A stretch of 64,000 nt of DNA from Acinetobacter sp. ANC 3832 (GTDB lineage: Bacteria; Pseudomonadota; Gammaproteobacteria; Pseudomonadales; Moraxellaceae): the NCBI RefSeq assembly GCF_002135415.1, contig NZ_NEGJ01000003.1:124001-188000 (forward strand), written 5' to 3'. Of the stretch, positions 1 to 64,000 are shown in pieces. Below the pieces are notes generated by a model. That model had not been told where the DNA came from. It worked only from the letters and a program-made list of their open reading frames with translations, and searched no databases. Position numbers and translations under genes: made by a program. Numbering within the stretch: position 1 is the stretch's first letter; each line of letters opens with the position of its first letter.

Positions 1-2108
1 AAATGGCACTCAAACTTGAAGGCATTACGCGTAATACCGGTAAACATGCAGGTGGTGTTGTTATTGCACCGACTAAAATCACTGATTATTCAGCGGTAAT
101 GTGTGAAGCCGATGGTACAAGCCGTGTTGCACAATTTGATAAAGATGATGTTGAAGCAGCAGGTTTAGTTAAGTTTGACTTCTTGGGCTTGCGTAATTTA
201 ACCGTAATTGAAGATGCTGTTCAGCATATTAATGCACGCATTAAATCAGAAACGCCGTTAGATATTTCTCGTATTGCTTTAGATGATCCAAAAGCCTATT
301 CAATTTTTGCGAATGCCAATACCACTGCGGTCTTCCAGTTTGAATCCGTCGGCATGAAAAAAATGCTGAAAGAGGCGAAACCAAGTAAATTTGAAGAAAT
401 TATTGCCTTTGTATCCTTATATCGCCCAGGTCCAATGGATCTTATCCCTGATTTTATTCATCGTATGCATGGTGGAGATTTTGAATATCTACATCCTTTG
501 TTGGAAGGTGTTTTAGAACCGACTTACGGCATTATGGTATACCAAGAGCAAGTCATGCAGGCTGCACAGTATTGTGCAGGCTACACGCTAGGTGGCGCAG
601 ATGTATTACGTCGTGCTATGGGTAAGAAAAAACCTGAAGAAATGGTCAAGCAACGCCAAATTTTTATTGAAGGTGCTGCAAAAAAAGAAATTGATGAAGG
701 TACAGCAAACCATATCTTTGACTATATGGAAAAATTCGCAGGCTACGGTTTTAACAAATCACATGCTGCAGCGTATGCCCTAGTTGCTTATCAAACAGCT
801 TGGCTTAAAGCCTATTATCCTGCTGAATTTATGTCTGCTGTATTAACATCAGAGATGCAAAATACTGATAATATTGTATTCTTGATTGATGACTGCCGTA
901 ACAATGGTTTAGAAGTTCTACCGCCTTCGGTCAATATGTCGATTTACCAATTCCATGCCAGTGCTGAAGGTACAATTGTGTATGGTTTAGGGGCAATTAA
1001 GGGCGTAGGCGAACAAGCCATGCAGTCCGTCATTGATTCGCGCAATCAATTGGGTCCATATAAAGACATTTTTGATTTTTGCCATCGTATTGACCTGAAA
1101 AAAATCAATAAACGAACCTTAGAAGCACTGATTCGTTCAGGTGCACTCGACTGCTTGGGCATAGAGCGTTCAAGTTTGATGGCACAATTACCTGAAGCTG
1201 TGCAAGCGGCAGATCAGGCCCGTTCAAACCGTGAAACAGGGATTATGGATTTATTTGGTGAAGTTGAAGAAGTTCAACGTAAGCCCTCTAAACCCGTCAA
1301 ACCATGGGCAGATGAAGTTCGTTTAAAAGGTGAAAAAGACACGCTTGGCTTATATTTAACAGGTCATCCAATTGATGTTTATCGCCCTGAATTAAAATCG
1401 TTTGTATCACAACGTATTAACGAGCTGACACCGACGCGCCGTGGTGTGACAACAGTATTTGCAGGCTTAGTGGTTGATATTGCGAATTTCCCGAATCGTA
1501 TGATGATTACCTTAGATGATGGGACATCACGTATAGAAGTTTCGGCAAACCATGAACGTTTCCAGCGTTTTAAAGACATTATTCAAAATGAAAAAGTTGT
1601 GGTGATTGAAGGTGAAATTTATGAACGTGAAGGCTTTGACCGACCGATGGGGCGCTTGACCAAAGCATTCACTTTAAATGAAATTCGCCAAAAACGTGCC
1701 AATAGTATTAAATTACAATTGAATGCTGATGTCATTACAAAAACATTAGCCAGTGACTTACGCAAAATTTTACTTCCTTTTTGCAATGTCGATATGTGCC
1801 AACATATTCCCGTGCAATTTCAACTTGATTATCCTTATGCGACAGCTGAACTACATTTAGGTCAGCAATGGAAAGTTGTACCTTTAGATGACTTGCTTGC
1901 CAAACTTCGTGATTATTTTGGTAAAGAAGCTATTCAAGTTGAATATCAGGTTAAATCAAAAGCAGCCAAGGCTGTAGATCGTACACAACCTATTTCGCAA
2001 CCAACTCCCCCACCAAACGATATGAGTATGGATGATGCGATTGATCTTTATCAATCTGAGCAAAATCCGTATGAAAATATGCCCGTGGATGCGAACCAGT
2101 ATTCTTAA
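1..2108 (+). CDS. dnaE: DNA polymerase III subunit alpha, C-terminal part (5' end outside window)
   Basis: Catalytic subunit of the replicative DNA polymerase. The reading frame is open to the left edge (bases 1-2 complete an upstream codon), so the N-terminal PHP domain and the first two catalytic aspartates lie outside. The visible 701 residues include the KFDFLGLRNL segment, whose Asp (residue 59 of the fragment) matches the third catalytic aspartate of the C-family polymerases. Next come the fingers, the helix-hairpin-helix (GLGAIKGVGEQA, about residues 328-339) and an OB-fold (TVFAGLVVDIANF, about 482-494). The tail rich in Pro and Gln fits the tau-binding end. trmJ follows 28 bp downstream. 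The identification is firm. Confidence 0.97.
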   Translation, partial: MALKLEGITRNTGKHAGGVVIAPTKITDYSAVMCEADGTSRVAQFDKDDVEAAGLVKFDFLGLRNLTVIEDAVQHINARIKSETPLDISRIALDDPKAYSIFANANTTAVFQFESVGMKKMLKEAKPSKFEEIIAFVSLYRPGPMDLIPDFIHRMHGGDFEYLHPLLEGVLEPTYGIMVYQEQVMQAAQYCAGYTLGGADVLRRAMGKKKPEEMVKQRQIFIEGAAKKEIDEGTANHIFDYMEKFAGYGFNKSHAAAYALVAYQTAWLKAYYPAEFMSAVLTSEMQNTDNIVFLIDDCRNNGLEVLPPSVNMSIYQFHASAEGTIVYGLGAIKGVGEQAMQSVIDSRNQLGPYKDIFDFCHRIDLKKINKRTLEALIRSGALDCLGIERSSLMAQLPEAVQAADQARSNRETGIMDLFGEVEEVQRKPSKPVKPWADEVRLKGEKDTLGLYLTGHPIDVYRPELKSFVSQRINELTPTRRGVTTVFAGLVVDIANFPNRMMITLDDGTSRIEVSANHERFQRFKDIIQNEKVVVIEGEIYEREGFDRPMGRLTKAFTLNEIRQKRANSIKLQLNADVITKTLASDLRKILLPFCNVDMCQHIPVQFQLDYPYATAELHLGQQWKVVPLDDLLAKLRDYFGKEAIQVEYQVKSKAAKAVDRTQPISQPTPPPNDMSMDDAIDLYQSEQNPYENMPVDANQYS

Positions 2109-2136
2109 ATTCAAGCTTTAAATTTGGAAATATACA

Positions 2137-2973
2137 ATGGATATTATTGACAATGCTGTGGTGTCACAGCATTTAAGTCATGTGCGTATTGTGATGGTCA
2201 ATACCACACTCCCTGCCAATATTGGTAGTGCATTACGCGCGATGAAAACCATGGGTCTATGTAAATTGGTGCTTGTTTCACCAAAAACCTATCCCCACCC
2301 TGACATTGATGCTTTGGCAGCAGGTGCAACAGATTTGATTGAACAAATTGAATTAGTCGAAACCCTTGAAGATGCCATTAAAGATTGTCATTTGGTTTTT
2401 GGTACCAGTGCTCGTAGTCGTACGATTCCATGGCCACTGCTAGATGCACGACCTGCTGCACAAAAATCTATGCACGGTGTTATTCAACAAAAACAAGAGA
2501 TTGCGATTGTATTTGGTCGTGAAGACCGTGGTTTAACCAACGAAGAACTTGCACTGGCAAACTACCATGTCACTATTCCTGTGAATACTGATTATGGCGT
2601 TCTCAATGTCGCTCAAGCCATTCAAGTCATTTGCTATGAAATGCGGATAGCAACATTAGAGCTCATGGATAAACAAGTGGATGAGCAAGCCACGATGCAT
2701 GTGACTGATCAGGAAGATATGCATTGGGATGAACCACTGGTAACTCATGAACAAATGGAACAATTTTATCCACATATTGAAAAAATGTTGGCTGAAATTG
2801 AATTTTTAGATCCGAAAAACCCAAGATTATTACCATTACGCTTGCGCCGTTTATTTGGACGTATACAATTAGATAAAATGGAATATCACTTGCTACGTGG
2901 CATCTTTAGTCGTGTACAAGCACTCAAGAATGGTTCATGGAAAAGCTCAAACTCTAATGAGGAGCAAAAATAA
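2137..2973 (+). CDS. trmJ: tRNA (cytidine/uridine-2'-O-)-methyltransferase TrmJ
   Basis: SPOUT-class methyltransferase that 2'-O-methylates position 32 of certain tRNAs using SAM. The 278-residue protein opens with the SpoU-like [19 protein letters not shown] (about residues 20-38). It carries [14 protein letters not shown] and [15 protein letters not shown], the two segments that form the SAM-binding trefoil knot. The C-terminal helical extension (residues about 180-278) is typical of TrmJ. Its stop codon overlaps the start of cysE by one base, so the two are probably translationally coupled. The dnaE-trmJ-cysE order suggests one transcription unit. Confidence 0.95.
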
Positions 2974-3791
2974 TGCTTAAACAGCTAAAAGAAGACATCC
3001 AAGCTGTATTCGCGCGAGATCCTGCTGCGCGTAATACATTTGAAGTTTTAACCACTTATCCTGGTATTCATGCGTTGATTATGCATCGTGTTGCGCATGA
3101 GTTGTGGAATAATGAGTGTAAAACTTCAGCACGTATTTTGTCTTCATTTAGTCGTTTTACCACAGGCATTGAAATTCATCCGGGTGCGCGAATTGGTCGT
3201 CGTTTTTTTATTGACCATGGTATGGGTGTCGTGATCGGAGAAACGGCTGAAATTGGTGATGATGTCACGCTTTATCACGGTGTCACTCTCGGTGGAACCA
3301 CATGGAATAAAGGCAAACGCCATCCGACCCTTGAAGATGGTGTTGTGGTTGGTGCAGGTGCAAAAATCCTTGGCCCCTTTACGGTTGGGAAAAATGCCAA
3401 AGTGGGTTCTAATGCAGTCGTGACCAAAGCTGTACCTGAAGGTGCAACCGCTGTTGGAAATCCTGCACGTTTTATTTTAAAAGATAAAAATAAAGTGGTC
3501 GAGAATGAACAAGAAGCTCGTCGTCGTGATTATGCAGAAAGTATTGGTTTCCAACCTTATGCAGCGACACAAGATCAAACAGACCCAATGTTAGAAGGCA
3601 TGCGTGTTTTACTCGATCGTATTCAAAACAATGAAAAACGAATGAATAATTTATGTCATCGTTTATCACTTTTAGACCCAACATTCAAAAACCAGTCGCA
3701 AACAGCTCAACCTTTTAGCGATGAAGAACTTAAAATTATTGAAGAAGTTAGACGTGAATGTGAGGCACAAAGCACACCATCTAAAACTTAA
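2973..3791 (+). CDS. cysE: Serine O-acetyltransferase
   Basis: Makes O-acetylserine from serine and acetyl-CoA, the first committed step of cysteine synthesis in the cytoplasm. The 272 residues start with the helical SATase N-domain ([17 protein letters not shown]). The left-handed beta-helix of hexapeptide repeats follows, with the active-site segment [19 protein letters not shown] and the loop [17 protein letters not shown] second serine acetyltransferase of a different subtype is encoded at 32098-33006. This copy is probably the housekeeping one, as it sits in the trmJ transcription unit. The C-terminal 80 residues are predicted helical and longer than in short CysE forms. Confidence 0.93.
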
Positions 3792-3902
3792 TGTATTATT
3801 TTTAATAATGTCATGTATTTCAAGTTGCATGTTCTCCATTGTTTTTTTAGACTGACGAACATGCACTTTCAACTTTAAAACAAATCATCGGAAGAAACAT
3901 AT

Positions 3903-4826
3903 ATGACGATTAAGCCCTTGGCATACGCTATTATTGCTGCCTCTATGCTAACAGCGTGTGGAACAGCACCTGTACAACAAAACAAGCCAAATCCTACCGA
4001 CCCGATCGTCTATACAGAACCTGATCTTTCACCTCCATTTTATGCATTAAATCCATTTAATTATAATTTACCCCCTGTATTTGAATTAGAACTCAAAAAA
4101 GCGGCGGCTCAACCGGTTTCGAAACTTGAAGTTGCTGATCCTAATAATCCTGATAAGAAATTGGTTTTAGATACCAACAAATTGATTATTCCGACTGTAA
4201 ATAACAGCCAACGTACCATGAAATATGCTGTTTTAGCAGGTAGTAATGAAATTGATATCACCGCAATTGATGACTTCTTACAAATGGTTGAAGGTAAAGC
4301 ACGTCATTACCCACCACAATTTACAGATCGCCAAGAACGTCGCGGTTTTGAAACCAAGTTGAAAGAAGTTTCTGCTGAATTAGACACTTTAGCAGCAAAA
4401 GATAATGCTTCTTTTGATATTTTAATTCGTGCTTTTAAAGCCAGTGTTATGGGTCGTAACCTAGATTTAGGTTCAAGCTACACCACTAAATCACTTAACT
4501 ATGCACAACGTATTCTTAAAATTAACAAAAATGATCCTGAAGCCAATCTTTGGTTTGGTTTCTCACTATCTGAAGGTGGTGGTCAAAAAGAAGCAATTCC
4601 ATATTTAGACAAAGCAATGAAAGCTGATGTTCAAGAAGCTTATTTATCGACTGTGAATAACTTCCTTGGTTTAGAACAGAAGAAAAATGCTATTCAAACT
4701 TTGAAAAATTACAAAGTTAAATATCCTGAAGAAGCTGAAGTCGCTGACCGTTTGATTCAAGAAATTGAAAAACAAGGTCGTTATAATGTTTGGCAAGTGC
4801 TAAAGAACCCAGCACTTTCTAAATAA
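3903..4826 (+). CDS. Lipoprotein with TPR-like C-terminal half
   Basis: Function not recognised. The 307-residue protein begins with a short signal peptide ending in the lipobox LTAC (Cys19), so it should be lipidated and anchored in the envelope. Residues 20-75 are rich in Pro and Asn. The C-terminal half (about 190-300) has helical repeats of TPR type, for example AQRILKINKNDPEANLWFGF and EAIPYLDKAMKADVQEAYL. This suggests a scaffold or assembly role. A strong terminator follows. The next gene encodes another lipoprotein in the same direction, but it has its own upstream region. Confidence 0.75.
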   Translation: MTIKPLAYAIIAASMLTACGTAPVQQNKPNPTDPIVYTEPDLSPPFYALNPFNYNLPPVFELELKKAAAQPVSKLEVADPNNPDKKLVLDTNKLIIPTVNNSQRTMKYAVLAGSNEIDITAIDDFLQMVEGKARHYPPQFTDRQERRGFETKLKEVSAELDTLAAKDNASFDILIRAFKASVMGRNLDLGSSYTTKSLNYAQRILKINKNDPEANLWFGFSLSEGGGQKEAIPYLDKAMKADVQEAYLSTVNNFLGLEQKKNAIQTLKNYKVKYPEEAEVADRLIQEIEKQGRYNVWQVLKNPALSK

Positions 4827-4837
4827 GTAAATACATT

Positions 4838-4871
4838 AAAAAAATAGACTGATTATTCAGTCTATTTTTTT
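4838..4871 (+). terminator. Intrinsic terminator after the TPR lipoprotein gene
   Basis: A ten-base stem (AATAGACTGA and its complement) closes a TTAT loop and is followed by a run of T. The A-run on the other side would also allow use from the opposite strand. Confidence 0.85.
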
Positions 4872-4941
4872 AAAAGAAAATTGCATAATTAGTTAAATAA
4901 CGTATTATTTCACAAGGTTATATTTCTGTACGAAAATCAAT

Positions 4942-6945
4942 ATGCAACATACAAAAAGAACAGCTCTACTCGTTGCAATCGCTCTTAGTCCTGTTTTTAT
5001 CAGTGGCTGCCAAGTGGTTAGTGTAAAAAATCAAGCTGTAAATGTCACGCTTGCCAATGAACGCGATAGTATTCTTACACGTAATAAAATGAGTGAAGCA
5101 AGCTTAAATGTTTTGTCTATGACTGGACGTGAAGCAAAGCTTTGTACTGAAAATCCTGTCGAATGTGTCAGTGATTTAGAACAAATTCCGCAAATTCAAG
5201 ATGAGCAATTGCTGTCTACTGCCAGTGAAATATTTTTAACCAAAGCGCTTGCGCTGAGTTCTTCATCCAATTGTAAAATTAGTATTATTTCAAAACATCA
5301 ATCTGAAGAAAAACAAAAAATTAATCAACAAAATTACGAACAATGTTTAGATCAACAAATGGATATGTTGGATAAAACAATTCGCTATAGTTACGCTTAT
5401 TTATTTGAAACGAAACGCCATCCTCAAGATCGTATTTTTGACAATAGACAGGTTCAGATACGTGATTTTTATAATCAATCTTTAGCAAAATTAATTACCA
5501 CATATAGTTTAAGACACAAAGATCAGAAACTTTCCAAGCAGATTCGGGTTGGAAAAAGTATATATACCATCGACTTTGACAATTATCCTCAGCTCGCCAA
5601 GCTTGAGTTAGAAAGTTTATTGTCGAGTTATAATCTTAACTTTTCAGGCTTACGTTCCATTAACCGCAGAGATGGTTTCGGCTCGGAATTTGTTGCCATT
5701 TTACCTGATGCTAAAGTACCCGAAGAAAATAAATATATTATTGATCCGCTACATCATCAATATAAAACAGGTGTAAACCCAAACATTCATCAACCACGTT
5801 ATTTATCTGTCACCATTGCAGCCCAACCTGATGCAATAGGATCAGTGAAAGAAATTATTCATAATCCAAATTTTAAGTTAAAAGTTTATGATCCTTATAA
5901 TGTGGATAAATTGCAAATAGATGGAAAAGATTACCCGCTTGCTGCCAATTTTTCTGCACCCTATGGTTTATGGTTAGCTGAAAATAACTTAGGTATTGCA
6001 GCTTATTTAAGTTTGATCGATCGTGATCAGCGCTTAACCATGCCCCACCTGTATATGCTAGAACCTTATAATCCCAATAAGAAAGTGATTGTTTTAGTTC
6101 ATGGTTTAGCCAGTAGCCCTGAAGCATGGATTCGTTTGACCAATGATGTAATGGGCGATAGTGTTTTACGAAATAATTATCAAGTTTGGCAAGTTTTTTA
6201 TTCAACCAATATGCCAATTTTAGAAAGTCGTTTTCAAATCTATTCCATTATTCATCAAGCATTTGATACTTTAGACCCTAAAGCATTGGCATCGCAAGAT
6301 TCTGTGTTGATTGGACATAGCATGGGCGGAATTATTTCTCGCTTACTGGTAAGTGATGCTGATTTGACCCACTCTGCGCAAGAGATAATGAAATCTAGGC
6401 AACTCGATAAATTTAAAAATGATCCAATTTTTAAAGCTCGTCTTTCAATTCAACCGATTACCAACTTTGATCGTGCTATTTTCTTATCTGCACCGCATCG
6501 TGGTACTGAGTTTGCTGATCGATGGTTCACTCTGGCTGCACGTAGAATCATCAAGCTTCCTGGGGCTTTCTTAGGAGCTTTAGCAGACTCAATTGATGAG
6601 CGTGATATTAATGCTAAAAACTTTCTTAAGGATGTTGGGCATGGGCTTATTCAAAATGGACCTAGTGATTTAAGTCACAATTCAAAATTTACACTTTTAA
6701 CTGAAAATGTGATGCCACGTAAAGGCGTTATTTATCATTCGATTATTGGTAATGACACCAAAAGTAATGATCCGAATATTATGAGTGACGGCATTGTTCC
6801 TTATAAAAGTGCTCACTTAGATGGAGCTGCTTCTGAAAAAATTATTCAAGGTGGGCATTCTATTCAAGAAACGCCTGAAGCGGTACTAGAGTTACGACGT
6901 ATTTTAAGATTACATTTAATACAATTGGGTATTTACAAGCCTTAG
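4942..6945 (+). CDS. Lipoprotein alpha/beta hydrolase (lipase/esterase-like)
   Basis: Likely an envelope-bound esterase or lipase. A signal peptide ends with the lipobox ISGC (Cys23). The first 370 residues are an extension of unknown fold. The hydrolase core then shows VIVLVHGLASSPEAW (oxyanion hole, about residues 382-396), the nucleophile elbow GHSMGG (about 456-461), SAPHRGTEFAD, and a late GGHSIQETPEAVLELRRIL that supplies a plausible catalytic His. The layout resembles PGAP1-like or triacylglycerol lipase-type serine hydrolases. The substrate is unknown. The gene stands alone, between a terminator upstream and a roughly 200-bp AT-rich gap downstream. Confidence 0.85.
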   Translation: MQHTKRTALLVAIALSPVFISGCQVVSVKNQAVNVTLANERDSILTRNKMSEASLNVLSMTGREAKLCTENPVECVSDLEQIPQIQDEQLLSTASEIFLTKALALSSSSNCKISIISKHQSEEKQKINQQNYEQCLDQQMDMLDKTIRYSYAYLFETKRHPQDRIFDNRQVQIRDFYNQSLAKLITTYSLRHKDQKLSKQIRVGKSIYTIDFDNYPQLAKLELESLLSSYNLNFSGLRSINRRDGFGSEFVAILPDAKVPEENKYIIDPLHHQYKTGVNPNIHQPRYLSVTIAAQPDAIGSVKEIIHNPNFKLKVYDPYNVDKLQIDGKDYPLAANFSAPYGLWLAENNLGIAAYLSLIDRDQRLTMPHLYMLEPYNPNKKVIVLVHGLASSPEAWIRLTNDVMGDSVLRNNYQVWQVFYSTNMPILESRFQIYSIIHQAFDTLDPKALASQDSVLIGHSMGGIISRLLVSDADLTHSAQEIMKSRQLDKFKNDPIFKARLSIQPITNFDRAIFLSAPHRGTEFADRWFTLAARRIIKLPGAFLGALADSIDERDINAKNFLKDVGHGLIQNGPSDLSHNSKFTLLTENVMPRKGVIYHSIIGNDTKSNDPNIMSDGIVPYKSAHLDGAASEKIIQGGHSIQETPEAVLELRRILRLHLIQLGIYKP

Positions 6946-7150
6946 TTTATTGCTGCTTTATTCATGAATCATTCTGGTGAAATGAGGATGATTGTTTGTT
7001 TCATCTGACCCGATTATTGATTAGCAACTTCAATAGAAAAAATTTAATTAAATTACTATTCATTGGATTATGTAAGTTTTGTGTTCACTATAAAGACAAA
7101 AAAGCTCTTTGTAGTAAATTACTCATATAGTTTTTATTTGAGAAAAAAGT

Positions 7151-8005
7151 ATGTTATCAAAAAGAATTCTTCTACCAATTTTTTTGCTTAGCATCCTAAA
7201 TTCAGGTTGTGCAAAATCTGTAGATTCGAATAATAATGAAAATAATATTACTCAACAACAATCTAATTCAGATGACCTTGATGTTAATGATATTAGATCG
7301 AAAGCTGAAAAAGGTGATTCTGAATCACAATACAATATGGGTGTAATTTATACTGATGGATATGGAGATATTCAACCAAATATAAATGAAGCTATAAAAT
7401 GGTATTTATCTTCTGCAAAGCAAGGAAATATTAATGCTCAATATAATTTAGGCATTTTATATAGTAATAACCCTAATATTAAAAATGGTTACGAAAAAGC
7501 AAAATTTTGGCATGAACAAGCAGCAAATCAAGGAAATATACCTTCGCTTAATGAATTAGGAAATATTTTTAGTCAAGGACTAGGTGTTCCAAAAGATTTA
7601 AAAAAAGCTATTGAATACTATTCAATAGCCGCAAATGCAGGAGATTAAAATGCTCAAGCAAATATGGGTATTATGCTTTTCTATGGTCGAGGAATAGCTC
7701 AAGATAAATTAAAAGCTTTTGAGTGGTTTAATAAATCTGCCCAACAAGGAATAAGAAGTGCACAATACAACCTTGCGCTTATGTATTTAACTGGTGATCA
7801 TGTTAAACAAAACTATTCAGAAGCAAGACGGTGGTTCTTAGAAGCTGCAAATCAAGGGGATAGTGATGCGCAATACCACTTAGGTAAAATTTACAAAGAT
7901 GGATTAGGTGTTGATAAAAATTTATCTATATCTAGAACTTGGTTTGAAGAGTCAGTAAAAAATGGAAATTCTTTTGCCATAGAAGAATTAACCCATTTAA
8001 ATTAA
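7151..8005 (+). pseudogene. Sel1-repeat lipoprotein gene interrupted by an in-frame stop
   Basis: Two pieces in the same reading frame, 7151-7648 and 7649-8005, are separated only by a TAA at 7646-7648. They read as one array of Sel1-like repeats (SQYNMGVIYTDGYGD, AQYNLGILYSNNP, NAQANMGIMLFYGRG, AQYNLALMYLTGDH, AQYHLGKIYKDGLGV). The stop falls inside a repeat, between GD and NAQAN, so a single base change explains it. The N-terminus is a lipoprotein signal (LNSGC, Cys20). Sel1 proteins are helical scaffolds for protein contacts. The downstream piece has a possible restart at 7664. Either the gene is recently broken or the stop is a sequencing error. Confidence 0.8.
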
Positions 8006-8152
8006 AATACAAAACAAGATTAAATTTCATTAAGAAAAAATTTGTCAGCTTTAATTTTATTAAACGAATAACTTGATGGGAAACCATGTACTCATAAATC
8101 CCACGTATGCCCTACGAGTTAGTGAATAATTGAAGATCTATTTTACATTCAT

Positions 8153-8656
8153 TTAAACAGAACTACGTGCCGCTTTCTTTTGAGGGCAACTCACACTATT
8201 ATTACCCGAAGTATAGTGTAAAGTAACAGAAGCTTTTTTGAAAAATTGATATGTAAAATAGCCACGATGTACACCATCTAATTCTTGTTTATTTGTTGGA
8301 AATGTTATTCCAATCGCTTGATTTTTATTATTACAATATAATTCGCTGTAGTTATCTTTCTTTACTAGAAACCACCTTTTTTCAGCTAGCCTAGATTTTA
8401 CTTCTTTAATATAATTTTCCTGACTAAAAAAACCTGTTCTTTCAATAAAGTAAAAAAATTTAGATTCTCTAATTGATTGAATATCATATAGATTCAAATC
8501 ATAATTAGAAAAAATATATCCCATTTCCTTTAAATATTCAGATTCACTTTTATTAACTCTAGATTCTAATTGCCTTAAATTTAAACCAAGTTCTATTTTA
8601 GATTTTGTGCAGCCCACAAAACAATAAAGAAATGTTAACAGTAATATTACTTTCAT
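8153..8656 (-). CDS. Small lipoprotein of unknown function
   Basis: Not recognised as a family. A hydrophobic signal ends with a lipobox-like FVGC (LLTFLYCFVGCTKSK), so the product is probably a lipidated envelope protein. The mature part is rich in Lys, Glu, Tyr and Asn and carries two further Cys near the C-terminus region (ELYCNNKN, VSCPQKKA). I chose the ATG at 8656 rather than an in-frame TTG four codons upstream. The gene is AT-rich and sits between the broken Sel1 gene and the adhesin, a stretch that looks like accessory DNA. Confidence 0.6.
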   Translation of the reverse strand: MKVILLLTFLYCFVGCTKSKIELGLNLRQLESRVNKSESEYLKEMGYIFSNYDLNLYDIQSIRESKFFYFIERTGFFSQENYIKEVKSRLAEKRWFLVKKDNYSELYCNNKNQAIGITFPTNKQELDGVHRGYFTYQFFKKASVTLHYTSGNNSVSCPQKKAARSSV

Positions 8657-8817
8657 TAAAATTCTCAAAAAGAACCTATTAAAGCTATGACAAAAGGCTC
8701 AAGATCTTTAGCATCTCCAACCAGCTTACGATGTGATCAATAAAAAAGTTGCTCTCGGATTTGAAAATACACCTCTAACATTAGCACTTTAGATTGAGAA
8801 ACGTCATATTTTTTAGA

Positions 8818-8848
8818 AAAAAAGCCAGTTATCTAAACTGGCTTTTTT
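8818..8848 (-). terminator. Intrinsic terminator of the adhesin gene
   Basis: The stem AAAAAAGCCAGTT with its complement closes a short loop. On the minus strand it ends in a T-run, 20 bp past the adhesin stop. Confidence 0.85.
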
Positions 8849-8867
8849 GAAAATAAATACAAATAAA

Positions 8868-11495
8868 TTACCAGCTAAAGCCTACACCAGCACCACCTGA
8901 ACTTTCATCTTCGGTAAATGCACCACCCAAACTAAGACTCACATTATCACTGACGATGCGCTGATATCCTACTGCAACGGCCTTCTCACTACCTTGGAAG
9001 CCAGCTCCAACGCCAACACGATTGAGCCCCTTCAAACCTGAAGTACTGGTTGCCATATTCATCATAGCCGAACTCATTGCACCTTGACGGTCAAAACGCT
9101 TATCTACCTCTTTAAAACGATGTTCTGTTTGAAGACTAAAGTCTGTAAAACTACTTTCCAACCCAGAAATACGCGTATCAGTATAATCTTTTGATGTTTT
9201 TAATGTATCTGTATTCGCAGCTTGCATTTGACGTAAATTAACAGCATCAGTAGCTTCTGTTGCATCTGCAACATGAATGATTTGACGCTCATTATCTTTC
9301 GCCCCAACTGAGACAGTATTATCACGTGTAGATGCTGAATTATGCCCCAGAACAACTGCATTTTTAGCTTCAGTTTCCACATTATTACCCAGTACAAAAG
9401 TATTATCGGCTTTGACTGTATTATCGTTCCCAATAACATAGCTACCATTTCCAACCACAATATTTGGATCACCAAAAGCACCTGAACCATTACCTGTAAC
9501 TTGATTCTGGTCTCCAATACTAATAGAGGAATCCCCAATGACCTGAGCACCATAACCAATTGCTGTTGAATTTGTACCTTGAACACTTGCATTAATTCCT
9601 AATGCAAGAGAGTTGTCGCCAATCACACTCGCAGCGCTTCCACTACCATTTCCACTATTGTTTCCAGATAGTCCTGTTGAAGAGCCCGTTACATTAATAA
9701 ATTTACCATCTTCTTTTATTTGAGCATGTAAACCAGCAACTTTTTGATCTGTATATTGCTGAGTTTGTTGATTAGAAGAGGCTATGCTTTGATCTGTATA
9801 CTGCTGAGCTTGTTGATTAGAGGATGCAACACTCTGATCAACGTAATTTTTAGATGCACTATTTAATGCTTGCCCACTCTGATTTGTATAATCTTTAGAT
9901 TGATCTAATACAATTTGGTTTTGCTGATCAACATAATTTTTTAAATCAACCACAGATCCTTTAATACTAGAGAGTTCGTTATTTACAGCACCAAAAGTAT
10001 CCCCTACATTTGAGTAATTTTTACCTTGAATTGAATAGTTTGGTAATGTAAATACGCCATTATTAAAACCTGCTCCGCCCCCTAATATTGAAGCAGTTTG
10101 ATTTGCATGACCATCTACTTGAGTTGCCAATGTCATTACATTCTGATTGGTTGTAAAGAGCTGACCACCTGTCACTGCATCTGTTGAACTAACAGAACTA
10201 ATATCACCCGCTTTTAAATTACTTAACGTTGTACCTGAACTGCCCGCTAAAGTAATTTTATCTTTGGTCATTGGGTCATCATAAGTGACAACGGCACCTG
10301 CTAACGAACCGATACCTTGTTGTAAGTTACTAATATCTGACTCATTGATCGTCACTCGACCATCTAATGCTGTAATCGCACCTGTATTTGTACCAATTTT
10401 TCCATCTAAAGTACTGACTTCATTACTTACACGAGTCTCTAAAGCCGATACATTCTGATTGGTTGTAAAGAGCTGTCCACCTGTCACTGCATCTGTTGAA
10501 CTAACAGAACTAATATCACCTGCTTTTAAATTACTTAACGTTGTACCTGAACTGCCCGCTAAAGTAATTTTATCTTTGGTCATTGGATCATCATAAGTGA
10601 CAACTGCACCTGCTAACGAACCAATGCCTTGTTGTAAATTACTAATATCTGACTCATTGATCGTCACTCGACCATCTAATGCTGTAATCGCAACTGTATT
10701 TGTACCAATTTTTCCATCTAAAGTACTGACTTCATTACTTACTCGGGTATCTAATGTCGTTATTGCATCTTTATTGAGTTTGATTTTTCCATCTAATGTA
10801 CCCACTTCGGTTGTAACGCGTTTATTGACAACGCCAACCGAATCATCCATTTGTAGTTTATTTACAGCATCGGTATTGTCTGTGCCTGCTGCAACACTCG
10901 TAATTTGACGTAAATTTGTCGTACTGCCTACAGCAAAAGTATTGTTACGATCTGCAACTGAGTTAGCCCCTAGAGCAACACTATTTTCTCCTCTTGCTTT
11001 TGCTTGAGAACCCATTGCCACATTATATTCATAAAAAGCTAAAGCACCTGTTCCTACTGCAACACCAGAAACAGATGCTGCAGCGCCCCCTATAGCAACA
11101 GCATTACTTAACGCCAAATTTAAATTACTACAATCACTTCCAATCGATACGGCGTTATCTGTATTGTACATAATCTGTGCACTATTTATATGAGCACCAC
11201 CTCCATAGTACAAACTGACACGAGGATCATTACCATTTTTATAAGTAAGACGAATTTCGGGCATATTATTATTTGAACAAGAAACACCTTGTACAATATT
11301 TCCTGCAAAAATATAAGGGCTTAAAAATAGACTACTTATTATAATAAGCGGTTTAATGACTTTTATTTTAAATGCTATTGGCTGATTTTTTGTATTTTGC
11401 GTGGATTTTACCTTTCCTTGGCTTTTTGCATTTTCAGAAACAATGACCATACGCCCGAGTGATGTGTTAAATATAACTTTAAAAATTTTGTTCAT
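8868..11495 (-). CDS. Trimeric autotransporter adhesin (YadA/Ata-like)
   Basis: A surface adhesin of 875 residues secreted by the type Vc route. The N-terminus MNKIFKVIFNTSLGRMVIVS is the extended signal peptide region typical of very large secreted proteins. A hydrophobic segment and the cleavage region SPYIFA follow. Head repeats of YadA type (GAAASVSGVAVGTGALA, ARGENSVALGANSVADRN) are followed by neck motifs (TDAVNKLQM) and a coiled-coil stalk. A second head block (about 610-740) precedes the C-terminal membrane anchor (about 810-875), which ends in Phe-Ser-Trp. Two copies of a 104-residue stalk unit are nearly identical. A response regulator is divergent upstream. Adhesins of this type mediate adherence, autoaggregation and biofilm. 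Confidence 0.92.
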   Translation of the reverse strand: MNKIFKVIFNTSLGRMVIVSENAKSQGKVKSTQNTKNQPIAFKIKVIKPLIIISSLFLSPYIFAGNIVQGVSCSNNNMPEIRLTYKNGNDPRVSLYYGGGAHINSAQIMYNTDNAVSIGSDCSNLNLALSNAVAIGGAAASVSGVAVGTGALAFYEYNVAMGSQAKARGENSVALGANSVADRNNTFAVGSTTNLRQITSVAAGTDNTDAVNKLQMDDSVGVVNKRVTTEVGTLDGKIKLNKDAITTLDTRVSNEVSTLDGKIGTNTVAITALDGRVTINESDISNLQQGIGSLAGAVVTYDDPMTKDKITLAGSSGTTLSNLKAGDISSVSSTDAVTGGQLFTTNQNVSALETRVSNEVSTLDGKIGTNTGAITALDGRVTINESDISNLQQGIGSLAGAVVTYDDPMTKDKITLAGSSGTTLSNLKAGDISSVSSTDAVTGGQLFTTNQNVMTLATQVDGHANQTASILGGGAGFNNGVFTLPNYSIQGKNYSNVGDTFGAVNNELSSIKGSVVDLKNYVDQQNQIVLDQSKDYTNQSGQALNSASKNYVDQSVASSNQQAQQYTDQSIASSNQQTQQYTDQKVAGLHAQIKEDGKFINVTGSSTGLSGNNSGNGSGSAASVIGDNSLALGINASVQGTNSTAIGYGAQVIGDSSISIGDQNQVTGNGSGAFGDPNIVVGNGSYVIGNDNTVKADNTFVLGNNVETEAKNAVVLGHNSASTRDNTVSVGAKDNERQIIHVADATEATDAVNLRQMQAANTDTLKTSKDYTDTRISGLESSFTDFSLQTEHRFKEVDKRFDRQGAMSSAMMNMATSTSGLKGLNRVGVGAGFQGSEKAVAVGYQRIVSDNVSLSLGGAFTEDESSGGAGVGFSW
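10141..10752 (-). repeat. Tandem duplication of a 312-bp stalk unit in the adhesin gene
   Basis: The segment from 10141 recurs from 10453 with only a few mismatches, a period of 312 bp or 104 codons. Each unit encodes the stalk from VSNEVSTLDGKIGTN through TGGQLFTTNQNV. The low divergence points to recent duplication. The copy number can change by slippage or recombination. Confidence 0.9.
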
Positions 11496-11726
11496 GCTTT
11501 ATCCCCTTAAATAAAAAGTTTCCCCTATTTTTATTTGATCATGTGCTAAATTATTTAATTATCCCTGAAACTAGGTATTTTCTTATTTCGATGAGACTTA
11601 AGTGACTTATTCATTAGAAAAATTAAATATCTTATATATTTAACTTTAAATACCTAAAATTAGTGATCGTAAAATTTTGGGGATATGGCACATTAGACAC
11701 AGAAAGAATATAGATGAGTTTGATAG

Positions 11727-12425
11727 ATGAACAATAATGCGCTTGTTTTACCCGTTCCCGTCATTGTTGTTGAAGATGAACCGTTAATTCAAACACGCTT
11801 AAAAGCAATTCTCTTAGAGATTGGTTACCAGCAAGAAGACCTTTTTTTTGCTCAAAGTCTCGCTCAAGCCAATATCTTGCTTGACAAAAATTCAGCTTCT
11901 TTTGCACTTGTTGACTTAGGTCTGCCCGATGGCAATGGCATTGAATTTATTTCAACACTCAAACAATATGACCCCACCATCACTATCTTAGTGATATCTG
12001 CATGGAGTACTGAAGACGTTATATTAAAAGCCTTAAGTGCGGGTGCAACAGGCTATGTCTTAAAAGAACGAGATGATTTAGAAGTCTCTCTTGCTATACG
12101 TAGCGTCCTTCGTGGCGGAGCACCAATTGATCCGTTTATTGCACAGAAAATTTTAAAACTCCTGCAATTGACTGAAAAAAGTCGAACAATGACCAATAAA
12201 AATAAAATAAAACCAAATGATGAATATGAAAACTTATCAAAACGTGAACATGAAATTTTAACTTTAGTTGCCCGTGGTTTAAGTAATAAAGAAATTGCAG
12301 ATCTATTATTTATATCTCGGTATACTGTTGAATCTCACATTAAACATATCTATCGGAAACTTGCGGTATGTACCCGTACCAAGGCCGTAGATACAGCAAG
12401 AACACTCGGCTTGCTTGAGCAATAA
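11727..12425 (+). CDS. NarL/LuxR-type response regulator
   Basis: A transcription factor of 232 residues. The receiver domain (about 10-130) shows the acidic pocket VVEDEP (Glu16, Asp17), the phosphorylation site in LVDLGLPDG (Asp63) and the conserved Lys in YVLKE. The C-terminal LuxR helix-turn-helix (about 168-230) includes LSKREHEILTLVARGLSNKE and TVESHIKHIYRKL. It lies 231 bp from the divergent adhesin gene and upstream of a matching HisKA_3 sensor kinase. The pair is most likely one two-component system. That it controls the adhesin is inferred from position only. Confidence 0.9.
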   Translation: MNNNALVLPVPVIVVEDEPLIQTRLKAILLEIGYQQEDLFFAQSLAQANILLDKNSASFALVDLGLPDGNGIEFISTLKQYDPTITILVISAWSTEDVILKALSAGATGYVLKERDDLEVSLAIRSVLRGGAPIDPFIAQKILKLLQLTEKSRTMTNKNKIKPNDEYENLSKREHEILTLVARGLSNKEIADLLFISRYTVESHIKHIYRKLAVCTRTKAVDTARTLGLLEQ

Positions 12426-12814
12426 ATTTTTATACTCTTTTAATCACTATATTTCTTGCACAACACGATTTAATTTTTCTCTCAAAAAGAAAAAATAAAG
12501 AGTTTTATTAATCGTTGTGCAAGACACCTACTTAATGCGATTAAAAATTAAACTAAATATTCGTAATTATGCAACACTCACCCATATAAAGCGTGAATAA
12601 AATCACATTTAAAATCAAATATTTAAAAATAAAAATGCTAAACTATTTTGACTTAATATCGAAAATTTAAAATCTTTCTTCAGGAAACAACTTTTCATCA
12701 GACTTTTTTACTTCTTTTCTATTTTCGTGAGAAAAGTAAAAAACTGGTGAACACTAATACAAAATGTCTGTTTTTAATATTAAAGATCATACATTTTTAT
12801 CTAAGGCTTGATCA
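12426..12814. other. 389-bp gap between regulator and kinase, with two hairpins
   Basis: No open reading frame is credible here. Two inverted repeats stand out: 12455-12523, where CTTGCACAAC pairs with GTTGTGCAAG across about 50 bases, and about 12704-12743, an A/T-rich stem around TTTTCGTGAG. A gap this long inside a two-component pair suggests that the kinase has its own promoter. Confidence 0.5.
12455..12523. repeat. Long imperfect inverted repeat
   Basis: The left arm CTTGCACAACACGATTTAAT matches the reverse complement of the right arm ending GTTGTGCAAG at 12523. The outer ten bases pair perfectly. It starts 30 bp after the regulator stop. It could end transcription, protect the 3' end or bind a regulator. 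Confidence 0.6.
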
Positions 12815-14734
12815 ATGCGAGACAAAAAAAGTGATGTGAAAAATACTTGTTATAAAGTATCTATGACTTTATTTTTATGCTTTATTCTTTTTATTTTGCA
12901 AAGTCTACATACTGTTTCAGCACGTGTAGATGACTCGTTACAAGCAACAGAGCAATGTCAGGGCCAAATCAATCACATCGCTGTTTCTAAAAGTGTTGAT
13001 AAAAATAATCAGTTAATACCCAATGCAAATTGGATCACTTTAGACAGCCTTCCTGACTTTTGGAGCAAACGTTGGCCAAATTATCACGGCAATGCTTGGT
13101 ATAAAATTACATGGAAATATGACTGTCCAACCTCACAAACCACACCTATTTCTCTTGTTGTTTCTAATATTAACATGGCAGGTCAAATTTTTTTAAATGA
13201 TGAATTATTGTGGCAAGACCAGTCTTTACATGAACCTTTATCAAGAAGTTGGCAAACACCTCGCTCTTGGATTTTACCTGCTTCAAGTCTAAAAAAAGGT
13301 GAAAATATTATTTGGATCCGTGTGGTCGGTATTGCAACTCAAAGATCAGGCTTAGGTGAAGTATTGATTGGTGATCAAATTACAGCGACAGATCATTTCA
13401 ATAATTTAATCTTGGAAAAAAGAACATTACTGATTTCTAATGTCATGATTAATTTCGTTCTTGGCTTATTTTGTTTGTTAGTGTGGCTATTACATTCTAA
13501 AGAAAAAGCTTTTGTTTGGTTCGCCCTTGTTTCTTTGTCTTGGGTACTTTATGTCGGAATTATACTTAGTCAGAAACCTATATTTTCATTACCCACCGCT
13601 ACAATTGACCGAATAACTATTTTCATTTTTTGCTGCTATTCTGTATTTGGATATATGGCAGCATGGCGATTTGCAAATCGTCGTTATCCTCTCATAGAAA
13701 AATTTTTTTGTATTTTCTGCATTATCGCTGGTCTTTGTCTTTTTTTAGTCCCTAATATTTATCTTCCCTTTGTTTTAAATAGTTTCTTTGTTTTCGCTGT
13801 CATTATTTTTCTATTGAAATGTTTAACGTACCCGTTCATTGCCTATCAAGTTAAACAACCTGAAATCTATTTTTTAGCTTTTACTTATGTCACTTTTTTC
13901 CCGATTGCAATCAATGATGCTTATTTCATGATTACCCATGAAGGGCGAGCACTTTCCCCTTATACATCACCATTTAGTACTTTGTTTATTGGTATTATTT
14001 TAGCGCTAAGATTAGCTAGAAATGCAAAACGTATTGAGCAATTCAATAAAACCTTAGAAGACAGTGTCATTCTTGCAAGAAATGAACTGACCAATGCGTT
14101 GAATACTCAACATCAACTTGCAATTGAAAATACAAAACTACAAGAACGCATTAATTTAGCTCATGATTTACATGATGGATTAGGCGGATCAATTGTTCGC
14201 TCGATGATTATGCTAGACCATAATGAAAAAGTTGATAAACCGCATATGATGTCGATGTTAAAACTATTACGGAATGATCTGCGCCAAGTAATTGATTCAG
14301 GTTCAAGTATTGGTGCAAAAGTTCCTGAAAGCCCTATTATTTGGGCTGCCCCTATTCGGCACCGTTTTATTCAAATTTTTGAAGAGATGGAAATAGAGTC
14401 AACATGGGTTTTTGCACATACATGGAAAACTACGCCTAGTTCCTTACAATGTTTAACCCTTTCACGTGTCGCTGAAGAAGCGTTAACCAATATCGTAAAA
14501 CATAGTCAAGCAACGCAGGTAGATGTTTCATTGCTTGAAAATGGTCAACAGTTACTCTTTGAAATCACGGATAACGGGATTGGTTTTAATCCAGACAACG
14601 TTGAGGAAGGCTTACATGTGGGTTTACAAAGTATGCAAGCACGAATTCAACGCATTGGAGGCACATTAAATATTGTTTCGATCTCGGGACATACTACAAT
14701 CCGTGTAATTATTAGTCTGATTCCTTCTGTATAA
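12815..14734 (+). CDS. Membrane sensor histidine kinase, 7TMR-DISM / HisKA_3 type
   Basis: Sensor of 639 residues and probable partner of the upstream regulator. A signal-like hydrophobic segment (residues about 15-36) precedes a periplasmic beta-rich domain with the GNAWYKITWKY segment, as in 7TMR-DISM extracellular domains. A multi-pass membrane region follows (about 210-400). A coiled-coil linker then leads to the dimerisation helix LAHDLHDGLGGSIV, where His453 is the expected phosphorylation site of the HisKA_3 family. The ATPase domain shows VAEEALTNIVKHSQA (N box) and FEITDNGIGFNPDN (G1 box). The ligand is unknown. Confidence 0.9.
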   Translation: MRDKKSDVKNTCYKVSMTLFLCFILFILQSLHTVSARVDDSLQATEQCQGQINHIAVSKSVDKNNQLIPNANWITLDSLPDFWSKRWPNYHGNAWYKITWKYDCPTSQTTPISLVVSNINMAGQIFLNDELLWQDQSLHEPLSRSWQTPRSWILPASSLKKGENIIWIRVVGIATQRSGLGEVLIGDQITATDHFNNLILEKRTLLISNVMINFVLGLFCLLVWLLHSKEKAFVWFALVSLSWVLYVGIILSQKPIFSLPTATIDRITIFIFCCYSVFGYMAAWRFANRRYPLIEKFFCIFCIIAGLCLFLVPNIYLPFVLNSFFVFAVIIFLLKCLTYPFIAYQVKQPEIYFLAFTYVTFFPIAINDAYFMITHEGRALSPYTSPFSTLFIGIILALRLARNAKRIEQFNKTLEDSVILARNELTNALNTQHQLAIENTKLQERINLAHDLHDGLGGSIVRSMIMLDHNEKVDKPHMMSMLKLLRNDLRQVIDSGSSIGAKVPESPIIWAAPIRHRFIQIFEEMEIESTWVFAHTWKTTPSSLQCLTLSRVAEEALTNIVKHSQATQVDVSLLENGQQLLFEITDNGIGFNPDNVEEGLHVGLQSMQARIQRIGGTLNIVSISGHTTIRVIISLIPSV

Positions 14735-14775
14735 TTCTGTTTAAAAAACTCTGATGATAATGATGAATCAGTTGA

Positions 14776-14812
14776 AAGAAAAAGGAGAAATATCTTATTC
14801 CTCCTTTTTCTT
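14776..14812. terminator. Bidirectional terminator between convergent kinase and nuclease genes
   Basis: The arms AAGAAAAAGGAG and CTCCTTTTTCTT form a 12-bp stem around a 13-base loop. T-rich ends in both directions fit two converging genes. Confidence 0.75.
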
Positions 14813-14839
14813 AGATCAGGCTTGATGCATATCTGTATT

Positions 14840-17305
14840 CTAAGTTAAAGATTTACGTCTACGTAAAGTTGTACCTATCACTAATCCTATTAAAGACAAA
14901 ATAGACCACAGGCCTACACTACCACCACCACTTTTCCCATCGGTATTATTTGAAACAGATTCATTCAAATCTAAATCAACAATGACTGGATCATGGTCTG
15001 ATGAACGGAAAGCATCATCATTATAAAACAGTGTTTTTTGCTCATTTGTTTTATAATCATCATTATAATCCAAGGCTGTTGGCTCATCTGCATTGATATG
15101 CCATGCAAAAGTACGTTTCACCATCGGATATAAATCTGCATCAGCAATTGCATGATCTAAGTTCCCTGCACCACCATTGCCTGTTGCATCACTTGCCACA
15201 CCAAAAACATAACTATAAGCCGTTTTACCTTGCCCAATTTTTTCGTCATTGAGTAGGACTTTATAATTGGCTTTTTCAAATGCTAAAATTGGATCTTCTT
15301 TGGCATAACTATTCATATCTCCGACCAATAAATAATTAGATTTTTGTGTTTTGGTGGGATTCGTTGCAATCCATTGCATCAGTTTTTGTACGGCAGTTAA
15401 TCGAGTTGGGTTCCAACATCCTTGACCATCGCCTTGATCGGCATCTGCTAGTTTTTTATCTTCAGGGCAACTTCCTTTCGATTTTAAATGATTTGGAACC
15501 ACGGTAAATATTTCCCCACCATTGATAGGCTGAAAACTTTGTGCCATGGTGACACGATTTTTTTGGCTGAGATCATCATATACAACAGCATCATTTACAG
15601 TTTTCACGCGTTTACTGTTATAAATAATAGCAACAGCAATCGCATCCGTACCTAACTTCGTTGTTTTTGGTGGAATCACATATTTCCAATCTGCACCTAG
15701 CGCTTTGGTTAAATAGGCAATTGCACTTTTATCATCATACCCATTGTTTGCAATTTCCATTAAGCCGTACACATCTGCATCAATGGCTTTTAAAGCACTG
15801 ACAATTTTCTGATGCTGCTTTTTAAACTCAACTTCAGTAGATGCCCCACGTTCTGTAGGAAAACCTTTTTCAGTACCATTATCATAATTAAGCACATTGA
15901 AGGATGAAACACGTATTTGCTTGCTATCTTTAGCCAGTACACTGCTTCGAGGATTGGTATCTTTCACAATTTCAGGCTGTGCCTTACCTAAAATCGGTTG
16001 AATACGCCATGCACCAAAACGATATTCTAAAATTCCTTCTACATTTTTAAGTTGATAACCTGAACGTAAAGTATTTAATGCACTAAAATTTTGTGGTAAC
16101 CACGGCGTTCTATTTTGATTGTTGTATCCATCATCTAAAATGATTTTTGACAAAATATTCTGTTTCGCCAAAGCAATGGCTTCTGCTGATTTTGCAGGAT
16201 ATAAATTGGTTGGGAGATATAAACGCCCTAAACTTAAATATAACTCACCATAACGACCATAATTATAATTTTCACTCACTGTCAAAGCCTGTGGAATTTT
16301 AACCAACATTCCTTGAAAGCGTTTAGGTACATTCCCCGTTGTATCAGTCAAACTAGCAAAAGGTAAACTTACTGATTGTGCTGTGACTGCATTAGATGCT
16401 TGTTGATTACAAGTCTGAATATTTTGATCAAGCTGATCCATTTGAAGTTGATTGAGATAAGAGGTTAAACGACCTTTTAAAATTATCTCTTCACCTACTT
16501 TTCCTCCAATAATTTGACTACTTGGTGGTAAGTATACAAAAATAGCATTACTCAAATTTGCTTTGGCTTTTGTATCAGGTGTTTGTACGTAAAAGCCTGA
16601 GAAACCATTGTCATAGCGATAGTCTGCAGTAATAACACCACGAATGACATATTGCTGATTTTGCATTGCAGACTGTAAATCTGCAATGGGTGTATCAGTG
16701 GTACTACAACTAATGGTTGTCACAGGTGGTGTAACGACGGAATCCGTACCTAAATACTGAGAAAATGCATTTTGATCTGACCACTTCAACCATTCACTTT
16801 CTAAATTAAATACAGCAGTTGGATCAATTGAAGTCACATTATTCGATGTTTTAATTCGTGACAAACTATTCTTATAACTACTAAAATTCGCTCCGCTCCA
16901 CCCTGTTCCAGGGTCTTCCCCAACACGACCAAAACGATCGACAGGCACTCCTTTATATAAAAGCACCAAAGCATCATTACCATTAAATGCAAGCCCCGCA
17001 ACTTGATTCACTTTAGAACCAATTTCTGTCTGTAACTCTGTGCGACCAACGACATATTTTGCTTTGCTTGCTAATGAACCTTGTAATGTAAAAGTAGCTG
17101 ACTTAGTCGTAGATCCATTCGTAAATTGCTGAATCTCATAATCTGCTAAATTCACAGTTGTACCATCTGGATTATAAATTTCAATCCCTTTTTTATTTGC
17201 AGATCCATCAATATATTGACTAAACATCAATTGTGCATGTACAGAAAAAGAGCACCCTAGAAGTATCATACTTAAACTTAATAGCTGTGGTTTTATATTC
17301 ATCAT
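14840..17305 (-). CDS. ExeM/NucH-type extracellular endonuclease with GlyGly-CTERM-like tail
   Basis: A secreted nuclease of 821 residues. A signal peptide (to about residue 24) is followed by a lamin-tail domain (LMFSQYIDGSANKKGIEIYN). An OB-like region follows (about 200-300). The C-terminal endonuclease/exonuclease/phosphatase domain (about 465-780) carries SFNVLNYDNG, YGLMEIANNGYDD, VVPNHLKSKGSC, LVGDMNSYAKEDP and SSDHDPVIVDLD, which contain the metal and catalytic residues. The end, GGGSVGLWSILSLIGLVIG followed by RRRKS, is a Gly-rich, hydrophobic, basic tripartite signal of the GlyGly-CTERM type, processed by rhombosortase in other proteobacteria. Probable roles are nutrient release from extracellular DNA or biofilm turnover. 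Confidence 0.87.
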   Translation of the reverse strand: MMNIKPQLLSLSMILLGCSFSVHAQLMFSQYIDGSANKKGIEIYNPDGTTVNLADYEIQQFTNGSTTKSATFTLQGSLASKAKYVVGRTELQTEIGSKVNQVAGLAFNGNDALVLLYKGVPVDRFGRVGEDPGTGWSGANFSSYKNSLSRIKTSNNVTSIDPTAVFNLESEWLKWSDQNAFSQYLGTDSVVTPPVTTISCSTTDTPIADLQSAMQNQQYVIRGVITADYRYDNGFSGFYVQTPDTKAKANLSNAIFVYLPPSSQIIGGKVGEEIILKGRLTSYLNQLQMDQLDQNIQTCNQQASNAVTAQSVSLPFASLTDTTGNVPKRFQGMLVKIPQALTVSENYNYGRYGELYLSLGRLYLPTNLYPAKSAEAIALAKQNILSKIILDDGYNNQNRTPWLPQNFSALNTLRSGYQLKNVEGILEYRFGAWRIQPILGKAQPEIVKDTNPRSSVLAKDSKQIRVSSFNVLNYDNGTEKGFPTERGASTEVEFKKQHQKIVSALKAIDADVYGLMEIANNGYDDKSAIAYLTKALGADWKYVIPPKTTKLGTDAIAVAIIYNSKRVKTVNDAVVYDDLSQKNRVTMAQSFQPINGGEIFTVVPNHLKSKGSCPEDKKLADADQGDGQGCWNPTRLTAVQKLMQWIATNPTKTQKSNYLLVGDMNSYAKEDPILAFEKANYKVLLNDEKIGQGKTAYSYVFGVASDATGNGGAGNLDHAIADADLYPMVKRTFAWHINADEPTALDYNDDYKTNEQKTLFYNDDAFRSSDHDPVIVDLDLNESVSNNTDGKSGGGSVGLWSILSLIGLVIGTTLRRRKSLT

Positions 17306-17496
17306 GATTTTGAACAGTTGTTAAAATTGAATGTAGAGTAATTTTTATACATGACATCACTATGAATGCTTGATGACAGTTTTAGTTTAAATGACCTAAT
17401 CTAATGTGAAGAGATTATCATCCTGAAAATAAAAAGTTTGACTTGGTTGACTGAGGTCTTACAATACCGTTTTTGAATTTTACATTTGCCAAGGTT

Positions 17497-18213
17497 ATGT
17501 CGAACGATCAATTAGATTCGCAAGTTGTAGAACTAGACAATTTGCAAGAGCACCGTGAAATTGTGACTTTTATGCGCCGTTCTTCTCCGCTAAATACGTC
17601 ACAACGTACTGCGCTTGAACAACATCGTGATTTAATTTTGGAATATCCTGTGGGCGACTTACGTCAACAGTTTGAGCACCCTGAACGTCCATTGACTGTT
17701 GAAATTGGTTTTGGTATGGGTCGTTCACTGGTACTCATGGCAAAGGCAAATCCTGAGCGTAACTATGTTGGTATTGAAGTTCATGTGCCTGGGATTGCAC
17801 AGTGTGTTTATGAAGCAGGTATGGCAGAAGTAAGCAACCTACGTCTTTTAGATGCTGATGCTATTCAAGTGTTACGTGAAATGCCTGACAACAGCATTAA
17901 TGCGATTCAATTGTATTTCCCAGATCCTTGGCAGAAAAAACGTCATTTTAAACGTCGTTTCGTTTCCCATGACCGTATGCCATTGGTTGAACAAAAACTG
18001 GAAATGGGTGGTACATTCCACTCAGCAACAGATTGGGAACCGTATGCTGAATGGATGTTGGATGTTTTAGAGAATCGTCCGAATCTTGAAAATATGGCAG
18101 GTAAAGGCAATAGCTACCCTCGCCCAGATTGGCGTCCTCAAACTAAATTTGAACGTCGTGGTTTAGAAGAAGGTCATAAAATTAATGACTTCTTGTTTAA
18201 GAAAACTCATTAA
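17497..18213 (+). CDS. trmB: tRNA (guanine-N7)-methyltransferase TrmB
   Basis: Methylates G46 in the variable loop of tRNA with SAM. Visible family motifs are VEIGFGMGRSLVLMA (SAM binding), YVGIEVHVPGI, and NAIQLYFPDPWQKKRHFKRR, the TrmB signature. The end TKFERRGLEEGHKINDFLFK is also typical. An in-frame TTG lies at 17473, but I prefer the ATG at 17497 (238 residues), which begins MSNDQLDSQ and matches the usual family length. The gene is divergent from the nuclease and is followed by a strong terminator. Confidence 0.93.
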   Translation: MSNDQLDSQVVELDNLQEHREIVTFMRRSSPLNTSQRTALEQHRDLILEYPVGDLRQQFEHPERPLTVEIGFGMGRSLVLMAKANPERNYVGIEVHVPGIAQCVYEAGMAEVSNLRLLDADAIQVLREMPDNSINAIQLYFPDPWQKKRHFKRRFVSHDRMPLVEQKLEMGGTFHSATDWEPYAEWMLDVLENRPNLENMAGKGNSYPRPDWRPQTKFERRGLEEGHKINDFLFKKTH

Positions 18214-18230
18214 TTCTTAAACCATGTCAT

Positions 18231-18260
18231 AAAAAACAGAGCGATTAGGCTCTGTTTTTT
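18231..18260 (+). terminator. Intrinsic terminator after trmB
   Basis: AAAAAACAGAGC and its complement around a GATTAG loop, then a T-run. The symmetric A/T flanks could also serve the convergent desaturase gene. Confidence 0.85.
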
Positions 18261-18284
18261 ATTTTGCAATCAACAATTATAGAA

Positions 18285-19073
18285 TTAAAAAACTTCCCTA
18301 ATTTCAACGGTTGGATCATAGTCATCCAGACGCTTTGCCAAAATATGTAGCTTACGTGTCGGCACAGCAGGGAAAAGATGATGCTCAACATGGTAGAACA
18401 TATTATAAGTGACTACTCTTTTAAACTCATTTCGTACCGTACGCGCCATATAAATATGATCTTCAGTGTCGTGGTGTACTGTCCAAACTGCGAAGAAGGC
18501 AGTCATGCATTGACCGATCAGCATTGCAATGACGTGATATTTTAATAAAGTGATATCAAGTACAGCAAAAACGAGAATAAGCCCGATCACATTCGCCAAT
18601 AATTCGGCACTCATCCATTTGCGTTGTATAGGCGTACCCACTTCAAAAGCTTTTTTATGTAACATTAAAGGAAAGAATGGGCCAAATAAAAAAGCCTGCC
18701 ACCATTTCATTTTGGCACTTTTCGCTTCAATATCCTCATCCTCCATACAATGTTGATGATGCCGAAGATGATTAATTTGCACTGCATGCATTGAACCGAG
18801 CATCAATATACTCAGTATAAACATGACCCAATGGGTTTGTTGACGACCAATGCCTAGAGCAAAATGAAAGGCATTATGCACTTGCCTTAAACCTGTTAAG
18901 AAAAACATAAATGAACAGAATAATGCGATTGGATACCACTGCTGAAATGCACAAATAAAAGAAAGAATAAGCCATGGCAAGGACAATAATAATTCATTGA
19001 TCACATCAAATAAATTTAATTTGAGCAAATCTTTCCATTCAACATCTTGTAATAAGTGACTATGCTGATTCAT
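18285..19073 (-). CDS. Membrane fatty acid desaturase family protein
   Basis: A 262-residue integral membrane diiron enzyme of the fatty acid desaturase superfamily. The three histidine clusters are visible: HNAFHFALG (about residues 66-74), NHLRHHQHCMED (about 105-116) and YHVEHHLFPAVPTRK (about 227-241). Hydrophobic segments between them make four or so membrane passes. It could introduce a double bond into membrane lipid acyl chains or hydroxylate another lipid. The substrate cannot be read from the sequence. It is a single gene facing trmB. Confidence 0.85.
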   Translation of the reverse strand: MNQHSHLLQDVEWKDLLKLNLFDVINELLLSLPWLILSFICAFQQWYPIALFCSFMFFLTGLRQVHNAFHFALGIGRQQTHWVMFILSILMLGSMHAVQINHLRHHQHCMEDEDIEAKSAKMKWWQAFLFGPFFPLMLHKKAFEVGTPIQRKWMSAELLANVIGLILVFAVLDITLLKYHVIAMLIGQCMTAFFAVWTVHHDTEDHIYMARTVRNEFKRVVTYNMFYHVEHHLFPAVPTRKLHILAKRLDDYDPTVEIREVF

Positions 19074-19222
19074 TTTTATATATTTTTTATTAACTTAAAT
19101 CAGAATATAAGTTTTTGGGCTTTGAGTTGCAAGTCTATTTTTCAACCATTACAACTCAATTTATTTCCAGAATCTTTAGATCATCCATATCACATCATAA
19201 CTTTAGATTAGAACATCTCAAT

Positions 19223-20002
19223 TCATTCAGATTCATGTCTTTGTATAATGCCTTGGCTCAGCAATGCATAAACTTGTTTTAAATCATCTCTCCCTGAAGC
19301 TAATAACATGTGTTGATGCATCTCTAAGATATTGAAATCATTTCGAATCGCAGGTCCAGTTTGCACGCTCTTTGGATCATTTTGAGTCGCTTTATGTGCT
19401 GTTTCTAATATCAGTGGATAAAGCAAACTAAAATCAACCTGTTGAGCATCGACAACCTGTTTTGCCATGTCATAACAGTAGTTACTAAAATTACAGGCGA
19501 ATACCGCTGCTAAATGTAAGCTTAAACGCTGCTCAGATGAATACTGATATACTCGTTGGCTAAGACTATGTGCAAGTTCTGTTAAAATTTGAAGATCAGA
19601 TTCTTCCTGAGCCTCAACAAATAAAGGTGTATTCGACCAATCTATATTACGCTCAAAACTAAAGGTTTGTAATGGATAAAAAACACCTGACTTTAGGTGA
19701 TATTGAGTCAGTACCTCTAAACTGGTACTGCCTGAGGTATGGACAATTAAAATATCTCTCAAACGCGTTGAAACTTGTTCAATCACCTTAGCAATGACGG
19801 AATCACTTACTGCAATAATCAATAAATCAATATCGATATCTATTTGCTGATCTTGATTAATCGCTTGAGCATGAACTTGCTTTGCAAGCATTTCAGCATG
19901 CTTTAATTGTGGACTATAGATTTGTACAATCTGATATGAAGCCGATAAAACACGAGCTAAATGTGTTGCCACTCGTCCTGAGCCAATAAAACTGATACGC
20001 AT
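19223..20002 (-). CDS. Rossmann-fold protein with DUF2520 C-terminal domain
   Basis: A 259-residue cytoplasmic protein. The N-terminus RISFIGSGRVATHLARVL is a nucleotide-binding Rossmann motif of the NADP oxidoreductase (ProC/F420-like) kind. LLIIAVSDSVIAKVIEQV and VHTSGSTSLEVL follow. The C-terminal helical half (HLAAVFACNFSNYCYDMA, about 165-182) matches the DUF2520 domain of putative oxidoreductases whose substrate is unknown. The next gene downstream on this strand is the desaturase, 150 bp away. The neighbours give no functional hint. Confidence 0.8.
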   Translation of the reverse strand: MRISFIGSGRVATHLARVLSASYQIVQIYSPQLKHAEMLAKQVHAQAINQDQQIDIDIDLLIIAVSDSVIAKVIEQVSTRLRDILIVHTSGSTSLEVLTQYHLKSGVFYPLQTFSFERNIDWSNTPLFVEAQEESDLQILTELAHSLSQRVYQYSSEQRLSLHLAAVFACNFSNYCYDMAKQVVDAQQVDFSLLYPLILETAHKATQNDPKSVQTGPAIRNDFNILEMHQHMLLASGRDDLKQVYALLSQGIIQRHESE

Positions 20003-20045
20003 TTGAATGTACTAAATCACCATAATTGATACAGCATGCCAATAA

Positions 20046-20073
20046 AAAAAGGACGAATCAATTCGTCCTTTTT
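20046..20073 (-). terminator. Intrinsic terminator of the LprI-domain lipoprotein gene
   Basis: Perfect inverted repeat AAAAAGGACGAAT and its complement, ending in T on the minus strand, 16 bp after the stop at 20089. Confidence 0.85.
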
Positions 20074-20088
20074 ATTTTTGTCTAAAAA

Positions 20089-21108
20089 TCAATTAAAAAC
20101 GTTGTTTAAATAAATAATGCGTTCAGCTGTTCGTTGATTAAAGCAATTGGTATATTGCATTTCCTGATTTTGAGCGCTTAAAGCATCATCCCAATAATTT
20201 GATTGTTTTTGATAGGTTTCTTTTTCACTATCCGAAAGTTGACCAACAGATTTCTGAGAGATTACTTTACAATCAACATCACGTTTTTCAAACCATTCAG
20301 ACTGATCTTGTTGCAATTGTGCCTTTTGCTCATCAGTAAAACGATCCCACGTTTGATTCAAGCGATCAACTTGCTTCGCTTTATCTTCATCTAATTCTTT
20401 CTTACGAATATCCATAGATTTTTGCGCTAATGCTGTTTGTTCAGCATTTTCTACATTCGATTTCTCATTTTGTTCTTGATTCTTTTTATTGGCTTTTACG
20501 TACGCCTCATATTGCACCGCATTGACAGTCACCAAAGCTACACCATCAATTACTGCACTTTGATTTTGTACATTCAGGCTTAAACCCTCTTTGTCTGTTT
20601 TGGTAATATCATAGTTAAATGCACCTTTTAAAGTGTCATTGTCCAAAGTCAATTTATACTCGCCTGCTTCTAAATGATCACGAAGTGTCGTATTTCCCTC
20701 ACTTTCACATTCTTCACAAGGTTGTTCTAGATATGCATTTTCTGCTCGTTTCTGTAGCCCTTTCGGAAAATGCACAACTAGCTGACTTTCACACTCTAAC
20801 TGAGTCGCAGTTTTAGGATCTGTTGTTACTGTACGAATATTTTTAATTTCAAATTTCAAACCACTATTAATTTGATTTAAAAGGACTTGGTCTGCTTCAT
20901 AATAGTTAGTATCGCGTAGATTTTTATCCACTTGTTTTAAATATTCATCTTTTAAGTATTGTTGAATTTGATTGATATTATCCTGATTTGTACAACTCCA
21001 TTCCGACATTTCTTTTGCATTCGTTTCATCTTTCTTATGTTTAAAAAAATCACAACCTGATATTAATAATGTGCTGGATAATGCTGTAATCAATGCTAAC
21101 TTCTTCAT
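20089..21108 (-). CDS. Lipoprotein with C-terminal LprI/DUF1311-like domain
   Basis: A 339-residue lipoprotein: the signal ends in LISGC (Cys19). The mature N-terminal part includes a paired-Cys insert (EQPCEECESEG). A Lys/Glu/Gln-rich helical stretch follows (about 210-260). The C-terminal domain (about 255-330) has the pattern WFEKRDVDCKVISQ ... CFNQRTAERIIYL, as in DUF1311/LprI domains. That domain is linked to inhibition of lysozyme in some bacteria. A role in protecting the envelope from host lysozyme is possible but not shown. It is flanked by terminators on both sides and so is monocistronic. Confidence 0.75.
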   Translation of the reverse strand: MKKLALITALSSTLLISGCDFFKHKKDETNAKEMSEWSCTNQDNINQIQQYLKDEYLKQVDKNLRDTNYYEADQVLLNQINSGLKFEIKNIRTVTTDPKTATQLECESQLVVHFPKGLQKRAENAYLEQPCEECESEGNTTLRDHLEAGEYKLTLDNDTLKGAFNYDITKTDKEGLSLNVQNQSAVIDGVALVTVNAVQYEAYVKANKKNQEQNEKSNVENAEQTALAQKSMDIRKKELDEDKAKQVDRLNQTWDRFTDEQKAQLQQDQSEWFEKRDVDCKVISQKSVGQLSDSEKETYQKQSNYWDDALSAQNQEMQYTNCFNQRTAERIIYLNNVFN

Positions 21109-21180
21109 TTTATAAAACCTTATTGTCTTTGTTTTGTCTGTATTTAAACAAATCTACTTTTACAGTTCGATAGAATGCAT

Positions 21181-21210
21181 AAAAAAACCTCGAAAATCGA
21201 GGTTTTTTTA
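21181..21210 (-). terminator. Intrinsic terminator of the OmpA-domain gene
   Basis: The stem AAAAAACCTCGA with its complement around AAA, ending in a T-run on the minus strand, 10 bp after the stop. Confidence 0.85.
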
Positions 21211-21219
21211 AAGATTAAT

Positions 21220-22722
21220 TTATTTTTTTTCTTGTACACCATTTTCAGTGACTTCACGAACCGTTCCAGTTTCAGTATTTACAACCTCAAACTCGATACG
21301 ACGATTCTTGAATTGACCTTCTTTGGTTGCATTATCAGCCACTGGGTTTTCTTGACCAAAGCCTTGAGCCACCAATTTACTTGGGTCAACACCTTTTGAT
21401 ACAAGATAATCAGCCACAGATTGTGCACGTTTTAAAGATAAAGCTTTATTTTTTTCAGCATTACCTGTTGAATCGGTATAGCCTTTAATACCTAATTTTA
21501 CATTCGGTACTTTATTCATCAATTCAGCAGCTTGATCTAAAATAACCTTGTTCGCATCTGGAATTTCTTTAGAAGCACTGGCAAAGTTAATAATTTGCAA
21601 ATTAAGTGCTTTTGCAATATCAGCAGGTTTTGCTTGATCAGGATTAATACTTGATAAAGCTTGTTTCGCTTGATCAATACTTGAATTAACCGCATCAGCC
21701 TCATTCAATGGTTTTTCCACAACGACCTGCATGTCTTTAACAAGCGGTTTAATTTTATCCGCTAAAGCTTGTACAGCAATCGCATCACTACCTTGTAAGG
21801 TTAATTGATTTCCTGTCCATGTCATATGAACATTTGGTGTACCTTTTATCAAATTCAATACACCAGCCAAAGCACTTTGATCAACCAATTCTGCACCAAA
21901 ACTTTGACTTGAATCTACGGTACAACCAGTTTGATGGTTGAATAATTGCTTCACATCTTTTTGTAAAGTTTCAATAAAGCTTGGATTACCAATATTTGCC
22001 ATACAATTGGTTAAACTACCACTCGCATCAGTCGCGACTTGGAATAATGCAGCTTGTTGAGTAACATTATTACTTTGTGCAACCGTAGGCTGCGCAGTGG
22101 GTGCATCCTCTTTTTTACAACTACGCATGAATAAAAATGCAAGTAAAGCTAAAATAATCAGTGCAATGACCGCTAATAAACCACCACCTGATTTCTTTTT
22201 ATTTTCTTCCGTTGCAACTGGTCTTTGTGTAACCACTGTTGGCGTAGGCGGAGCCTGTTGTGGAATAGCATGTGCCGTAGTCGCATGAGATAAAGCACCA
22301 AAGCCTAATGTTGCTAATAGCCCTTTTGCCCATGGCGCTATTGCAGAACTGATATCCGTATGATGTTGCCCTAGAAAATGCTCAATGACAGAAGTGTCTC
22401 TAGACCCAGCTTCTTCTTCAATAACATTTAGGGTTGCTGGAATGGCGTGGTTTAACAGTGGTTCTATTTCTTCCGCAGGTACACCCTGACTAACCGCCTG
22501 TAAAAACTCATCTTTAACTTGAGGATGTTTGGTAAATAAATCACTCAGTCTTGGATTCAAATTATTCTGAAAAAAAGAAATCAGATGTGAATTGGATTTT
22601 AAAGCTGCTAATAAAAAGGGATAAAATTCAGCAAGTGCTGTGCTTTTTTCTGTTAAGTAGGTTGTTTGACCTTTCATAACCATCGGTGTTACACGATCTT
22701 TCAGCAGTGTGATTAGATCCAT
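21220..22722 (-). CDS. OmpA-domain protein with N-terminal DUF937-like region and single membrane helix
   Basis: A 500-residue protein without a cleavable signal. Residues 1-145 are a helical region resembling DUF937. A Pro/Thr-rich linker leads to one membrane helix (GGGLLAVIALIILALLAFLF, about 178-197), so the rest should lie in the periplasm. About 225-345 resemble BON-like or OmpA-associated modules (LTLQGSDAIAVQALADKIK). The C-terminal OmpA-like peptidoglycan-binding domain (about 375-490) has LGIKGYTDSTGNAEKNKALS and LVAQGFGQENPVADN. It probably links the inner membrane to the cell wall. The exact role is unknown. Confidence 0.8.
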   Translation of the reverse strand: MDLITLLKDRVTPMVMKGQTTYLTEKSTALAEFYPFLLAALKSNSHLISFFQNNLNPRLSDLFTKHPQVKDEFLQAVSQGVPAEEIEPLLNHAIPATLNVIEEEAGSRDTSVIEHFLGQHHTDISSAIAPWAKGLLATLGFGALSHATTAHAIPQQAPPTPTVVTQRPVATEENKKKSGGGLLAVIALIILALLAFLFMRSCKKEDAPTAQPTVAQSNNVTQQAALFQVATDASGSLTNCMANIGNPSFIETLQKDVKQLFNHQTGCTVDSSQSFGAELVDQSALAGVLNLIKGTPNVHMTWTGNQLTLQGSDAIAVQALADKIKPLVKDMQVVVEKPLNEADAVNSSIDQAKQALSSINPDQAKPADIAKALNLQIINFASASKEIPDANKVILDQAAELMNKVPNVKLGIKGYTDSTGNAEKNKALSLKRAQSVADYLVSKGVDPSKLVAQGFGQENPVADNATKEGQFKNRRIEFEVVNTETGTVREVTENGVQEKK

Positions 22723-23076
22723 ATAAATACTCCTAGCTCATTAGAATTTTCAATTTCTTGTTGTGATGCTTATTTGTACAACACGATTATGCGCTTATTA
22801 TTCAATCTAATTATTTGAGTTTTGTTATTCAGAACCGCGAATTATTTACCTATAGTTACAATAGAATGACTTTTTAGAAAATTTAACAAATTTCACTCAT
22901 AATTTTAAAAAAATAATCACGATCACCAATAAAAAAATCATTAAAAAGAGAGCCTGATTACAGGCTCTTTTAGAACTTCAATGCGTAGATTTCTTACATC
23001 AAACTTTCTAATTTCTATTTAAAAAAGAAAGAATGACTGATCCTTATGCAATTATCGAAGTATTGAAAATACAGTG
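22723..23076. other. Gap between aspA and the OmpA-domain gene
   Basis: The 354 bases hold the aspA terminator (22943-22971) and, presumably, the promoter of the OmpA-domain gene next to 22723. I see no credible reading frame in the AT-rich rest. Confidence 0.5.
22943..22971 (-). terminator. Intrinsic terminator downstream of aspA
   Basis: AAAAGAGAGCCTG and CAGGCTCTTTT pair across an ATTA loop, with T residues at the minus-strand end. It lies about 105 bp past the aspA stop. Confidence 0.75.
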
Positions 23077-24483
23077 TTATGCCGCATTCACCATCACTTC
23101 AATTGAAAGTGCTTTCGCTAAAACATCTTCACTTAATAAGTTTTCTTGACGAATCAAATCAACAACACTTTGCCCTGTTTCATTCGCAGTTTTTGCAATA
23201 CGTGTTGTCGTTTCATAACCCAAATAAGGGTTCAATGCAGTCACAATACCAATTGAATTTTCAACATAATCTTTACACACTTGCTTATTTGCAGTAATTG
23301 TACGAATACATTTCGTTTCAAACATTTGCATTGCTCTGCCCATTAAATCAATAGATTCAAAAAGCTTAGAGGCAATTAAAGGTTCCATCGCATTCAACTG
23401 TAATTGTCCAGCTTCAGCAGCCAAAGTAATCGCTAAATCATTGGCAATAATTTGGAATGATGAAATATTCACAGCTTCAGGAATCACTGGATTCACTTTA
23501 CCTGGCATAATTGAACTACCTGGCTGTTTTGCTTCTAAATTAATTTCGCCTAATCCAGTACGTGGACCACTCGATAACAATCTTAAATCATTGGCGATTT
23601 TTGATAATTTCGTTGCAGTACGCTTTAATAAACCAGAAAGAAGTACAAAATCACCCATATCAGATGTTGCTTCAATCAAGTCTGGTGCAAGTTTAATAGG
23701 TTTTGCACTGATATCAGCCAAAGCCAATACTGCTAAATTTGCATAGTTCTTTGGTGTTGTAATTCCTGTACCAATGGCAGTTCCGCCTAAGTTCATATAA
23801 TTTAAACTTTCAGGTGCAATTTGCATCAATTTTGCTAAATCTTTTTCAAGTGTAATTGCAAAAGCATTGAATTCTTGTCCTAACGTCATCGGCACAGCAT
23901 CTTGTAACTGCGTACGACCCATTTTTAGAACATCAGAAAACTCTTCACCTTTCGCTTTAAAGCTTGTAATTAAACTATTAAAACGAACATATAACTGGTC
24001 TAAATCTAATAACAAAGCCAAACGAATTGCTGTCGGATAAACGTCGTTCGTGGATTGCGACATATTGACATCATTATTTGGATGTAAATGTTTATATGCA
24101 CCTTTAGGTTGTCCTAAACGCTCTAAAGCAATATTTGCAATCACTTCATTTGCATTCATATTGGTCGACGTGCCTGCACCACCTTGAAGCATATCTACAG
24201 GAAATTGTTCATGATATTGACCTTCAATTAATTGATGGCATGCATGAACAATACTTTGATATTTTTCATCATTTAATAATTCTAATTTATAATTTGCTTC
24301 TGCACATGCTTGCTTCACCATCGCTAAAGCTTTAATGAAATTAGGATGATCACTAATTTTTGAATTGCTGAGTTTAAAATTTTCAATTGCTCGTAATGTT
24401 TGAATACCAAAATAAAATTGATGAGGAACTTCTTTCGTACCTAATAAATCTTTCTCAGTCCGTGAAGCAATTTCTGTATTCAT
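23077..24483 (-). CDS. aspA: Aspartate ammonia-lyase
   Basis: Reversibly splits aspartate into fumarate and ammonia. The 468 residues match the aspartase/fumarase superfamily. They show GGAGTSTNMNANEVIANIAL (about 101-120), the substrate-binding NDVNMSQSTNDVYPTAIR, GRTQLQDAVPMTLGQEF, and the signature loop GSSIMPGKVNPVIPE with the catalytic Ser. Class II fumarase shares these motifs. The NANEVIANIALE and RTEKDLLGTKEVP segments favour aspartase. A LysR-type regulator is divergent 148 bp away and probably controls it. Confidence 0.9.
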   Translation of the reverse strand: MNTEIASRTEKDLLGTKEVPHQFYFGIQTLRAIENFKLSNSKISDHPNFIKALAMVKQACAEANYKLELLNDEKYQSIVHACHQLIEGQYHEQFPVDMLQGGAGTSTNMNANEVIANIALERLGQPKGAYKHLHPNNDVNMSQSTNDVYPTAIRLALLLDLDQLYVRFNSLITSFKAKGEEFSDVLKMGRTQLQDAVPMTLGQEFNAFAITLEKDLAKLMQIAPESLNYMNLGGTAIGTGITTPKNYANLAVLALADISAKPIKLAPDLIEATSDMGDFVLLSGLLKRTATKLSKIANDLRLLSSGPRTGLGEINLEAKQPGSSIMPGKVNPVIPEAVNISSFQIIANDLAITLAAEAGQLQLNAMEPLIASKLFESIDLMGRAMQMFETKCIRTITANKQVCKDYVENSIGIVTALNPYLGYETTTRIAKTANETGQSVVDLIRQENLLSEDVLAKALSIEVMVNAA

Positions 24484-24631
24484 TTTTTAAACCGTAAATA
24501 ACAATAAATAATGTAAATAAATCATAAATATTTCGTTTTCTGCTTGCTAATGCATTGTTATATTTCGCTATGCATTTTTTGCATAATACATTTATACTTA
24601 ATAATGATGAAATACGTGATATTTAGTGAAA

Positions 24632-25525
24632 ATGAGTTTAGAAATTAAATGGATTGAAGATTTAATCGCAGTAGAGCGAACTCGATCTATTTCCAAGGCA
24701 GCAGAAATTCGTTTTGTCAGCCAATCGGCCTTTACCAGAAGATTGCAACACATTGAAAAAAGTCTAGGCTTTCAAATTATTGAACGAAACTTTAGAGATA
24801 TTCAATTTACTGAAGCAGGTCAAGTTTTACTTTCAACAGCGAAAGATATTGAAAAACAATTGAATGAAACCATTCAATTGCTACACAACATGGGCAAAGA
24901 AAATAATATGTCCATCCGTTTTGCTGTAGCACATTCCTTAGCTTCAAATTTTTTCTCAAATTTTATTAAATTATTCCCCAGTAATATTGAAAATTTTAAA
25001 TTAGAAATTATTGCAACCAATGTTAATGAAGGGATCAATCTACTCAAAGAAGGTGCCTGTGATTTTTTAATTTGTTATGCAGATAAAAATCTCATTTCAA
25101 GTATTAATTTGAAAATTTTGTCCTACCTTCAAATCGGTGAAACCGACATTGTTCCAGTCACCCTTTTAAATGACCAAGGGCAACCTAAATTTGATATTCA
25201 TCAATTTTTTCCATTGTTAACTTACAGCCCGAAAGCCTATTTGAGAATTTTGGTGAATGAGTTATTAGATACACAAAAACTCACTTATCGTATTTTGTAC
25301 GAAACTGATAATGCAAATAATGTCAAAGACTTAGTCTTACAAGGTCTCGGCATTGCGTGGTTACCCAAACTGACCATTAAAGATGAACTGATAAAAAACC
25401 AATTGGTCATTTGTGATGAAAACATGGTCTACAAAGCACAGCAAATCTTTATTCTAAAGAGTAATTTAATTCATCGAGAATCGATTTCCATGCTTTGGAA
25501 TCAACTCCGTAATCAAATTAAATAA
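24632..25525 (+). CDS. LysR-family transcriptional regulator, divergent from aspA
   Basis: About 297 residues. The N-terminal winged helix-turn-helix is clear: IEDLIAVERTRSISKAAEIR, then FVSQSAFTRRLQHIEKSLGF. The C-terminal periplasmic-binding-like effector domain (about 90-297) should sense a small molecule. I chose the ATG at 24632; a GTG two codons upstream (24626) is also possible. LysR regulators usually act on the divergent neighbour, so aspA is the first candidate target. Both promoters would share the 148-bp gap. Confidence 0.88.
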   Translation: MSLEIKWIEDLIAVERTRSISKAAEIRFVSQSAFTRRLQHIEKSLGFQIIERNFRDIQFTEAGQVLLSTAKDIEKQLNETIQLLHNMGKENNMSIRFAVAHSLASNFFSNFIKLFPSNIENFKLEIIATNVNEGINLLKEGACDFLICYADKNLISSINLKILSYLQIGETDIVPVTLLNDQGQPKFDIHQFFPLLTYSPKAYLRILVNELLDTQKLTYRILYETDNANNVKDLVLQGLGIAWLPKLTIKDELIKNQLVICDENMVYKAQQIFILKSNLIHRESISMLWNQLRNQIK

Positions 25526-25864
25526 TTTAAATCGTTATAAACAAAAGGATGATGGAATATCATCCTTGAACTTTAATTTTTTCGATCTTATGAAATATTT
25601 TATGTAAAACCTTTTTATTCTGGATATATCAAAGATGTTACTCATCTTTATATCAGATGCCTAATCCTAAAATCGAGTAAATTAAATTCAGGGATAGAAT
25701 CATCAACCACCCAGATGCTTAAAAGTTCACCTTGGCAAAGTAACTGAATTTCAATAAAAATTTAAACATTCAATAAAAATACGTCTGTCTCATTTTAATC
25801 TCTAAGTTTTCCCACGCAAAATACGTTAAAATAGCAGATTGCTTTATTGTCTTTGGAAATGTTC
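25526..25864. other. Gap upstream of rlmKL with hairpin and possible gene remnant
   Basis: A hairpin with arms AAGGATGAT and ATCATCCTT (25545-25567) may end the LysR transcript. A second small hairpin lies around 25630-25650. On the minus strand 25648-25761 is open for 37 codons without a start and reads like protein (GELLSIWVVDDSIPEFNLL). It may be a decayed gene end. Confidence 0.4.
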
Positions 25865-28069
25865 ATGAATTCGAAACCACGTCTGTCTACATATTGGGTC
25901 ACCTGTGCAGATGGACTTGAAACCTTACTTCAAGAAGAAATAGAAGGTTTAGGCGTCCAAAACATTGAACGTTTCCCTGGTCGATTAATTTTTAAAGGTA
26001 AACTTGAAGACGCTTATCGCGTTTGCATGTGGTCACGTTTGGCTTCACGTGTACTTACCCCGATTCATACCCATGAACTTGAATTCACTCATGATGCACG
26101 TGATGTTGCTGAAGAATTGTACGAAGGTGCAATGAATTTTGATTGGTCTCTTATTTTTGCACCACAAAGTACTTTTGCTATTCGTTTGCATGTGGAACGC
26201 GATATTAAAGTAAATACGCAATTTGCAACATTACGTGTGAAAGATGGTGTCGTCGACTCCTTTATGGAAGCGGTTGGTAAACGTCCAAGTGTTGATATTA
26301 AACAACCTGAAATTACATTGTATGTGCTTGCAGGTAAAACAGAACATACTTATTGCTTAGATTTATCAGGCGATTCATTACATAAACGTGGCTATCGTCA
26401 CTTTATGACAGATGCACCAATTAAAGAAAATTTAGCAGCTGCAATTTTGCAGAAAGCCAAATTAAAAGAACGTAATCCAGATATTATTTTAGATCCAATG
26501 TGTGGTTCTGGTACATTTATTATTGAATCTTTAATGATTTTGACAGATCGCGCACCTGGTTTAGTTCGTCGTTTTGGGTTCAATGGTTGGAATGGGCATG
26601 ACCATGAATTATGGATGTCAATTAAAGCTGAAGCGGCCGATCGCCATCAAGAAGCGTTACAATATGAATTACCACGATTCTATGCCTACGATGCAGATTG
26701 GGAAGCTGTAAAAGCCACCAAACAAAATATTATCGCTGCAGGTTTTGAATCAGTTCTTGATCATATTAAAATCGAAGAACGTACCATGGCGGATTGGCCT
26801 GACTTTCAAGCCGAAGGCAAAAAAGCATTTATCGTCACAAATCCTCCTTATGGTGAACGTTTAGGTGAAAAAGCCTCAAACCGTTCTTTATATTTAGGTT
26901 TATCTGGGCTTTTACAGAAAAACTTTCCAAATCAATATGCAGCAGTCATTGCTTCTGCTGTTGAGCAAGCCGATGTATTAGCTTTCAACAACCCACAACT
27001 TTTACGTTTAATGAATGGTAAATTGCCTATTTATATTCGTTTTGGTGACATCAAACCTGCGGCAGTTAGTCAACCGTTCTTAGCAAATTGGCAACCTCTA
27101 CAATTTGAACCGATTGAAGGTGCAGAAGATTTTGCTAATCGTTTGCAAAAGAATATGCAAGCATTGAAAAAATGGGCTGTAAAAGAAAATATTTTCTGCC
27201 TGCGCTTATATGATGCGGATTTACCTGACTTTAATGTTGCTGTTGATTTATATGGTGATCGTTTACACGTTCAAGAATATGCTCCACCAAAAATTATTGA
27301 TCCTGAAAAAGCAAAAAAACGCTTTAACTTAGCACTTGCTTCTATTCGTGCTGTTACAGGTATTGGTCGTGATTCAATTTTCATTAAGACACGTGCACGT
27401 CAAGAAGGTAAAACTCAGTACGAAAAACAAAGTACTGCTTCTAAACGCTTTATTGTTCAAGAAGGCAAAGCTAAAATTCTGGTGAACTTAACAGATTATT
27501 TAGATACAGGTTTATTCCTTGATCATCGTCAAATGCGTTTACGTATTGCTGCTGAAGCCAAAGGTAAGCATTTCTTAAATCTTTATAGCTATACATCTAC
27601 TGCAAGTGTACATGCGGCTTTAGGTGGTGCTGCGAGTACAACAAGTGTCGATTTATCGAATACTTACTTGAACTGGTCTAAAGAAAACTTCGTGCTCAAT
27701 GGCTTAACAGTAGATCACGTTGACCAACAACATCAATTCTTTGCAAGTGATTGTTTTGAATGGTTGAAAGAAGGTCATGAACAATATGATTTGATCTTTA
27801 TTGATCCACCAACATTCTCAAACTCTAAAAAATTCCATGGTACCTTTGATATTCAACGTGACCACAACTCATTGCTTAAACGCGCCATGAATCGTTTAAC
27901 CACTGCTGGTACTTTGTATTTCTCAAATAACTATCGTGGTTTTGAAATGGATGAAGAAGTTCAAGCCATGTTTGATGTTCAGGAAATCACCAGTGAAACG
28001 ATTGGTCCTGATTTTAAACGAAATACAAGAATCCATAAATCATGGATTATTAAGCACCATCCTGTTTAA
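25865..28069 (+). CDS. rlmL: Bifunctional 23S rRNA methyltransferase RlmKL
   Basis: Methylates G2445 (N2) and G2069 (N7) of 23S rRNA in two fused domains. The N-terminal half has a THUMP region, then the RlmL catalytic motifs LDPMCGSGTFIIESLMI and IVTNPPYGERLGEK. The C-terminal RlmK half has KHFLNLYSYTSTASVHAALG and LIFIDPPTFSNSKK. The frame is open from a TTG at 25847. I chose the ATG at 25865, which begins MNSKPRLSTYW and has a GGA seven bases upstream. This gives 734 residues, about the family norm. Confidence 0.93.
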   Translation: MNSKPRLSTYWVTCADGLETLLQEEIEGLGVQNIERFPGRLIFKGKLEDAYRVCMWSRLASRVLTPIHTHELEFTHDARDVAEELYEGAMNFDWSLIFAPQSTFAIRLHVERDIKVNTQFATLRVKDGVVDSFMEAVGKRPSVDIKQPEITLYVLAGKTEHTYCLDLSGDSLHKRGYRHFMTDAPIKENLAAAILQKAKLKERNPDIILDPMCGSGTFIIESLMILTDRAPGLVRRFGFNGWNGHDHELWMSIKAEAADRHQEALQYELPRFYAYDADWEAVKATKQNIIAAGFESVLDHIKIEERTMADWPDFQAEGKKAFIVTNPPYGERLGEKASNRSLYLGLSGLLQKNFPNQYAAVIASAVEQADVLAFNNPQLLRLMNGKLPIYIRFGDIKPAAVSQPFLANWQPLQFEPIEGAEDFANRLQKNMQALKKWAVKENIFCLRLYDADLPDFNVAVDLYGDRLHVQEYAPPKIIDPEKAKKRFNLALASIRAVTGIGRDSIFIKTRARQEGKTQYEKQSTASKRFIVQEGKAKILVNLTDYLDTGLFLDHRQMRLRIAAEAKGKHFLNLYSYTSTASVHAALGGAASTTSVDLSNTYLNWSKENFVLNGLTVDHVDQQHQFFASDCFEWLKEGHEQYDLIFIDPPTFSNSKKFHGTFDIQRDHNSLLKRAMNRLTTAGTLYFSNNYRGFEMDEEVQAMFDVQEITSETIGPDFKRNTRIHKSWIIKHHPV

Positions 28070-28089
28070 TATTTAATTAGCGCATTGTT

Positions 28090-28545
28090 TTAATCCCGCT
28101 CATGACCCAGATAGACTGTCACTTTATCTGCGGTTGTGATGCGGACATCATGTCTTAAATATGGCGAATCCGCAATTTCAATAAATCGATACTGTTCAAT
28201 AGGGCTGATATATTTGTCTGATGATTTATCATATTCACGATCTTTTTTCTGCCATTCATAATCTGTTAACACAGTCGTATAAATTTCTTTCTTTTTCTCT
28301 TTATCTGATCGTTCTTTGGCAACTTGCCCATGCACTTTTTCTTGAGCTTCTGTAGATTGTTTCAAATCTTCTTTTACTGCGACAATAACAATGGGTGTTA
28401 ACCTTGCTAAATGATCTGTTTGCTCTGCTAACATTTCATCATTCATTTCTGTTTTAGCGATAGCCAGTGAAGACCCTAGTACTAAACAACCAGATAAAAT
28501 TATTTTTACATAGCTTTGATATAATTCATTATTCCTGATCATCAT
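28090..28545 (-). CDS. Small secreted protein of unknown function
   Basis: A 151-residue protein with a signal-like segment (ILSGCLVLGSSLAIAK). The Cys inside it could make it a lipoprotein (LSGC), but the later Ala-x-Ala-like site also fits. The mature part is highly charged (residues about 60-120, many Lys, Glu, Asp and Gln). I do not recognise a domain. It converges on rlmKL with a 20-bp gap, and clpB lies 190 bp further on the same strand. Confidence 0.6.
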   Translation of the reverse strand: MMIRNNELYQSYVKIILSGCLVLGSSLAIAKTEMNDEMLAEQTDHLARLTPIVIVAVKEDLKQSTEAQEKVHGQVAKERSDKEKKKEIYTTVLTDYEWQKKDREYDKSSDKYISPIEQYRFIEIADSPYLRHDVRITTADKVTVYLGHERD

Positions 28546-28685
28546 GATCCTTACTCCATTTTTTATTATTGCTTAGTAAAATCTAACAATTTTATAAAAC
28601 AACCGCAATCATATCCTTCAATTACCCGATAACAGGTATGTCCATATTTATATCGCTTTCTATCTGTACTGAGTTCATATGCAAT

Positions 28686-28712
28686 AAAAAACCCAGCCGA
28701 AGCTGGGTTTTT
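28686..28712 (-). terminator. Intrinsic terminator of clpB
   Basis: AAAAACCCAGC and GCTGGGTTTTTT around a CGAA tetraloop, ending in a T-run on the minus strand, 24 bp past the clpB stop. Confidence 0.88.
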
Positions 28713-28735
28713 TATTGCTGAGTAAAGCTAAACCA

Positions 28736-31315
28736 TTAACTTAATTTCAATTTATCAAATTGAAGTCGACCATTTTCAGCAGTGATTAAAATTGTATCAC
28801 CTAGGATGAAATCACCCGCCAGAATTTTCTGAGCCAATGGATTTTCAACCTGTTGCTGAATGGCACGTTTCAATGGACGCGCACCATAAAGTGGGTCAAA
28901 ACCTGCTTCAATCAATAAATCAAAAGCAGCATCATCTACTTTTAAGCCCATATCACGATCATTCAAACGAGAACGTAAACGATCCAATTGAATGTCTGCG
29001 ATGCCACGAATTTGTGATTTTTTCAATGAATGGAAAACCACAAGCTCATCAATACGGTTAATAAACTCTGGACGGAAATGTTGTGAAACTGCATTCATTA
29101 CAGTCACACGCACTTCATCATCACTTGCACCCTCACCCAATTCACGCACATCGCTTGAACCAAGGTTTGATGTCATCACAATCACCGTATTTTTAAAGTC
29201 AATGACACGACCCTGAGAGTCGGTTAAACGACCATCATCCAACACTTGTAGTAAAATATTGAATACATCAGGATGTGCTTTCTCAACCTCATCAAATAAC
29301 ACCACACTATACGGTTTACGGCGAACAGCTTCAGTTAACACACCACCTTCTTCATAACCCACATAACCAGGAGGTGCACCCACTAAACGGCTCACAGAAT
29401 GTTTTTCCATGAACTCACTCATATCGATACGAATCATCGCATCATCACTGTCAAACAAGAAGTTCGCCAATGCTTTAGTCAGCTCAGTTTTACCGACCCC
29501 TGTTGGTCCAAGGAATAAGAATGAACCACTTGGACGGTTCGGATCGGATAAACCGGCGCGTGAACGACGTACCGCATTTGATACAGCAACTACAGCTTCA
29601 TCTTGACCTACAACACGGTTATGTAAAAACTCTTCCATATTTAAGAGTTTTTCACGTTCACCTTGCAACATTTTGGTCACAGGAATACCTGTCGCAGCAC
29701 TTACAACTTCTGCAATTTCATTTTCAGTCACTTTAGTACGAATCAGTTTTGGCTCGTCATTTGCTTCAGCCACCTCTTCTTCATTCAAGCGTTTTTGCAA
29801 CTCTGGAATCACACCATATTGCAAACGGCTTGCTTCTGCCAAATCACCTTCACGTTGCGCTTTTTCAAAAGCAGTACGTGCTTTATCCAATTCAACCTGA
29901 GCCTGATTTGTACCTTCAACTAAAGTTTTTTCAGCACGCCATACTTCTTCCAAATCATTGTATTCACGCTGAACTTCTTCAATTTGTTTTTCAAGATGTT
30001 GCACTTCAACATGACTGACAGAATCAGCATCTTTTTTCACTGCTTCCAATTGCATTTTCAACTGGATTAAACGTCGATCTAAACGGTCTAAAGGCTCTGG
30101 TTTAGAGTCAATTTCCATTTTGATTCGTGATGCTGCTTCATCAATCAAATCAATTGCTTTGTCAGGTAATTGACGATCTGTGATGTAACGATGCGACATT
30201 TTCGCAGCGGCAATAATCGCAGAATCAAGAATTTGCACACCATGATGGGTTGCATATTTCTCTTTCAATCCACGCAGAATCGCAATGGTATCTTCTACAC
30301 TTGGCTCATCGACCAATACTTTTTGAAAACGACGTTCCAAAGCAGCATCTTTTTCAATGAATTGGCGATATTCATCTAAAGTCGTTGCACCCACACAACG
30401 TAATTCACCGCGAGCCAATGCAGGTTTCAACATATTCCCTGCATCCATTGCACCATCACCCTTACCTGCGCCAACGAGCGTATGTAATTCGTCAATAAAT
30501 AGAATGATTTCGCCATCATGCTTAGAAAGGTCTTTCAACACTGCTTTTAGACGTTCTTCGAACTCACCACGATATTTTGCACCTGCAAGCAATGAACCTA
30601 AATCTAAAGATAAAACACGTTTACCTTTTAGACTTTCAGGCACCTCACCATTCACAATACGCTGTGCCAAACCTTCAACAATCGCTGTTTTACCCACACC
30701 TGGCTCACCAATCAATACTGGATTGTTTTTGGTACGGCGTGATAATACTTGAATGGTACGACGAATTTCTTCATCACGACCAATTACAGGGTCTAATTTT
30801 CCCACCATCGCACGTTCAGTCAAGTCGACGGTATATTTATTTAATGAATCTCTTTGATCTTCGTGGTTATTTGCCATAACTTTGTCGCCACCTCGAATAT
30901 TTTCAATTGCTTTACGTAGTTTTTCAGTTGTTACACCTACGCCATTTAATAATGTTTTGGTTGTACCTGTTTCCGCTAAAGCCAGTATCACCCAGTCAGT
31001 CGATAAAAACTCATCCCCTGCTTTCTGTGCATAGCTGTCTGCCAAATTCAAGGCACGTACAGCTTCAGGATTCAGGTTAATATCACCCGTTGGATTGGCA
31101 ATCGTTGCTGCATCATTTAATGCTTGTTGCAACTTGGTTTGAAGATCACGTAAATTTGCACCTGCCTGTTGTAACAGACTAATATTGGCTGGTTCTTCCA
31201 ATAAGGCAGATAAAATATGAATACCTTCAATTGAGGTATTGTCTTTGCCCATTGCTAAAGATTGGGCATCTGATAACGCTTGCTGTAAACGGTTTGTAAA
31301 TTTTTCAAAACGCAT
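28736..31315 (-). CDS. clpB: ATP-dependent disaggregase ClpB
   Basis: Hexameric AAA+ chaperone that dissolves heat-damaged aggregates together with DnaK. The 859 residues show the ClpN repeats, the first Walker [16 protein letters not shown], and the coiled-coil middle domain (about 400-530) that separates ClpB from proteolytic Clp ATPases. The second Walker A is [19 protein letters not shown], with [17 protein letters not shown] and [14 protein letters not shown]. No ClpP-binding loop is expected in this family. A GTG five codons upstream is in frame, but the ATG at 31315 has GAGGA at good spacing. A sigma-32-type promoter lies just upstream. Confidence 0.96.
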
Positions 31316-31353
31316 TCTTATTTTCCTCACAACAAATTTTCTACTTGATAGAT

Positions 31354-31381
31354 ATATGGGAATGATTTACGTTTTTTCAAG
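31354..31381 (-). promoter_or_regulatory. Heat-shock (sigma-32 type) promoter of clpB
   Basis: On the minus strand the -35 element CTTGAAA (31375-31381) is followed after 13 bp by TCCCATAT (31354-31361). The sigma-32 consensus is CTTGAAA and CCCCATNT with 11-16 bp between. The box ends 39 bp before the clpB start. Heat induction is inferred from this match. Confidence 0.8.
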
Positions 31382-32097
31382 GAAATTTTATAAAAATACT
31401 GTTTTTTTTCAACAACTAACAAATATTGAAATAAAATTAAACTACAGTTATAACATGGGTACTAACGCATACCCTTTCAAGCTCATTTTATTTTAAATAT
31501 TCATTACTTAATTCCCCATGAATATTTAAAATTGAATAAGCTCATAACTACAATAAGCACTTACACAGCAATTGAGAATAAAAACAATGTAGAATTTTAG
31601 TAACTGTTTTATTTTAATTTTTTAATAGAAAGAATAGAGACTTCTATCACTAATCTCATTGAAATTAGCTCCTTTCACGTCGCTTTCAACCCTCACAATA
31701 GAAAGCATTTGCCCCATAAATATCTAGGCTAGCCTAAAGCATCCATTTTGATGAAATAACCGATTTAAAATCTTCAATAGACCTCTTGCATAAGTCAGCT
31801 TTTAATCAACATTTGTTCATAATGGATGTCCCTCCGCTTTTTAAGGAGAGGGTTAGAGAAAGAATTATCTTTATTTAGGATTCACCCTCATCCAAACTTT
31901 CTCCCATAAAGAGAAGGAACATTCAATCTCAATCAAATACCATTTCTGTTTATAAAATTTTGTTCATTTCTCGATTCTCGCAAGAGCTCTAATAACAGAT
32001 CATAGAAATGGTTTTAATTATAAAATGCTGATCTGTCTTCGTTTCAATACGATATGTAAGCCGCTGTCACACCCTAGTAAATGAATTTACTCGATTA
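31382..32097. other. Gene-free stretch between clpB and the serine acetyltransferase gene
   Basis: About 0.7 kb, AT-rich, with no credible reading frame on either strand. The right part holds a MITE-like repeat (31779-31990). The remaining bases show nothing I can name. Confidence 0.5.
31779..31990 (+). repeat. MITE-like element, copy A (left flank of the encapsulin locus)
   Basis: A 212-bp element with inverted ends: AGACCTCTTGC at 31779 and, on the other strand, AGAGCTCTTGC ending at 31990 (10 of 11 match). Two more copies occur at 36876-37067 (same orientation) and 52671-52881 (opposite). The first 45 bases after the outer AGACCT differ from copy B at one position. An inner palindrome resembles the GGAGAGGG-type intergenic repeats. 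It has no coding capacity, so it would need a transposase in trans. Confidence 0.8.
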
Positions 32098-33006
32098 TTA
32101 AACTTCTGTTTTTGTCAGCGAACTCTGTGAAACAGCACTATTCGGTGCAACACTTTGCGTAATCCAAACATTCCCACCAATAATCGCGCCTTGTCCAATG
32201 GTAATGCGTCCGAGAATGGTCGCCCCTGCATAGATCACCACATTATCTTCAACAATTGGATGCCGTGCATACTCTTTCTGCAAACGCCCAGAATCATCAA
32301 TTTCAAAGCGTTTAGCGCCCAGTGTGACAGCCTGATAAATACGGACATTTTTACCAATAACACAAGTTTCGCCAATCACCACACCAGTCCCATGATCAAT
32401 AAAAAAGCCCTGATCAATTTGTGCACCAGGGTGAATATCAATCCCTGTTTTAGAATGTGCAATTTCAGCAATCAGCCTTGCCAATAAAGAGAGATCTTTT
32501 TTATAAAACTCATGCGCAATTCGATGATAAATAATCGCAAGAATCCCCGGATAGCATAACAAGACTTCATCTACACTGCGGGCAGCGGGATCACCCTCAT
32601 AAGCAGCAATCACATCTGTATCTAAAATTTTACGAATGTTAGGAAGCTTTTGTGCAAATTCATTAACAATACTTTCAGCAAGCACTGTGCTCACTTCTAT
32701 ATTTTCATGATGTTTTTTATATTTATAATCATAGGTTAGGTTTAATTTAACTTGCTCAAGCAAAGCATATAATGTTTTTTCAAGCGTATGTGCAATATAG
32801 AAATTTTCACTTTGCTGCCTTAAATCATGTGGCCCTAAACGCATCGGAAATAGAACACCACATAAATCATTCAGTATTTTTTTAATTTCATCTTTGGATG
32901 GTAACTCACGCCCACCAAAATCTTTCAGGCTTCTTTGCTGAGTTCGCCATTGGTTACGAGCTTCTTGCAACTCATCAACAATATTCTGAATATTCCACAT
33001 TGTCAT
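32098..33006 (-). CDS. Serine O-acetyltransferase, EpsC type, divergent from the encapsulin operon
   Basis: A second serine acetyltransferase (302 residues), longer at the N-terminus than the CysE at 2973. The N-terminal helical part ends with DVIAAYEGDPAARSVDEVLL. The left-handed beta-helix has DIHPGAQIDQGFFIDHGTG, VVIGETCVIGKNVRIYQAVT and a final WITQSVAPNSAVSQSS. The in-frame ATG at 33027 lacks a ribosome site; the ATG at 33006 has AGG seven bases before it. In family 2A encapsulin loci such an enzyme is a usual neighbour. It would supply O-acetylserine for making the cysteine that the encapsulated desulfurase consumes. Confidence 0.9.
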   Translation of the reverse strand: MTMWNIQNIVDELQEARNQWRTQQRSLKDFGGRELPSKDEIKKILNDLCGVLFPMRLGPHDLRQQSENFYIAHTLEKTLYALLEQVKLNLTYDYKYKKHHENIEVSTVLAESIVNEFAQKLPNIRKILDTDVIAAYEGDPAARSVDEVLLCYPGILAIIYHRIAHEFYKKDLSLLARLIAEIAHSKTGIDIHPGAQIDQGFFIDHGTGVVIGETCVIGKNVRIYQAVTLGAKRFEIDDSGRLQKEYARHPIVEDNVVIYAGATILGRITIGQGAIIGGNVWITQSVAPNSAVSQSSLTKTEV

Positions 33007-33316
33007 ATGTTTACCTACATTGCACATAGAGTCATTGTTTTATTTTTTAAACTTTAAGAATGAAAAACTATGATTTATTATTCAATTCACTGAGCAAATA
33101 GTATTTTATTATCTCCGTTTTAGATAAACATTATTTTGTATATCGATATCTACATTTTGAATTAAAAACCTTTCCTTTTTTAAGAATAACTAATCCAATT
33201 TTTATTCATTTTAAGAATATAAAAAATCATTATATTAAATATCATCTTTACCAATAAATGAGAGCAAACTCTATTTTTAAGGTTAAATAAATGGAGTTTG
33301 ATCGAAGGCACTAGAA
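33007..33316. promoter_or_regulatory. Divergent control region with three TTTAAGAAT boxes
   Basis: This 310-bp region must hold both divergent promoters of the sulfur locus. The nonamer TTTAAGAAT occurs three times in the same orientation, at 33053-33061, 33179-33187 and 33210-33218. The last two are 31 bp apart, about three helical turns, and share the longer TTTTAAGAATA. This spacing is what a regulator bound on one face of DNA would need. A sulfur-responsive factor such as CysB is a guess. Confidence 0.45.
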
Positions 33317-33805
33317 ATGAATAGTTTAACAAATCCTAATTTTCCCGAATTAAATTCTGATCAAATTAAGCAAATCTTTGATCAGGCAAAACAGCGGGTT
33401 GAAGATCATTATTTAGAATTTACAGGCACAGTTCTTCCACATGAAGCATGGGCTTTATTCCAAGCAGGTCATGTATCAATTGTAGATGTCAGAACGGCTG
33501 AAGAACGTAAATTTGTCGGTTTTGTTGAAGAAACTATTCATATCCCATGGGCAACAGGCACGGCTTTAAACCGTAACCCACGCTTTGCAAAAGAACTTGA
33601 AAGCAAAGTCGGTAAAGACAAAATCATTCTCTTATTGTGCCGTAGTGGTAAACGCTCCGCTGCTGCTGCCAATGTCGCTTTTAATGCAGGTTTCACTGAA
33701 ATTTATAATATTGATCAAGGTTTTGAAGGTGATTTAGATGAGACTAATCATCGTGGTGCTTTCAATGGTTGGCGTTTTCATAATCTGCCATGGCGACAGG
33801 AATAA
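33317..33805 (+). CDS. Rhodanese-domain sulfurtransferase of the encapsulin operon
   Basis: A 162-residue single-domain rhodanese. The fold markers are VSIVDVRTAEERKFVGFV (about 53-70), HIPWATG and the active-site loop LLCRSGKRSAAAA with Cys108 as the persulfide-forming residue. GFEGDLDETNHRGAFNGWR near the end is typical of the small rhodaneses in these loci. It would pass sulfane sulfur to or from the desulfurase product. The gene opens the operon. The shell gene starts 212 bp downstream, so a second promoter between them is possible. Confidence 0.9.
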   Translation: MNSLTNPNFPELNSDQIKQIFDQAKQRVEDHYLEFTGTVLPHEAWALFQAGHVSIVDVRTAEERKFVGFVEETIHIPWATGTALNRNPRFAKELESKVGKDKIILLLCRSGKRSAAAANVAFNAGFTEIYNIDQGFEGDLDETNHRGAFNGWRFHNLPWRQE

Positions 33806-34017
33806 TTAAAAACCGATTAAATAATGATTCATTTTTTGTGATCGAATTAAATTTCAGATACGTAAAAAGTCTTTAAACATAACAAGTAAACATCATTTTA
33901 GAACTTCAATTTTCATGGAGAGGATCACTATTACTAAAATTTTATAAATATGCAGATTCATTACCTCTTAACCGAAAAATTAAACCCAATTAAAAAGATA
34001 TTCTAAGGATTCAAAAC

Positions 34018-34950
34018 ATGGCTAAACACCCAGATGTTGCCCGTCAAGCGCTGAACGATCAAGCCGCTCGTCAGCTTGCCAATGCCACCAAAACAGTTCC
34101 ACAGCTTTCGACCATTACGCCACGTTGGCTCACGCATTTACTGCAATGGACACCTGTTGAAGCAGGTATTTACCGTGTCAATAAAGTCAGCAATACCGAT
34201 GATATTCAAGTCGCATGTACACAACGTGATGAAGCGACTTTGCCACAAACTTTTGTTGATTATGAAGTTAATCCAAGAGAATACTTTTTAAACGGTGTTT
34301 CTACGGTATTAGACATCCATACCCGTGTTTCAGACCTTTACAGCAGTCCACATGATCAGATTAAAGAACAATTACGCTTAACCATTGAAACCATCAAAGA
34401 ACGTCAAGAAAGCGAACTGATCAATAACCCTGAATATGGTTTATTGGCCAGTGTTGCAGATGAACAACGTATTTCAACATTGACTGGCGCACCAACGCCT
34501 GACGATTTTGATGATTTATTGCGTAAAGTTTGGAAAGAACCAGGTTTCTTCCTTGCACACCCAGATGCAATTGCTGCTTTTGGTCGTGAATGTACGCGTC
34601 GTGGTGTTCCGCCTCCAACAGTCAGCCTATTTGGTTCTCAGTTTATTACTTGGCGCGGTATTCCACTGATTCCATCCAATAAAATCCCTGTTGAAGATGG
34701 TAAAACCAAGATTATTCTTTTACGTGTTGGTGAAAAACGTCAAGGTGTGGTTGGCTTATTCCAACCGGGTCTTGCAGGTGAACAAGCGCCAGGCTTGTCA
34801 GTACGCTTTATGGGCATCAACCGTAATGCGATTGCATCTTACTTAATTTCACTGTATTGCTCACTTGCTGTTTTAACTGATGATGCCCTTGCGGTACTTG
34901 ATGACGTGGAGGTAGACAAATACCATGACTATCCAACAACTTACAAGTAA
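34018..34950 (+). CDS. Family 2A encapsulin shell protein
   Basis: A 310-residue shell protomer of the HK97 capsid fold, of the SrpI-like family 2A encapsulins. The recognition rests on the whole sequence pattern: PQLSTITPRWLTHLLQWTPV near the N-terminal arm, VNPREYFLNGVSTVLDIHTR, GLLASVADEQRISTLTGAPT, CTRRGVPPPTVSLFGSQFIT and the C-terminal SVRFMGINRNAIASYL. Shells of this family assemble into icosahedral compartments that house a cysteine desulfurase. AAGGA lies upstream of the ATG. The 3' end overlaps the desulfurase gene by 26 bases, so the two are coupled. Confidence 0.95.
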   Translation: MAKHPDVARQALNDQAARQLANATKTVPQLSTITPRWLTHLLQWTPVEAGIYRVNKVSNTDDIQVACTQRDEATLPQTFVDYEVNPREYFLNGVSTVLDIHTRVSDLYSSPHDQIKEQLRLTIETIKERQESELINNPEYGLLASVADEQRISTLTGAPTPDDFDDLLRKVWKEPGFFLAHPDAIAAFGRECTRRGVPPPTVSLFGSQFITWRGIPLIPSNKIPVEDGKTKIILLRVGEKRQGVVGLFQPGLAGEQAPGLSVRFMGINRNAIASYLISLYCSLAVLTDDALAVLDDVEVDKYHDYPTTYK

Positions 34951-36868
34951 TTCACCAAGGGCTGATCTTTCAGAACAGATTGCAACAGCACCGATCAGTG
35001 AATCATTCATTACTCAGTTGGCAGCAGAATTTTTTTCTGCTTTACCAAAACAAAACCTGCAAGGTTTCAACTTTGATTTACCGAGACATTCTCCACAGCC
35101 GAAAGATCCGATTGTTGCATTATCAGGTCGAATTCCTGCGATTGTTGAACAGACAAATTTAAATCCAAATTCAACACAGCATTTTATTGAGCCAATCGCG
35201 GATCATCCTGAACGTAGAATTTTATCTTCTGCTCCTGTGATTGGTGGCGCGAACACGCCTGATCCATTGGTGGCAGTAAATAGATTGGATTTATCACTCA
35301 ACTCTGCACCGTTCTCACAGCACTCTGCGCCGACAAGTATTCCTGTGTCTTCGCCTGCTCAAGCATCTTCTGGGTTTTATTTCCTCGATTTGCAAAAACC
35401 TAATGCTGTGAACCAGCAAACTGTGCAGACACGTTCAGCACAATCAGATGTATTAAGAAATCCGTATGCTTTTGATGACTATCATTTTAGTCAAGATCAT
35501 CAATTGAAAAGTGCTTTACAAGATCGTAATGACAAACCTGCTACAGCAGAATCTGGCTATTACTTTTTACAATCACCAACGGTTGAAACAACTCGTCCGC
35601 ATTCAGATTTGCAAATCCCAACGACAGCGCAAAACTATCAGCCAATTGATATTTTGCAAATTCGGAAAGACTTTCCAATTTTGCAAGAACGTGTCAATGG
35701 AAAGCAGCTGATCTGGTTAGATAATGCAGCGACAACGCATAAACCTTTAGCCGTTATTGAACGAATTTGTCACTTTTATAAGCACGAAAACTCCAATATT
35801 CATCGTGCCGCACATGAGTTGGCTGCCCGTGCCAGTGATGCCTATGAACACGCGCGTGATGTGGTTGCCCGATTTATTGGTGCAAAATCATCACAGAATA
35901 TTGTTTTTGTCAGAGGAACGACTGAAGGCATCAACTTAATCGCCAAAACATGGGGTAAGCAAAATATTCAAGCAGGAGATGAAATTATTGTTTCGCACTT
36001 GGAGCATCATGCCAATATTGTACCGTGGTATCAGCTTACTCAAGAAACAGGTGCTAAACTACGCGTGATTCCTGTGGATGATACAGGTCAAATTCAGATT
36101 GAAGAGTTTGTTAAACTACTTAATCCAAGAACTAAACTTGTTTCAATCACTCAGGTATCCAATGCGCTTGGAACTGTGACGCCTACTCAAGAAATCATTG
36201 CCCTTGCACATGCTGCAGGTGTACCTGTTTTGGTGGATGGTGCGCAGTCTGTGTCTCACATGCCTACCAATGTCACTGCTTTGGATGTAGATTTCTTTGT
36301 ATTCTCAGGGCATAAAGTATTTGGACCAACAGGTATCGGTGCTGTATATGCAAAATCTGAGTTATTAGATTCCATGCCAGTTTGGGAAGGTGGCGGTAAT
36401 ATGATTCAGGATGTCACCTTTGAAAATATTGTCTATCAACCTGCTCCAAGCAAATTTGAAGCAGGTACTGGAAATATTGCTGATGCTGTCGGTTTAGGTG
36501 CTGCACTTGAATATGTAGAAAGTCTGGGAATTCATAATATTGCCCGTTATGAACATGATTTATTAGAATATGGGCAACATGCTTTGCAAAGTATTTCAGG
36601 TCTACGCTTGATTGGCACAGCATTAAATAAAGCCAGTGTTATGTCATTTACATTGGCGGGTTATGAAACAGAAGAAGTTGGTAAAGTGCTGAATCAGCAT
36701 GGTATTGCTGTGCGTACAGGTCATCATTGTGCTCAACCGATCTTACGGCGCTTTGGCGTTGAAAGAACAATTCGTCCTTCTTTGGCTTTTTACAATACCA
36801 CGGATGAAATTGATACGCTGATTTCTGTCCTGCACCAACTAAGACGTAATAGACCTTATAAAACATAA
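34925..36868 (+). CDS. Encapsulated cysteine desulfurase with N-terminal cargo-loading domain
   Basis: A 647-residue PLP enzyme that takes sulfur from cysteine, leaving alanine. Residues 1-240 are low in complexity and probably disordered, rich in Pro, Ser, Gln and Asn. They carry two related motifs, SGFYFLDL (149-156) and SGYYFLQ (210-216), and NPYAFDDYHF (179-188). This is the expected shell-targeting region. The rest is a SufS-like group II desulfurase with ITQVSNALGTVTP, the PLP lysine in SGHKVFGPTG (Lys464) and the catalytic cysteine in RTGHHCAQP (Cys602). GGAGG lies 12 bases before the ATG, inside the shell gene. It is the cargo enzyme of the encapsulin. Confidence 0.95.
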   Translation: MTIQQLTSNSPRADLSEQIATAPISESFITQLAAEFFSALPKQNLQGFNFDLPRHSPQPKDPIVALSGRIPAIVEQTNLNPNSTQHFIEPIADHPERRILSSAPVIGGANTPDPLVAVNRLDLSLNSAPFSQHSAPTSIPVSSPAQASSGFYFLDLQKPNAVNQQTVQTRSAQSDVLRNPYAFDDYHFSQDHQLKSALQDRNDKPATAESGYYFLQSPTVETTRPHSDLQIPTTAQNYQPIDILQIRKDFPILQERVNGKQLIWLDNAATTHKPLAVIERICHFYKHENSNIHRAAHELAARASDAYEHARDVVARFIGAKSSQNIVFVRGTTEGINLIAKTWGKQNIQAGDEIIVSHLEHHANIVPWYQLTQETGAKLRVIPVDDTGQIQIEEFVKLLNPRTKLVSITQVSNALGTVTPTQEIIALAHAAGVPVLVDGAQSVSHMPTNVTALDVDFFVFSGHKVFGPTGIGAVYAKSELLDSMPVWEGGGNMIQDVTFENIVYQPAPSKFEAGTGNIADAVGLGAALEYVESLGIHNIARYEHDLLEYGQHALQSISGLRLIGTALNKASVMSFTLAGYETEEVGKVLNQHGIAVRTGHHCAQPILRRFGVERTIRPSLAFYNTTDEIDTLISVLHQLRRNRPYKT

Positions 36869-36875
36869 TCTATTA

Positions 36876-37067
36876 AATATCTTGCATAAGTCAGCTTTTA
36901 ATCAACATTGGTTCATAATGGATGTGTCCCCCTCTCCTTTTAAGGAGAGGGTTATCTTTGGGATTAATCTTAACCTTCTCTGAAAGTGAGAAAGAACATT
37001 CAATTTTTGTCAAATAGCATTTCCGCTTATAAAATTTTGTTTATTTCTCCACTTTCGTAAGAGATCT
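36876..37067 (+). repeat. MITE-like element, copy B (right flank of the encapsulin locus)
   Basis: A 192-bp copy of the element at 31779, in the same orientation, starting 8 bp after the desulfurase stop. The ends are more worn (ATATCTTGC and AGATCTCTTAC). The 45-base core start CTTGCATAAGTCAGC onward matches copy A except at one base. The inner CTCTCCTTTTAAGGAGAG palindrome may also end transcription of the operon. Confidence 0.8.
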
Positions 37068-37240
37068 AATATTTATATACAATCACCGATCACTCACATA
37101 TTTAAAGTTTTAGACACGTGAATATACATTCTGTTAGCTGAAATCTTCGAATAATTTCAGTTTGAATTAACAAAGTCGATCTTGAGCAAAACATTAGATC
37201 AGCTTCATAATTGAATCAAATCAAAATCAGCATTCTTGTT
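37068..37240. other. Upstream region of the M23 peptidase gene
   Basis: With copy B this makes a 372-bp gap. The part from 37068 should hold the peptidase promoter. I see no reading frame here apart from an in-frame TTG extension of the peptidase at 37211. Confidence 0.4.
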
Positions 37241-38041
37241 ATGTCTTTATTCAAAAAATTATTTGTTCTTACTGCATTCTTTTCAGCATCTCAATTACAC
37301 GCCCTTCCACAAGATTCAAGGCATGCGGGTGGTATTGCTGTTATTCCACTCGAAAGTAATATCACTGAAGTCAAATATAATAATCAGCCTATTCTAATCA
37401 CGCAGCCTAATTCACGTAACTATGCCATTTTTGGAATTCCCCTTTCTACACCAGTCGGTTCAATTGAATTACAAACCAATGCACAGCCAATTCGTGTAGA
37501 GATCAAACCGTATAAATATGTAGAACAACGCCTGAATGTCAAAAATAATGACTATGTGAATCCCAATGAAGAACAACTCAACCGCTATGCTGTGGAGGCT
37601 AAAGAGCAAAATGATATTTATTCATCATTCACAAAAGCACAATGGACAGACTTTCCTCAGTTTATTCGACCGACTGCTGGAAAATTCAGTAATTCATTTG
37701 GACGCAAACGCTTTTTCAATGGTGAAGAACGAGCGCCACATTCAGGTTTAGACATTCCTGCACCCGTAGGGCAAAAAGTGGTCGCACCTGCAAATGGTAT
37801 CGTGGTTGCTACTGGTAATTATTTTTTTAATGGCAACACGGTTTTAATAGATCACGGGCAAGGACTCATTAGTATGTTCTGCCATTTAAGTAAAATAGAT
37901 GTGCAAAAAGGTCAAACTATTAAACAAGGTGAACTTATTGGATTAATTGGAAAAACTGGTCGAGTTACTGGTCCACATTTACATTGGGGAATGAGTCTTA
38001 ATAATGCCCGAGTTGACCCACAATTATTCTTATCTAAATGA
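37241..38041 (+). CDS. M23-family peptidoglycan metallopeptidase
   Basis: An exported LytM-type protein of about 266 residues. A signal peptide ends near SASQLHA. An N-terminal domain of about 120 residues precedes the zinc peptidase domain: FSNSFGRKRFFNG, the first ligands in PHSGLDIPAPVGQKV (His and Asp), and the HLH triplet in TGPHLHWGMSLNNARVDP. It should cut peptide cross-bridges of the cell wall. The complete ligand set suggests an active enzyme rather than an activator. A TTG ten codons upstream is in frame; the ATG at 37241 begins MSLFKKLFVL, a normal signal peptide start. Confidence 0.9.
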   Translation: MSLFKKLFVLTAFFSASQLHALPQDSRHAGGIAVIPLESNITEVKYNNQPILITQPNSRNYAIFGIPLSTPVGSIELQTNAQPIRVEIKPYKYVEQRLNVKNNDYVNPNEEQLNRYAVEAKEQNDIYSSFTKAQWTDFPQFIRPTAGKFSNSFGRKRFFNGEERAPHSGLDIPAPVGQKVVAPANGIVVATGNYFFNGNTVLIDHGQGLISMFCHLSKIDVQKGQTIKQGELIGLIGKTGRVTGPHLHWGMSLNNARVDPQLFLSK

Positions 38042-38181
38042 TTCTATTTTAAGAGATGCTAAGTTTTTTATATTAAATTATAAAAAATGAGCGCATTCAT
38101 TAAAAAATACACATTTTGTAATAATTTAATGATCAAATTATGATGTCTGACCAGTCACTTGATATAACAGACAATTTAAAT

Positions 38182-38213
38182 AAAAAAAGCCAATTGATTA
38201 AATTGGCTTTTTT
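38182..38213 (-). terminator. Intrinsic terminator of the OsmC-family gene
   Basis: AAAAAAAGCCAATT and AATTGGCTTTTTTT around a short loop, 19 bp after the stop. T-runs on both strands could also serve the convergent peptidase gene. Confidence 0.85.
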
Positions 38214-38231
38214 ACATGAATCTTCAAATGA

Positions 38232-38651
38232 TTATACATTGATAATTTCAAAATCGTGAGTGATTTCCACACCACCATCTGCCAACATTTTACTCGCTGA
38301 ACAGTACTTCTCAGCTGAAAGCTCAACAGCTTTAGCCACTTGTTTTTCTTTCACTTCATGACCAGTAATAACGAAGTGTAAATGAATTTTTGTAAACACA
38401 GCAGGGATGGTATCGGCACGCTCTGCTTGTAGCTGACAAATGACATCTGTCACATCTTGTCGAGATTTCTTCAATATAGTCACAATATCAAACGAAGCAC
38501 ACCCACCAAGTCCCATTAATATCAGTTCCATAGGACGTGGACCACGGTTTTCACCGCCATACTCAGCAGAGCCATCCATCACGATTTGATGACCACTTTC
38601 TGATTTTGCTTCGAAAGCAACATTCTCTAACCAATGTACGCTAGTTTGCAT
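38232..38651 (-). CDS. OsmC-family protein
   Basis: A 139-residue protein of the OsmC/Ohr fold. Visible are the strand AKSESGHQIVMDGS, PRPMELILMGLGGCASFDIV with the first conserved Cys, and EKYCSASKMLADGGVEITH with the second. In this family paired Cys residues reduce hydroperoxides, although the exact substrate of this subgroup is unclear. It is divergent from the crp/vfr gene, an arrangement also seen next to vfr in Pseudomonas. A link between the two is plausible but unproven. Confidence 0.88.
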   Translation of the reverse strand: MQTSVHWLENVAFEAKSESGHQIVMDGSAEYGGENRGPRPMELILMGLGGCASFDIVTILKKSRQDVTDVICQLQAERADTIPAVFTKIHLHFVITGHEVKEKQVAKAVELSAEKYCSASKMLADGGVEITHDFEIINV

Positions 38652-38805
38652 TGCAACTACCTAAAAAAAGCTATAAATTTACGGGGTACCTGTACACTAG
38701 CATAAAATGAGTTGATAAGGAATTTCATCTCTACTGCTGTTTCTATGTGACGCGTTCATTTTTAGATCAGCAGATCTAGTATAATCCAATTCGGAATGTT
38801 TAAGC

Positions 38806-39516
38806 ATGTCTTCTAATTTTGCACAACTAAGTACAGATGCTTTGTCTCCTGGGCAACTGCCTGAGTCAGTCAAAGCTTTACTCAAAAGAGCTCACATTAA
38901 TCGGTTCCCTAAACGTACGGCAATCATTGATGCAGGTTCTGAGTCTAAATCTCTGTATCTAATTTTAAAAGGTTCAGTTTCAATTATTTTACGTGAAGAT
39001 GATGATCGTGAAATTGTTGTTGCGTATTTGAACCCTGGTGATTTTTTTGGGGAAATGGGTTTATTTGAAACAAACCCTCAACGTACAGCAGAAGTAAGAA
39101 CACGTGATGTTTGTGAGATTGCTGAAATATCTTATGAAAATTTCCATGAAATCAGCAAACAATATCCTGACTTAAGTTATGCCGTATTTGCTCAGCTTGT
39201 ACGTCGTTTAAAAAACACCACACGTAAAGTTACTGACCTTGCCTTTATTGATGTGTCTGGTCGTATCGCGCGTTGCTTGATTGATCTTTCTGCACAACCT
39301 GAAGCCATGATTCTCCCGAATGGTCGTCAAATTCGCATTACTCGCCAAGAGATTGGTCGTATTGTCGGTTGTTCACGTGAAATGGTTGGTCGTGTTCTAA
39401 AAACACTTGAAGAACAAGGCATGATCGAAACCGATGGTAAAGCTATTTTAATTTTTGATGTGTCTGTTGATGAATCAGCATTCTCTGAAGATGAGAGCGA
39501 AAATGATGATGAATAA
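38806..39516 (+). CDS. vfr: cAMP-receptor-type global regulator (Crp/Vfr)
   Basis: A 236-residue regulator. The cyclic-nucleotide fold (about 30-140) contains DREIVVAYLNPGDFFGEMGL and NPQRTAEVRT, the phosphate-binding cassette with Arg and Thr as in Crp. A long dimer helix is followed by the helix-turn-helix (ITRQEIGRIVGCSREMVGRV, about 175-194). The C-terminus has an unusual acidic tail (SEDESENDDE) beyond the normal Crp end. In Acinetobacter and Pseudomonas such proteins control virulence and motility genes with cAMP. The symbol vfr is by homology; crp is equally used. Confidence 0.92.
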   Translation: MSSNFAQLSTDALSPGQLPESVKALLKRAHINRFPKRTAIIDAGSESKSLYLILKGSVSIILREDDDREIVVAYLNPGDFFGEMGLFETNPQRTAEVRTRDVCEIAEISYENFHEISKQYPDLSYAVFAQLVRRLKNTTRKVTDLAFIDVSGRIARCLIDLSAQPEAMILPNGRQIRITRQEIGRIVGCSREMVGRVLKTLEEQGMIETDGKAILIFDVSVDESAFSEDESENDDE

Positions 39517-39537
39517 TCATCATCCATAAATAAAATT

Positions 39538-39565
39538 AAAGCAAATCTTCGGGTTTGCTTTTTTT
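39538..39565 (+). terminator. Intrinsic terminator after crp/vfr
   Basis: AAAGCAAATC, a TTCG loop, GGTTTGCTTT and a T-run, 22 bp after the stop. Confidence 0.88.
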
Positions 39566-39683
39566 ATGTCTTAATTTAAACCAATACAATACTTATGCAA
39601 CTTTATCGTTGATTTTTCACGCTACTAGACATAGTGTTTTGAATCAGTAACAACCAATTATGATGATGTAAGGATATTTACTC

Positions 39684-40733
39684 ATGAAATTTAATCCGTT
39701 GGGTCAATCTGGATTACAAGTCCCTGAAATTTGTTTAGGTACAATGACCTTTGGTGAACAAAATAGCCAATCAGAAGCTTTCGAACAGTTAAAGTATGCA
39801 TTGGACCAAGGGCTTTATTTTTGGGATACCGCTGAAATGTATCCTGTTCCGCCTAAACCAGAAACACAAGGTTCAACGGAAATCATTATTGGAAATTGGA
39901 TTGCACAAAATGGTAATCGTGATCAGCTATTTTTAGCATCAAAAATTGCAGGTCCTCAGCAAGGCGGAAGTAGCATCCGTGACGGACATACTCGCTTCAT
40001 TGAACAAGAGATCTCTAGTGCGATAGACAGCTCTCTAAATCGCTTACAAACGGATTATATCGACCTATATCAACTGCATTGGCCACAACGACCAACCAAC
40101 TTCTTTGGTGCGCTCGGTTATGGCAATCAACAGGCAATACAGAGTATAGATATTACGCCATTGGAGGAAACTTTAACGGCACTCGCAAAAGAAGTGAGCA
40201 AAGGTCGTATCCGTCATATTGGTCTATCCAATGAAACGCCATGGGGTACCATGAAGTTCATCCAATTGGCTGAAAAAATGGGCTTAGAAAAAATTGTAAG
40301 CGTCCAAAATCCTTATAATTTACTCAATCGAACCTATGAAATAGGGATGTCTGAAATTGCACAGCATGAAGGGATTGGACTACTCGCATATTCCCCGCTG
40401 GCTTTTGGTTATTTAACTGGAAAATATAAAAATGGCGCTCGACCGAAAGATGGGCGAATCACCTTATTTTCTCGCTTTACACGCTACAGCAACCCAGAAA
40501 GTGAATGGGCAACTGAGCAATACGCTGTATTGGCTGAAAAGCATGGGCTCAGTTTAGCCCAACTGGCTTTAGCCTTTATCAAACAACAGTTTTTTGTCAC
40601 CAGTACCATTATTGGCGCAACCAATATGCAACAGCTCAAAGAAAATATCTCAGCATTTGAAATTGATCTATCTGAAGATATTTTACAAGAAATTGAAGCG
40701 ATCCATCGTCAACAACCGAACCCTGCGCCTTAA
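39684..40733 (+). CDS. Aldo/keto reductase, Tas-like
   Basis: A 349-residue NADPH-dependent oxidoreductase with a TIM barrel. The family pattern is seen in MTFGEQNSQSEAFEQLKYAL and in GLYFWDTAEMYPVPPKPETQ, with the catalytic Asp and Tyr. The catalytic Lys lies in LFLASKIAGPQQ and the His in YIDLYQLHWPQRP. The NADP-binding end is IIGATNMQQLKENI. The long insert PVPPKPETQGSTE and the overall length match Tas-type reductases. The substrate is unknown. It stands alone between terminators. Confidence 0.88.
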   Translation: MKFNPLGQSGLQVPEICLGTMTFGEQNSQSEAFEQLKYALDQGLYFWDTAEMYPVPPKPETQGSTEIIIGNWIAQNGNRDQLFLASKIAGPQQGGSSIRDGHTRFIEQEISSAIDSSLNRLQTDYIDLYQLHWPQRPTNFFGALGYGNQQAIQSIDITPLEETLTALAKEVSKGRIRHIGLSNETPWGTMKFIQLAEKMGLEKIVSVQNPYNLLNRTYEIGMSEIAQHEGIGLLAYSPLAFGYLTGKYKNGARPKDGRITLFSRFTRYSNPESEWATEQYAVLAEKHGLSLAQLALAFIKQQFFVTSTIIGATNMQQLKENISAFEIDLSEDILQEIEAIHRQQPNPAP

Positions 40734-40858
40734 ATAAATATAAAGTGGTGTTTTCTATTTATTAAAGTTTTTTAGAATTAAGCAACGTTTTATTTTTATA
40801 AGCTCTTTTTAGAGTACCACTTTAAAATATTGAAAATTAATTTAAAAGATTGCCCCAT

Positions 40859-40886
40859 AAAAAAGGATGCTTAAGCATCCTTTTTT
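40859..40886. terminator. Bidirectional terminator between convergent genes
   Basis: The perfect palindrome GGATGCTTAAGCATCC flanked by A- and T-runs, between the aldo/keto reductase and M48 genes. Confidence 0.85.
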
Positions 40887-40900
40887 ATTACACCAATGAA

Positions 40901-41680
40901 TTAGCGACGTTGGTTATATACTGTCATTGCGGCTGCTAAATTTTTCTTCATTGCATTCATTCGATTTTCATCTGTAGGATGCGTTGATAACAATGCGAGA
41001 CCTTGTGAACCACCTTGTTTGCCCATTTTTTCCCAAAGGGTAATTGCAGCCTGTGGGTTATAACCAGCACGTGCCATAAGCATTAAGCCACCTTGATCTG
41101 CACGGCTTTCTAAACTACGTGAATAAGGTAAACCGACACCTACTTGACTTCCTAATTGAGCAGCCGCTGTTCCAAGCTGCCCCACACTATCACCCGCTGC
41201 AGACAAACCGATATTCAATGCCAAATTAGTTAAAGCTTGAGCACCCATTTTTTGTTTAGAATGTTCTTCTAGCGCATGCGTCATTTCGTGACCCATTACA
41301 GCCGCAATTTCTGCATCGGTCAGATTAAGTTTCGTCACAATTCCTGTATAAAAAACAACTTTACCACCTGGTGCAACATAAGCATTCACGGTATCAGATT
41401 TTAATACAGCAAGCCTCCAATCAAACTGTTGACCAGTCTGATTCATTTGATCTGCATACGGTTTTAAACGAAGAAAAACGGCATTAATCCGCTTATACGT
41501 CGATGATGATGTATCTAAGGTCTTATTGCCCTGCGCTTCTTGTACAGTCTTATTAAAATTCTGTGTTGCAGATTGATTTAATGTTGCAGAATCTGCCCCT
41601 GCCATATCTGCAATCGTGGTACATCCAGTTATGCTCACTACACCTGTTAAACATAAACTCAGTAAGAACTTATTGTTCAT
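40901..41680 (-). CDS. M48-family metallopeptidase lipoprotein, copy 1
   Basis: A 259-residue lipoprotein peptidase with lipobox ITGC and zinc motif HEMTHALEEHSKQKMG (HExxH type). The second-half Glu ligand lies in SRSLESRADQGGLMLM. It is related to the periplasmic LoiP/YcaL peptidases that handle outer membrane proteins. It shares most of its sequence with the protein at 42271-43065 (same ADMAGADSATLN/AELTGQDSATLN start and GLPYSRxLESxAD core). I chose the ATG at 41680, which has GGAG at good spacing, over an upstream in-frame start. Confidence 0.88.
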   Translation of the reverse strand: MNNKFLLSLCLTGVVSITGCTTIADMAGADSATLNQSATQNFNKTVQEAQGNKTLDTSSSTYKRINAVFLRLKPYADQMNQTGQQFDWRLAVLKSDTVNAYVAPGGKVVFYTGIVTKLNLTDAEIAAVMGHEMTHALEEHSKQKMGAQALTNLALNIGLSAAGDSVGQLGTAAAQLGSQVGVGLPYSRSLESRADQGGLMLMARAGYNPQAAITLWEKMGKQGGSQGLALLSTHPTDENRMNAMKKNLAAAMTVYNQRR

Positions 41681-41801
41681 TATAATAATCTCCAAATTTA
41701 AAAATAGTTTAAAATAATGTGGATTATATGCAATCACTTCAATTGATTAAATCACTAATAACTTCATAATTTTATTAATTATGTAATTTTAAACTCAAAA
41801 C

Positions 41802-42107
41802 TTATAGAAATTGAATACACAACCAATAAACAAGACAAGCAGCATTCAAACCCAAATAAAGCTGACATAGTGGTTTAATTTTTTTTTCCAATGTTTCACT
41901 TTTACGCTTCAAAAAAAGAAAAGCATTTTGGATTAAAATAAGAGGCACTAAAATGCACGCAATAATCACACTAAGCCCAAGTAAGGCATTATTAATCACA
42001 ACAGGGTCTTGTGTCTGAGCATGAATAATTAACATTGCAATTGTTGGAGCCCCACCCATTGCAAAAAGCAATGAATAAAACATGGTACCTGAAATATTCT
42101 TATGCAT
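41802..42107 (-). CDS. Small membrane protein of unknown function
   Basis: About 101 residues with three probable membrane helices (TMFYSLLFAMGGAPTIAMLI, LLGLSVIIACILVPLILI and LYLGLNAACLVYWLCIQFL). A basic cytoplasmic segment (LKRKSETLEKKIKP) lies between the last two. No family is recognised. The frame runs back to a TTG at 42155, but a TATAAT-like box there favours the ATG at 42107, which has AAGG nine bases upstream. It lies between the two M48 paralogues on the same strand. Confidence 0.55.
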   Translation of the reverse strand: MHKNISGTMFYSLLFAMGGAPTIAMLIIHAQTQDPVVINNALLGLSVIIACILVPLILIQNAFLFLKRKSETLEKKIKPLCQLYLGLNAACLVYWLCIQFL

Positions 42108-42221
42108 CCCGCAAAACCTTATCCCAATTTCAAAACCGTATTCTAACAAGCTCAAATTATATAATCAGTTCACTTAACTGCAACTTTAGTCTTGGACTTT
42201 TACTGACACCTAATTTTTTAC

Positions 42222-42250
42222 AAAAAGACTCGGTTAAAACCGAGTCTTTT
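42222..42250 (-). terminator. Intrinsic terminator of the second M48 gene
   Basis: AAAAAGACTCGGTT and AACCGAGTCTTTT with a two-base loop, 21 bp after the stop at 42271. Confidence 0.82.
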
Positions 42251-42270
42251 GTCACTAATAACTGATTAAA

Positions 42271-43065
42271 TTAAGTTGTTTTTTTACTCGATTGATACAC
42301 AACTTTCGCTTCAGCTAAACTTTTATTTAAATCTGAAATACGATCATTATTCGATGGATGCGTTGAAGTAAATTTCGAAACGCCGTTATTTGCTCCACCA
42401 TCAATTTTATTCATTTTTTGCCATACGGTAATTGCAGCATCAGGGTTATAACCTGCTTTCGCCATAAGCATTAAACCACCACGGTCAGCCTTTGATTCAA
42501 GATTACGTGAATAAGGTAGACCAACACCATATTTACTACCGATATCTAATGCTTGAGTCCCCATAGAACCCAATTTATCGCCAGCATAAGTTTTGCCCAT
42601 TTTCACAGCAAAATCAGTTAATGCAGTTGCACCAGCAGCACTCTTAGAATGCTCTTCTAAAGCATGCGTCATTTCATGACCCATGATCGCAGCAATTTCC
42701 GCATCTGTTAATTTTAAAGTATTCACAATACCTGTAAAAAATACAACTTTACCACCTGGCATCACAAATGCATTTAACTCATCAGATCTAAGTACGCTTA
42801 ACTGCCAGTCAAATTTTTGACCTGTTTGGTTGACTTGATCTGCAAAAGGTTTCATTTTTAAGAAAACTGCATTCACACGCTTATACGTCGCAGATGTTGT
42901 ATCCAAAGCTTTTTGAGCCTTTGCATCATCTACAAGGAGTTTATAATCTTGAGCAGCATTTAGATTTAAAGTTGCTGAGTCTTGACCTGTCAATTCAGCC
43001 ACTGTTGAACATCCAGATAAGCTAGACGCGATAATCATACCCATTAAAATTTTCTTATTAAACAT
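42271..43065 (-). CDS. M48-family metallopeptidase lipoprotein, copy 2
   Basis: A 264-residue paralogue of the protein at 40901. The lipobox is LSGC (Cys19). The zinc site is HEMTHALEEHSKSAAG, with the third ligand in LESKADRGGLMLMAKAGYNP. The late histidine in TSTHPSNNDRISDL is also conserved. It likely degrades misfolded envelope proteins. The two copies, with one small membrane gene between them, look like an old tandem duplication. Each has its own terminator. Confidence 0.88.
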   Translation of the reverse strand: MFNKKILMGMIIASSLSGCSTVAELTGQDSATLNLNAAQDYKLLVDDAKAQKALDTTSATYKRVNAVFLKMKPFADQVNQTGQKFDWQLSVLRSDELNAFVMPGGKVVFFTGIVNTLKLTDAEIAAIMGHEMTHALEEHSKSAAGATALTDFAVKMGKTYAGDKLGSMGTQALDIGSKYGVGLPYSRNLESKADRGGLMLMAKAGYNPDAAITVWQKMNKIDGGANNGVSKFTSTHPSNNDRISDLNKSLAEAKVVYQSSKKTT

Positions 43066-43204
43066 ATATACACCAAAATTAAATTATTGAATCTAAGTTT
43101 ATTATTAAGAATATCATTCGAAATTCTTTGGCTTAATGTATACTAATTATCAATAAATTTCAAAAATATATTTTTATTCTCGTTATTTTTTTTAAGCAAC
43201 CCAT

Positions 43205-43232
43205 AAAAAAAGCTCCCGAAGGAGCTCTCTTT
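43205..43232 (-). terminator. Intrinsic terminator of purA
   Basis: The stem GAGCTCC/GGAGCTC with a CGAA loop, ending in a T-run on the minus strand, about 12 bp past the purA stop. Confidence 0.82.
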
Positions 43233-43243
43233 AACAGATCATT

Positions 43244-44578
<1,335 letters not shown>

Positions 44579-44632
44579 TCATGCTGTTAAAATTGAAAAA
44601 CTTGCTTTGGTTAAAACAACCAAATTAAGCGA

Positions 44633-45799
44633 TTAAATCTGTTTGATTGTCCATTCACCTACAACATTCACCAATTGGTGTGTCGCATATGGCACTGAAT
44701 TTAAATCATCATTACCAAGCAATTGAATTACACTTAAACCTTGCTGACGCACATCAGCAATAGCTTTAAGTAAATTCGAATCTGTACCTTTGGGTGCAAC
44801 AACAATTTTAATATCTTTAAACTGACCTACGCTCAATGCATATAAGTCACAACTAAAACCTGTTGCTGGACGCGCACGACCAAAATGTTCACCAATACCA
44901 TCATAACGACCGCCTTGAGCTAAAGGCGCTGCACGATTAGGTGCATAAACGGCATACATTAAACCTGTATGATAATGATATGAGCGAAGTTCAACCACAT
45001 CAATACCGATATGAAGATTTGGCCAACGCGTTTGAATTTCAATTTGTGTCGTTTTTAAAGCATCAAACGCTTGTTTGAATGCTTCATCAGCTAAAAGCTC
45101 AGCACTTAAATGACTTTGCAATGCATTTAAGTCACTTGAATAACGACCCAATACATAAAAATCTGAACCAAATTTCAACGCTTTGGTAAATTCAGCAAGC
45201 TCAGGTAATGCTTTACGTTGATATAAGTCTGAAAGCTGACGTTCTGTCGCTTTGCTTAATCCAGCATGTTTTACTAAACTACGGAATAGTCCAACGTGTC
45301 CTAAGTCAAGATGGATTCCATCCACCAAACCGACTTTTTCAATGAGGTTGAGCATCAGATCAACCATTTCGACATCTGCATCGATACTGTTGGAACCAAA
45401 TAACTCCGCCCCCAACTGTAATGGCGCACGTGTGGTATTAAACCCTTGTGGTTTCGTATGTAAAACCGTTCCTGCATAGCAGTAACGCGCCACACCTTCT
45501 ACTGGATGTACATGTGCATCAATACGCGCCACTTGTGGTGTCATATCGGCACGCACACCAAGTAAACGACCTGAGAGTTGGTCGATGACTTTAAAAGTGG
45601 CTAAGTCTAAATCTTGATTCGATTCTGAAAGAGACGATAGAGATTCGATGTATTCAATAAATGGCGTGTACACCAATTGATAACCTCGTGAAGCGAGGAC
45701 ATCTAGTGCGTCACGACGCAAAGTTTCAATGACTTGCGCCTGTTCTGGCAATACATCAGCTACACCATCAGGTAATAACCATGTCTCTGAAATGGGCAT
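44633..45799 (-). CDS. hisZ: ATP phosphoribosyltransferase regulatory subunit
   Basis: A 388-residue HisRS-like paralogue that forms a complex with the short HisG and confers histidine feedback control. The start WLLPDGVADVLPEQAQVIE and the motifs FKVIDQLSGRLLGVRADMTP and YAPNRAAPLAQGGRYDGIGE show the class II synthetase fold. The C-terminal anticodon-binding domain is replaced by a short segment, which separates HisZ from real HisRS. Its presence implies a short-form hisG elsewhere in the genome. Confidence 0.94.
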   Translation of the reverse strand: MPISETWLLPDGVADVLPEQAQVIETLRRDALDVLASRGYQLVYTPFIEYIESLSSLSESNQDLDLATFKVIDQLSGRLLGVRADMTPQVARIDAHVHPVEGVARYCYAGTVLHTKPQGFNTTRAPLQLGAELFGSNSIDADVEMVDLMLNLIEKVGLVDGIHLDLGHVGLFRSLVKHAGLSKATERQLSDLYQRKALPELAEFTKALKFGSDFYVLGRYSSDLNALQSHLSAELLADEAFKQAFDALKTTQIEIQTRWPNLHIGIDVVELRSYHYHTGLMYAVYAPNRAAPLAQGGRYDGIGEHFGRARPATGFSCDLYALSVGQFKDIKIVVAPKGTDSNLLKAIADVRQQGLSVIQLLGNDDLNSVPYATHQLVNVVGEWTIKQI

Positions 45800-45841
45800 G
45801 TTGTAGACCTAAATTCTTGTCTGCGCGGAACTAATCCGCAT

Positions 45842-45867
45842 AAAAAAATCGGGAACACACCCGATTT
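45842..45867 (-). terminator. Intrinsic terminator of the Lrp-family gene
   Basis: AAATCGGG and CCCGATTT around a six-base loop, ending in T7 on the minus strand, about 100 bp past the regulator stop. Confidence 0.75.
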
Positions 45868-45966
45868 CTCTTATTTTAGCACGATAGTTAAAGCCATGCA
45901 TCAGGGAATTTAAGGAAATTTAAATCACCCAATATTTTATAATTCATCAACAATTTACGAATAACG

Positions 45967-46425
45967 TTATAGAGGCAATTCGGTCGTGTGTTTAATTTTC
46001 TGCAACGGGATCTCAGTTTTTACATTTTGAATGCCTGATATTTTATTTAAATGATGAATCTGAAATTTACGATAGGCTTCTAAATCAGACACCACGATTC
46101 TTAAAAAAAAATCACAGTCCCCTGCCATTAATTGGCATTCTACGACTTCCGGCATATCCATAATAGATTCAATAAATTGATTCACAGTTTTTTCATCTTG
46201 TTCTTTCAACCAAATTCGAGCAAAAACGGTGAGTTTTAAATCCACTTTATGAGAATCGACCAAAGCCACGTATTTTTCTATGATTCCCGCATCTTCCAAT
46301 TGTTTGACTCGGCGTAAACAGGGTGATGGAGATAAACCAATTTTTTCAGCCAATTCATTATTTTGCAGTTTTCCATTCTGCTGTAAGACTTGTAAAATAC
46401 GCTTATCCAGATGATCTAATTTCAC
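45967..46425 (-). CDS. Lrp/AsnC-family transcriptional regulator
   Basis: A 152-residue feast/famine regulator. The N-terminal helix-turn-helix is DKRILQVLQQNGKLQNNELA and KIGLSPSPCLRRVKQLEDAG. The C-terminal RAM domain (about 65-150) binds amino acids and forms the oligomer (VECQLMAGDCDFFLRIVVSD). It is divergent from azlCD, which export branched-chain amino acids in other bacteria. Control of azlCD in response to leucine or a related amino acid is a reasonable inference. The 225-bp gap would contain both promoters. Confidence 0.9.
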   Translation of the reverse strand: MKLDHLDKRILQVLQQNGKLQNNELAEKIGLSPSPCLRRVKQLEDAGIIEKYVALVDSHKVDLKLTVFARIWLKEQDEKTVNQFIESIMDMPEVVECQLMAGDCDFFLRIVVSDLEAYRKFQIHHLNKISGIQNVKTEIPLQKIKHTTELPL

Positions 46426-46650
46426 AACGACTGACCGAATTAAAATTTTATTGCTAAAAATATATAAAAATTAGAACAAAATTTCAATATCTATCATTAT
46501 CTAGCCAAATAAGGTGAAAAACACCTTATCTATAAGCATAAAATAATAAGTATAAAAAGTTGCTCTTTTTTATATTTCACAAAATATGCAGTGCAATATC
46601 TCGCTTGTTTTAAATAAATGCTTAGCTTGAAATACGCTTTAGGTAAAATC

Positions 46651-47394
46651 ATGTCCACGCTAAAAACATCAGTCAATGAGTTAAACCAGTCTGTAAGCTA
46701 CCAAGAGTTTTTCCGTGGTATCAAGGTTTCAATTCCAGTGATGCTTGGAATCATCCCTTTTGCATTGGTACTGGGGGCACAAGCAACTCAAAAAGGCTTT
46801 TCGGTTGTAGAAGTTCCACTGTTTACGGGGCTTAATTTTGCAGGTGGATCAGAGTTTGCTATTTTACAAGTCTGGACCAATCCACCAAATATTCTATTTC
46901 TGATTTTAATTACCTTTTTAGTGAATAGTCGTCATTTACTGATGGGTGCAAGTATTGCCCCTTTTATTCGCCATTTACCCAATCGCCAAACATTGCCTAT
47001 GTTGTTCTTTATGTGTGATGAAAGTTGGGCAATGAGCATGACCGATGCACATAAGCGTAATCCACAAAACCCGTATGCGGGCTTTAGTGTCTCTTTTTAT
47101 ATGGGTTTATGCTTTGCTTTATATTTAATTTGGGTTGTCTTTACAACACTCGGTGTTGGTATTGGTGGATTTTTAGGTGATGTCACTCAATTTGGTTTTG
47201 ATATGGCTTTCCCTGCCGTTTTCCTGGTGCTTTTACGTGGTATGTGGAAAGGCTTTAAAGCGGCTCAACCTTGGTTTATCAGTTTAATTTCAGCGGGTTT
47301 GGCTTATCATTTTCTCCCGCAAGGTTGGTATGTGCTTGTCGGTGCTTTATGTGGTATCGCATCTGCATTTTTTTTAGTTGGAGATGAAAAATGA
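46651..47394 (+). CDS. azlC: Branched-chain amino acid export permease, large subunit AzlC
   Basis: A 247-residue inner membrane protein of the AzlC family, the large half of a two-part exporter. Motifs include YQEFFRGIKVSIPVMLGIIP and the signature FAGGSEFAILQVW, followed by VNSRHLLMGASIAPFIR. About seven hydrophobic helices are visible. The frame opens at 46618, but the ATG at 46651 (MSTLKTSVNELNQ) has an AGG at normal distance. The stop overlaps the azlD start by four bases (ATGA), so the two subunits are coupled. Confidence 0.92.
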   Translation: MSTLKTSVNELNQSVSYQEFFRGIKVSIPVMLGIIPFALVLGAQATQKGFSVVEVPLFTGLNFAGGSEFAILQVWTNPPNILFLILITFLVNSRHLLMGASIAPFIRHLPNRQTLPMLFFMCDESWAMSMTDAHKRNPQNPYAGFSVSFYMGLCFALYLIWVVFTTLGVGIGGFLGDVTQFGFDMAFPAVFLVLLRGMWKGFKAAQPWFISLISAGLAYHFLPQGWYVLVGALCGIASAFFLVGDEK

Positions 47395-47687
47395 TTCATT
47401 CTGCAACCCTTATCGCAATTTTATGCATTGCTTTAACAACCTATCTGACCCGAATTCTAGGTTATTTATTATTAAAAAATAAAACGCTCAGTGTTCGTGC
47501 GCAACGAATTTTACAAGTCATTCCAGGTTGTGTCTTAATTTCAGTAATTGCACCCTATTTTGTCACAGACAATCCTGCGGATCTGCTTGCAATTATTGTT
47601 ACTTTTTTTGCTGCAATGTATCTTTCCTTATTACCCACCGTGATTATTAGCATTACTGTGACGGGTTTATTGCGCTACTTGATATAA
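47391..47687 (+). CDS. azlD: Branched-chain amino acid export permease, small subunit AzlD
   Basis: A 98-residue membrane protein with three to four helices. The LTTYLTRILGYLLLKNKTLS start and QVIPGCVLISVIAPYF are typical of AzlD, the small partner of AzlC. It begins inside the last codons of azlC. A strong terminator follows. The pair probably expels excess branched-chain amino acids under control of the divergent Lrp-like regulator. Confidence 0.92.
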   Translation: MIHSATLIAILCIALTTYLTRILGYLLLKNKTLSVRAQRILQVIPGCVLISVIAPYFVTDNPADLLAIIVTFFAAMYLSLLPTVIISITVTGLLRYLI

Positions 47688-47717
47688 GATTTTTTGTATA
47701 TTTACATCATCGCGAAT

Positions 47718-47757
47718 AAAAAAACAACGAAGATAAATAGATGATCTTCGTTTTTTT
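47718..47757. terminator. Terminator between azlD and a convergent small gene
   Basis: AACGAAGAT and ATCTTCGTT form the stem, with A7 and T7 on the flanks. It can work in both directions. Confidence 0.85.
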
Positions 47758-47772
47758 CAAAATAATTAGATG

Positions 47773-48072
47773 TTAATGTGAAGATTGTTGGTTTTGTAAA
47801 ATTCGAACCAATTCAGCATTTTGAAATTCAACTTGATTCAATCTTGCTGTGGTTTGATCTAAGACTTCTTGTTGGATATGCATTTTCTTTGCTAAATCTT
47901 GCATAATTTCTAAGGTCTTTTTCAAATGATCTTCTTGTGCCGCAATTTTCGTTTCTTGATCTTGAATCATCAGTAGCGAATCTTTATTTTCTTTACTCAA
48001 TTTGCCCAATTGCCAAACTAAAAAAATGATTGCAACATAGAGCAAGACAATACCCAACAATACAAATGTCAT
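47773..48072 (-). CDS. Small membrane-anchored coiled-coil protein
   Basis: A 99-residue protein of unknown function. One N-terminal membrane helix (VLLGIVLLYVAIIFLVWQLG) is followed by a long heptad-like helix (residues about 25-95) rich in Gln, Lys and Leu. This layout suits a membrane-tethered spacer or an oligomerising partner. It lies 60 bp downstream of the GAPDH-family gene on the same strand and may be cotranscribed with it. Confidence 0.65.
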   Translation of the reverse strand: MTFVLLGIVLLYVAIIFLVWQLGKLSKENKDSLLMIQDQETKIAAQEDHLKKTLEIMQDLAKKMHIQQEVLDQTTARLNQVEFQNAELVRILQNQQSSH

Positions 48073-48131
48073 ATAATTTCCCTTCTATACTTTATTTTAT
48101 AAATATTTAAAATTGATGATAAATCTATATG

Positions 48132-49157
48132 TTAAAAATAAAATGATTCTGATAAATCAAGTAAACGGTTGGCATAACCCCACTCATTATCATACCAAGC
48201 AAATACCTTTGCTTGACGACCTACGACCATTGTCTGAGTTAAATCTACAATTAAAGAATAAGGTGAGTGATTAAAATCACTTGAAACAAGCGCCTCATCA
48301 GTTACTGACATAATTTCAGCATAATCAAATTTTGCTGCGTGAATCAATTTTTCATTTAATAAATGTGCTGTAATCGGAGCTTGAGAAATAAACGTTAAAT
48401 CAATGGCAGCAACATTAATTGTGGGTACACGTATTGAATAACCATCAATGCGATCTTCCATTTTTGGCATGACTTGTTTTAAAGCACCCAATGCTGAAGA
48501 TGTCGTTGGGATAATATTATGACCCGACGCACGTGCGCGACGTAAATCTCGATGCGCATGATCTAGAACTGATTGATCTGCTGTTACAGCATGAATTTCG
48601 GTCATTAAAGCTGTATCAATACCAAACGCATCATCTATAACTTTGACTAAAGGAACAAGTGCTTGTGTCGTACATGACACACCTGAAATAATTTGATCTG
48701 TCGCTTTGACATCATGATGATTCACACCATAAACAATAGCAGCATCTACAGTATCAAATGGTGCAGCACCAATAATGACCCGCTTCGCCCCTGCTGTAAT
48801 ATGTTTGGTCGCAGCAACTCTAGAACGGAATAAACCTGTACATTCAAGTACAAGATCAATATCTAATGTTTTCCATGGTAATTGTTCTGGGTCTTCCACA
48901 CGTAGGATTTGTACTTTTAATTGGGATAATCCTGCTTCAATGTGCATATAGATCTGTTCATTTTCTTGAATGACATTGACCTTGCCTTGAAATCGACCAT
49001 GTGTGGTATCGTATTTAAATAAATGAACCAGTGTTTCAACATCTGCAATATCATTAATTGCAACGATTTCAAAATGAAAGTTCTTTGGATTTTCAAACCA
49101 AGCCCGTAATACATTACGCCCGATTCGTCCGAATCCATTTATCGCCACACGTTGCAT
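48132..49157 (-). CDS. Glyceraldehyde-3-phosphate / erythrose-4-phosphate dehydrogenase family enzyme
   Basis: A 341-residue NAD(P)-dependent phosphorylating aldehyde dehydrogenase. The start RVAINGFGRIGRNVLRAW is the Rossmann motif. The catalytic Cys lies in SGVSCTTQALVPLV and the His in TEIHAVTADQSVLD. The usual Asn after SCTT is Gln here, and RVPTINVAAIDLTF resembles erythrose-4-phosphate dehydrogenase (Epd) more than classical Gap. The substrate is therefore uncertain. I chose the ATG at 49157, with AAGGA six bases upstream, over an ATG nine codons earlier that lacks a ribosome site. Confidence 0.88.
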   Translation of the reverse strand: MQRVAINGFGRIGRNVLRAWFENPKNFHFEIVAINDIADVETLVHLFKYDTTHGRFQGKVNVIQENEQIYMHIEAGLSQLKVQILRVEDPEQLPWKTLDIDLVLECTGLFRSRVAATKHITAGAKRVIIGAAPFDTVDAAIVYGVNHHDVKATDQIISGVSCTTQALVPLVKVIDDAFGIDTALMTEIHAVTADQSVLDHAHRDLRRARASGHNIIPTTSSALGALKQVMPKMEDRIDGYSIRVPTINVAAIDLTFISQAPITAHLLNEKLIHAAKFDYAEIMSVTDEALVSSDFNHSPYSLIVDLTQTMVVGRQAKVFAWYDNEWGYANRLLDLSESFYF

Positions 49158-49649
49158 CAGCTGTCCTTCTTTTGAAACATTCATTGTTACATACAGATAT
49201 GTTATCGGATTTCTAAGCCTTATCGTTATAATTTGTCAGATGAGAATGCAAATATATTATCTTTGCTGACAATTTGATCGAAATTTAACTTAAATCAACC
49301 TGAATCCTATTTAAGCCAACATTCCGTTAATTTGAATCGTTGGTTTATTTGGGTAATAAACCTGATTAACACATAATGAAGCATAAATCCTTGCCAAATA
49401 GCCAGAAAGACTAAGAGGTTTCGTGAACTATTTTAATTAAATTTCTTTATCAGACATAGTGATTAGCATCTATATCCAGTCCATGATGATAAAAACCATC
49501 ATAAACCAGACATTTTTATTGGTAAGAATATAGACACTTTCAATGAGTTCTAACATGAGTCATTCGAATATCTAGTACTATGTCAAATACAAAAATAAAA
49601 AAGCCAGCATAATCGCTGGCTTTTTTATTTAAATTTACATCATCAAAAC
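49158..49649. other. Gene-free stretch between the OsmC-YcaO and GAPDH-family genes
   Basis: About 490 bases. The end near 49600 carries the terminator of the OsmC-YcaO gene. The part near 49200 should hold the dehydrogenase promoter. The middle is AT-rich and shows no reading frame or repeat that I recognise. Confidence 0.45.
49597..49626 (-). terminator. Intrinsic terminator of the OsmC-YcaO gene
   Basis: AAAAAAGCCAGC and GCTGGCTTTTTT around an ATAATC loop, 24 bp past the stop. Confidence 0.85.
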
Positions 49650-51854
49650 TTAACTCGATAAATTCGCAAACTTCTCACGCGCTTTATGCAGCTTCTTATA
49701 GCTATCAATCAAGCGTAAATGACGATCCAAACCTTCAAGTTTCATACTTGTTTCAGTTAAACCATGGAAACGAATACTGCCATCCATAGAACCAATCACG
49801 GCATCCATTCGCTCATCACCAAACATACGGCGGAAATTGACTTCATAATCATTCAAGTCCATCTCATCATCAAGCTCCACTTCCAGAACAACATTCAATG
49901 CCTGATAGAACAAACCACGTTCCACTGTATTGGTATTATATTGCAGGAATGTTTCCACAAGTTCCTTCGCTTCTTCAAATTCCTGTAATGCCAGATAAAT
50001 TAAAAGCTTTAATTCCAGAATGGTCAATTGACCCCAAACAGTATTATCATCAAATTCAATACCAATTAAAGTACTAATATCTGTGTAATCATCCACTTCA
50101 ACTTCTTCAAGGCGTTCAAGCAAAGCTTCTAGCTGTTCTTCATCTAAGCGATGTAAATTCAAGATATCTTCACGGAATAATAAGGCTTTGTTGGTATTAT
50201 CCCAAACCAAATCTTCCACAAGATAAATTTCTGAATAGCCTGGAACTAAGATACGACAAGCCGTTGCGCCTAAATGTTGATATACAGCCATATAAACTTC
50301 TTTGCCCATTTCTTTAAGAATACCGAACATCGTTGCAGCTTCATCAGCGTTGGCATTTTCACCTTGACTGGTAAAATCCCACTCTACAAACTCATGATCA
50401 GCCTGATCACTGAAAAAACGCCATGACACTACACCACTAGAATCAATAAAATGTTCAACAAAATTATTGGGTTCAGTCACTGCATTACTGCTAAATGTTG
50501 GTTTTGGTAAATCGTTTAGACCTTCAAAACTACGACCTTGTAACAATTCAGTCAAACTACGCTCTAACGCTACTTCTAATTTTGGATGTGCACCAAATGA
50601 AGCAAATACACCGCCTGTACGTGGGTTCATTAACGTCACACACATCACAGGATATTTTCCACCTAATGATGCATCTTTCACTAAGACTGGGAAACCTTGT
50701 TCTTCTAGACCTTTAATCCCTTCTACGATACTTGGATATTTCGCCAAAACCTCTTGTGGTACGTCTGGCAGTGTGATTTCACCTTCTAAAATTTCACGCT
50801 TTACTGCACGTTCAAAAATTTCAGATAAGCACTGTACCTGTGCTTCCGCCAAGGTATTACCCGCACTCATCCCATTAGATAAATATAAGTTTTCAATTAA
50901 ATTAGATGGAAAGTATACGGTTTCACCATCAGATTGACGTACAAAAGGTAATGAACAAATACCACGCTCCGTATTACCTGAATTGGTGTCATACAAATGC
51001 GTACCGAGTAACTCATCTTCTGGATTATAAATTTCTAAGCAATATTCGTCTAGAATTTCAGTGGGTAACGCACCTTCCGCACCAGGCTTAAACCATTTTT
51101 CATCTGGATAATGTACAAATTCAGCATGGGCAATATCTTGACCCCAAAACTGATCATTATAGAAAAAATTACAATTCAAACGCTCAATGAACTCACCTAA
51201 AGCTGATGCTAAAGCACTTTCTTTGGTTGAGCCTTTACCGTTGGTAAAACACATGGGAGATTGTGCATCACGAATATGTAAAGACCACACATTTGGTACA
51301 ATATTACGCCATGAAGCGATTTCAATCTTCATGCCTAAACCTGCCAAAATACCTGACATATTGGCAATGGTTTCTTCAAGCGGTAAATCTTTACCTTGTA
51401 TATATGTAGTATTTTCTGAAGCTAAACTTGGCATCAGCAAAGCTTGTGCATCTGCATCGATACTTTCAACAGCTTCAATGACAAATTCTGGACCTGTCTG
51501 TACTACTTTTTTTACAGTACAACGGTCGATCGAGCGTAAAATACCTTGACGATCTTTATCAGAAATATCAGATGGTAATTCAATCTGAATTTTAAAAATT
51601 TGTTTATAGCGGTTTTCAGGGTCGACAATATTGTTCTGTGAAAGACGAATGTTATCAGTCGGAATATCACGCGCGGCACAGTACACTTTGACAAAATAAG
51701 CTGCACAGAGTGCTGATGAAGCGAGAAAATAGTCAAATGGTCCCGGCGCTGAACCATCGCCTTTGTAGCGAATGGGTTGATCGGCGATTACCGTGAAGTC
51801 ATCGAATTTGGCTTCAACTCGAAGATTGTCGAGATAATTGACCTTGATTTCCAT
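49650..51854 (-). CDS. OsmC-domain / YcaO-domain fusion protein
   Basis: A 734-residue protein joining two folds. Residues 1-140 are OsmC-like (YKGDGSAPGPFDYFLASSAL and IDRCTVKKVVQTG) with Cys residues as in peroxide-reducing OsmC proteins. The YcaO ATP-dependent cyclodehydratase-type domain follows (about 180-560), with KGSTKESALASALGEFIERL and GMSAGNTLAEAQVQCLSEIF, which carry the ATP and Mg ligands (Glu-rich helices). The acidic C-terminal TPR-like tail (about 590-730) matches E. coli YcaO, linked there to methylthiolation of ribosomal protein S12. A similar role is possible. No substrate peptide gene is next to it. Confidence 0.9.
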   Translation of the reverse strand: MEIKVNYLDNLRVEAKFDDFTVIADQPIRYKGDGSAPGPFDYFLASSALCAAYFVKVYCAARDIPTDNIRLSQNNIVDPENRYKQIFKIQIELPSDISDKDRQGILRSIDRCTVKKVVQTGPEFVIEAVESIDADAQALLMPSLASENTTYIQGKDLPLEETIANMSGILAGLGMKIEIASWRNIVPNVWSLHIRDAQSPMCFTNGKGSTKESALASALGEFIERLNCNFFYNDQFWGQDIAHAEFVHYPDEKWFKPGAEGALPTEILDEYCLEIYNPEDELLGTHLYDTNSGNTERGICSLPFVRQSDGETVYFPSNLIENLYLSNGMSAGNTLAEAQVQCLSEIFERAVKREILEGEITLPDVPQEVLAKYPSIVEGIKGLEEQGFPVLVKDASLGGKYPVMCVTLMNPRTGGVFASFGAHPKLEVALERSLTELLQGRSFEGLNDLPKPTFSSNAVTEPNNFVEHFIDSSGVVSWRFFSDQADHEFVEWDFTSQGENANADEAATMFGILKEMGKEVYMAVYQHLGATACRILVPGYSEIYLVEDLVWDNTNKALLFREDILNLHRLDEEQLEALLERLEEVEVDDYTDISTLIGIEFDDNTVWGQLTILELKLLIYLALQEFEEAKELVETFLQYNTNTVERGLFYQALNVVLEVELDDEMDLNDYEVNFRRMFGDERMDAVIGSMDGSIRFHGLTETSMKLEGLDRHLRLIDSYKKLHKAREKFANLSS

Positions 51855-52081
51855 GCGGGCACCTAAATGTTCTTATGTGTCTGCAGGCACACATAAAATT
51901 TAAAATATTAAAACATAAGCCGAATAGCGGATAAGAAATTGACTTAAAAAAGCGACGCGAGCTATAACTATTGATCCAATGTTTGTAATCAATAATTGAC
52001 TCTCGTCATGTAATGATGGGCACTATTATAGAGTTATTTGCTTGAGTTGATAACTTTTATCTGTCTTTACATGAATTTCAT

Positions 52082-52109
52082 ACTTATGGCTGTTTATATG
52101 GCAGTGAAC
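52082..52109 (-). CRISPR. Single degenerate type I-F CRISPR repeat
   Basis: On the minus strand this reads GTTCACTGCCATATAAACAG followed by CCATAAGT. Type I-F repeats are 28 bp of the form GTTCACTGCC, a short loop, GGCAG, then an A-rich end. The first ten bases match perfectly and the palindrome's right arm is damaged. No second repeat is found at the expected 60-bp step, so this is a lone relic. Confidence 0.7.
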
Positions 52110-52438
52110 GTATGTACTCCGTTGAGCGATATTTACTTTGTGGGGTTATCCATTCAATTTCACTACCCATAAACAGTGGCGCCCCACCTCCACCACAAAA
52201 ACCAACCAATACGCCTGCACTGGCGAGCATCCGCATGGGCGGCTTGAGTAATCGATGTCCCTGTGCCGAGCATGATCACCGTAGTATCGGCAATGGGAAT
52301 ATTCCAATATTGGTTTTCATTTTTGGCTTCGGTCAAATATAAAATTCGACCATCTTTTTACATGACTCGACAATATTCGAGGTAATACACATTGGCATGT
52401 TTAGAATGTAAAATTGCTTTTAAGTCTGACGGATTGAG
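52110..52438 (-). pseudogene. cas1: Decayed 5' fragment of type I-F cas1
   Basis: On the minus strand, 52438 downward reads LNPSDLKAILHSKHANVYYL, then EYCRVM, a stop (TAA at 52358-52360 where Gln is expected), then KDGRILYLTEAKNENQYWNI and MLGTGTSITQAA. One extra base in the G-run at 52237-52239 shifts the frame. After it the protein continues as MRMLASAGVLVGFCGGGGAP and EWITPQSKYRSTEY. This is the N-terminal third of Cas1 of type I-F systems. The start codon is missing (a TAA precedes CTC) and the rest of the gene is gone, replaced by the repeat at 52082-52109. The nearby plus-strand frame at 52112-52342 is only a shadow. Confidence 0.85.
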
Positions 52439-52670
52439 TTATTTAATTTTATTCAAATCTTTGTATTATATCATTTTAATTTGAGTATATATGTATTTTT
52501 GAAAAATAGAATAAGTCTTTCTCCTTCAAACGACACATATTGTCGTATTTTCAATCACAGTTTAATTTTAGTTTTTATATGATACTTATATTACTGATTA
52601 TTAAATATATAATTACAATCACATGTGGCTTCAAGCATAAAGCTTTTTAATGTCTTCTTTAATAAAACTT

Positions 52671-52881
52671 AGATCTCCTCGCAAAGGTCAAAAAATAAAC
52701 AAAATTATATAAGTGAAATCATATTTGATTAATATTGAATTTTCCTTCTCCTTTTGGGAGATGGTTAGGATAAGGGTGAACCTTAAGGATAATCCTCTCC
52801 CTAGTCCTTTCCTTAAAAAAGGAAAGGAGGAACCTATTGCGAAATAAATGTTGATTAAACGCTGACTTATGCAAAAGCTTT
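52671..52881 (-). repeat. MITE-like element, copy C (inverted)
   Basis: A 211-bp copy in the opposite orientation to copies A and B. On the minus strand it begins AAAGCTTTTGCATAAGTCAG and ends with GCGAGGAGATCT. The inner parts shared with copy A include TTTAATCAACATTT and AATTTTGTTTATTT-like segments, and a strong palindrome of TCCTTTCC type lies at about 52807-52829. It lies between the cas1 relic and pqiC. Confidence 0.78.
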
Positions 52882-52934
52882 TGAAGAGAAGTATTTAGAA
52901 CACAACGTCTCTTAAAATACTAGGTGTTAAATCA

Positions 52935-53663
52935 TTAAGAACAGACCACATTTTGTGCAATGACTGTTTTTTTAGCTTCTACTACAATGACTGATGCACT
53001 AACAGCCTCAATCACCCGACTAAGTGACTGACGAGACGCACCCACTACATTTTGTATTTTATTACCATCCTTCGTTACAGGTGTACTAAAGGCCATTCTG
53101 CAACTTAATGGCGAATTGGATGTCTTTGTTTGAGTTAATGGTCGATTCGGATCATCGACTTTAATCGTCCAAGCGACTGTAACATCAACATCACGATTCA
53201 CATCCCCCTTTAAAGATTGGGGACTGGCATGTTCAACAATATCAAAACGAGAAAAATCAGCAGAAATTCGATAAGAGATTTGCCCACCCGTCATTCCACT
53301 ATTATAACGATCTACCGCCCCTAATTTTTGCTGTAAACCCGCAGATAAACCATCTCTCAGCTCAGCACCTAGTGTTGATGTCCAACGCTCATTATCCAGC
53401 ACATTTGACTTACCACTCATTTCTTGTAGTACCAATGGTGCACGATCTAAACGATCAGGCAAACCAACGGGCATCACTTCAATCACCCGTATATTTGTAC
53501 CATTAACTAAAGGAGCAATTTTTGGTGCCAATGTATAATAATTCGGTGTAGTCGAACTTGAGCATGCTGTTAAACCTAACAAAAGCACCGACAACCCACT
53601 CCACCCAAGTCTACGGAATGAAAAAATCTGTGAGAAATTCAAATTACTTTTTTTATTGACCAT
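52935..53663 (-). CDS. pqiC: PqiC-like lipoprotein of an MCE lipid transport system
   Basis: A 242-residue lipoprotein (lipobox LTAC) of the ABC-type transport auxiliary (PqiC/DUF330) family. It shows SSSTTPNYYTLAPKIAPLVN, IRVIEVMPVGLPDRLDRAPL and RWTSTLGAELRDGLSAGLQQ. PqiC sits in the outer membrane and receives the PqiB tube. I chose the ATG at 53663, with GAGGA five bases before it. It overlaps the pqiB end by 11 bases. The frame extends upstream to 53687 without a ribosome site. Confidence 0.9.
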   Translation of the reverse strand: MVNKKSNLNFSQIFSFRRLGWSGLSVLLLGLTACSSSTTPNYYTLAPKIAPLVNGTNIRVIEVMPVGLPDRLDRAPLVLQEMSGKSNVLDNERWTSTLGAELRDGLSAGLQQKLGAVDRYNSGMTGGQISYRISADFSRFDIVEHASPQSLKGDVNRDVDVTVAWTIKVDDPNRPLTQTKTSNSPLSCRMAFSTPVTKDGNKIQNVVGASRQSLSRVIEAVSASVIVVEAKKTVIAQNVVCS

Positions 53664-55326
53664 TTTCTTCCTCAACTGATTTCCCACGGATTAATGATTC
53701 TGGATGTTGTTCAATATAATCTGACATGAGCTGTAAGGATGCTGCAGCACGTGTCATTTGTTGTAATGCACGGCGTACATCTTGTTGCAAAGGCGCATCA
53801 CTGGATAGAATAGACTCAGTTGAACGCATTGTTTTACGTACATCTTCAAGCGTTGCTTGCATACCCGGTGCAACCTTAGTATCTAACTGCTTCACTAATT
53901 TATCTGTAGTTTCAATTGTCGTATTCATATTATTTAAAGTTTTACGAACGTCTTGCCCAATCTCTACCAATGGAAATTTGGTTAATTTATCCGCGATTTG
54001 TGAAACCTGAGCTTGCAATCCACTCAACTCGGTTTGTGTCGTTGGCACTTCTGTTTTTCCATCACCACGCATTTTTAACACAGCAGGTTTTGCTTTAGGA
54101 AACTTATCAAAGGCAATATAATTTTGCCCTGTTAATAGATTCCCTGTTCTGACTTGTGCACGCCATCCATTTTGAATGAAACGTTTAAAAATAGAACCAT
54201 CAGGGTCTAATTCTTTTCCTTGGGCTAAACGAGATGGATAAATTACAGCATCAACACGCATACGTAGTTGCGTGTAATTTGCATCAAATTCGACATTAAT
54301 CGATTTAACATCCCCAATTTCAATCCCCATGAAATCAATCGGTGCACCTGCTGCCAATCCCCGCAATGATTGATCAAAATACATCACAATTGGATGTGCT
54401 TTTCCATCAGGCACTTTGAGTGCATCTGTTTTTGAGCTCCAAAGATTAAAATGACTTTGATTCGTGGCTACAGCAGCATTTGAATTTTCGGGATAACCGA
54501 ATGCTATTCCCCCTGCAATAATACTGGCGAGAGACTGGGTATTTAAGCTAAATCCAGAAGCATTTAAACTGACATCAACACCACTCGCTTGCCAAAAGCG
54601 TGCATCTGTTGTCACAAATTTATCGTATGGCGATTGGATAAAGGTTTGCAATTCCACAGTTTTACCATCATTCGCCAGTTTATAAGCGGTGATTTGCCCC
54701 ACATTAATTCGACGGTAATAAATGGGAGAGCCCACATCCAAAGAACCCAAATCTCCTGCTGTTAAAAAGAATACTTTTCCCGGTACATCTGAGGCAATCA
54801 CAGGAGGAACTTCTAAACCTTTAAATTCATCTTGTTTTTCTTGTGCTTTTCCACCATCCACTTCGATATAAGAACCTGACAATAATGTATCAATACCCGA
54901 TACACCCCCTGTACCTATACGTGGTCGCACCACCCAAAAACGAGAATCTTTTGTAGCAAAATTACTGGCATCTTTGCGCAGTTCAATTTTAACCATGACA
55001 TGAGAATGATCTTCCGAAAATCCAATTTTCCGTACTAAGCCAATATCCACTTGTTTAAATTTAACTGTAGTTTTTCCTGCAACCAAACCATCTGCCGTTT
55101 TAAAAGAAACATTAATGGTTGGCCCAGTATCCATAAAAGTTTTCACTGCCAGTGACAAAGCAATTAAAAAAGCAATCAGTGGAATCAGCCAAATGAATGA
55201 GGGTCTCCATTTGCCTTTCTTTTTTTCAGGTTCTGGCAAAACGTGCTGATTTACTGTGGTCGAGTTTGTCTCATCATGATCTGAATCTGAATGCTCATTA
55301 TTTGTTTTATTTTCAGACATACGCAT
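53653..55326 (-). CDS. pqiB: PqiB-like MCE-domain protein
   Basis: A 557-residue inner-membrane-anchored periplasmic protein. One N-terminal helix (PSFIWLIPLIAFLIALSLAV) is followed by three MCE/MlaD domains: TINVSFKTADGLVAGKTTVK, KVFFLTAGDLGSLDVGSPIY and IVMYFDQSLRGLAAGAPIDF. A long C-terminal helical region (about 430-545) forms the needle. In E. coli PqiB forms a syringe-like tunnel for lipids between the membranes. The gene lies between pqiA-type genes and pqiC. The start could also be the ATG two codons later (55320). Confidence 0.93.
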   Translation of the reverse strand: MRMSENKTNNEHSDSDHDETNSTTVNQHVLPEPEKKKGKWRPSFIWLIPLIAFLIALSLAVKTFMDTGPTINVSFKTADGLVAGKTTVKFKQVDIGLVRKIGFSEDHSHVMVKIELRKDASNFATKDSRFWVVRPRIGTGGVSGIDTLLSGSYIEVDGGKAQEKQDEFKGLEVPPVIASDVPGKVFFLTAGDLGSLDVGSPIYYRRINVGQITAYKLANDGKTVELQTFIQSPYDKFVTTDARFWQASGVDVSLNASGFSLNTQSLASIIAGGIAFGYPENSNAAVATNQSHFNLWSSKTDALKVPDGKAHPIVMYFDQSLRGLAAGAPIDFMGIEIGDVKSINVEFDANYTQLRMRVDAVIYPSRLAQGKELDPDGSIFKRFIQNGWRAQVRTGNLLTGQNYIAFDKFPKAKPAVLKMRGDGKTEVPTTQTELSGLQAQVSQIADKLTKFPLVEIGQDVRKTLNNMNTTIETTDKLVKQLDTKVAPGMQATLEDVRKTMRSTESILSSDAPLQQDVRRALQQMTRAAASLQLMSDYIEQHPESLIRGKSVEEENGQ

Positions 55327-55332
55327 TATTCT

Positions 55333-56106
55333 TTATTGGCTAGAATTGGAAAAATCATTATTCAAAGGAGTATGCCCTGTTTGAATAATACGGGTACTTG
55401 TATTAGAAGATGAATTTTTATCATCTTTGGCTTGAGCTGAATAATAGTTATCCCAAATAATCCGTGGATCAAAACTCAATGAAGCTAACATCGTCAAAAC
55501 CACAACTGCACCAAAAGCAACTGAACCCGGTCCTGCTAAAATCGTCGCTAAAGATTGAATTTGAATCAGTGCAGTAAGTAAAGCAACCACAAATACATCA
55601 ATCATTGACCATCTTCCGATAAATTCAACCACACGATAAAGCATTGCACAATGTTCTGGTAAAAAATTCCAACGCTTTGATGATTGCATTTTTACTGCCA
55701 TCACTAAAAAACATAAAATAAATAGTTTCAACATGGGAATAAAAATACTCGCCATGAAAATGACACTCGAAACAAAATAATCACCACTTTGCCAAAAGTA
55801 AATCACACCACTCATAATCGTATCTTGCTGATGACCTAAAAGAGAGTCTGTGATTGTCATGGGCAGAACATTGGCAGGAATATATAAAATACTTGCTGCA
55901 ATCATCAGTGCTACTGTTCGGTCTAAACTTTTAGGCTTACGTTGATGTAATATCGTACGGCATCTTGAACAATACGATTTTTTTTGATCACTTTCAGTTA
56001 AGACCGATTCTTGATTTAATAAGCCACAACAATGACAAAGCACCAATGATAAATCAGTCGCTCTTGGATATTTTGAAAATACCGTTGTTACATCATGATT
56101 TTTCAT
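55333..56106 (-). CDS. pqiA: PqiA-type membrane protein, second half
   Basis: About 257 residues. A zinc-ribbon-like Cys pair at the N-terminus (LCHCCGLLN and YCSRCRTIL) precedes four membrane helices (PqiA domain), with LDRTVALMIAASILYIPANV and MLYRVVEFIGRWSMIDVFVV. E. coli PqiA has two such domains in one chain. Here each is a separate gene. I chose the ATG at 56106, with AGG seven bases upstream, which overlaps the end of the first half by 14 bases. The charged C-tail (SSNTSTRIIQTG) is variable. Confidence 0.88.
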   Translation of the reverse strand: MKNHDVTTVFSKYPRATDLSLVLCHCCGLLNQESVLTESDQKKSYCSRCRTILHQRKPKSLDRTVALMIAASILYIPANVLPMTITDSLLGHQQDTIMSGVIYFWQSGDYFVSSVIFMASIFIPMLKLFILCFLVMAVKMQSSKRWNFLPEHCAMLYRVVEFIGRWSMIDVFVVALLTALIQIQSLATILAGPGSVAFGAVVVLTMLASLSFDPRIIWDNYYSAQAKDDKNSSSNTSTRIIQTGHTPLNNDFSNSSQ

Positions 56107-56773
56107 GACTATACCTATCAATTTCGTCCCAAATATCCTTAACTTTGACTGATGCGATATAAACCAGTAACAAGCTCAATACAGCGAATGACCACAATGC
56201 AATCCCCGGAATCACAACCACCATTCCTGCGAGCTTCACCAATGTTACTAAAACTCCAATTAAAAAAACCTCAATCATTCCCCATGTTCTAAACAAGAAA
56301 ATAATACGAAGGGCAATAACAAGATATTTAGGTTTTGTTTTAAATAAACTGATGGATGAAAGTACATAAATCAGTAAAAGTAAATCCATGAGTGGCACAA
56401 CGAATGTGGTTATTAATATCAATACGCCAACAAAAGCTCGGTCAGCATGAAACATTGCCCATGCTGCACCTAATAATGTGGTTTGTGAGTCATGACCTTG
56501 TAATTCAACTTTCACAATTGGAAAGCTATTCGAAATCGCAAAAACGATCAGTGCCGTAATAGCTAAAGCCAAAAGTACTGTGAACGGTTTACTTTGCCGA
56601 TAAAGTTCTGCACCACAACATACACAATATGCACGCTCACCTGAAGCAAGCGGAACTTTACGATATACCGTATCGCATTCTTCACAACCTGCTAATTCCT
56701 CAGGTGACAAATCAGACAATTGAGACTGATTGATAACAGGTGGAATGGGATGAACTAAAGGGAATTGGCTCAT
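56093..56773 (-). CDS. pqiA: PqiA-type membrane protein, first half
   Basis: About 226 residues with the same plan as its downstream neighbour: Cys pairs CEECDTVYRK and YCVCCGAELYR, then four helices including PFTVLLALAITALIVFAISN and LRIIFLFRTWGMIEVFLIGV. It is the first gene of the pqiA-pqiA-pqiB-pqiC set. The ATG at 56773 (MSQFPLVHP) is the only ATG in frame; a TTG at 56812 would add 13 residues. It anchors lipid transport in the inner membrane. The substrate is not known. Confidence 0.87.
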   Translation of the reverse strand: MSQFPLVHPIPPVINQSQLSDLSPEELAGCEECDTVYRKVPLASGERAYCVCCGAELYRQSKPFTVLLALAITALIVFAISNSFPIVKVELQGHDSQTTLLGAAWAMFHADRAFVGVLILITTFVVPLMDLLLLIYVLSSISLFKTKPKYLVIALRIIFLFRTWGMIEVFLIGVLVTLVKLAGMVVVIPGIALWSFAVLSLLLVYIASVKVKDIWDEIDRYSHEKS

Positions 56774-57056
56774 AGAGCATGCATACCATTGCTGTGTTTT
56801 TAGGATCGTCAATATTTTGCTATATTTTATTGATCATCATACAGATGATTTATGATGTTTTTTGAGGATATCTTGTTCGTGTTTTTTTAACAACTCACTT
56901 CTTTGATTTCACTAAATCAGTCAAATCAATAGAAATGAACCCTTAAAATGATTCACTTCTATTTAAATCAGATGAGGAAATACCTTACTAAAATGTACTG
57001 ACGAATTCCTTATCTTGTTTGTATAAACAAAAATTTAAAACTTATATACCACAGGC

Positions 57057-57467
57057 TTATTCAACCCATAACTGAGCAATTTTTTTCATCAATTGTGCAC
57101 GATATGGCGCTGTAGGATTACACGGATTACGAACTACTTCATTTTCATAAAAAGCCTGCCATTCTTTTACCATATCCAAAGTTGTGCCTTTAATTTGAAT
57201 CGCTTTCAAATCTGATTTTTTAATACTTTCCAGCCGAGTTTTAGCACCTTCTTGCCCTGTCGCCCAACCAATCACACCTTGTCCAAAATTAGGTAAGCTC
57301 ATATTATTTGGTGTTTTGGGAATAGGATTACGCTCAATATTTGTATTTACTTTACATAGATGATGTTTCACTAATTCGGGTGCTTTTACTTTGTCATGTT
57401 GTATTGTCGAACAAGCACTTATGCTCAACAATGAACAGATGAGCAATGAGGCTTTTAAGTGTTTCAT
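57057..57467 (-). CDS. Small lipoprotein downstream of the TonB receptor
   Basis: A 136-residue lipoprotein with lipobox ISAC (Cys19). The mature part has two more Cys (HHLCKVNTN and VVRNPCNPTAPY), so a disulfide is likely. No domain is recognised. It begins 20 bp after the TonB-dependent receptor gene on the same strand and so is almost certainly cotranscribed. A surface or periplasmic partner of that receptor is a fair guess. Confidence 0.7.
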   Translation of the reverse strand: MKHLKASLLICSLLSISACSTIQHDKVKAPELVKHHLCKVNTNIERNPIPKTPNNMSLPNFGQGVIGWATGQEGAKTRLESIKKSDLKAIQIKGTTLDMVKEWQAFYENEVVRNPCNPTAPYRAQLMKKIAQLWVE

Positions 57468-57486
57468 GATTTAATTTCCACGCTAA

Positions 57487-59994
57487 TTAAAACTTAAATG
57501 TGATGTCTGCAATAAATTGACGACCTGATTCTGAATACAGATAATTACTATTACTTTGAGTATATTTATTATCTTGATTGGTTAAATTATTGATGGTTAA
57601 ACCAAGTATTAATTTGTTTTCTTTTGCTAAAGCAATATCATAAGTCGTGCGCATATCCCATGTGAAACTACCGTCAATTCGTGTGGCGTTATAAGCTGTT
57701 TTTATCGCATCACCATTGGGTGCAATCGGACGATTTGCAAAAGGAATTGTTGATGAAACCATCGCATCATAATTCGAGCGATAACAAAATAAATGACTGA
57801 TTTTTAAAGGTAAATAGTTATGTTGAATATCCCAACTTAATCGTGCAGACCATGGACGAGCGAAATTTTCTGCTGGGCGTAGCGATTCATCAATAATATC
57901 GCCCTGATATAAAATATATTGCTGATAAGTGAGTGAGTTATAACTGTTGTTATCATAATCAGTAAAATTACGTGTGATATCGCTATAGTCCAAACCCAAT
58001 TGGAAACGATTTTGTGTAGATAAGAATTCGATTGGGTGATGATTTGCAATGCTGAATGTATAAATATTTGCCTCACTCATACCATAATTATCATATTCAT
58101 CTGTAATTGGTGTAAATGAAATGCGTTTTTTACGGATTTGATCTTTATTATCACGATTCACATATTTTAACTGTGCATCAAACAACCCAATTCGACCATT
58201 CACAGCAAATACCGTTTCATTGGTATATGGTGTATCAAGCTCGCTACGTTGCACATTATTGGTGCTTGCAGATACAAACGTCCAATCATCTTTCACACTA
58301 CTGCGCTTCTCACGAGAATTTAATTGATTGACCCCATCCAGTAATTTGTAAGTAAAAAGATTATTGGCATAATAACGATTCCACCCTGCTGTAAATGCAA
58401 GACGGCTATCTTTAAAGGGTTGATAAATAAATGAACTTCGCGGTGCCAAATTCGTCTGACCATTCAAGCTATCATAATCTGCACGTAAACCAATATTCGC
58501 TTTCAGAAGGTTGTTCCAGTTCATGCGGTCTTCTAGAAAAAGATGCGCACGATCCTGACTAACATCAATTTTACCTGCACCAAATACATCACGTTGAATA
58601 TGAAACTGACCTTTGCCATCGTTATAGCTTAAATCACAATAGGGATCGACATCACCCTGAGCATTTAAACATGAGCTCGTTCCAGCAAGACCAACACCCG
58701 AAGGTAAAAAGTAGGAATAAACTGAATCTGGACGTTGCCAATCTGCTGTGTAATTACCATAGCCAGCCCCGACAGTGACTTTATGCTCTAAATTCTCGAA
58801 ATGAAACGGTGTAAATTCTGATTTTATTTTATATTCTAAAACATCCAGTTGCTGAGATCGTGTTCCATACCCACCTTCTACAGCAGTATTTGTACTTGAC
58901 CAATCTTTATCAGGCGAGCTTTTCCATGACACCAAGGCATCACTATCTGACTCATTTAGCATTTTTTGTTGTTGATAGACTAAAGACTGGGTAATTTTTG
59001 CTTTCTGAAACTGTGAAACCAGTTCGACATCCAATGCTGCATTCTTACTATTAACTTGCTTCCCACTATTTAAATTATTGGCTTGTTCTAAATCTTTTTG
59101 ATCATTCTGAAATTGTAAGCCGACTCTTAATTTATGCTGATCACTTAAATCTGCATAAACATTTAAATTTACATTATCATTTTCACGTTTTTGATTGGCA
59201 TTTTCGACAGTAAGTAAGTCTGACTTTAAATCAATATCAGACCAACGTTTAGCGAGCCCTAAACTTATACCTACTCGATCCGTTACACGACCATACAAAG
59301 ATGCTGATAGACCTTGTTTAACAAAATCTTTTTGATATTGTTTATTGTCATCGTCATATTCTTCTAATTCACCTTCTGTAACATGACTAAAGTTGGTCCA
59401 GTCACTTGAAGTATAGTCATAGCTCATCTGTCCATGTATTTTACCAACCTGAGTTTTAGGTGCGCATGTTTTTGCTTTAACAACACCACCTGTAAACTCA
59501 CCATATTCAGCACTGACATTACTGTCGAGCACCTCCAACTCGCAAATCAAATGCGTATTTACAGTCGTAGTTGCAGAAGAACCACTTAAATCTGTCGTGT
59601 TATAATCCTGATTGCCACTCGCTGGGTTTATTAAGTTATTTAAACTGACATTATTGAGTAATAATTTATTTTCATAAGCCAATGCACCGTTAATGCTAAT
59701 TTCAGCACCTGAGATTTCCCCTTGTTTACCACCTTCCATCACAGTATTTGAAAACTGCACATTCGGATTAATCTTTAGAAAATCAGTCATGGTTTTTTGA
59801 GCGTTTGGCGTGTTTTCTAATTGTTCTTTACTATATGTCGTTGTGCCTACCTCATCGGTTTTATCAGCTTGCACAACAATCGGTATTAAAGATACAGAGC
59901 GATGTGCTTGCACCTCATTTTGAATAGATTCCGCATGTACAGTAGATAAAACCAAATAAATTGAACATGCCAATGTTGTACGCGAATATTGCAT
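57487..59994 (-). CDS. TonB-dependent outer membrane receptor
   Basis: About 835 residues. A signal peptide (LACSIYLVLSTVHA) is followed by a TonB-box-like region (VSLIPIVVQADKTDEVG). The plug domain covers about 50-170 (YSKEQLENTPNAQKTMTDFL) and the rest is a beta-barrel ending in Phe. Loop Cys pairs (SSCLNAQGDVDPYCDL) suggest disulfides. No haem- or siderophore-specific motif is clear, so the ligand is unknown. The ATG at 59994 follows a TTG at 59997. A GAATCT/AGATTC inverted repeat lies six bases upstream. A small lipoprotein gene follows in the same operon. Confidence 0.88.
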   Translation of the reverse strand: MQYSRTTLACSIYLVLSTVHAESIQNEVQAHRSVSLIPIVVQADKTDEVGTTTYSKEQLENTPNAQKTMTDFLKINPNVQFSNTVMEGGKQGEISGAEISINGALAYENKLLLNNVSLNNLINPASGNQDYNTTDLSGSSATTTVNTHLICELEVLDSNVSAEYGEFTGGVVKAKTCAPKTQVGKIHGQMSYDYTSSDWTNFSHVTEGELEEYDDDNKQYQKDFVKQGLSASLYGRVTDRVGISLGLAKRWSDIDLKSDLLTVENANQKRENDNVNLNVYADLSDQHKLRVGLQFQNDQKDLEQANNLNSGKQVNSKNAALDVELVSQFQKAKITQSLVYQQQKMLNESDSDALVSWKSSPDKDWSSTNTAVEGGYGTRSQQLDVLEYKIKSEFTPFHFENLEHKVTVGAGYGNYTADWQRPDSVYSYFLPSGVGLAGTSSCLNAQGDVDPYCDLSYNDGKGQFHIQRDVFGAGKIDVSQDRAHLFLEDRMNWNNLLKANIGLRADYDSLNGQTNLAPRSSFIYQPFKDSRLAFTAGWNRYYANNLFTYKLLDGVNQLNSREKRSSVKDDWTFVSASTNNVQRSELDTPYTNETVFAVNGRIGLFDAQLKYVNRDNKDQIRKKRISFTPITDEYDNYGMSEANIYTFSIANHHPIEFLSTQNRFQLGLDYSDITRNFTDYDNNSYNSLTYQQYILYQGDIIDESLRPAENFARPWSARLSWDIQHNYLPLKISHLFCYRSNYDAMVSSTIPFANRPIAPNGDAIKTAYNATRIDGSFTWDMRTTYDIALAKENKLILGLTINNLTNQDNKYTQSNSNYLYSESGRQFIADITFKF

Positions 59995-59999
59995 CAACC

Positions 60000-60022
60000 G
60001 AATCTTAATATAAATGAGATTC
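60000..60022. promoter_or_regulatory. Inverted repeat just upstream of the TonB receptor start
   Basis: GAATCT (60000-60005) and AGATTC (60017-60022) are perfect arms 11 bp apart, within 30 bp of the start codon. They could be an operator or a small mRNA hairpin over the ribosome site. It does not match a Fur box well. Confidence 0.4.
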
Positions 60023-60251
60023 GTTATTATTTACATTTATGTTTTAATAGCAAGGAAAACACAATCTAATTGAATATATTTCCAACGACTAAATAAATAT
60101 CAATTAATCCAATAATTTATTAATATTTAAAATATATTTCATAATACTTACTTTCTATAATAATTCAGTTGTTGCATATAAAATCAACGCTAGCATTCTA
60201 TGACCAACTTAAATACACTTTAATCATATATCAAAATGGATTTAAAAGATT

Positions 60252-60980
60252 ATGTTTAAAATTCATGTCATTGACGTTAAGAATCAACTACAAAACTACA
60301 TTTGGCTCATTGAAGAAACATCAACACATGATGTGATTGCAATTGACCCAACTGAAGCACATTTAGTTAAAGCTTACTGTCAGGAAAATCAACTCCAGTT
60401 AAAACAAATTTGGCTGACACATTGGCATAAAGATCATATTGGCGGTGTTCCTGACCTTATTGCTGAACAACAAATTCCTGTTTATGGACCACGTGAAGAA
60501 CTGAGTCATATCCCTTTTCTGACTCATCCATTACAACACGATGATCATTTTGAGTTTCATCATTTAAAAGTTGAAATTATTGCCGTCCCTGGTCATACCC
60601 TTGGGCATATTGTGTATTTTATTGATGCTTTAGACAGCGTATTCTGTGGTGACACATTATTTGCAATGGGCTGTGGGCGAATGTTTGAAGGAACAGCTGA
60701 ACAATTCTACCATTCGTTGAATCGCTTAGCGGCACTACCTCCACGAACCAAAGTATATTGTACCCATGAATACACCCTTTCAAATGCAAAATTTGCCTTA
60801 CACATAGAGCCAGATAATATTGCGATTCGAAATCGTGCTGAACAGATCCAATTACAACGTGATCGTGGTGAAATTACTTTACCGAGCAGCATTGAACTTG
60901 AATTAGAAACCAACCCATTTTTAAGAGTTGAAAGCGCCGAAGAGTTTGCAAGAATTCGACAACTCAAAGATAACTTTTAG
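60252..60980 (+). CDS. gloB: Hydroxyacylglutathione hydrolase (glyoxalase II)
   Basis: A 242-residue metallo-beta-lactamase-fold hydrolase that releases D-lactate from S-lactoylglutathione. The metal motif is WLTHWHKDHIGGVPDL (THxHxDH), followed by VPGHTLGHIVYF, FCGDTLFAMGCGRMFEGTAE and CTHEYTLSNAKFALHIEPDN, all typical of GloB. The C-terminal helical domain is present and the length is close to the family norm. Gene order gives no further hint. Confidence 0.93.
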   Translation: MFKIHVIDVKNQLQNYIWLIEETSTHDVIAIDPTEAHLVKAYCQENQLQLKQIWLTHWHKDHIGGVPDLIAEQQIPVYGPREELSHIPFLTHPLQHDDHFEFHHLKVEIIAVPGHTLGHIVYFIDALDSVFCGDTLFAMGCGRMFEGTAEQFYHSLNRLAALPPRTKVYCTHEYTLSNAKFALHIEPDNIAIRNRAEQIQLQRDRGEITLPSSIELELETNPFLRVESAEEFARIRQLKDNF

Positions 60981-61622
60981 TAAGCCAATTTACTTAAGTA
61001 AGCTAGGTATCAATAATGAACTGATATTTAGCTTTTTAAAAATTTATTGCATAAGTGCCAATTATTCACCCTTCTCTTCAAAGACAATTAAAAAGCGCGA
61101 TGTGAGAAAAGCTTAATTTCATTCAATAAATACCCAATCGAGCGGTCTAATTTACATAAGAGTCATCGCCTTTACTCACTCTTAACCCTAACCCAATACA
61201 GCTCCATTCAGACATCCTTAAATTTCTTGAAAAGAATGTTTGCTAGAAAATTGATCGATAAATGATATATTAAATAAATTTGACATATTTAGTTACACTT
61301 GTACAGTAAATTCAGTATGGCTACTTTATATGCAAATATTTCTTTGCAATTTAATTAGGGAGTGAATTCACTTACATCACGCTAAATACAAAGTATTTAC
61401 CTAAAATATTTATAAATAAATTCAACATCTTACAAATTTATAATAAACACATCTTATTTTCCCACTTACATCATTAACCCATTTTTACATTCACATACAA
61501 AAGCCCATCTTTCGCAATTGATCAAAAATTGATATAAAAAAATTAATTTGTTGTTCGCCCCCTTTAAAAATTTAATGATCATCCCTATTAATTTTTAAGG
61601 GCAGGAATTAAGGAGATCTTCT
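60981..61622. other. 640-bp AT-rich gap between gloB and a small gene
   Basis: No credible coding region is visible. A TTGCATAAGT near 61048 and CACTCTTAACCCTAACCC near 61176 faintly recall the MITE-like repeats elsewhere, but they do not line up as a copy. The end (61605-61620) supplies the ribosome site of the small gene. Confidence 0.4.
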
Positions 61623-61826
61623 GTGAAAAAAGTTGTTAAGGCAAAAAATTTAATCGCATTTCGTATCTGGTTAGAAAAATTAGGTTATTCAGTCAAAACT
61701 TTAACTGACAATAAAGGATTTACGTTTAGTTTCAAGAAAGAGTATGGTCTTGTCACATGTGATCTCGCAGGAAACTCACTGGCAGTACAGTTAGGTGAAG
61801 AGTTTGAAGATCACTTAAAAGCTTAA
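61623..61826 (+). CDS. Small protein of unknown function (67 residues)
   Basis: A short gene with a GTG start and a strong AAGGAGA ribosome site ten bases upstream. The product (start MKKVVKAKNLIAFRIWLEKL) is basic at the N-terminus and acidic at the end (GEEFEDHLKA). It looks like a compact alpha/beta fold with one Cys (LVTCDLAGNS). I know no family for it. An inverted repeat with T-rich tail follows at 61870, which supports a real transcript. Confidence 0.65.
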   Translation: MKKVVKAKNLIAFRIWLEKLGYSVKTLTDNKGFTFSFKKEYGLVTCDLAGNSLAVQLGEEFEDHLKA

Positions 61827-61869
61827 TCAAATATTTTTTCTATTCTAAAATTTGAGTAGATTTCAAAAT

Positions 61870-61895
61870 AGGCATTAGTCAAAAGAGTAATGCCT
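61870..61895 (+). terminator. Terminator after the 67-residue gene
   Basis: AGGCATTA and TAATGCCT pair around a ten-base loop and are followed by AAAATTTTTATT. Confidence 0.65.
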
Positions 61896-61921
61896 AAAAT
61901 TTTTATTGTTAAATTTAAAGC

Positions 61922-61950
61922 AAAAAAAAGACAAGATTTTCATCTTGCCT
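61922..61950 (-). terminator. Terminator of the tRNA cluster
   Basis: On the minus strand GGCAAGAT, a GAAA loop, ATCTTGTC and a T-run, 14 bp past the 3' end of the last tRNA. Confidence 0.8.
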
Positions 61951-61963
61951 TCTTTTCAATATA

Positions 61964-62048
61964 TGGTGGGGACGGAGAGACTCGAACTCTCACACCTTGC
62001 GGCGCTGGAACCTAAATCCAGTGCGTCTACCAATTTCGCCACGTCCCC
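61964..62048 (-). tRNA. tRNA-Leu (anticodon UAG), copy 1
   Basis: An 85-base gene including CCA. The acceptor GGGGACG pairs with CGTCCCC. The anticodon stem CTGGA/TCCAG holds the loop TTTAGGT with TAG, and a long variable arm (CGCCGCAAGGTGT) marks a class II tRNA. The sequence is identical to the copy at 62201. Confidence 0.95.
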
Positions 62049-62052
62049 GAAT

Positions 62053-62077
62053 AAAAAAACCACTAAAGTGGTTTTTT
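62053..62077 (-). terminator. Hairpin with T-run between tRNA-Trp and tRNA-Leu copy 1
   Basis: AAAAAACCACT and AGTGGTTTTTT around two bases form an intrinsic terminator or a processing hairpin. It lies within the cluster, upstream of tRNA-Leu copy 1, which has no room for its own promoter. Confidence 0.65.
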
Positions 62078-62085
62078 ATAAAACT

Positions 62086-62159
62086 TGGCAGAGGATCAAG
62101 GACTCGAACCTTGACGAACGGTTTTGGAGACCGTCATGCTACCATTACACCAATCCTCT
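62086..62159 (-). tRNA. tRNA-Trp (anticodon CCA)
   Basis: A 74-base gene including CCA. The acceptor AGAGGAT pairs with ATCCTCT and the anticodon stem ACGGT/ACCGT holds CTCCAAA with anticodon CCA. The discriminator base is G, as expected for bacterial tRNA-Trp. The D arm (GGTGTAATGGTAGC) is short. Confidence 0.92.
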
Positions 62160-62200
62160 ATCGCATTTAATTAAGTTTTAGTACCACTTAATTAAAAACT

Positions 62201-62285
62201 TGGTGGGGACGGAGAGACTCGAACTCTCACACCTTGCGGCGCTGGAACCTAAATCCAGTGCGTCTACCAATTTCGCCACGTCCCC
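62201..62285 (-). tRNA. tRNA-Leu (anticodon UAG), copy 2
   Basis: Identical over 85 bases to the copy at 61964. It is the first gene of the cluster, with a promoter-like sequence 14-40 bp upstream. Confidence 0.95.
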
Positions 62286-62298
62286 AATGGCTGTGTAT

Positions 62299-62325
62299 AT
62301 TATAGAGATCATTACATCCTGACAA
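62299..62325 (-). promoter_or_regulatory. Putative promoter of the tRNA cluster
   Basis: On the minus strand TTGTCA (62320-62325) and TATAAT (62299-62304) are 15 bp apart. A shifted -10 (TAATAT) would give 17 bp. The position fits transcription starting just before tRNA-Leu copy 2. Confidence 0.5.
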
Positions 62326-62393
62326 GTCCTTTTTATTAAAAAGATACTCGTTTGACTAAATATAAAACAAATCCAATATTTACTGCTTTTTCT

Positions 62394-63203
62394 TTATACA
62401 AAATCACTTAATCTTTGTTTTATTTCACTAATATTTGCACAACGTTGCTCTTTCTTCTTCATCAACATCTGCTCTAAAACAGGTTTTAAATATTGATATT
62501 GCGTTAATAGTTCAATATTTAAGTGCTGACAATGTAAATATGCCCAATCAATATAACTTTTTCCTTGTAATCGTTGTTGAGTCAGCCATTCCAACCAAAT
62601 AATTCCAAGCGCATAAAGATCAGATTGAATAGATTTTGCTTTTGCATGAAATAATTCAGGTGCCATATAGCGTGGCGTTGCTGAGTTTCGCATATTTACA
62701 GCGTGTTCAATCAAACACGTTTGCTCAAAATCGATTAATGCAACTTGATTGCCTTGCCGACGAAAATGTTCTACTTTCAAATCACCATGTAAATAACCCA
62801 TCTGATGTAAATTCTCGAGGACAGTTAAACTTTGCCAAAATAGATTCAATAACTCTGAATTACTGAGCTGATCGGGTATTTGAGAAAAAAGTACGTTGGA
62901 ATCTTGAAGGGATAATGCCTGAGGAAGTATGTCCACAGGCAATTTAAATGTGTGATGTGGATTAAATATTTTGAAGTTTAGTAAAATATTCTGATTCGGT
63001 TTTATACACGCATTGATTTGCGTATAAATATCAATTTCATGTAAGAAGCTATGCTCTCTTTCGGCATCTATACCCCTCATTTGCATTTTCAACCAATGCT
63101 TTTGGTCATCTTCTTTGAGTAAATAGAGACGACGACCAAAACTTTGGCTGTTTAACGAATTACATGCGGCATCAAACTGAAATATAAAATCAGACTGTTG
63201 CAT
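62394..63203 (-). CDS. Protein kinase-like / phosphotransferase protein
   Basis: About 269 residues with a protein kinase fold. The catalytic loop is YLHGDLKVEHF (His139, Asp141, Lys143), followed by ALIDFEQTCLIE in place of DFG, then PRYMAPELFHAKAKSIQSDL, where APE and the Asp of the F helix are conserved. The usual Asn of the catalytic loop is His and the Gly of DFG is Glu, so metal binding may be altered. No membrane helix or sensor domain is present. I chose the ATG at 63203. The gene overlaps the end of the patatin gene by 14 bases, so the two are coupled. Confidence 0.8.
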   Translation of the reverse strand: MQQSDFIFQFDAACNSLNSQSFGRRLYLLKEDDQKHWLKMQMRGIDAEREHSFLHEIDIYTQINACIKPNQNILLNFKIFNPHHTFKLPVDILPQALSLQDSNVLFSQIPDQLSNSELLNLFWQSLTVLENLHQMGYLHGDLKVEHFRRQGNQVALIDFEQTCLIEHAVNMRNSATPRYMAPELFHAKAKSIQSDLYALGIIWLEWLTQQRLQGKSYIDWAYLHCQHLNIELLTQYQYLKPVLEQMLMKKKEQRCANISEIKQRLSDFV

Positions 63204-64000
63204 ATTGCCCAGAAGCTTCAACTTTTAACTTGGGTAATTTTAACACTTCAAGGCAGTGTTCAATGGTTTTACCAATGCGTGCATGTGTTTCTATAGAGGA
63301 AATTTTAGGCCACGTTGCTTGCTCACCTTCGCGTTGTAACAACTTGAATAAATGAGGACGCGGGTTTTGTAACATATAGCCATAATGACGCAAACTATAA
63401 TTTCCAACAATATTCACATCACCATAATAACGCTGATCAACAACACCATATCCATGATCAAGTAAACGTCGAATTGAAGGTACGCGTCCCATACGATCAC
63501 GAGTAAAATCCATCACCCCCATTGCTGCAAGCTTACCTTGCATCCGTACAATACGTTCAGGCCAACTAAATAGATCTTTTCTAAAACGCTCTTCATCGCT
63601 TTGCATAAAAGGCACGATATGCGGATTCACTTGACTAGCGATGGTGTAATTTAAATTATATAAGCGTGACATGCGCTCCTGAGGGAAATCACTTCGTACA
63701 CTTCCATCAACCCAACGCGTATTCGCCAAATACGGCGTATGTACGCCATCATACCGCTTACTGGTTAAACGTACAGGTGGGAATAAAATAGGCACTGCAC
63801 ACGACGCTAAAACGGCACTCCACACCAATAAATCAGGTGAGGTGTATTTATTCATGATCCGTGCATCTTCTTGTGATACATCATACGGTGCAACAGTCAC
63901 ATTAATATCCAAACCTGATTTTTCAAAGGCTTCAGCAAAAGTGACATCACCTAAATTTTCAATCAGAAATTTTCTTAAATATTTAACGTCTGCAAAGCCA
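63190..64000 (-). CDS. Patatin-like phospholipase, C-terminal part (5' end outside window)
   Basis: The frame is open to the right edge and continues upstream of the ATG at 63912 with GFADVKYLRKFLIENLGDVT, so 63912 is internal. The visible part has the patatin sequence SAVLASCAVPILFPPVRL and RWVDGSVRSDFPQERMS, where the Asp of the Ser-Asp dyad lies in VDGS. The Gly-x-Ser-x-Gly nucleophile must lie outside. The C-terminal 150 residues, with many Arg and Tyr, resemble patatins of the long DUF3336 group that act on membrane lipids. The kinase-like gene starts within its last codons. Confidence 0.85.
   Translation of the reverse strand, partial: GFADVKYLRKFLIENLGDVTFAEAFEKSGLDINVTVAPYDVSQEDARIMNKYTSPDLLVWSAVLASCAVPILFPPVRLTSKRYDGVHTPYLANTRWVDGSVRSDFPQERMSRLYNLNYTIASQVNPHIVPFMQSDEERFRKDLFSWPERIVRMQGKLAAMGVMDFTRDRMGRVPSIRRLLDHGYGVVDQRYYGDVNIVGNYSLRHYGYMLQNPRPHLFKLLQREGEQATWPKISSIETHARIGKTIEHCLEVLKLPKLKVEASGQYATV

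What the first reader, a model, noticed from the sequence alone, without database searches (positions are those of the whole stretch)
52082..52438. Scar of a lost type I-F CRISPR-Cas system: cas1 fragment fused to a CRISPR repeat
The minus strand encodes the first third of a type I-F Cas1, with a missing start, a Gln-to-stop change and a one-base insertion. After TEY the cas1 sequence ends and a degenerate I-F repeat begins (GTTCACTGCC). The simplest reading is one deletion from inside cas1 to the array, removing cas2-3, the csy genes and all spacers, followed by decay. The region is otherwise easy to miss because its longest frame is a plus-strand shadow.
Basis: partly seen in the sequence, partly recalled or inferred. 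Interest (0 to 1): 0.75.

Follow-up and report, generated by a model that had tools for sequence, protein, structure and literature searches.

The report
Decayed cas1 stub fused to CRISPR repeat
An Acinetobacter genome keeps a rotted scrap of a lost CRISPR immune system, the front third of its cas1 gene joined directly to a worn CRISPR repeat, and similar scraps turn up in several other Acinetobacter species.

Summary
On the minus strand, 52447-52110 is the first third of a type I-F cas1 (two pieces; NCBIfam Cas1f E 1.7e-28 and 7.4e-16). It has no start codon, two in-frame stops and a frameshift. It abuts an I-F repeat at 52109-52082 with 2 mismatches in the first 21 bases (randomised windows reached 6-7). 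About 4-13 bases further on, DNA ancestral to the OsmC-YcaO gene resumes. The genome has no cas2-3 or csy4 match but keeps a one-spacer I-F mini-array elsewhere. No cas locus was found at this site in relatives, so the intact ancestor was not seen and its effector variant is unknown. The scar is one of a series: 9 distinct cas1-to-repeat junctions in 10 of 175 Acinetobacter genomes; no junction from cas2-3 to an array was seen, but three loci lost cas1 instead. A 17-bp palindrome lies upstream of cas1 in 44 of 52 loci and 12 of 14 scars, this one included. It is a new member of a known kind: a degenerate CRISPR-Cas remnant.

The parts
52530..52546 (.). 17-bp palindrome ACGACA-N5-TGTCGT, 82 bp upstream of the old cas1 start; candidate operator of the cas operon
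   Evidence: 44 of 52 cas1-first loci carry it at >=11 of 12 arm positions within 60-160 bp upstream of cas1, against 2 of 5000 random 100-bp stretches; 0 strict hits in 736 kb of 39 control loci; 3 exact copies in the own genome
52110..52447 (-). cas1f pseudogene, first ~112 codons: start codon lost, two in-frame stops, one frameshift
52109..52110 (-). junction: cas1 homology ends, repeat begins
52082..52109 (-). degenerate type I-F CRISPR repeat (19 of the first 21 bases match, 3' end worn), probably the terminal repeat (inferred)
51855..52071 (-). ancestral upstream region of the OsmC-YcaO gene, resuming about 4-13 bp after the repeat; right edge of the lost locus

Best explanation
It is the decayed scar of a cas1-first type I-F CRISPR-Cas locus that once stood between pqiC and the OsmC-YcaO gene, reading in their direction. 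Shown: the 5' third of cas1 with its upstream palindrome, a break at about codon 112, one worn repeat directly at the break, then the ancestral upstream DNA of the next gene. Inferred: a deletion, probably by short-homology or illegitimate recombination, joined cas1 to the distal end of the array and removed the rest of cas1, cas2-3, the effector genes and all but the last repeat; the stub then decayed by point mutation. It encodes no working Cas1 and is not expected to have a function.
For: Cas1f profile and sequence match. Repeat match far beyond chance at the exact end of cas1 homology. The right flank is homologous to the OsmC-YcaO upstream DNA of other Acinetobacter: in 13 of 40 loci the alignment starts at 52071-52068, in two more at 52078-52076, all just outside the repeat. 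No cas2-3 match and no csy4 match in the genome. Same-type junctions in nine other genomes, several with clean repeats and spacers.
Against: No intact locus at this site was found, so the deletion cannot be seen as before and after. Only one genome of the species is held. A single deletion and repeated shrinkage give the same end state. The repeat's last 7 bases hardly match; that is expected of a terminal repeat but is not proof of one.
Confidence: 0.9

Rival explanations
1. The locus was lost stepwise: the effector genes went first and internal deletions then grew outwards until only the outermost pieces, the cas1 5' end and the last repeat, were left.
For: Two genomes share one site but break at cas1 codons 194 and 68 (G108, G111), as nested shrinkage could give. 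The window stub is heavily mutated, so it is old enough for several steps. One A. baumannii isolate with an internal deletion that kept cas1 and csy4 is in print (PMC4338279, passages).
Against: G149 has nearly the whole of cas1 joined to 34 repeats, which looks like one recent step. Half-way stages (whole cas1 with part of cas2-3 and no csy4) were not seen in the lists.
Confidence: 0.3
2. The stub is kept and works as RNA: the cas1 promoter with its palindrome drives a short transcript carrying a repeat, acting as a decoy or a CreR/CreA-like guide for incoming I-F systems.
For: The palindrome is intact here and in 12 of 14 scars. CreTA modules made of degenerate repeats are known in Acinetobacter I-F loci (PMC10097628, passages).
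Against: Only one worn repeat, so the creA layout is not met. With about 18% divergence, 12 unchanged arm bases happen by chance about one time in eleven (own arithmetic). No cas2-3 or csy4 is left to use an RNA.
Confidence: 0.04
3. The cas1 piece and the repeat met by integrase action of Cas1-Cas2/3 (off-target joining of cas1 DNA to a repeat edge) and not by an ordinary deletion.
For: In the window and in G022 cas1 runs to the first or second base of the repeat.
Against: The other seven junctions fall inside a partial spacer (G108, G111, G124/G125) or inside the repeat (G018, G059, G105, G149), and in those last four cas1 resembles the repeat at the break (my reading).
Confidence: 0.03

Closest known systems
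Type I-F cas1 (Cas1f, TIGR03637 / cas1_YPEST)
   Same: Sequence and position behind a conserved upstream palindrome; 75 of 175 Acinetobacter genomes have a match over the family cut-off, a few of them partial genes
   Different: Only codons 1-112 remain, without a start codon and with stops and a frameshift
Deleted I-F loci of A. baumannii: isolate Naval-82 (internal deletion) and TYTH-1 (locus replaced by 128 bp) (PMC4338279, passages)
   Same: Loss of an I-F locus by deletion in the same genus
   Different: Naval-82 lost cas3/cas2 to part of csy3 only; here the break is inside cas1 and reaches a repeat
CreTA / CreR modules of CRISPR-Cas loci (PMC10097628 and PMC12737573, passages)
   Same: Repeat-like sequence outside a regular array, near cas DNA
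   Different: No pair of repeats and no guide at the window site

Membership tests
Cas1f protein family | Profile similarity to TIGR03637 | tested here: met
   E 1.7e-28 and 7.4e-16 for the two pieces; 2.7e-27 and 6.2e-15 on DNA
Cas1f protein family | Whole protein over the curated cut-off (150 bits), open reading frame | tested here: not met
   97 and 56 bits; start lost, two stops, frameshift; it is a pseudogene fragment
[quoted passage not shown]
   No TIGR02562 and no TIGR02563 match in the own genome; csy1-3 were not searched genome-wide
[quoted passage not shown]
   Repeat at 52109-52082, 2 mismatches in 21
[quoted passage not shown]
   None among the 63 other cas1-positive genomes with a listed YcaO place; 14 cas1-positive genomes had no YcaO match and 4 no listed or only a weak one; nearest are G085, G101, G153, 13-15 kb away and pointing the other way (by eye)
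CRISPR array | Two or more repeats with spacers at the site | tested here: not met
   One repeat only
creA-type module | Guide between two repeat-like sequences | tested here: not met
   Single repeat; no second 21-mer within 6 mismatches in the window
Anti-cas orphan array (described for E. coli; recalled, paper not seen) | Spacer matching I-F cas genes | tested here: not met
   The spacer of the own mini-array has no match longer than 12 bases in the cas loci held

The most novel reading that the evidence does not exclude
In Acinetobacter, loss of cas1-first I-F loci tends to follow a rule: surviving deletions start inside cas1 and end in the array, because CRISPR-guarding toxin modules (CreTA-like, in the cas1-cas3 or cas3-csy1 gap) kill cells that lose the effector but keep the toxin. 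The scars, this one included, would then be footprints of CRISPR addiction read directly from genomes.
Probability: 0.1. Interest if true: 0.75.

Novelty: new member of a known kind. Interest (0 to 1): 0.42.

Why it matters
By itself it is a fossil: evidence that this lineage once carried a chromosomal I-F system and lost it. Its value lies in the series it belongs to. Nine distinct cas1-to-repeat junctions across a genus make CRISPR loss a countable event with sequenced end points, so ideas about how and why immunity is lost (short homology, autoimmunity, toxin-guarded operons) can be tested. The conserved palindrome in front of cas1 is a concrete candidate for the binding site of an unknown cas regulator.

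Tried and rejected
Tried and set aside: (a) An intact locus at the same site. 156 of 175 genus genomes match the YcaO query, but the list of places was capped. Of the 82 cas1-positive genomes, 64 have a listed YcaO place; by eye only the window has cas1 within 10 kb upstream of it. Where the two lie on different contigs this rests on the contigs (G154 has only 477 bases upstream of its YcaO gene). (b) pqiC as a site marker: 62 of 175 genomes; apart from the window, near a cas1 only in G038, 6 kb away. (c) Rfam on 44000-60000: nothing near the scar at E<=1. (d) A target for the mini-array spacer: none in held cas loci, two weak phage matches with E 0.9; plasmids and viral contigs were not searched with it. 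(e) Deciding the effector variant from cas1 identity: best matches of 82-84% include loci of both kinds. (f) Other genera of the family: of the partial cas1 matches listed I fetched two; G250 is cut by an insertion and G219 by a contig end. The rest were not read. (g) Addiction as cause of the break pattern: repeat-like sites lie in the cas1-cas3 gap of 8 of 53 loci (a pair in 7, one in L205) and on the minus strand of the cas3-next gap of 12 of 50. A toxin in the second place would not forbid breaks inside cas2-3, and three loci show the opposite loss, so the idea explains only part.

Rows left out of the 9 junctions: G136 (stub at codon 50 joined to non-repeat DNA, repeat 2.2 kb away), G072 and G029 second copy (shared stub; at most the last bases are repeat), G080 second copy (weak repeat likeness), G129 (contig end), G145 second copy and G088 (decayed or frameshifted, other cas genes remain). 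Opposite losses: G017, G112 and the second locus of G049 lack cas1 (G017 and G049 also the start of cas2-3) but keep csy4 and an array. G067 keeps cas2-3 without cas1, csy4 or repeats in 20 kb; it belongs to a lineage with another gene order. G081 has weak cas3-profile pieces only, not confirmed with Acinetobacter proteins. A stricter palindrome count gave 28 of 43 upstream stretches.

Full report
What is there. The window is Acinetobacter DNA (closest relatives). On the minus strand, downstream of pqiC (52935-53687) and upstream of the OsmC-YcaO gene (49650-51854), the profile of type I-F Cas1 matches in two frames: 52414-52235 (E 2.7e-27) and 52260-52108 (E 6.2e-15), with no other match in the genome. 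Searched as protein pieces, both have Cas1f as best NCBIfam family (1.7e-28, 7.4e-16). The first piece is 93% identical over 59 residues to an intact Acinetobacter Cas1. Read against intact genes the stub begins at 52447. Its start codon is gone, codons 3 and 30 are stops, and the frame shifts once near 52237 (my reading).

The junction. cas1 homology ends at about codon 112. The next bases, 52109-52082, read GTTCACTGCCATATAAACAGCCATAAGT. Against the Acinetobacter I-F repeat this has 2 mismatches in the first 21 bases and 8 in 28; no other 21-mer in the window comes within 6, and 20 random sequences with the window's dinucleotide frequencies had minima of 6-7. The worn 3' end suits a terminal repeat. 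[quoted passage not shown] Of 40 loci compared, the alignment starts at 52071-52068 in 13 and at 52078-52076 in two; in others it starts later or is missing (nine sequences aligned). The lost locus therefore ended within roughly 4-13 bases of the repeat. In the eight loci I read, the gene further upstream is of six different kinds.

The rest of the genome. There is no cas2-3 match and no csy4 match. Two I-F repeats with one spacer stand at G000:C23:46750-46837, 130 kb away on the same contig. The spacer matches the held cas loci over at most 12 bases and phage records only weakly (two, E 0.9).

Is the site known intact? No. In 175 genus genomes, one per species, 82 have a Cas1f match and 156 a match to the YcaO query. 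I compared the listed places by eye. In the 64 cas1-positive genomes with a listed YcaO place, only the window has cas1 within 10 kb upstream; G085, G101 and G153 have it 13-15 kb away in the opposite direction. Fourteen cas1-positive genomes had no YcaO match and four no usable place, and contig ends leave gaps. pqiC occurs in 62 of 175. I-F loci sit at many places in this genus, and five listed Acinetobacter plasmids carry an annotated cas1f, so the absence of this site elsewhere is not surprising.

The scar is one of a series. Among the partial cas1 matches and the full cas1 genes without cas2-3 I found the same architecture, cas1 5' part then repeat, in ten genomes including this one (break codons): G000 (112), G022 (115), G111 (68), G018 (50), G124 and G125 (38 and 37, same site), G108 (194), G059 (296), G105 (297) and G149 (299). 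That is 9 distinct junctions. G108 and G111 share a site but not a break; G124 and G125 share both; G022 shares its left flank with the stub of G136, which is joined to other DNA. None of the ten genomes has a cas2-3 or csy4 match, though G022 keeps ten further repeats 7.5 kb downstream and G018 a 27-repeat array elsewhere. In G059, G105 and G149 the break is at one place near the end of cas1, where cas1 resembles the first half of the repeat; in G018 the shared bases are ATAT (my reading).

How strong is the pattern? Every cas1-to-repeat junction breaks in cas1 by definition; the point is what was not seen. No full-length cas1 was found followed by a truncated cas2-3 without csy4, apart from a contig break (G101). 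The operon is about 8.2 kb and cas1 0.97 kb, so if breaks that keep the cas1 5' end were spread evenly, nine of nine in cas1 would have a chance of about 4e-9 (own arithmetic; a crude null, as junctions may be nested, csy1-3 were not searched across the genus, and seven genomes with full cas1 and cas2-3 but no csy4 match were set aside because csy4 is divergent in their lineage). An A. baumannii isolate with a break behind cas1 is also in print (PMC4338279, passages). Stubs without a clear repeat are named in Tried and rejected.

A conserved palindrome. RCGWCA-N5-TGWCGY lies 60-160 bp upstream of cas1 in 44 of 52 cas1-first loci (11 or 12 of 12 arm positions; the loci are related, and a few carry a broken cas gene), against 2 of 5000 random 100-bp stretches, and in 12 of 14 scars. 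In the window it is 52530-52546. The strict form is absent from 736 kb of 39 control loci. The exact form has three copies in the own genome, one of them this; of 12 genomes searched, 8 have 1-5 copies, not all near cas genes, and 4 have none; in G250, of another genus, a copy precedes each of the two cas1 places. A second copy lies inside cas2-3 near its 3' end in 17 of 53 loci, and in the lineage with another gene order a copy precedes cas2-3 in three of four loci read (L167, L218, L220). It has the look of an operator. The published regulators of A. baumannii I-Fb, H-NS and BaeR, are reported with other sites (PMC12625773, passages). Its survival in the window is not proof of use: with about 18% divergence of the cas1 piece, 12 unchanged arm bases are expected about 9% of the time (own arithmetic).

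Why breaks in cas1? CreTA modules guard I-F loci in some Acinetobacter from the cas3-csy1 gap (PMC10097628, passages). I see repeat-like sites in that gap on the minus strand in 12 of 50 loci and in the cas1-cas3 gap in 8 of 53 (a pair in 7), with a short hydrophobic frame of 36-39 codons in the three I translated. If loss of the effector frees such a toxin, only deletions that also take the toxin survive. That fits breaks in cas1 where the toxin sits right behind cas1, but not loci where it sits behind cas2-3. I rate it possible, not shown. Outward shrinkage and short homology remain the simpler causes.

Literature. I found no description of recurrent cas1-to-array fusions (searches: listings; plus passages of PMC4338279, PMC7392541 and PMC7056967) nor of this palindrome (listings; plus passages of PMC12625773). 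The library lacks most subscription papers. Loss of the locus by deletion in this genus is known (PMC4338279).

Verdict. The feature is an ordinary kind of fossil in an interesting series.

Noticed in passing
window 52530-52546; L127, L129, L174 and others: 17-bp palindrome RCGWCA-N5-TGWCGY upstream of cas1 in 44 of 52 loci, with a second copy inside the 3' part of cas2-3 in 17 of 53; candidate operator of an unknown regulator.
   Followed up: partly
L174, L181, L189, L194, L199, L205, L210, L132 (cas1-cas3 gap): creA-like repeat sites (pairs in 7 loci, one site in L205) in a 340-500 bp gap between cas1 and cas3, with a hydrophobic frame of 36-39 codons before them in the three translated (L087, L095, L098, of which L087 and L095 cover the L174 and L189 loci and L098 the L132 locus); the CreTA paper passages describe the cas3-csy1 gap.
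   Followed up: partly
L163 (G000:C23:46750-46837, outside the window): Orphan mini-array of two I-F repeats and one spacer in the same genome.
   Followed up: partly
L165 (G149), L123 (G059), L166 (G105): Three cas1 genes joined to a repeat at the same place near their 3' end, where cas1 resembles the repeat; in G149 the open frame is 371 codons and 34 repeats follow.
   Followed up: partly
L130, L179, L183, L206 and others: I-F loci whose ~983-codon Cas2-3 matches the I-F profile only in its first ~98 positions and which, in L130, lack matches to csy1-3 but keep cas6f; perhaps the compact I-F2 variant (name recalled).
   Followed up: no
window 52744-52827: Stretch between pqiC and the stub that resembles DNA in L103 in both directions: a dispersed inverted repeat.
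   Followed up: no
L221 (G250 second copy): A cas1 5' stub in another genus cut short by what looks like an insertion sequence (type judged by eye), with the palindrome still upstream.
   Followed up: no
L167 (G067), L218, L220: I-F lineage in which cas2-3 stands apart from csy4-cas1; the palindrome precedes cas2-3 by 60-90 bp, and G067 keeps cas2-3 alone.
   Followed up: no
upstream of the OsmC-YcaO gene, L003-L027: Conserved promoter-like block with six kinds of upstream neighbour in the eight loci read: a possible insertion hot spot.
   Followed up: no
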